A stretch of 10,750 bases of DNA, from positions 1 through 10,750 of the forward strand of contig JABXGS010000002.1 of NCBI GenBank assembly GCA_016550425.1, read 5' to 3'. This document shows, one piece after another, positions 1 through 10,750 of the stretch; position 1 is the stretch's first letter, and every line of letters begins with the position of its first letter. The translations under genes were made by a program, and so were the position numbers. The notes beneath the pieces are model-generated. The model was not told the DNA's origin. It worked only from the letters and a program-made list of their open reading frames with translations, and did not search any database. Source of the stretch: an archaeon (GTDB lineage: Archaea; Asgardarchaeota; Hermodarchaeia; Hermodarchaeales; Hermodarchaeaceae).

Positions 1-993
1 AATGAAGCCCGCGTGACCGGGCTCATGCACCCCTCCTTTGGAGGATACCTACCTCGAGATATCAAGTTCGTTGCGGCATTCGAAGTAAATGCAGGAAAAA
101 TTGGAAAAGATATCAGTGAAGCAATCTTTGTTCATCCAAATTGTGTTGCGAAATTTGCTGAAACACCAAGACTGGGTGTTGAGGTTCTTCCCGCCCCGAT
201 TATGGATGGTGTTGCTGAACACATGTATGAAGCCTTCAACGTCTATGATTCGAAGGAAGCAAAGCCTGTAGATGTTGCCGAAGAGCTTCGTAATTCAAAA
301 GCCGAAATTTTAGTAAATTTTCTACCGGTGGGAAGTGCTAAAGCCTCTCGCTATTATGCCCAAGCGGCCCTAGATGCCGGATGTGGTTTTGTCAATTGTA
401 TTCCTGAATTCATCGTCTCTGATACCGGATGGCAAAATAAATACCGTAAAGCAGGGCTACCAATGGCCGGAGACGACATTAAAAGCCAAGTTGGTGCCAC
501 GATTCTTCACCGTGTAATTGCCCAATTGCTCTCTGATCGCGGAATAGAGATTGATGAAACCTACCAGTTGAACATTGGTGGTAATACAGATTTCGAAAAT
601 ATGTTAGCTGAGCATCGACTGAAGAGCAAACGCATTAGTAAGACGGAGGCTGTTACTAGCATCCTTGATTACCCAGTCCCCACTCGAATAGGACCCAGTG
701 ACTACGTCCCATTCCTCGACGATACGAAGGTCTGTTACATCCACGCCCAAGGAAAGAAATGGGGTGGAATGCCAATACACATTGCACTGAAACTATCCGT
801 AGAAGATTCCCCCAATAGCGCGGGTGTTGTTGCAGATGTTATTCGTGCCACAAAAATCGCACTGGATCGTGGAATCAGCGGCCCCTTGATGAGCATATCT
901 AGCTACTCATTTAAGCATCCCCCAGCCCAAATTGAAGATGCTATTGCTAAACAGCACGTTGAAGAATTTATTCAGGGAAAAAGAGAGCGTTAG
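1..993 (+). CDS. ino1: myo-inositol-1-phosphate synthase, 5'-truncated by window edge
   Basis: NAD-dependent isomerase converting glucose-6-phosphate to inositol-1(3)-phosphate. In archaea the product feeds inositol phospholipid headgroups and sometimes compatible solutes. The reading frame is open from base 1, and residues before the GTG at 13 (NEAR) continue the family sequence, so the true start and the N-terminal Rossmann glycines lie off the left edge. Family blocks visible: GLMHPSFGGY near the start, NCIPEFI, GDDIKSQ (469-489), NIGGNTDFENM (from 571), SKRISKT (625-648), and KLSVEDSPNSAGVV (from 790), covering the catalytic and tetramerisation regions. The stop is TAG at 991-993. Oddity: the last 25 codons plus stop (916-993) have a diverged second copy at 2691-2768, beyond an endonuclease gene. 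The 3' end used here therefore appears to be a replacement brought in with that gene. No residue expected from the family appears missing in the visible part. Confidence 0.93.
   Translation, partial: NEARVTGLMHPSFGGYLPRDIKFVAAFEVNAGKIGKDISEAIFVHPNCVAKFAETPRLGVEVLPAPIMDGVAEHMYEAFNVYDSKEAKPVDVAEELRNSKAEILVNFLPVGSAKASRYYAQAALDAGCGFVNCIPEFIVSDTGWQNKYRKAGLPMAGDDIKSQVGATILHRVIAQLLSDRGIEIDETYQLNIGGNTDFENMLAEHRLKSKRISKTEAVTSILDYPVPTRIGPSDYVPFLDDTKVCYIHAQGKKWGGMPIHIALKLSVEDSPNSAGVVADVIRATKIALDRGISGPLMSISSYSFKHPPAQIEDAIAKQHVEEFIQGKRER
916..993 (+). repeat. copy A of duplicated synthase 3' end (in use)
   Basis: This is the C-terminal coding end fused in frame to the synthase: HPPAQIEDAIAKQHVEEF followed by IQGKRER and TAG. 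Compared by hand with 2691-2768, 18 of 25 residues and about 53 of 78 bases match with no gaps. Many differences are at third codon positions (for example CAT/CAC, CCC/CCT, ATT/ATC, GTT/GTC), so the protein is conserved while the DNA is altered. Confidence 0.9.
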
Positions 994-1065
994 CGAGACT
1001 AGGTATAATCCACCTCTTTTGAACTACAACTACTTTCTCTTTCACTTTGACAGCGCACCCTCTCT

Positions 1066-1080
1066 CGTTATATTATAACG
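1066..1080 (+). promoter_or_regulatory. palindromic TATA-type promoter of endonuclease gene
   Basis: The 15 bases cgttatattataacg form a perfect palindrome with 7-base arms around a central T, and contain a TATA-like core. Its centre is about 24 bases upstream of the GTG at 1097, so transcription would begin at or next to the start codon and the message would be leaderless. This agrees with the lack of a Shine-Dalgarno sequence before 1097. The symmetry could also be an operator, for example for autoregulation by an HTH protein. Promoter role inferred from spacing and composition. Confidence 0.5.
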
Positions 1081-1096
1081 ACATCTAGCTAAGCAT

Positions 1097-2716
1097 GTGA
1101 ATTCTAGTAAGCTAATGAAAAGAACACTAAAGCAAATCAAAATTTGGTCTCCCATAATTAATAGGACACCAATTACTTCAAAACAGATACTTAATGAGAT
1201 TATAAATCGTGAATATGCTGGCATTAAAAGAATTAAACATTTTAACGAGTTTCTTCAGGATGCTGAATGTCATCTTTCACTTTTTCAGAGATATAGGAAT
1301 CAAAAACAACTTGGTTACGGTGAACTCCGCAAGCTTGTTCGAGAATTTAATATGGCGCCTCAGAAAATCCAAAGCTATTTGAAAGATGGACGTCGACCCC
1401 GTCTTTATTTTTTAATTGAGAAAGGATTTTCGAAAACTCAAGCCGCTAAACGCAAAAAAGCTATACTTGCGCCAATCAATAATCTTGAATCGCTTAAGGC
1501 AGTTCAATCAGTCCTTGAAACATACTATCCATTTGAAGAAATGCTCGCGGTATGGGGTAGGGTAAAGTACTCCTTTTTATTGAACCAAGTTCGTAAGTAT
1601 TTCCATATTCTTAGTCATCTAAATGAGGGAGGAAGTTATTCACAAATTGCTAGAGAAATGAAAATGCGTGAAAGTCAGGTCTGGAATTGGTTAAATAGCG
1701 ACATTAAACCGGATCTACTTAACCTTGCAAGTAAAATCCCTGATACCGAATTACATCCTGGTAAACTGTTACTTCCATTAGAAATGAGGAACGGGTATCC
1801 CTATTCTCCATTAAGGTTCATTCAAGTTACAGTTAAACCAACGACTTGGGATCACATCCTAACCGTTTTAGAATCTATTCAAAAGGTTGAAAGCCATTAC
1901 ACGGATAATCAAAGGGTTCTGTTTAACAAAATCGTGAAAAACGAAGCATTTGCCTATGTTTTGGGCTTATTAACTAGCGATGCAGCGAAGAATGGTAAGG
2001 GAACATCATTAAGATTTGATTTACGCCTCTCGAAATCCTACGGTTGGAGTAAAGATGTTGGTCAGTATGCCTGCTTTTGTTTAGGTCAAATAGGCATATC
2101 TGCATATGAGCTTCCATCAAATGCTAAGAAATCATACTTTCACTGGATATCAGAAAAGAGCCCCTTGATAACTTGGATGCTAAGAAGCTGTCTTGGAATT
2201 GCCAGGAAGGAAGTTACAACCTACAATAGAATTCATGTAGACTGGCTTTTCAAAGCGCCTTATAATATCCAATTGAAGTTCCTTCAGGGATTAAATGACG
2301 GAGATGGATGGGCAAGTGTTTGCAATCAAGCAATTGGCAATACCAGTGGCGTAAATAAGCCAATCATTCTGAAGCTACTTCAAAAATTTGAAATCAGGTC
2401 GTTTGAAGCAGGTCAGAATGTACAAATAACGAATTCAGAGAGTGTCAATAAAGCAGTTCAATTACCATTTTTTATGATGGCATCTGGTCGTCAAAAATCA
2501 GCAGAAAAGATTGCTGAAATGATAGAAGGAAGGTCCTCAGAAAGAACTGGAGAAATTCCCATCGAAATTTATTCAAGGATGTTAGAGCTACGCAAAAATG
2601 GTTATTCTCACGGTCGAATTGCTGAATCGATTTTTGACGAGACTGGTCATTCTTATCATCGTGATAAGATCCGTCGTATTTTGCTAAACTCACCCTCCAG
2701 AGCAAATCGAGGATAG
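1097..2716 (+). CDS. LAGLIDADG homing endonuclease with multiple HTH segments
   Basis: A 539-residue, free-standing endonuclease-like protein. Two LAGLIDADG-type motifs are visible: AYVLGLLTSDA (residues 286-296, acidic D295) and LQGLNDGDG (396-404, acidic D403). Their spacing of about 108 residues fits a single-chain, two-motif enzyme that makes a specific double-strand cut. Outside this core there are helix-turn-helix-like stretches at about 74-97 and 181-205, and a C-terminal one at about 493-528 (LRKNGYSHGRIAESIFD), which could read the DNA target. The start is GTG at 1097, supported by promoter spacing; an ATG at 1115 is the alternative. The last residues (SPSRANRG) and the TAG stop lie inside the displaced synthase tail, in another frame. 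Intein splicing blocks are absent. It probably cuts uninvaded synthase genes at the HPP region; that target is inferred from the insertion site. Confidence 0.85.
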   Translation: MNSSKLMKRTLKQIKIWSPIINRTPITSKQILNEIINREYAGIKRIKHFNEFLQDAECHLSLFQRYRNQKQLGYGELRKLVREFNMAPQKIQSYLKDGRRPRLYFLIEKGFSKTQAAKRKKAILAPINNLESLKAVQSVLETYYPFEEMLAVWGRVKYSFLLNQVRKYFHILSHLNEGGSYSQIAREMKMRESQVWNWLNSDIKPDLLNLASKIPDTELHPGKLLLPLEMRNGYPYSPLRFIQVTVKPTTWDHILTVLESIQKVESHYTDNQRVLFNKIVKNEAFAYVLGLLTSDAAKNGKGTSLRFDLRLSKSYGWSKDVGQYACFCLGQIGISAYELPSNAKKSYFHWISEKSPLITWMLRSCLGIARKEVTTYNRIHVDWLFKAPYNIQLKFLQGLNDGDGWASVCNQAIGNTSGVNKPIILKLLQKFEIRSFEAGQNVQITNSESVNKAVQLPFFMMASGRQKSAEKIAEMIEGRSSERTGEIPIEIYSRMLELRKNGYSHGRIAESIFDETGHSYHRDKIRRILLNSPSRANRG

Positions 2717-2768
2717 TGTGGCTAAACTACGAGTCGAAGAACACATACAGGGAACTCGTGAACGCTAG
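2691..2768 (+). pseudogene. displaced 3' end of synthase gene (copy B relic)
   Basis: Read in the frame ending with TAG at 2766-2768, this encodes HPPEQIEDSVAKLRVEEH followed by IQGTRER, clearly homologous to the C-terminus of the synthase at 916-993. It has no start of its own: the codon two before the HPP block is TAA (2685-2687), and no synthase sequence precedes it. The 25 codons and stop are undamaged. This suggests either recent displacement or constraint from the overlapping end of the endonuclease gene (2691-2716). It ends only 15 bases before the convergent regulator gene at 2784, consistent with it being the original gene end at this locus. A GTG at 2718 could in principle start a 16-residue peptide, but nothing supports translation. 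Confidence 0.85.
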
Positions 2769-2783
2769 TTGGGCAATTTCACC

Positions 2784-2981
2784 CTAATCGTCATCTGTTT
2801 GTGGCATTGTAAGAGGAGAACCAGAAATCCATAGCTCGCGTTTGAGAAGATCACGAATAGCCACACGAATCGCTTCACTTCTTGTTGGATAGGTTCCTCT
2901 GTCAACTAATGTGTCTAGCCCTCGTACGTAGGCTTTAGGGAGTTTAACCGAGACCAAATGCAAGCGTATTACCCGGGACAT
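2784..2981 (-). CDS. ribbon-helix-helix (CopG/Arc-type) DNA-binding regulator
   Basis: A 65-residue protein with the layout of a ribbon-helix-helix domain: a beta strand (LHLVSVKLPKAYVRGL, about 7-22), helix A (LDTLVDRGTYPTRS) and helix B (SEAIRVAIRDLLKREL, to about residue 50), then a short polar tail ending TDDD. Such proteins bind operators as dimers through the paired strands. The SVKLP strand and the YPTRSEAIRVAIRDLL run are typical of archaeal members. The start is ATG at 2979-2981, and a TATA-like box about 24 bases upstream suggests a leaderless transcript. It is divergent from the radical SAM gene at 3144, so it may regulate that gene or itself; this is inferred from position only. 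It lacks an adjacent toxin gene, so an antitoxin role is not supported. The target is unknown. Confidence 0.85.
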   Translation of the reverse strand: MSRVIRLHLVSVKLPKAYVRGLDTLVDRGTYPTRSEAIRVAIRDLLKRELWISGSPLTMPQTDDD

Positions 2982-3000
2982 ACCCTGACCTATACCTGGA

Positions 3001-3010
3001 TATTATAAAA
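3001..3010 (-). promoter_or_regulatory. TATA box of the RHH regulator
   Basis: On the minus strand this reads TTTTATAATA, centred about 24 bases before the ATG at 2981. This places transcription start at the start codon, in keeping with no ribosome binding site. The sequence is also A+T-rich on the plus strand and could serve the radical SAM gene with a long leader. Confidence 0.5.
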
Positions 3011-3064
3011 ACACTTTCTCCCATTCCAAATCCAGCCTTCTCCTACTCGGATTTTTCGGAAAAG

Positions 3065-3075
3065 CCTTTTAAGAA
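3065..3075 (+). promoter_or_regulatory. candidate TATA box of the radical SAM gene
   Basis: The stretch ccttttaagaa lies about 75 bases before the ATG at 3144 and would give a leader of roughly 45-50 bases, long enough to hold the Shine-Dalgarno sequence at 3128-3134. Weak match; position is the main support. Confidence 0.3.
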
Positions 3076-3101
3076 TCCCCAGTACGAAACAGAACAAACT
3101 C

Positions 3102-3123
3102 ACCACTACAGAGTGGTAACCAC
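3102..3123 (+). promoter_or_regulatory. alternating ACCAC/GTGGT repeat, possible operator or leader hairpin
   Basis: ACCACT (3102-3107), four bases, AGTGGT (3112-3117), one base, then ACCAC (3119-3123). The middle GTGGT is complementary to both flanking ACCAC units, so two alternative stems are possible, the second ending just before the Shine-Dalgarno. It could be a dimer operator, for instance for the divergent RHH protein, or a leader RNA switch. Function is inferred only. Confidence 0.35.
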
Positions 3124-3127
3124 AAAA

Positions 3128-3134
3128 GGAGTGA
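3128..3134 (+). promoter_or_regulatory. ribosome binding site of the radical SAM gene
   Basis: GGAGTGA is a strong Shine-Dalgarno match, nine bases before the ATG at 3144, and fixes that start. Several other genes in the window lack such a site. Confidence 0.7.
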
Positions 3135-3143
3135 CATTTCACA

Positions 3144-4661
3144 ATGGAAAAAATGCCGCCTAAAGAGCTTCCCTACACGACCAAATCAGTATGCCCTGAA
3201 TGTCTCCGTGTTATCGAAGCCACCGTTTATGAAGAAGACGGAAAGGTCATGATTAAAAAAACGTGTGAGGACCACGGCGAATGGAAAGATACGTATTGGT
3301 CCAGCGCATCGGAGTTCAACCGGGCTTTTCAATATGCTTACAAAGGTATTGGTCTCGCTAACCCTCGAACCGAAACCGTCCATGGATGTCCAAATGATTG
3401 TGGGCTCTGCCCTAATCATAAGACCCACACCAATCTTGCCCTCATTGACCTAACTAATCGTTGCAATTTAGAGTGCCCGATTTGCTTTGCCCATGCAGGA
3501 AAAGCTGGGTACATTTATGAACCCACCCTAGAAGAAATCCGGGGAATGCTGGAAAATTTGCGGGCAAACAAACCTGTTCCTGCCCCTGCAGTCCAATTTG
3601 CCGGTGGTGAACCCACAATGCGGGCAGATCTACCAGAAATTATTCGAATGGCAAAAGAAATTGGTTTTCCCCACGTTGAAATTGCTACAAATGGCTTATT
3701 ACTTGCTCAGAAGGGATACCCCAAAAAACTAGTTGAAGCAGGGTTAAGCACAGTCTATATGCAATTTGATGGTGTCACAAAGGAACCATATATCGCTGCA
3801 CGCGGTGTAAACCTACTTCCCCAGAAACTAAAAGCCCTTGAAAGGTGCCGTGAAGAAGGCCTTCACAGCATCGTATTGGTACCCACACTCGTGCGGGGTG
3901 TGAACGACCACCAGATTGGGGATATCATTCGATTTGCTATTGAAAACCACGACATCGTTCGGTGCATTAACTTTCAACCTGTAGCAATAACAGGCCGAAT
4001 TGATACTGAAAAACGCAAAGAGATGCGAATCACCATTCCAGATTTGAACCGCCTTGCAGATGAGCAGACAGACGGACAGATAAAACCAAGCGACTGGTAC
4101 CCTGTCCCATTCGTAATGCCTGTCGCAAGAGCGCTAGGTGCCTTATCAGGAACTCCCAATGTGGAATTTTCAGAACACCCAGCTTGTGGAATGGCCACAT
4201 TTCTTGTTGTTGAAGATGATGGCAGTTGGGCACCAATCACAAAATACGTAGAAGTCGAAAAATTCCTCGGCACTCTTGAGAAAATGGCGAAAGACTTTGA
4301 AAAAGGAAAACAGTGGCGCGGAAAGATGCGTGGTGTCATGGGCGCAATGCGCTTCTTCAAGAAGAAAGGAATGTTGATGAATCTTGCCAACAATCTGCTC
4401 ATAAAGAAGGATTACGACGCTTTAGCCAAATTTATGAAACGCATCATTATGCTTGGTTCAATGCACTTCATGGACCCCTACAATTTCGATCTTGAACGTG
4501 TTGAACGGTGCGGAATTCATTACGCAATTCCAGACGGTCGAATTGTACCCTTCTGCGCAATGAACTCTTTTCATCGATCTAAAATAGAAAAGAAATTTGC
4601 GATGCCTGTTGAAGAATGGCAGAAAGCTCACCCGGGTAAGAAGATGAACGCTCCTGCATAA
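3144..4661 (+). CDS. tes: radical SAM enzyme of the tetraether lipid synthase (Tes/MJ0619) family
   Basis: A 505-residue radical SAM protein. The S-adenosylmethionine cluster motif is C107-x3-C111-x2-C114 in TNRCNLECPICFA, and GGEP (154-157) is the usual SAM-contacting motif. Extra cysteines mark further metal sites: an N-terminal C17-x2-C20 with C41, and C82-x3-C86-x2-C89 in GCPNDCGLCPNH just before the core. C-terminal cysteines occur in HPACGM, ERCGIHY and PFCAMN. This order matches the Tes family, which joins the biphytanyl chains of two diether lipids by C-C bond formation to make membrane-spanning tetraethers. Related paralogues of unknown or other lipid function share the same motifs, so the exact reaction is inferred. 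Start fixed by a strong ribosome binding site. The DUF99 gene follows after 62 bases on the same strand. No frameshift or missing cluster ligand seen. Confidence 0.8.
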   Translation: MEKMPPKELPYTTKSVCPECLRVIEATVYEEDGKVMIKKTCEDHGEWKDTYWSSASEFNRAFQYAYKGIGLANPRTETVHGCPNDCGLCPNHKTHTNLALIDLTNRCNLECPICFAHAGKAGYIYEPTLEEIRGMLENLRANKPVPAPAVQFAGGEPTMRADLPEIIRMAKEIGFPHVEIATNGLLLAQKGYPKKLVEAGLSTVYMQFDGVTKEPYIAARGVNLLPQKLKALERCREEGLHSIVLVPTLVRGVNDHQIGDIIRFAIENHDIVRCINFQPVAITGRIDTEKRKEMRITIPDLNRLADEQTDGQIKPSDWYPVPFVMPVARALGALSGTPNVEFSEHPACGMATFLVVEDDGSWAPITKYVEVEKFLGTLEKMAKDFEKGKQWRGKMRGVMGAMRFFKKKGMLMNLANNLLIKKDYDALAKFMKRIIMLGSMHFMDPYNFDLERVERCGIHYAIPDGRIVPFCAMNSFHRSKIEKKFAMPVEEWQKAHPGKKMNAPA

Positions 4662-4663
4662 TC

Positions 4664-4695
4664 GTTCTCTTCACCCCTCCCCTTTATTTTCTTGT
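4664..4695 (+). terminator. pyrimidine/T-rich stretch after the radical SAM gene
   Basis: A run rich in T and C (…cctttattttcttg…) follows the stop codon at 4659-4661, as in archaeal T-rich terminators. There is no stem-loop. It could equally carry a weak promoter for the DUF99 gene, so read-through into the next gene remains possible. Confidence 0.3.
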
Positions 4696-4712
4696 TCGTG
4701 TTTATTAGAAGC

Positions 4713-4716
4713 GGAG
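4713..4716 (+). promoter_or_regulatory. ribosome binding site deciding a TTG start
   Basis: GGAG lies seven bases before TTG at 4724 and supports this non-ATG start for the DUF99 gene. No ATG is available in frame before the conserved N-terminal block. Confidence 0.5.
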
Positions 4717-4723
4717 TTGAACG

Positions 4724-5314
4724 TTGACTTCTAATAAGAGATTACTAAAACCCGCGACACGTCTCTTAGGAATTGCAGAAAGTGGAGTTATGGGAGCGAG
4801 CCACACAATTCTTGGCGGCGTCGTGATGCGACGAGATCTAATAATTGATGGCATGATTTGGGATCGAGCAACCATCCGTTCAACAGATTCCACCGAAGCG
4901 ATTCTTCGAATGTATAAACACTTAGCCCGAAGCGACATCAATGGGTTAATGCTTCATGGCGCAATCATTGCTGGATTCAATATCATAGATTTAACCCACC
5001 TATCCGATGAGACAGCCCTTCCCATAATTAGTATCACCAAAGAGCCTCAAGAAGATTTGAAAGAACACCTAAAATCGACTTTTCCTTCAAAGTGGGTTAC
5101 CCGATGGAAACTCGTGCAACAGAATGGTCCAAGCAAACGAATAGCAACAGAACCCAACTCTATTGTATATGTCCAGTTCAAAGGATGCGACCTGGAAGTT
5201 GTGAAAGGAGTAATCAAACGATTTACTCGCTTTGGAGGAATCCCAGAACCAATTCGTGTTGCAAGGCTATTTGCTCGTGCCAAAATTGAGGCAGAGAATG
5301 TAGAAGTGAACTAA
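4724..5314 (+). CDS. DUF99 (UPF0215, COG1628) family protein, endonuclease V-like fold
   Basis: A 196-residue archaeal protein of a family with no settled function. Structure-based work places DUF99 near endonuclease V in the RNase H-like superfamily, so a nucleic-acid role is suspected. Family blocks in order: KPATRLLGIAES (residues 8-19), ILGGVVMRRDLIIDG (29-43), the TEAILRMYKHL region, INGLMLHGAIIAGFNIIDL (73-91), ALPIISITKEP, and the C-terminal GGIPEPIRVARLFARA (170-185). Length equals the usual full length. The start is TTG with a GGAG site. It lies 62 bases after the radical SAM gene, so an operon is possible, though no functional link is known. It converges on the Orc1/Cdc6-like gene, with a hairpin between them. 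Confidence 0.88.
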   Translation: MTSNKRLLKPATRLLGIAESGVMGASHTILGGVVMRRDLIIDGMIWDRATIRSTDSTEAILRMYKHLARSDINGLMLHGAIIAGFNIIDLTHLSDETALPIISITKEPQEDLKEHLKSTFPSKWVTRWKLVQQNGPSKRIATEPNSIVYVQFKGCDLEVVKGVIKRFTRFGGIPEPIRVARLFARAKIEAENVEVN

Positions 5315-5324
5315 TCTCCCCATT

Positions 5325-5345
5325 CTTAGAGCTCAAGGCTCTAAG
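5325..5345. terminator. hairpin between convergent genes
   Basis: CTTAGAGC (5325-5332), loop TCAAG, GCTCTAAG (5338-5345): a perfect 8-base stem. It lies after the DUF99 stop and overlaps the last codons of the minus-strand gene, whose TGA stop sits in the loop. Symmetry and position suggest a bidirectional 3'-end signal or RNA-stabilising hairpin. There is no flanking T-run, so a bacterial-style intrinsic terminator is not implied. Confidence 0.5.
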
Positions 5346-6427
5346 TCATATTCACCGAGAAGCAATTCGACCATTTCAAGATAACCTTCTGCGGGAAGAA
5401 GTGTGAAGTAATTTTCTGTTGAATAACGGGATTGTTGGAGAAGATCTTGAAAGAGCAACATATTGAGCGCTCTTGCAAACTGTCTAGAAGAGGAAGGAAA
5501 ATTAATTTCTTCCGAAACTTGCTCAAACTGGGCTAAAAGACCGGACTTTCTTACATAGATATGACCGGGATTGGTGATGAAATATTGTCCCACAGCTTGC
5601 AGGAGAAGAACAACCGTTGCATCTAATTCAGTTAGACTAGAAAGATGACCACTCCAGAAATCGTAATGAAGAGTCCTTGAATTAATACACGATTGGCGAA
5701 TCAAATCCGCGGAAATTTGAGACGGGTTGGTAATAAGTCCATGAAGGTGTTGGAGTAGTTCAACAATCGTTGCAGGTCGTTGAAAATCTAAGATACAGAT
5801 TAAATCTGCGATAAACTCGGTGATTTGGATCGGTATTCGTTGAGTAAAAACTTCGCCGACACGTTGTTTGACGATGTCTAAAAATTGTTGATTAGTAAAT
5901 GGTTCTAACTCTATTGCTACATCAAGAAATTGTGCTGTCTGCATATCCAATTTTCGAGGATAATATCTTGGAGCGGTTGCCATTGAAGAGACATTATTTC
6001 CCTTGCAAACACTTAGGAATTTCTTGTAAATTTCACTTGTCTGGGTATCTACATCATCAAAGACAAACACAATTGGTTGTTCTGATTTTCGAATAACACG
6101 TTTAATGAGTGCCCATTGCTCTTGAAAGGAGTCAGTTGAACTATGAAAAGGAATTAGCGAATGCAGCGCATCGGAGACAATCTCGGTCGAATTATTGCCT
6201 TGGAATCGAATGAATGGGCGACAATATTGACCTAATTCGTGTTGTCCAAAAAATCGAAGCAGCGTGGTTCTCCCAATTCCAAAACTTCCATGAACAAGGA
6301 CGTTAATTGGCTGTGTTAACGAATCACTAGGTATCAGATTCGAGAGTCTGGCAAGTTCTTGATCGCGGTGTAGCAGCTTAGTAGGTAAATAGTTGATGTT
6401 GAATAGTGCATCGACTGATAATACCAT
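5333..6427 (-). CDS. degenerate Orc1/Cdc6-family AAA+ protein
   Basis: A 364-residue protein with an Orc1/Cdc6-like start (residues 9-32: FNINYLPTKLLHRDQELARL), the usual prelude to the AAA+ module of archaeal replication initiators. The nucleotide-binding loop reads GSFGIGRTT (47-55), with Arg53 (AGA) where the catalytic Walker A lysine belongs. Walker B reads VFVFDDVD (120-127), with Asp125 in place of the usual Glu. The sensor-2 region (around DFQRPATIVELL) lacks the family's GDAR-type signature. The C-terminal third (about 250-364) could be a winged helix. It is a little shorter than typical initiators (about 390-420). It probably still has the fold, but may bind ATP weakly or not hydrolyse it, suggesting a regulatory or accessory paralogue. 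Start ATG at 6425-6427 with a TATA box 38 bases upstream. Sequencing error at the Arg codon is possible but would not explain the other changes. Confidence 0.8.
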   Translation of the reverse strand: MVLSVDALFNINYLPTKLLHRDQELARLSNLIPSDSLTQPINVLVHGSFGIGRTTLLRFFGQHELGQYCRPFIRFQGNNSTEIVSDALHSLIPFHSSTDSFQEQWALIKRVIRKSEQPIVFVFDDVDTQTSEIYKKFLSVCKGNNVSSMATAPRYYPRKLDMQTAQFLDVAIELEPFTNQQFLDIVKQRVGEVFTQRIPIQITEFIADLICILDFQRPATIVELLQHLHGLITNPSQISADLIRQSCINSRTLHYDFWSGHLSSLTELDATVVLLLQAVGQYFITNPGHIYVRKSGLLAQFEQVSEEINFPSSSRQFARALNMLLFQDLLQQSRYSTENYFTLLPAEGYLEMVELLLGEYDLEP

Positions 6428-6460
6428 GAGAATCTATCCATTTGCCGTTTTCTGTAGAAT

Positions 6461-6470
6461 GTATTTAAAC
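6461..6470 (-). promoter_or_regulatory. TATA box of the Orc1/Cdc6-like gene
   Basis: Minus-strand GTTTAAATAC, centred about 38 bases before the ATG, predicts a short leader of roughly 12 bases. No Shine-Dalgarno sequence is present. Confidence 0.45.
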
Positions 6471-6585
6471 TCCAATACGGTCAAGCAAACAAACATCATC
6501 TAGAGGAGACTGAAAGTAATTTTTTCCGGTCGAGTTTTTCGGTGCTCGCAACACAGCGGAAACGCCTTCAGTGACTAGAGCAACC

Positions 6586-6593
6586 TTGATATA
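6586..6593 (+). promoter_or_regulatory. TATA-like box of the Roadblock gene
   Basis: TTGATATA, centred about 42 bases before the ATG at 6632, predicts a leader of about 17 bases to that start or about 29 to the ATG at 6644. Confidence 0.35.
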
Positions 6594-6631
6594 GGAAACA
6601 ACTAAGAGAACAACGTACTCAGGTAAAGAGG

Positions 6632-7381
6632 ATGAAATGGACGATGGCTGAGACGCCTTTTAAAGACCTTCAAGACCTAATGAGACGAATCGAACAATCA
6701 ACAGGCCTAGAAGCCCTTGCTGTAGTAACTCGTGAAGGTATTCGCCTTGCTTGTGCAGTAAGTGGTGATGTTGACTCTGATATCTTCTCTGCTGCTTCAG
6801 CCACTCTGGTAAACGTTGGAGAAGAGACGCTGCGCCAATTAAGTCAAGGCACTCTCTCAGAAGTAATTCTTAGGGGCAATAAGGGTTTTACAATAATAAT
6901 GCGAGGAACACCAGAAACTCTTCTGGTTGGCGCTAGCAGGGACCAAATTCGCCTTGGCTATTATATCGGTTTAATGAAAATTTATGCAACTAAAGTCACC
7001 AAAATCATGGAATCTCATCCTCTCGAACCGGACCAGCTTCTTGGGTTTCGAAAAATGCCCGGCACAACCGAACCAAGCCCTGCTGTAGCAATCACCGAAC
7101 CAACTCCTTCTGAGGAAGCGATGACTACTGAATCTATTCCAGATTTAACCCCGGAGCACGCCGAAGTCAGTACACCTGTGACCGAGGAAGAACCTGTACC
7201 TGCTGGACTAACATCTACGGAATCAACGGCTGCAGAACCTACCATTGCTCCCGTGGAGGAACCAGGGCTGGAAACAGTTAGTATGGCAGAGGCTAGTAGC
7301 GATGTAGATGACGTTTCAGTTGATGACAAGGAAGCTATTCTTGCTGCACTCAAAGCGTTGGGTTTTGATGAGCCGGATTAA
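6632..7381 (+). CDS. Roadblock/LC7-domain protein with long acidic disordered tail
   Basis: A 249-residue protein. Residues about 5-120 fit a Roadblock/LC7 domain: a helix (FKDLQDLMRRIEQSTGLEALAVVTREGIRLAC), the long helix DIFSAASATLVNVGEETLRQL, paired strands SEVILRGNKGFTIIMRG and TLLVGASRDQIRLGYYIGLM, and a closing helix. Such domains dimerise and bind or regulate small GTPases of the Ras/MglA type, and are abundant in Asgard archaea. Residues 142-249 form a low-complexity tail rich in Pro, Thr, Ser and Glu. It ends in an acidic segment and a short predicted amphipathic helix (EAILAALKALGF). Start: ATG at 6632, or ATG at 6644 (giving MAETPFKDLQ), which is perhaps better because GAGG directly abuts 6632. 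Divergent from the Orc1/Cdc6-like gene and convergent with the JAMM gene. The GTPase partner is not in the window. Confidence 0.88.
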   Translation: MKWTMAETPFKDLQDLMRRIEQSTGLEALAVVTREGIRLACAVSGDVDSDIFSAASATLVNVGEETLRQLSQGTLSEVILRGNKGFTIIMRGTPETLLVGASRDQIRLGYYIGLMKIYATKVTKIMESHPLEPDQLLGFRKMPGTTEPSPAVAITEPTPSEEAMTTESIPDLTPEHAEVSTPVTEEEPVPAGLTSTESTAAEPTIAPVEEPGLETVSMAEASSDVDDVSVDDKEAILAALKALGFDEPD

Positions 7382-7451
7382 CTGAACTGATTTCCTATTG
7401 AACCAAACAGCCACAATTTTCTGAACCCTTTATGGGCAGTTGATGATGATT
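7382..7451. other. convergent 3' gap between Roadblock and JAMM genes
   Basis: 70 bases with no open frame of note, no clear hairpin and no strong T-run. Nothing beyond shared 3' ends can be supported. Confidence 0.5.
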
Positions 7452-8144
7452 TCATACGAATAATCCCATGAGGGCAAGGGCGACAAATACAACTAGAAAA
7501 ATCACTGTACCAAATGCTGCTATCGCTTCTAAGAAGTTTCCAAACCCCCAAGTGAATTCTGGTGTAGTAATTCGCTCTCCAAAAACGTCTCGTAACATTT
7601 TTTCAAACCAAGTGTCTTCGTAGACAACATTTGACGTTTCTTCTAAGGTTAGCATGATGCCAAATAAATCCGGAATTATTTCAGCGGGGTCGTGTGCATA
7701 TTCGTATTCAAGCTCGAATTCTTTTCTACCATCCACACGGTAAATCCGGAGATCTAAATCATCCATATTCAGGGTTTCAGAGAATTTTACTGGGTCCATT
7801 ACTAAGGCAATTGCCTCGGGGAAGAAGGCCTGATATCGAAGTTGCGTTGAGACATCTGTACCTGACATAAATACACCTAGACCAGGGTGAGTATGATGCC
7901 AGCCGATGATAACTTCGCCCGCTCCTCTTTCTGCGAGTTCTTCAGCAAGAATAGCCATATCAGCATCATTGATGGTTACGTGAGTCCTTGAACCCCTTTG
8001 ACGCGGAAATGTGGCTCTAGTGACAACGATCTTGTTCCGTTCAATCTTGCCAATAAGAAACCCCCCTATTTCAGTTCGACCAGCACGAGCAGCCTTGCTT
8101 AACATCAATGACAAGATGCCGGGGTAAATCTCAATTGTTCGCAC
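7452..8144 (-). CDS. JAMM/MPN+ metalloprotease with C-terminal membrane anchor
   Basis: A 230-residue protein whose first about 150 residues form an MPN+ (JAMM) domain. The full zinc-protease signature is present: Glu25 in EIGGFLIG, then H84-x-H86-x7-S94-x2-D97 within HHTHPGLGVFMSGTD. Relatives include proteasomal Rpn11, and archaeal JAMM enzymes that remove ubiquitin-like or SAMP modifiers, so isopeptidase activity is plausible. The C-terminal about 22 residues (about 208-230, including VIFLVVFVALALMGLFV) are strongly hydrophobic and end the protein, as in a tail-anchored membrane protein with a cytoplasmic catalytic domain. No N-terminal signal is seen. The start is GTG at 8142-8144, with AGGGGT a few bases upstream as a possible ribosome binding site. 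No ubiquitin-like, E1 or E2 gene is adjacent, so the substrate is unknown. Confidence 0.9.
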   Translation of the reverse strand: MRTIEIYPGILSLMLSKAARAGRTEIGGFLIGKIERNKIVVTRATFPRQRGSRTHVTINDADMAILAEELAERGAGEVIIGWHHTHPGLGVFMSGTDVSTQLRYQAFFPEAIALVMDPVKFSETLNMDDLDLRIYRVDGRKEFELEYEYAHDPAEIIPDLFGIMLTLEETSNVVYEDTWFEKMLRDVFGERITTPEFTWGFGNFLEAIAAFGTVIFLVVFVALALMGLFV

Positions 8145-8234
8145 GCTCTAAACCCCTGATTCCTAAGAGTAAGACAAGACTAAAAAGCCTTACTTGTGGT
8201 TTTCACCTAAAATCGACTAGAACTGTGTCCGCCA
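8145..8234. promoter_or_regulatory. divergent promoter region, JAMM and helicase genes
   Basis: 90 bases between outward-facing starts. A TATA-like CTAAAAAG/CTTTTTAG around 8180-8187 lies about 40 bases from the JAMM start. CCTAAAATC around 8207-8214 is about 25 bases before the helicase ATG, fitting a leaderless helicase message with no ribosome binding site. An in-frame TAA at 8208-8210 rules out a longer helicase N-terminus. The boxes are weak matches judged by spacing. Confidence 0.35.
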
Positions 8235-10750
8235 ATGCGCCCATTAAAACCCCCTTTTAGCATAGCTCTATTTCCAGAGAAGAAACGAGAGCAAGCAGCA
8301 TTTATTATCGTTTTTCGTCCAAAACGTTCACATGTACCAATATTGCGGGCACGCGTTAATTTTCAGATGAAGGAAGGGCGGCTTAGACCAGAAAAGCTAT
8401 GGTTAGTTCAAAAGGGAGGTATCAAACCTGTCGACCCACGAACCTTTGTGAACTGGGTGCGCAACGCAGAATATATCGCAATCCCGCGCCAACCCCGCTT
8501 TCCATTTTTGGCGGAATTGAAAGGAATGTTACGTGATTTTGGCGTAAAAGACCCCGTAATCGTCCGAGCGTGCAGTTCGTGTATTGCTGATGGACGATTC
8601 ACTATGTTGCGCAAACAACAGGTATACCAACTTGAGGGGCAACCAGTGTGCTACAAATGTGCTTCTCGGGAATTAACTAACCGTCTTCAGTCCATGGATG
8701 TTGAAATCTCGAAAAAAGCCTACGGCAGCCTAGAAACGATGTTACAACGCCTACGCTCCGTGGAAAAGGTCGCTTCATTTCTTTCATCACAATTTCGACC
8801 AAGTAAGAATCCGGCAATGACCTTATATGACCAAGTTCAAGCGGTCAAAGAACCGGAGAAAAAAATACCAATCCGAACGCTTCCCATTCCAGTAGAGATT
8901 GTTCAAAGCCTTAAGAAAGCAGGAATTGAATTTCTTCTTCCGATTCAAACCAAGGCAGCTAGTGCTGGGTTATTAGAAGGCAAATCAATACTAGCTGTTT
9001 CTGACACAACTAGTGGAAAATCGCTTGTAGGTGAACTTGCTGGGCTCAAAGCCGCTATGCAAGGCAAGGTTTACATCTACTTATCACCATTAGTTGCATT
9101 AGCTAACCAAAAGTATCACGAATATCGTGAGAAATTTGAAGTTCTTGGGTTGCGTGTAGCAATTCGGGTTGGGATGAGTGGCATTGATGTCGGAGAGGAA
9201 GCGCTTGTAATTGTTGACGATGATGTCACAGATGCCAATATAATAGTGGCGAGCTATGAGGGATTCGATTATTTACTGCGATCAGGGAAAGCCGATATGT
9301 TTGGTGATGTCGGCGTTGTCGTCATCGACGAAATTCAAATGGTTGCTGATGAGGACCGTGGATCAGAGCTAGATGGATTAATTATACGTTTACGAACCTT
9401 ATTTCCTAAATCCCAAATAGTTGCACTCTCAGCAACTGTAGGAAATCCTGAGGAACTAGCTCAGGAGTTAGAACTAGTTCCGGTTATTCTCCGTGGGCGT
9501 CCTGTGCCGTTACAACGTCATTTGATTATGGTCCTTACCGAAGCGGATAAACTCAGAGTCATTGCAGATCTTACTAGGTCGGAATATAGACGGAAGAGTT
9601 CCTTTGGTTTCCAAGGCCAGACAATCGTGTTCACCAATTCGCGTCGGAGCACTCATTCGATTGCCTCGGAATTACAAAAGCAGCGGATTCCAGCGAGGGC
9701 ATATCATGCTGGAATGACCTATCCTCAACGACATAAGATTGAGACCGCATTTGCATCGGGTAAAATTGCGGTCGTAGTTACTACTGCGGCGTTGGCTGCT
9801 GGTGTAGATTTCCCAGCCAGCATGGTCATTTTTCAAAGTCTAATGATGGGAACAAAGACCCTAACCGTTGGCGAATTTACACAAATGCTTGGTCGAGCAG
9901 GTCGACTTGGTAAACATGATGCTGGAAAAGCAGTTTTACTTGCAGAAATTGGTCGAAGATATTTTGGTGATGAACCCAAAACCGAAGAAGATGTCGCTTT
10001 GGATTTATTAAATAATCCGATTGAAAACGTCTATCCAGAAGCAACATTCGAGCAATCTGTGGATCAATTGCTGGCAACTCTCTCTTGTTACGATGGTATC
10101 TCGCGTAAGCGGCTTGAAAATGCGTATCAACGTCTACTTTCTCGCACGGTGACATTTTCTGAAGGTCTTAGATTTCTGAAGCGTCATGGGTTGGCAACCC
10201 AAAGCGCACAAACTATTATGCCTACTGAGTTAGGTCGTGCTGCAGCTATCTCATATTTTTCTGCCTCTAATGTTGTGGCAATTCAGGAACATCGCTCCAA
10301 CTCAGCTGATGACTTGTCGGTTAGATTGGAACCGCTTAGAAATGTCTACTTGTCTCCTAGATTACAAAGTGAAATCGAACGCGCATTACGCACACGTTTT
10401 GCCACACGATTATTCGCAGGTGCTGTTCTAGATTTAATGAGTACAAAGCGTAGTCGTCGATTAAAACGCCTGCCTAATTGGGTTTTACGTATGTTCAGTA
10501 AATGGACTGTGGATTTCTTCAATTGCCGCTGTAAAGAAAATCCCTTTTGTGATTGTGGCAATTGGAACGTTTCAAAAGCCGTTCTGGACCTACGTTATCG
10601 AGGTTTCACACCGTCGCAAATCAATTCCACATTTCTTGAAGAGTATGAGTTATTCATTTATCCTGGAGATATCTTCGGTTTTCTTGATAATCAGGTACAC
10701 ATCCTACAAGGAATTAACCGTGTAGCAGAAGTTATCGGTCGATATGAATT
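8235..10750 (+). CDS. ASH-Ski2-like superfamily 2 helicase, 3'-truncated by window edge
   Basis: One continuous frame from ATG 8235 to the right edge (838 complete codons, no stop). An N-terminal zinc-ribbon-like pattern C113-x2-C116…C139-x2-C142 precedes a Ski2-type helicase core. Motif I is DTTSGKS (257-263), motif II is DEIQ (365-368), motif III is SAT, and motif IV is IVFTNSRR. Motif V is TTAALAAGVDFP and motif VI is QMLGRAGR (550-557). A second cysteine cluster, CRCKENPFCDC (764-774), follows in the C-terminal part. The zinc-binding N-terminal extension plus the late C-x-C…C-x-C cluster resemble archaeal ASH-Ski2 (DUF5814-type) helicases. In Thermococcales these associate with the 5'-3' ribonuclease aRNase J in RNA turnover. 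A Hel308-type DNA helicase is the main alternative but lacks these cysteine modules. It is divergent from the JAMM gene. Confidence 0.88.
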   Translation, partial: MRPLKPPFSIALFPEKKREQAAFIIVFRPKRSHVPILRARVNFQMKEGRLRPEKLWLVQKGGIKPVDPRTFVNWVRNAEYIAIPRQPRFPFLAELKGMLRDFGVKDPVIVRACSSCIADGRFTMLRKQQVYQLEGQPVCYKCASRELTNRLQSMDVEISKKAYGSLETMLQRLRSVEKVASFLSSQFRPSKNPAMTLYDQVQAVKEPEKKIPIRTLPIPVEIVQSLKKAGIEFLLPIQTKAASAGLLEGKSILAVSDTTSGKSLVGELAGLKAAMQGKVYIYLSPLVALANQKYHEYREKFEVLGLRVAIRVGMSGIDVGEEALVIVDDDVTDANIIVASYEGFDYLLRSGKADMFGDVGVVVIDEIQMVADEDRGSELDGLIIRLRTLFPKSQIVALSATVGNPEELAQELELVPVILRGRPVPLQRHLIMVLTEADKLRVIADLTRSEYRRKSSFGFQGQTIVFTNSRRSTHSIASELQKQRIPARAYHAGMTYPQRHKIETAFASGKIAVVVTTAALAAGVDFPASMVIFQSLMMGTKTLTVGEFTQMLGRAGRLGKHDAGKAVLLAEIGRRYFGDEPKTEEDVALDLLNNPIENVYPEATFEQSVDQLLATLSCYDGISRKRLENAYQRLLSRTVTFSEGLRFLKRHGLATQSAQTIMPTELGRAAAISYFSASNVVAIQEHRSNSADDLSVRLEPLRNVYLSPRLQSEIERALRTRFATRLFAGAVLDLMSTKRSRRLKRLPNWVLRMFSKWTVDFFNCRCKENPFCDCGNWNVSKAVLDLRYRGFTPSQINSTFLEEYELFIYPGDIFGFLDNQVHILQGINRVAEVIGRYE

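Follow-up and report, generated by a model that had tools for sequence, protein, structure and literature searches.

Putative homing elements of Asgard archaea that appear to replace the ends of the genes they enter

Why should the last codons of a metabolic gene occur twice in an archaeal genome, on the two sides of an endonuclease gene? The question is raised by a 10,750-nucleotide stretch of DNA (hereafter the window) from a relative of the Hermodarchaeia (Asgard archaea), which opens inside an inositol-1-phosphate synthase gene (positions 1-993, plus strand; PF01658, E 8.5e-34; its 5′ end lies beyond the window). The synthase reaches its own stop codon at 991-993, ahead of the endonuclease gene, and a second copy of its end (copy B, 2691-2768, plus strand) lies orphaned beyond that gene, just as the original prediction had described; the end now in place (copy A with its stop, 916-993, plus strand) matches it at 53 of 78 nucleotides. 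Between the two come a spacer (994-1096, plus strand), in which the TATA-like stretch TATATTATAA (1069-1078, read from the sequence) probably acts as the promoter of the endonuclease, and the LAGLIDADG-fold endonuclease gene itself (1097-2716, plus strand; start at GTG 1097 or ATG 1115). Copy B begins exactly at the endonuclease junction and runs on into a ribbon-helix-helix (RHH) gene (2784-2981, minus strand; RHH_1, E 4.4e-9), the native right neighbour of the synthase. Copies A and B differ chiefly at third codon positions, as do the two copies at another locus of the family (L140, below), and look like alleles that both evolved within functional genes.

The answer that we favour, at a probability of roughly 0.88, is that this is a homing element with neither intron nor intein, made up of a LAGLIDADG endonuclease gene and a replacement end for the target gene, whose native end has been displaced. 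By comparison with related sequences, the native end of the synthase stands detached from its gene, with a diverged homologous end in its place and the endonuclease between the two, whilst the ‘self-sufficient homing’ of the original prediction, with the cleavage and mobility that it implies, would be the behaviour behind such an arrangement.

The first matter to settle is which of the two ends is native. In P0010, the closest known synthase, 6 of 305 residues of the body differ from the window, against 6 of 25 in copy A and only 2 of 25 in copy B, so that the closest relative has the copy-B-like end that had been expected of it; the excess of copy-A over body differences is significant (Fisher p 7e-5). 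The same trend is seen in P0011 (21/305 in the body, 7/25 in copy A and 2/25 in copy B), whilst P0012 is equidistant from the two copies (27/305, 5/25 and 5/25) and the more distant synthases, P0013 to P0019, do not discriminate between them. At the protein level the window's synthase is 88-90% identical to those of five Hermodarchaeota loci (L001-L005), and at the nucleotide level its body is narrowly closest to L002 (78.2%, compared to 76.3-77.0% for L001 and L003-L005, and a full range of 68.5-77.0% for the others). The tail of L002 is 81% identical to copy B and 64% to copy A. Because the tails of both P0010 and L002 resemble B more than A, copy B is, as judged over the 25 codons compared, the native synthase end and copy A the foreign one. 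The relatives named here and below are nearly all metagenome assemblies.

Similarity between the two copies, and the junction, do begin at the His-Pro-Pro triplet where the cassette had been proposed to insert, but the converted tract may begin upstream of it. In the comparison with P0010, which is of protein sequence only, residues 267-291 are identical and two of the six body differences fall at 292 and 303; the replaced tract may therefore extend upstream of His-Pro-Pro, and positions 799-915 (plus strand) are a possible upstream part of it, with an uncertain left edge.

If copy B is the displaced original, relatives free of the element should have their synthase end directly beside the RHH gene. 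This is the case in L001, L002, L004 and L006, with no match to the endonuclease at the synthase locus in any of the four; in L005, the exception to what had been foreseen, about 960 nt of other sequence (another gene) follow the synthase end. A second occupied site is found in L003 (Hermodarchaeum yapensis), where the order is again synthase, relative of the endonuclease, remnant of a second end, and RHH gene. The endonuclease relative of L003 is broken by frameshift into two pieces in two frames (58% and 49% identical to the window's), and the second-end remnant, the last 14 residues of which read KLRVEEFIQGTRER, occupies the same position as copy B; its last 48 nt are 75% identical to L001, to L004 and to copy B, but 62% to the end of the synthase gene in L003 itself. 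In L003 the stretch CGTTATATT, preceded by CTCTC.., is similar to the window's TATA-like stretch and lies at the equivalent spot. Differences between the two endonucleases are distributed 168/109/277 over first, second and third codon positions (512 codons); both evolve as protein. The prediction of a replacement end thus draws support from L003 as well as from the exact empty site found for argF (see below).

The same comparisons bear on the idea that a free-standing endonuclease merely settled beside the synthase, copy B being what remains of a second, paralogous synthase gene. Some archaea do have two such genes (one contig carries both L008 and L016), yet copy B starts at the junction, leads on to the RHH neighbour and is similar to the tail found in the closest orthologue, and the empty sites L001, L002, L004 and L006 contradict a paralogue remnant. 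We regard this explanation as exceedingly improbable.

The endonuclease itself has the LAGLIDADG fold and two motifs with their acidic residues. The motifs, assigned by eye on an alignment (A1) of nine sequences, are YVLGLLTSDAA (1955-1987, plus strand), with D289, and LQGLNDGDG (2282-2308, plus strand), with D395 and D397; these three aspartates are invariant in all nine, and we take D289 and D395/D397 to be the catalytic acidic residues. A helix-turn-helix in the N-terminal half (1604-1696, plus strand) is a weak match to HTH_23/HTH_29 (E around 8e-4, below the curated cut-off). The enzyme would be expected to cut the uninvaded allele site-specifically. When the endonuclease alignment was scanned over viral contigs, the 67 pattern hits included no relative, and a search by sequence of solved structures gave one weak, unrelated match.

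Introns and inteins are the usual vehicles of LAGLIDADG enzymes, and the element could conceivably be a degenerate mobile intron or intein that lost its splicing, gene conversion having later rescued the host. Tremella mitochondria do contain intron-like elements accompanied by duplications of host genes, in the part of the Tremella report covered here (PMC7315562). However, the window has no Rfam match at the gathering score and with it no sign of intron RNA structure, scans of the window and its ORF against Pfam and NCBIfam find no intein splicing domain, the host reading frame closes with a stop codon of its own ahead of the endonuclease, what flanks the element is a duplicated end, and the elements may point either way with respect to the gene they adjoin. 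Such an origin is thus very unlikely, and the claim that the element is neither intron nor intein holds. As to other classes of element, no transposase domain is found in the ORF at E ≤ 1e-3, none of the five pairs of inverted repeats in the window bounds 994-2690, and ARAGORN, run over 12 loci with tRNA targets in mind, finds no tRNA. Group I and group II introns, inteins and transposons were all rejected for want of an Rfam match, a splicing domain, a transposase or bounding repeats.

Were the homing element with a replacement end more than a peculiarity of one synthase gene, other members of its endonuclease family should also lie beside duplicated gene ends. A search of 227 genomes of the phylum with the alignment of the nine relatives gave matches in 39 at E ≤ 1e-3, several being weak. 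A further 54 loci, mostly those with stronger matches and with many weaker fragments left out, were fetched, making 56 with the window and L003, and each was examined for a repeat of the adjoining gene's end beyond the endonuclease. Out of 98 ends found, 88 (45 tails and 43 heads) were tested and 10 skipped, the other side being too short or the neighbour too far; matches were counted as strong at a score of at least 30 for tails and 45 for heads, with mismatched loci as the null. Nine of the 88 ends, in nine of the 56 loci and eight host genes, have a strong flanking duplication (5/45 tails and 4/43 heads). At the 3′ side these are the inositol-phosphate synthase genes of the window and L003, an acyl-CoA dehydrogenase gene (L140), etfA (G003 C42) and a gene of 140 amino acids beside G001 C12, where the repeat is of seven residues only; at the 5′ side they are an oadA/pycB-like gene (L160), the urocanase gene hutU (L166), argF (G001 C13) and fae-hps (L138). 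Gene names other than that of the synthase were assigned by reading the sequences. The expectation that homologues of the endonuclease follow duplicated gene ends is therefore borne out in part, since at the other 47 loci no duplication could be recognised (some of these are truncated at a contig end or degenerate), and the proposed replacement of a gene's 3′ end proves too narrow, as 5′ ends are affected too and the endonuclease may run with or against the host gene.

How much of this could arise by chance was gauged from 175 genes of L001-L080 (227 tail tests and 123 head tests). No control tail reaches 30, so that with 5/45 against 0/227 the tail result is clear by count. Three of 123 control heads reach 45 (two of them in L019, apparently tandem paralogous domains), compared to 4/43, and the 5′ cases hence depend on comparisons at single loci. 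The weakest head is that of L138, which scores 48, in practice level with a control that reached 47 by chance, its sole support being that it sits beside upstream DNA like that of the fae gene of G007. Where null scores are high, the loci compared share a host gene, and L003, L138 and G001 C12 rank lower nominally as a result. L143 and L149, whose scores of 21 and 17 lie just above the null maxima of 20 and 16, were not counted as duplications; beside the etfA gene of L143, a non-coding direct repeat of about 38 nt can be made out by eye. The element adjoining etfA in G003 shares just the N-terminal part with the endonuclease family. The two L140 copies match G196 at 50 and 52 of 63 nt, so that either may be the native one.

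Several neighbours of the endonuclease recur across genomes (etfA in four, hutU in three, the oadA-like gene in three and fae-hps in two). By coordinates, acyl-CoA dehydrogenase adjoins it in four (G194, G211, G186 and G209), and the gene next to G001 C12 is found again in G004 and G006, where a similar orphan tail can be made out by eye.

Two copies of a gene end on the two sides of an ORF would likewise be the product of a local tandem duplication, into which an endonuclease gene was inserted later, with no foreign end involved. The oadA-like gene of L160 fits such an origin, its two 5′ copies being 91% identical (233/255) with a perfect match of about 68 nt by the junction. What this explanation does not account for is the recurrence in eight host genes beside one endonuclease family, nor the concentration of differences at third codon positions, as between functional alleles, and for argF and hutU it is contradicted by sister genomes that match one copy only. 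In G001, an orphan argF start of 19 codons remains on the upstream region; next comes the endonuclease, and after it argF, which has a different start. Its sister genome G004 has no element there and an argF body 91.4% identical to that of G001, and of the 57 nt of the G004 start, 55 agree with the orphan and 34 with the current G001 start; its upstream DNA, moreover, matches the region upstream of the orphan. In all seven genomes of the class other than G001, argF is closer to the orphan than to the current start. At argF the cassette brought in upstream sequence together with a start, which mirrors the arrangement in the window, and argF is the clearest case, with G004 as its exact empty site.

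A similar argument applies to hutU, for which G226 has the occupied allele. The empty alleles of G222 and G221 are 92% and 91% identical in nucleotides to the G226 orphan, and 77-78% to the current G226 end. Around positions 7400-7420 of L166, identity of the current G226 gene rises from about 76% to 91-97% relative to G222, and falls from 96-98% to 85-92% relative to G224, which makes the gene a mosaic with a sharp breakpoint. The current 5′ ends of G224 and G226 are 96.4% identical and their bodies 86.6%; ends closer than bodies indicate transfer of the hutU end, which a tandem duplication would not produce. G225 retains a degraded orphan as well as a new start, and no endonuclease can be recognised in the space separating the two. 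In both G226 and G224 the same 32-nt insertion at the breakpoint disrupts the hutU reading frame, so that the host enzyme may not be spared in these two genomes: either the gene is dead or the insertion is somehow dealt with.

For the oadA-like gene, the body in G199 is 92-93% identical in amino acids to those of G196 and G209 but its N-terminus only 77-79%, whilst an orphan N-terminus on another contig of G199 is 95.4% identical to both. The bodies of G207 and G211 are equally close (92-93%) and these genomes share the current N-terminus of G199 (90-91%), which makes native and foreign less clear in G199; two types of end circulate among close relatives. Taken over all loci, tandem duplication is in our opinion very improbable. 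Under the homing element with a replacement end, native and foreign ends can be told apart, on present alignments, for the window, argF and hutU, and empty sites and decay appear in the same series.

The evolution of such an element could then proceed as follows. The endonuclease would cut conserved coding sequence at what becomes the junction (His-Pro-Pro in the synthase), and the break would be repaired from an element-bearing allele, with the gene body and the orphaned end acting as homology arms. At 3′ ends the element supplies the coding end and stop, and at 5′ ends the upstream region, the start codon and the first codons. The recoded replacement end, together with the half-site left at the other border, would block re-cutting. 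Later the endonuclease may decay (as in L003) or be deleted (as for hutU in G225), and the host would keep the foreign end.

If such interpretation is correct, a selfish nuclease gene can settle in conserved cellular genes without any splicing, paying for its place with a spare part. More generally, we think it probable that homing elements lacking both intron and intein are widespread in Asgard archaea, that they target conserved codons of core metabolic genes, that orthologous ends brought in from elsewhere take the place of the 5′ or 3′ ends cut off (with a promoter at 5′ ends), and that they serve as a lasting source of horizontal transfer within genes and of mosaic enzymes. Some conserved Asgard enzymes should then carry foreign ends, and both gene trees and promoter mapping may mislead. 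The allele series of argF and hutU offer a ready system for testing homing in the archaea closest to eukaryotes.

How do these elements compare with known ones? Free-standing homing endonucleases as a rule sit between genes. In such intronless homing, as would be the case for the Asgard elements, the gene moves alone, with neither intron nor intein; the Asgard elements, however, carry a replacement for the end of a host gene, which the titles and abstracts consulted on free-standing endonucleases do not mention. HeimM2, an 8-kb Asgard mobile element lying between a 16S rRNA gene and a tRNA gene, shares with the window's element a homologue of homing endonucleases, whilst gene-end replacement is not mentioned in the part of its description covered here (PMC8813620). 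A full-text literature search, with most subscription papers outside its reach, gave no prokaryotic case of gene-end replacement among the matches listed. Closer parallels come from fungal mitochondria. In Tremella fuciformis, as far as that account was covered, introns with host-gene duplication and replacement of part of a gene by foreign sequence through a mobile element are described (PMC7315562); element-free and element-bearing alleles exist there as they do here (in Tremella, within one species), but the Tremella elements are predicted introns, some of them no longer spliced, and no intron was found in the Asgard window.

The closest likeness is to the mobile ORF (mORF) elements in atp6, atp9, cox2 and nad3 of Glomus sp. 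and in atp6 of Allomyces macrogynus, the covered part of whose description (PMC3630166) bears out the comparison with fungal mitochondrial atp6 made at the outset. There, the host gene is fused to foreign sequence that encodes its C-terminus, an endonuclease ORF comes next (of the LAGLIDADG type for three of the four genes in Glomus), and further downstream lies the displaced native end, which is closest to that of the sister species. Similarly, the Asgard endonuclease has the host gene on one side and the displaced copy of that gene's end on the other (in the window and L003, and in nine of 56 loci overall), with the displaced end native and the current one foreign, judging from P0010, argF and hutU (less clearly in G199). 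Unlike the mORFs, which are mitochondrial and, in that part of the report, concern C-terminal ends only, the Asgard elements reside in the genomes of archaea (Hermodarchaeota relatives and Asgard genomes) rather than in fungal mitochondrial DNA, encode a different, multi-domain endonuclease family with helix-turn-helix segments, and affect both 5′ and 3′ ends, in either orientation, of several metabolic genes, some of them hit in more than one genome. What is new here is therefore not the strategy, which is known from fungal mitochondria, but its occurrence in archaeal genomes, with another endonuclease family, at both ends of genes and with several metabolic targets; and the parallel suggests that this strategy arose more than once.

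The element of the window is located in a lipid-biosynthesis neighbourhood, since the gene of the tetraether lipid synthase Tes (3144-4661; NF045702) lies beside the inositol-phosphate synthase and RHH genes. In L005, the locus of a relative with other sequence between these last two genes, an interval of some 960 nt (4380-5340) takes the endonuclease's place, and the gene it carries, on the reverse strand, resembles NUDIX genes on visual inspection. The synthase tail of L005 is 84% identical to that of L003 (i.e., the relative with the same arrangement as the window and a broken endonuclease), as compared to 75.7% for the synthase bodies. The L005 arrangement may be the scar of a lost element.

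Traces of sequence exchange are perhaps left at a duplicated 5′ end. In L160 (G218, C82), the two oadA-like 5′ copies match perfectly for about 68 nt beside the junction and diverge toward the gene start, a pattern that might reflect crossover or conversion.

The urocanase gene, hutU, has its 5′ end replaced in both G226 and G224, and its frame is broken in both by a common 32-nt insertion (L166 ~7395-7427 in G226, and the same place of L332 in G224), which sits at the breakpoint between the imported 5′ end and the native body and contains what by eye is a hairpin-like repeat. Upstream of the replaced end in L332, the remnant of a zinc-finger transposase-like ORF was recognized by eye, and a search there for the orphan hutU 5′ end did not find it.

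Several members of the endonuclease family, at loci of G226, G224, G225, G213 and G211, are contained in very long ORFs, where the N-terminal module occurs in two or three partial repeats. In G003 (C42), the ORF adjoining the duplicated etfA end (L111 3567-4844) matches the family in its N-terminal part only, and a Pfam scan detected neither LAGLIDADG nor any other nuclease domain in it. This ORF could possibly represent a second nuclease type, with the same habit of replacing gene ends.
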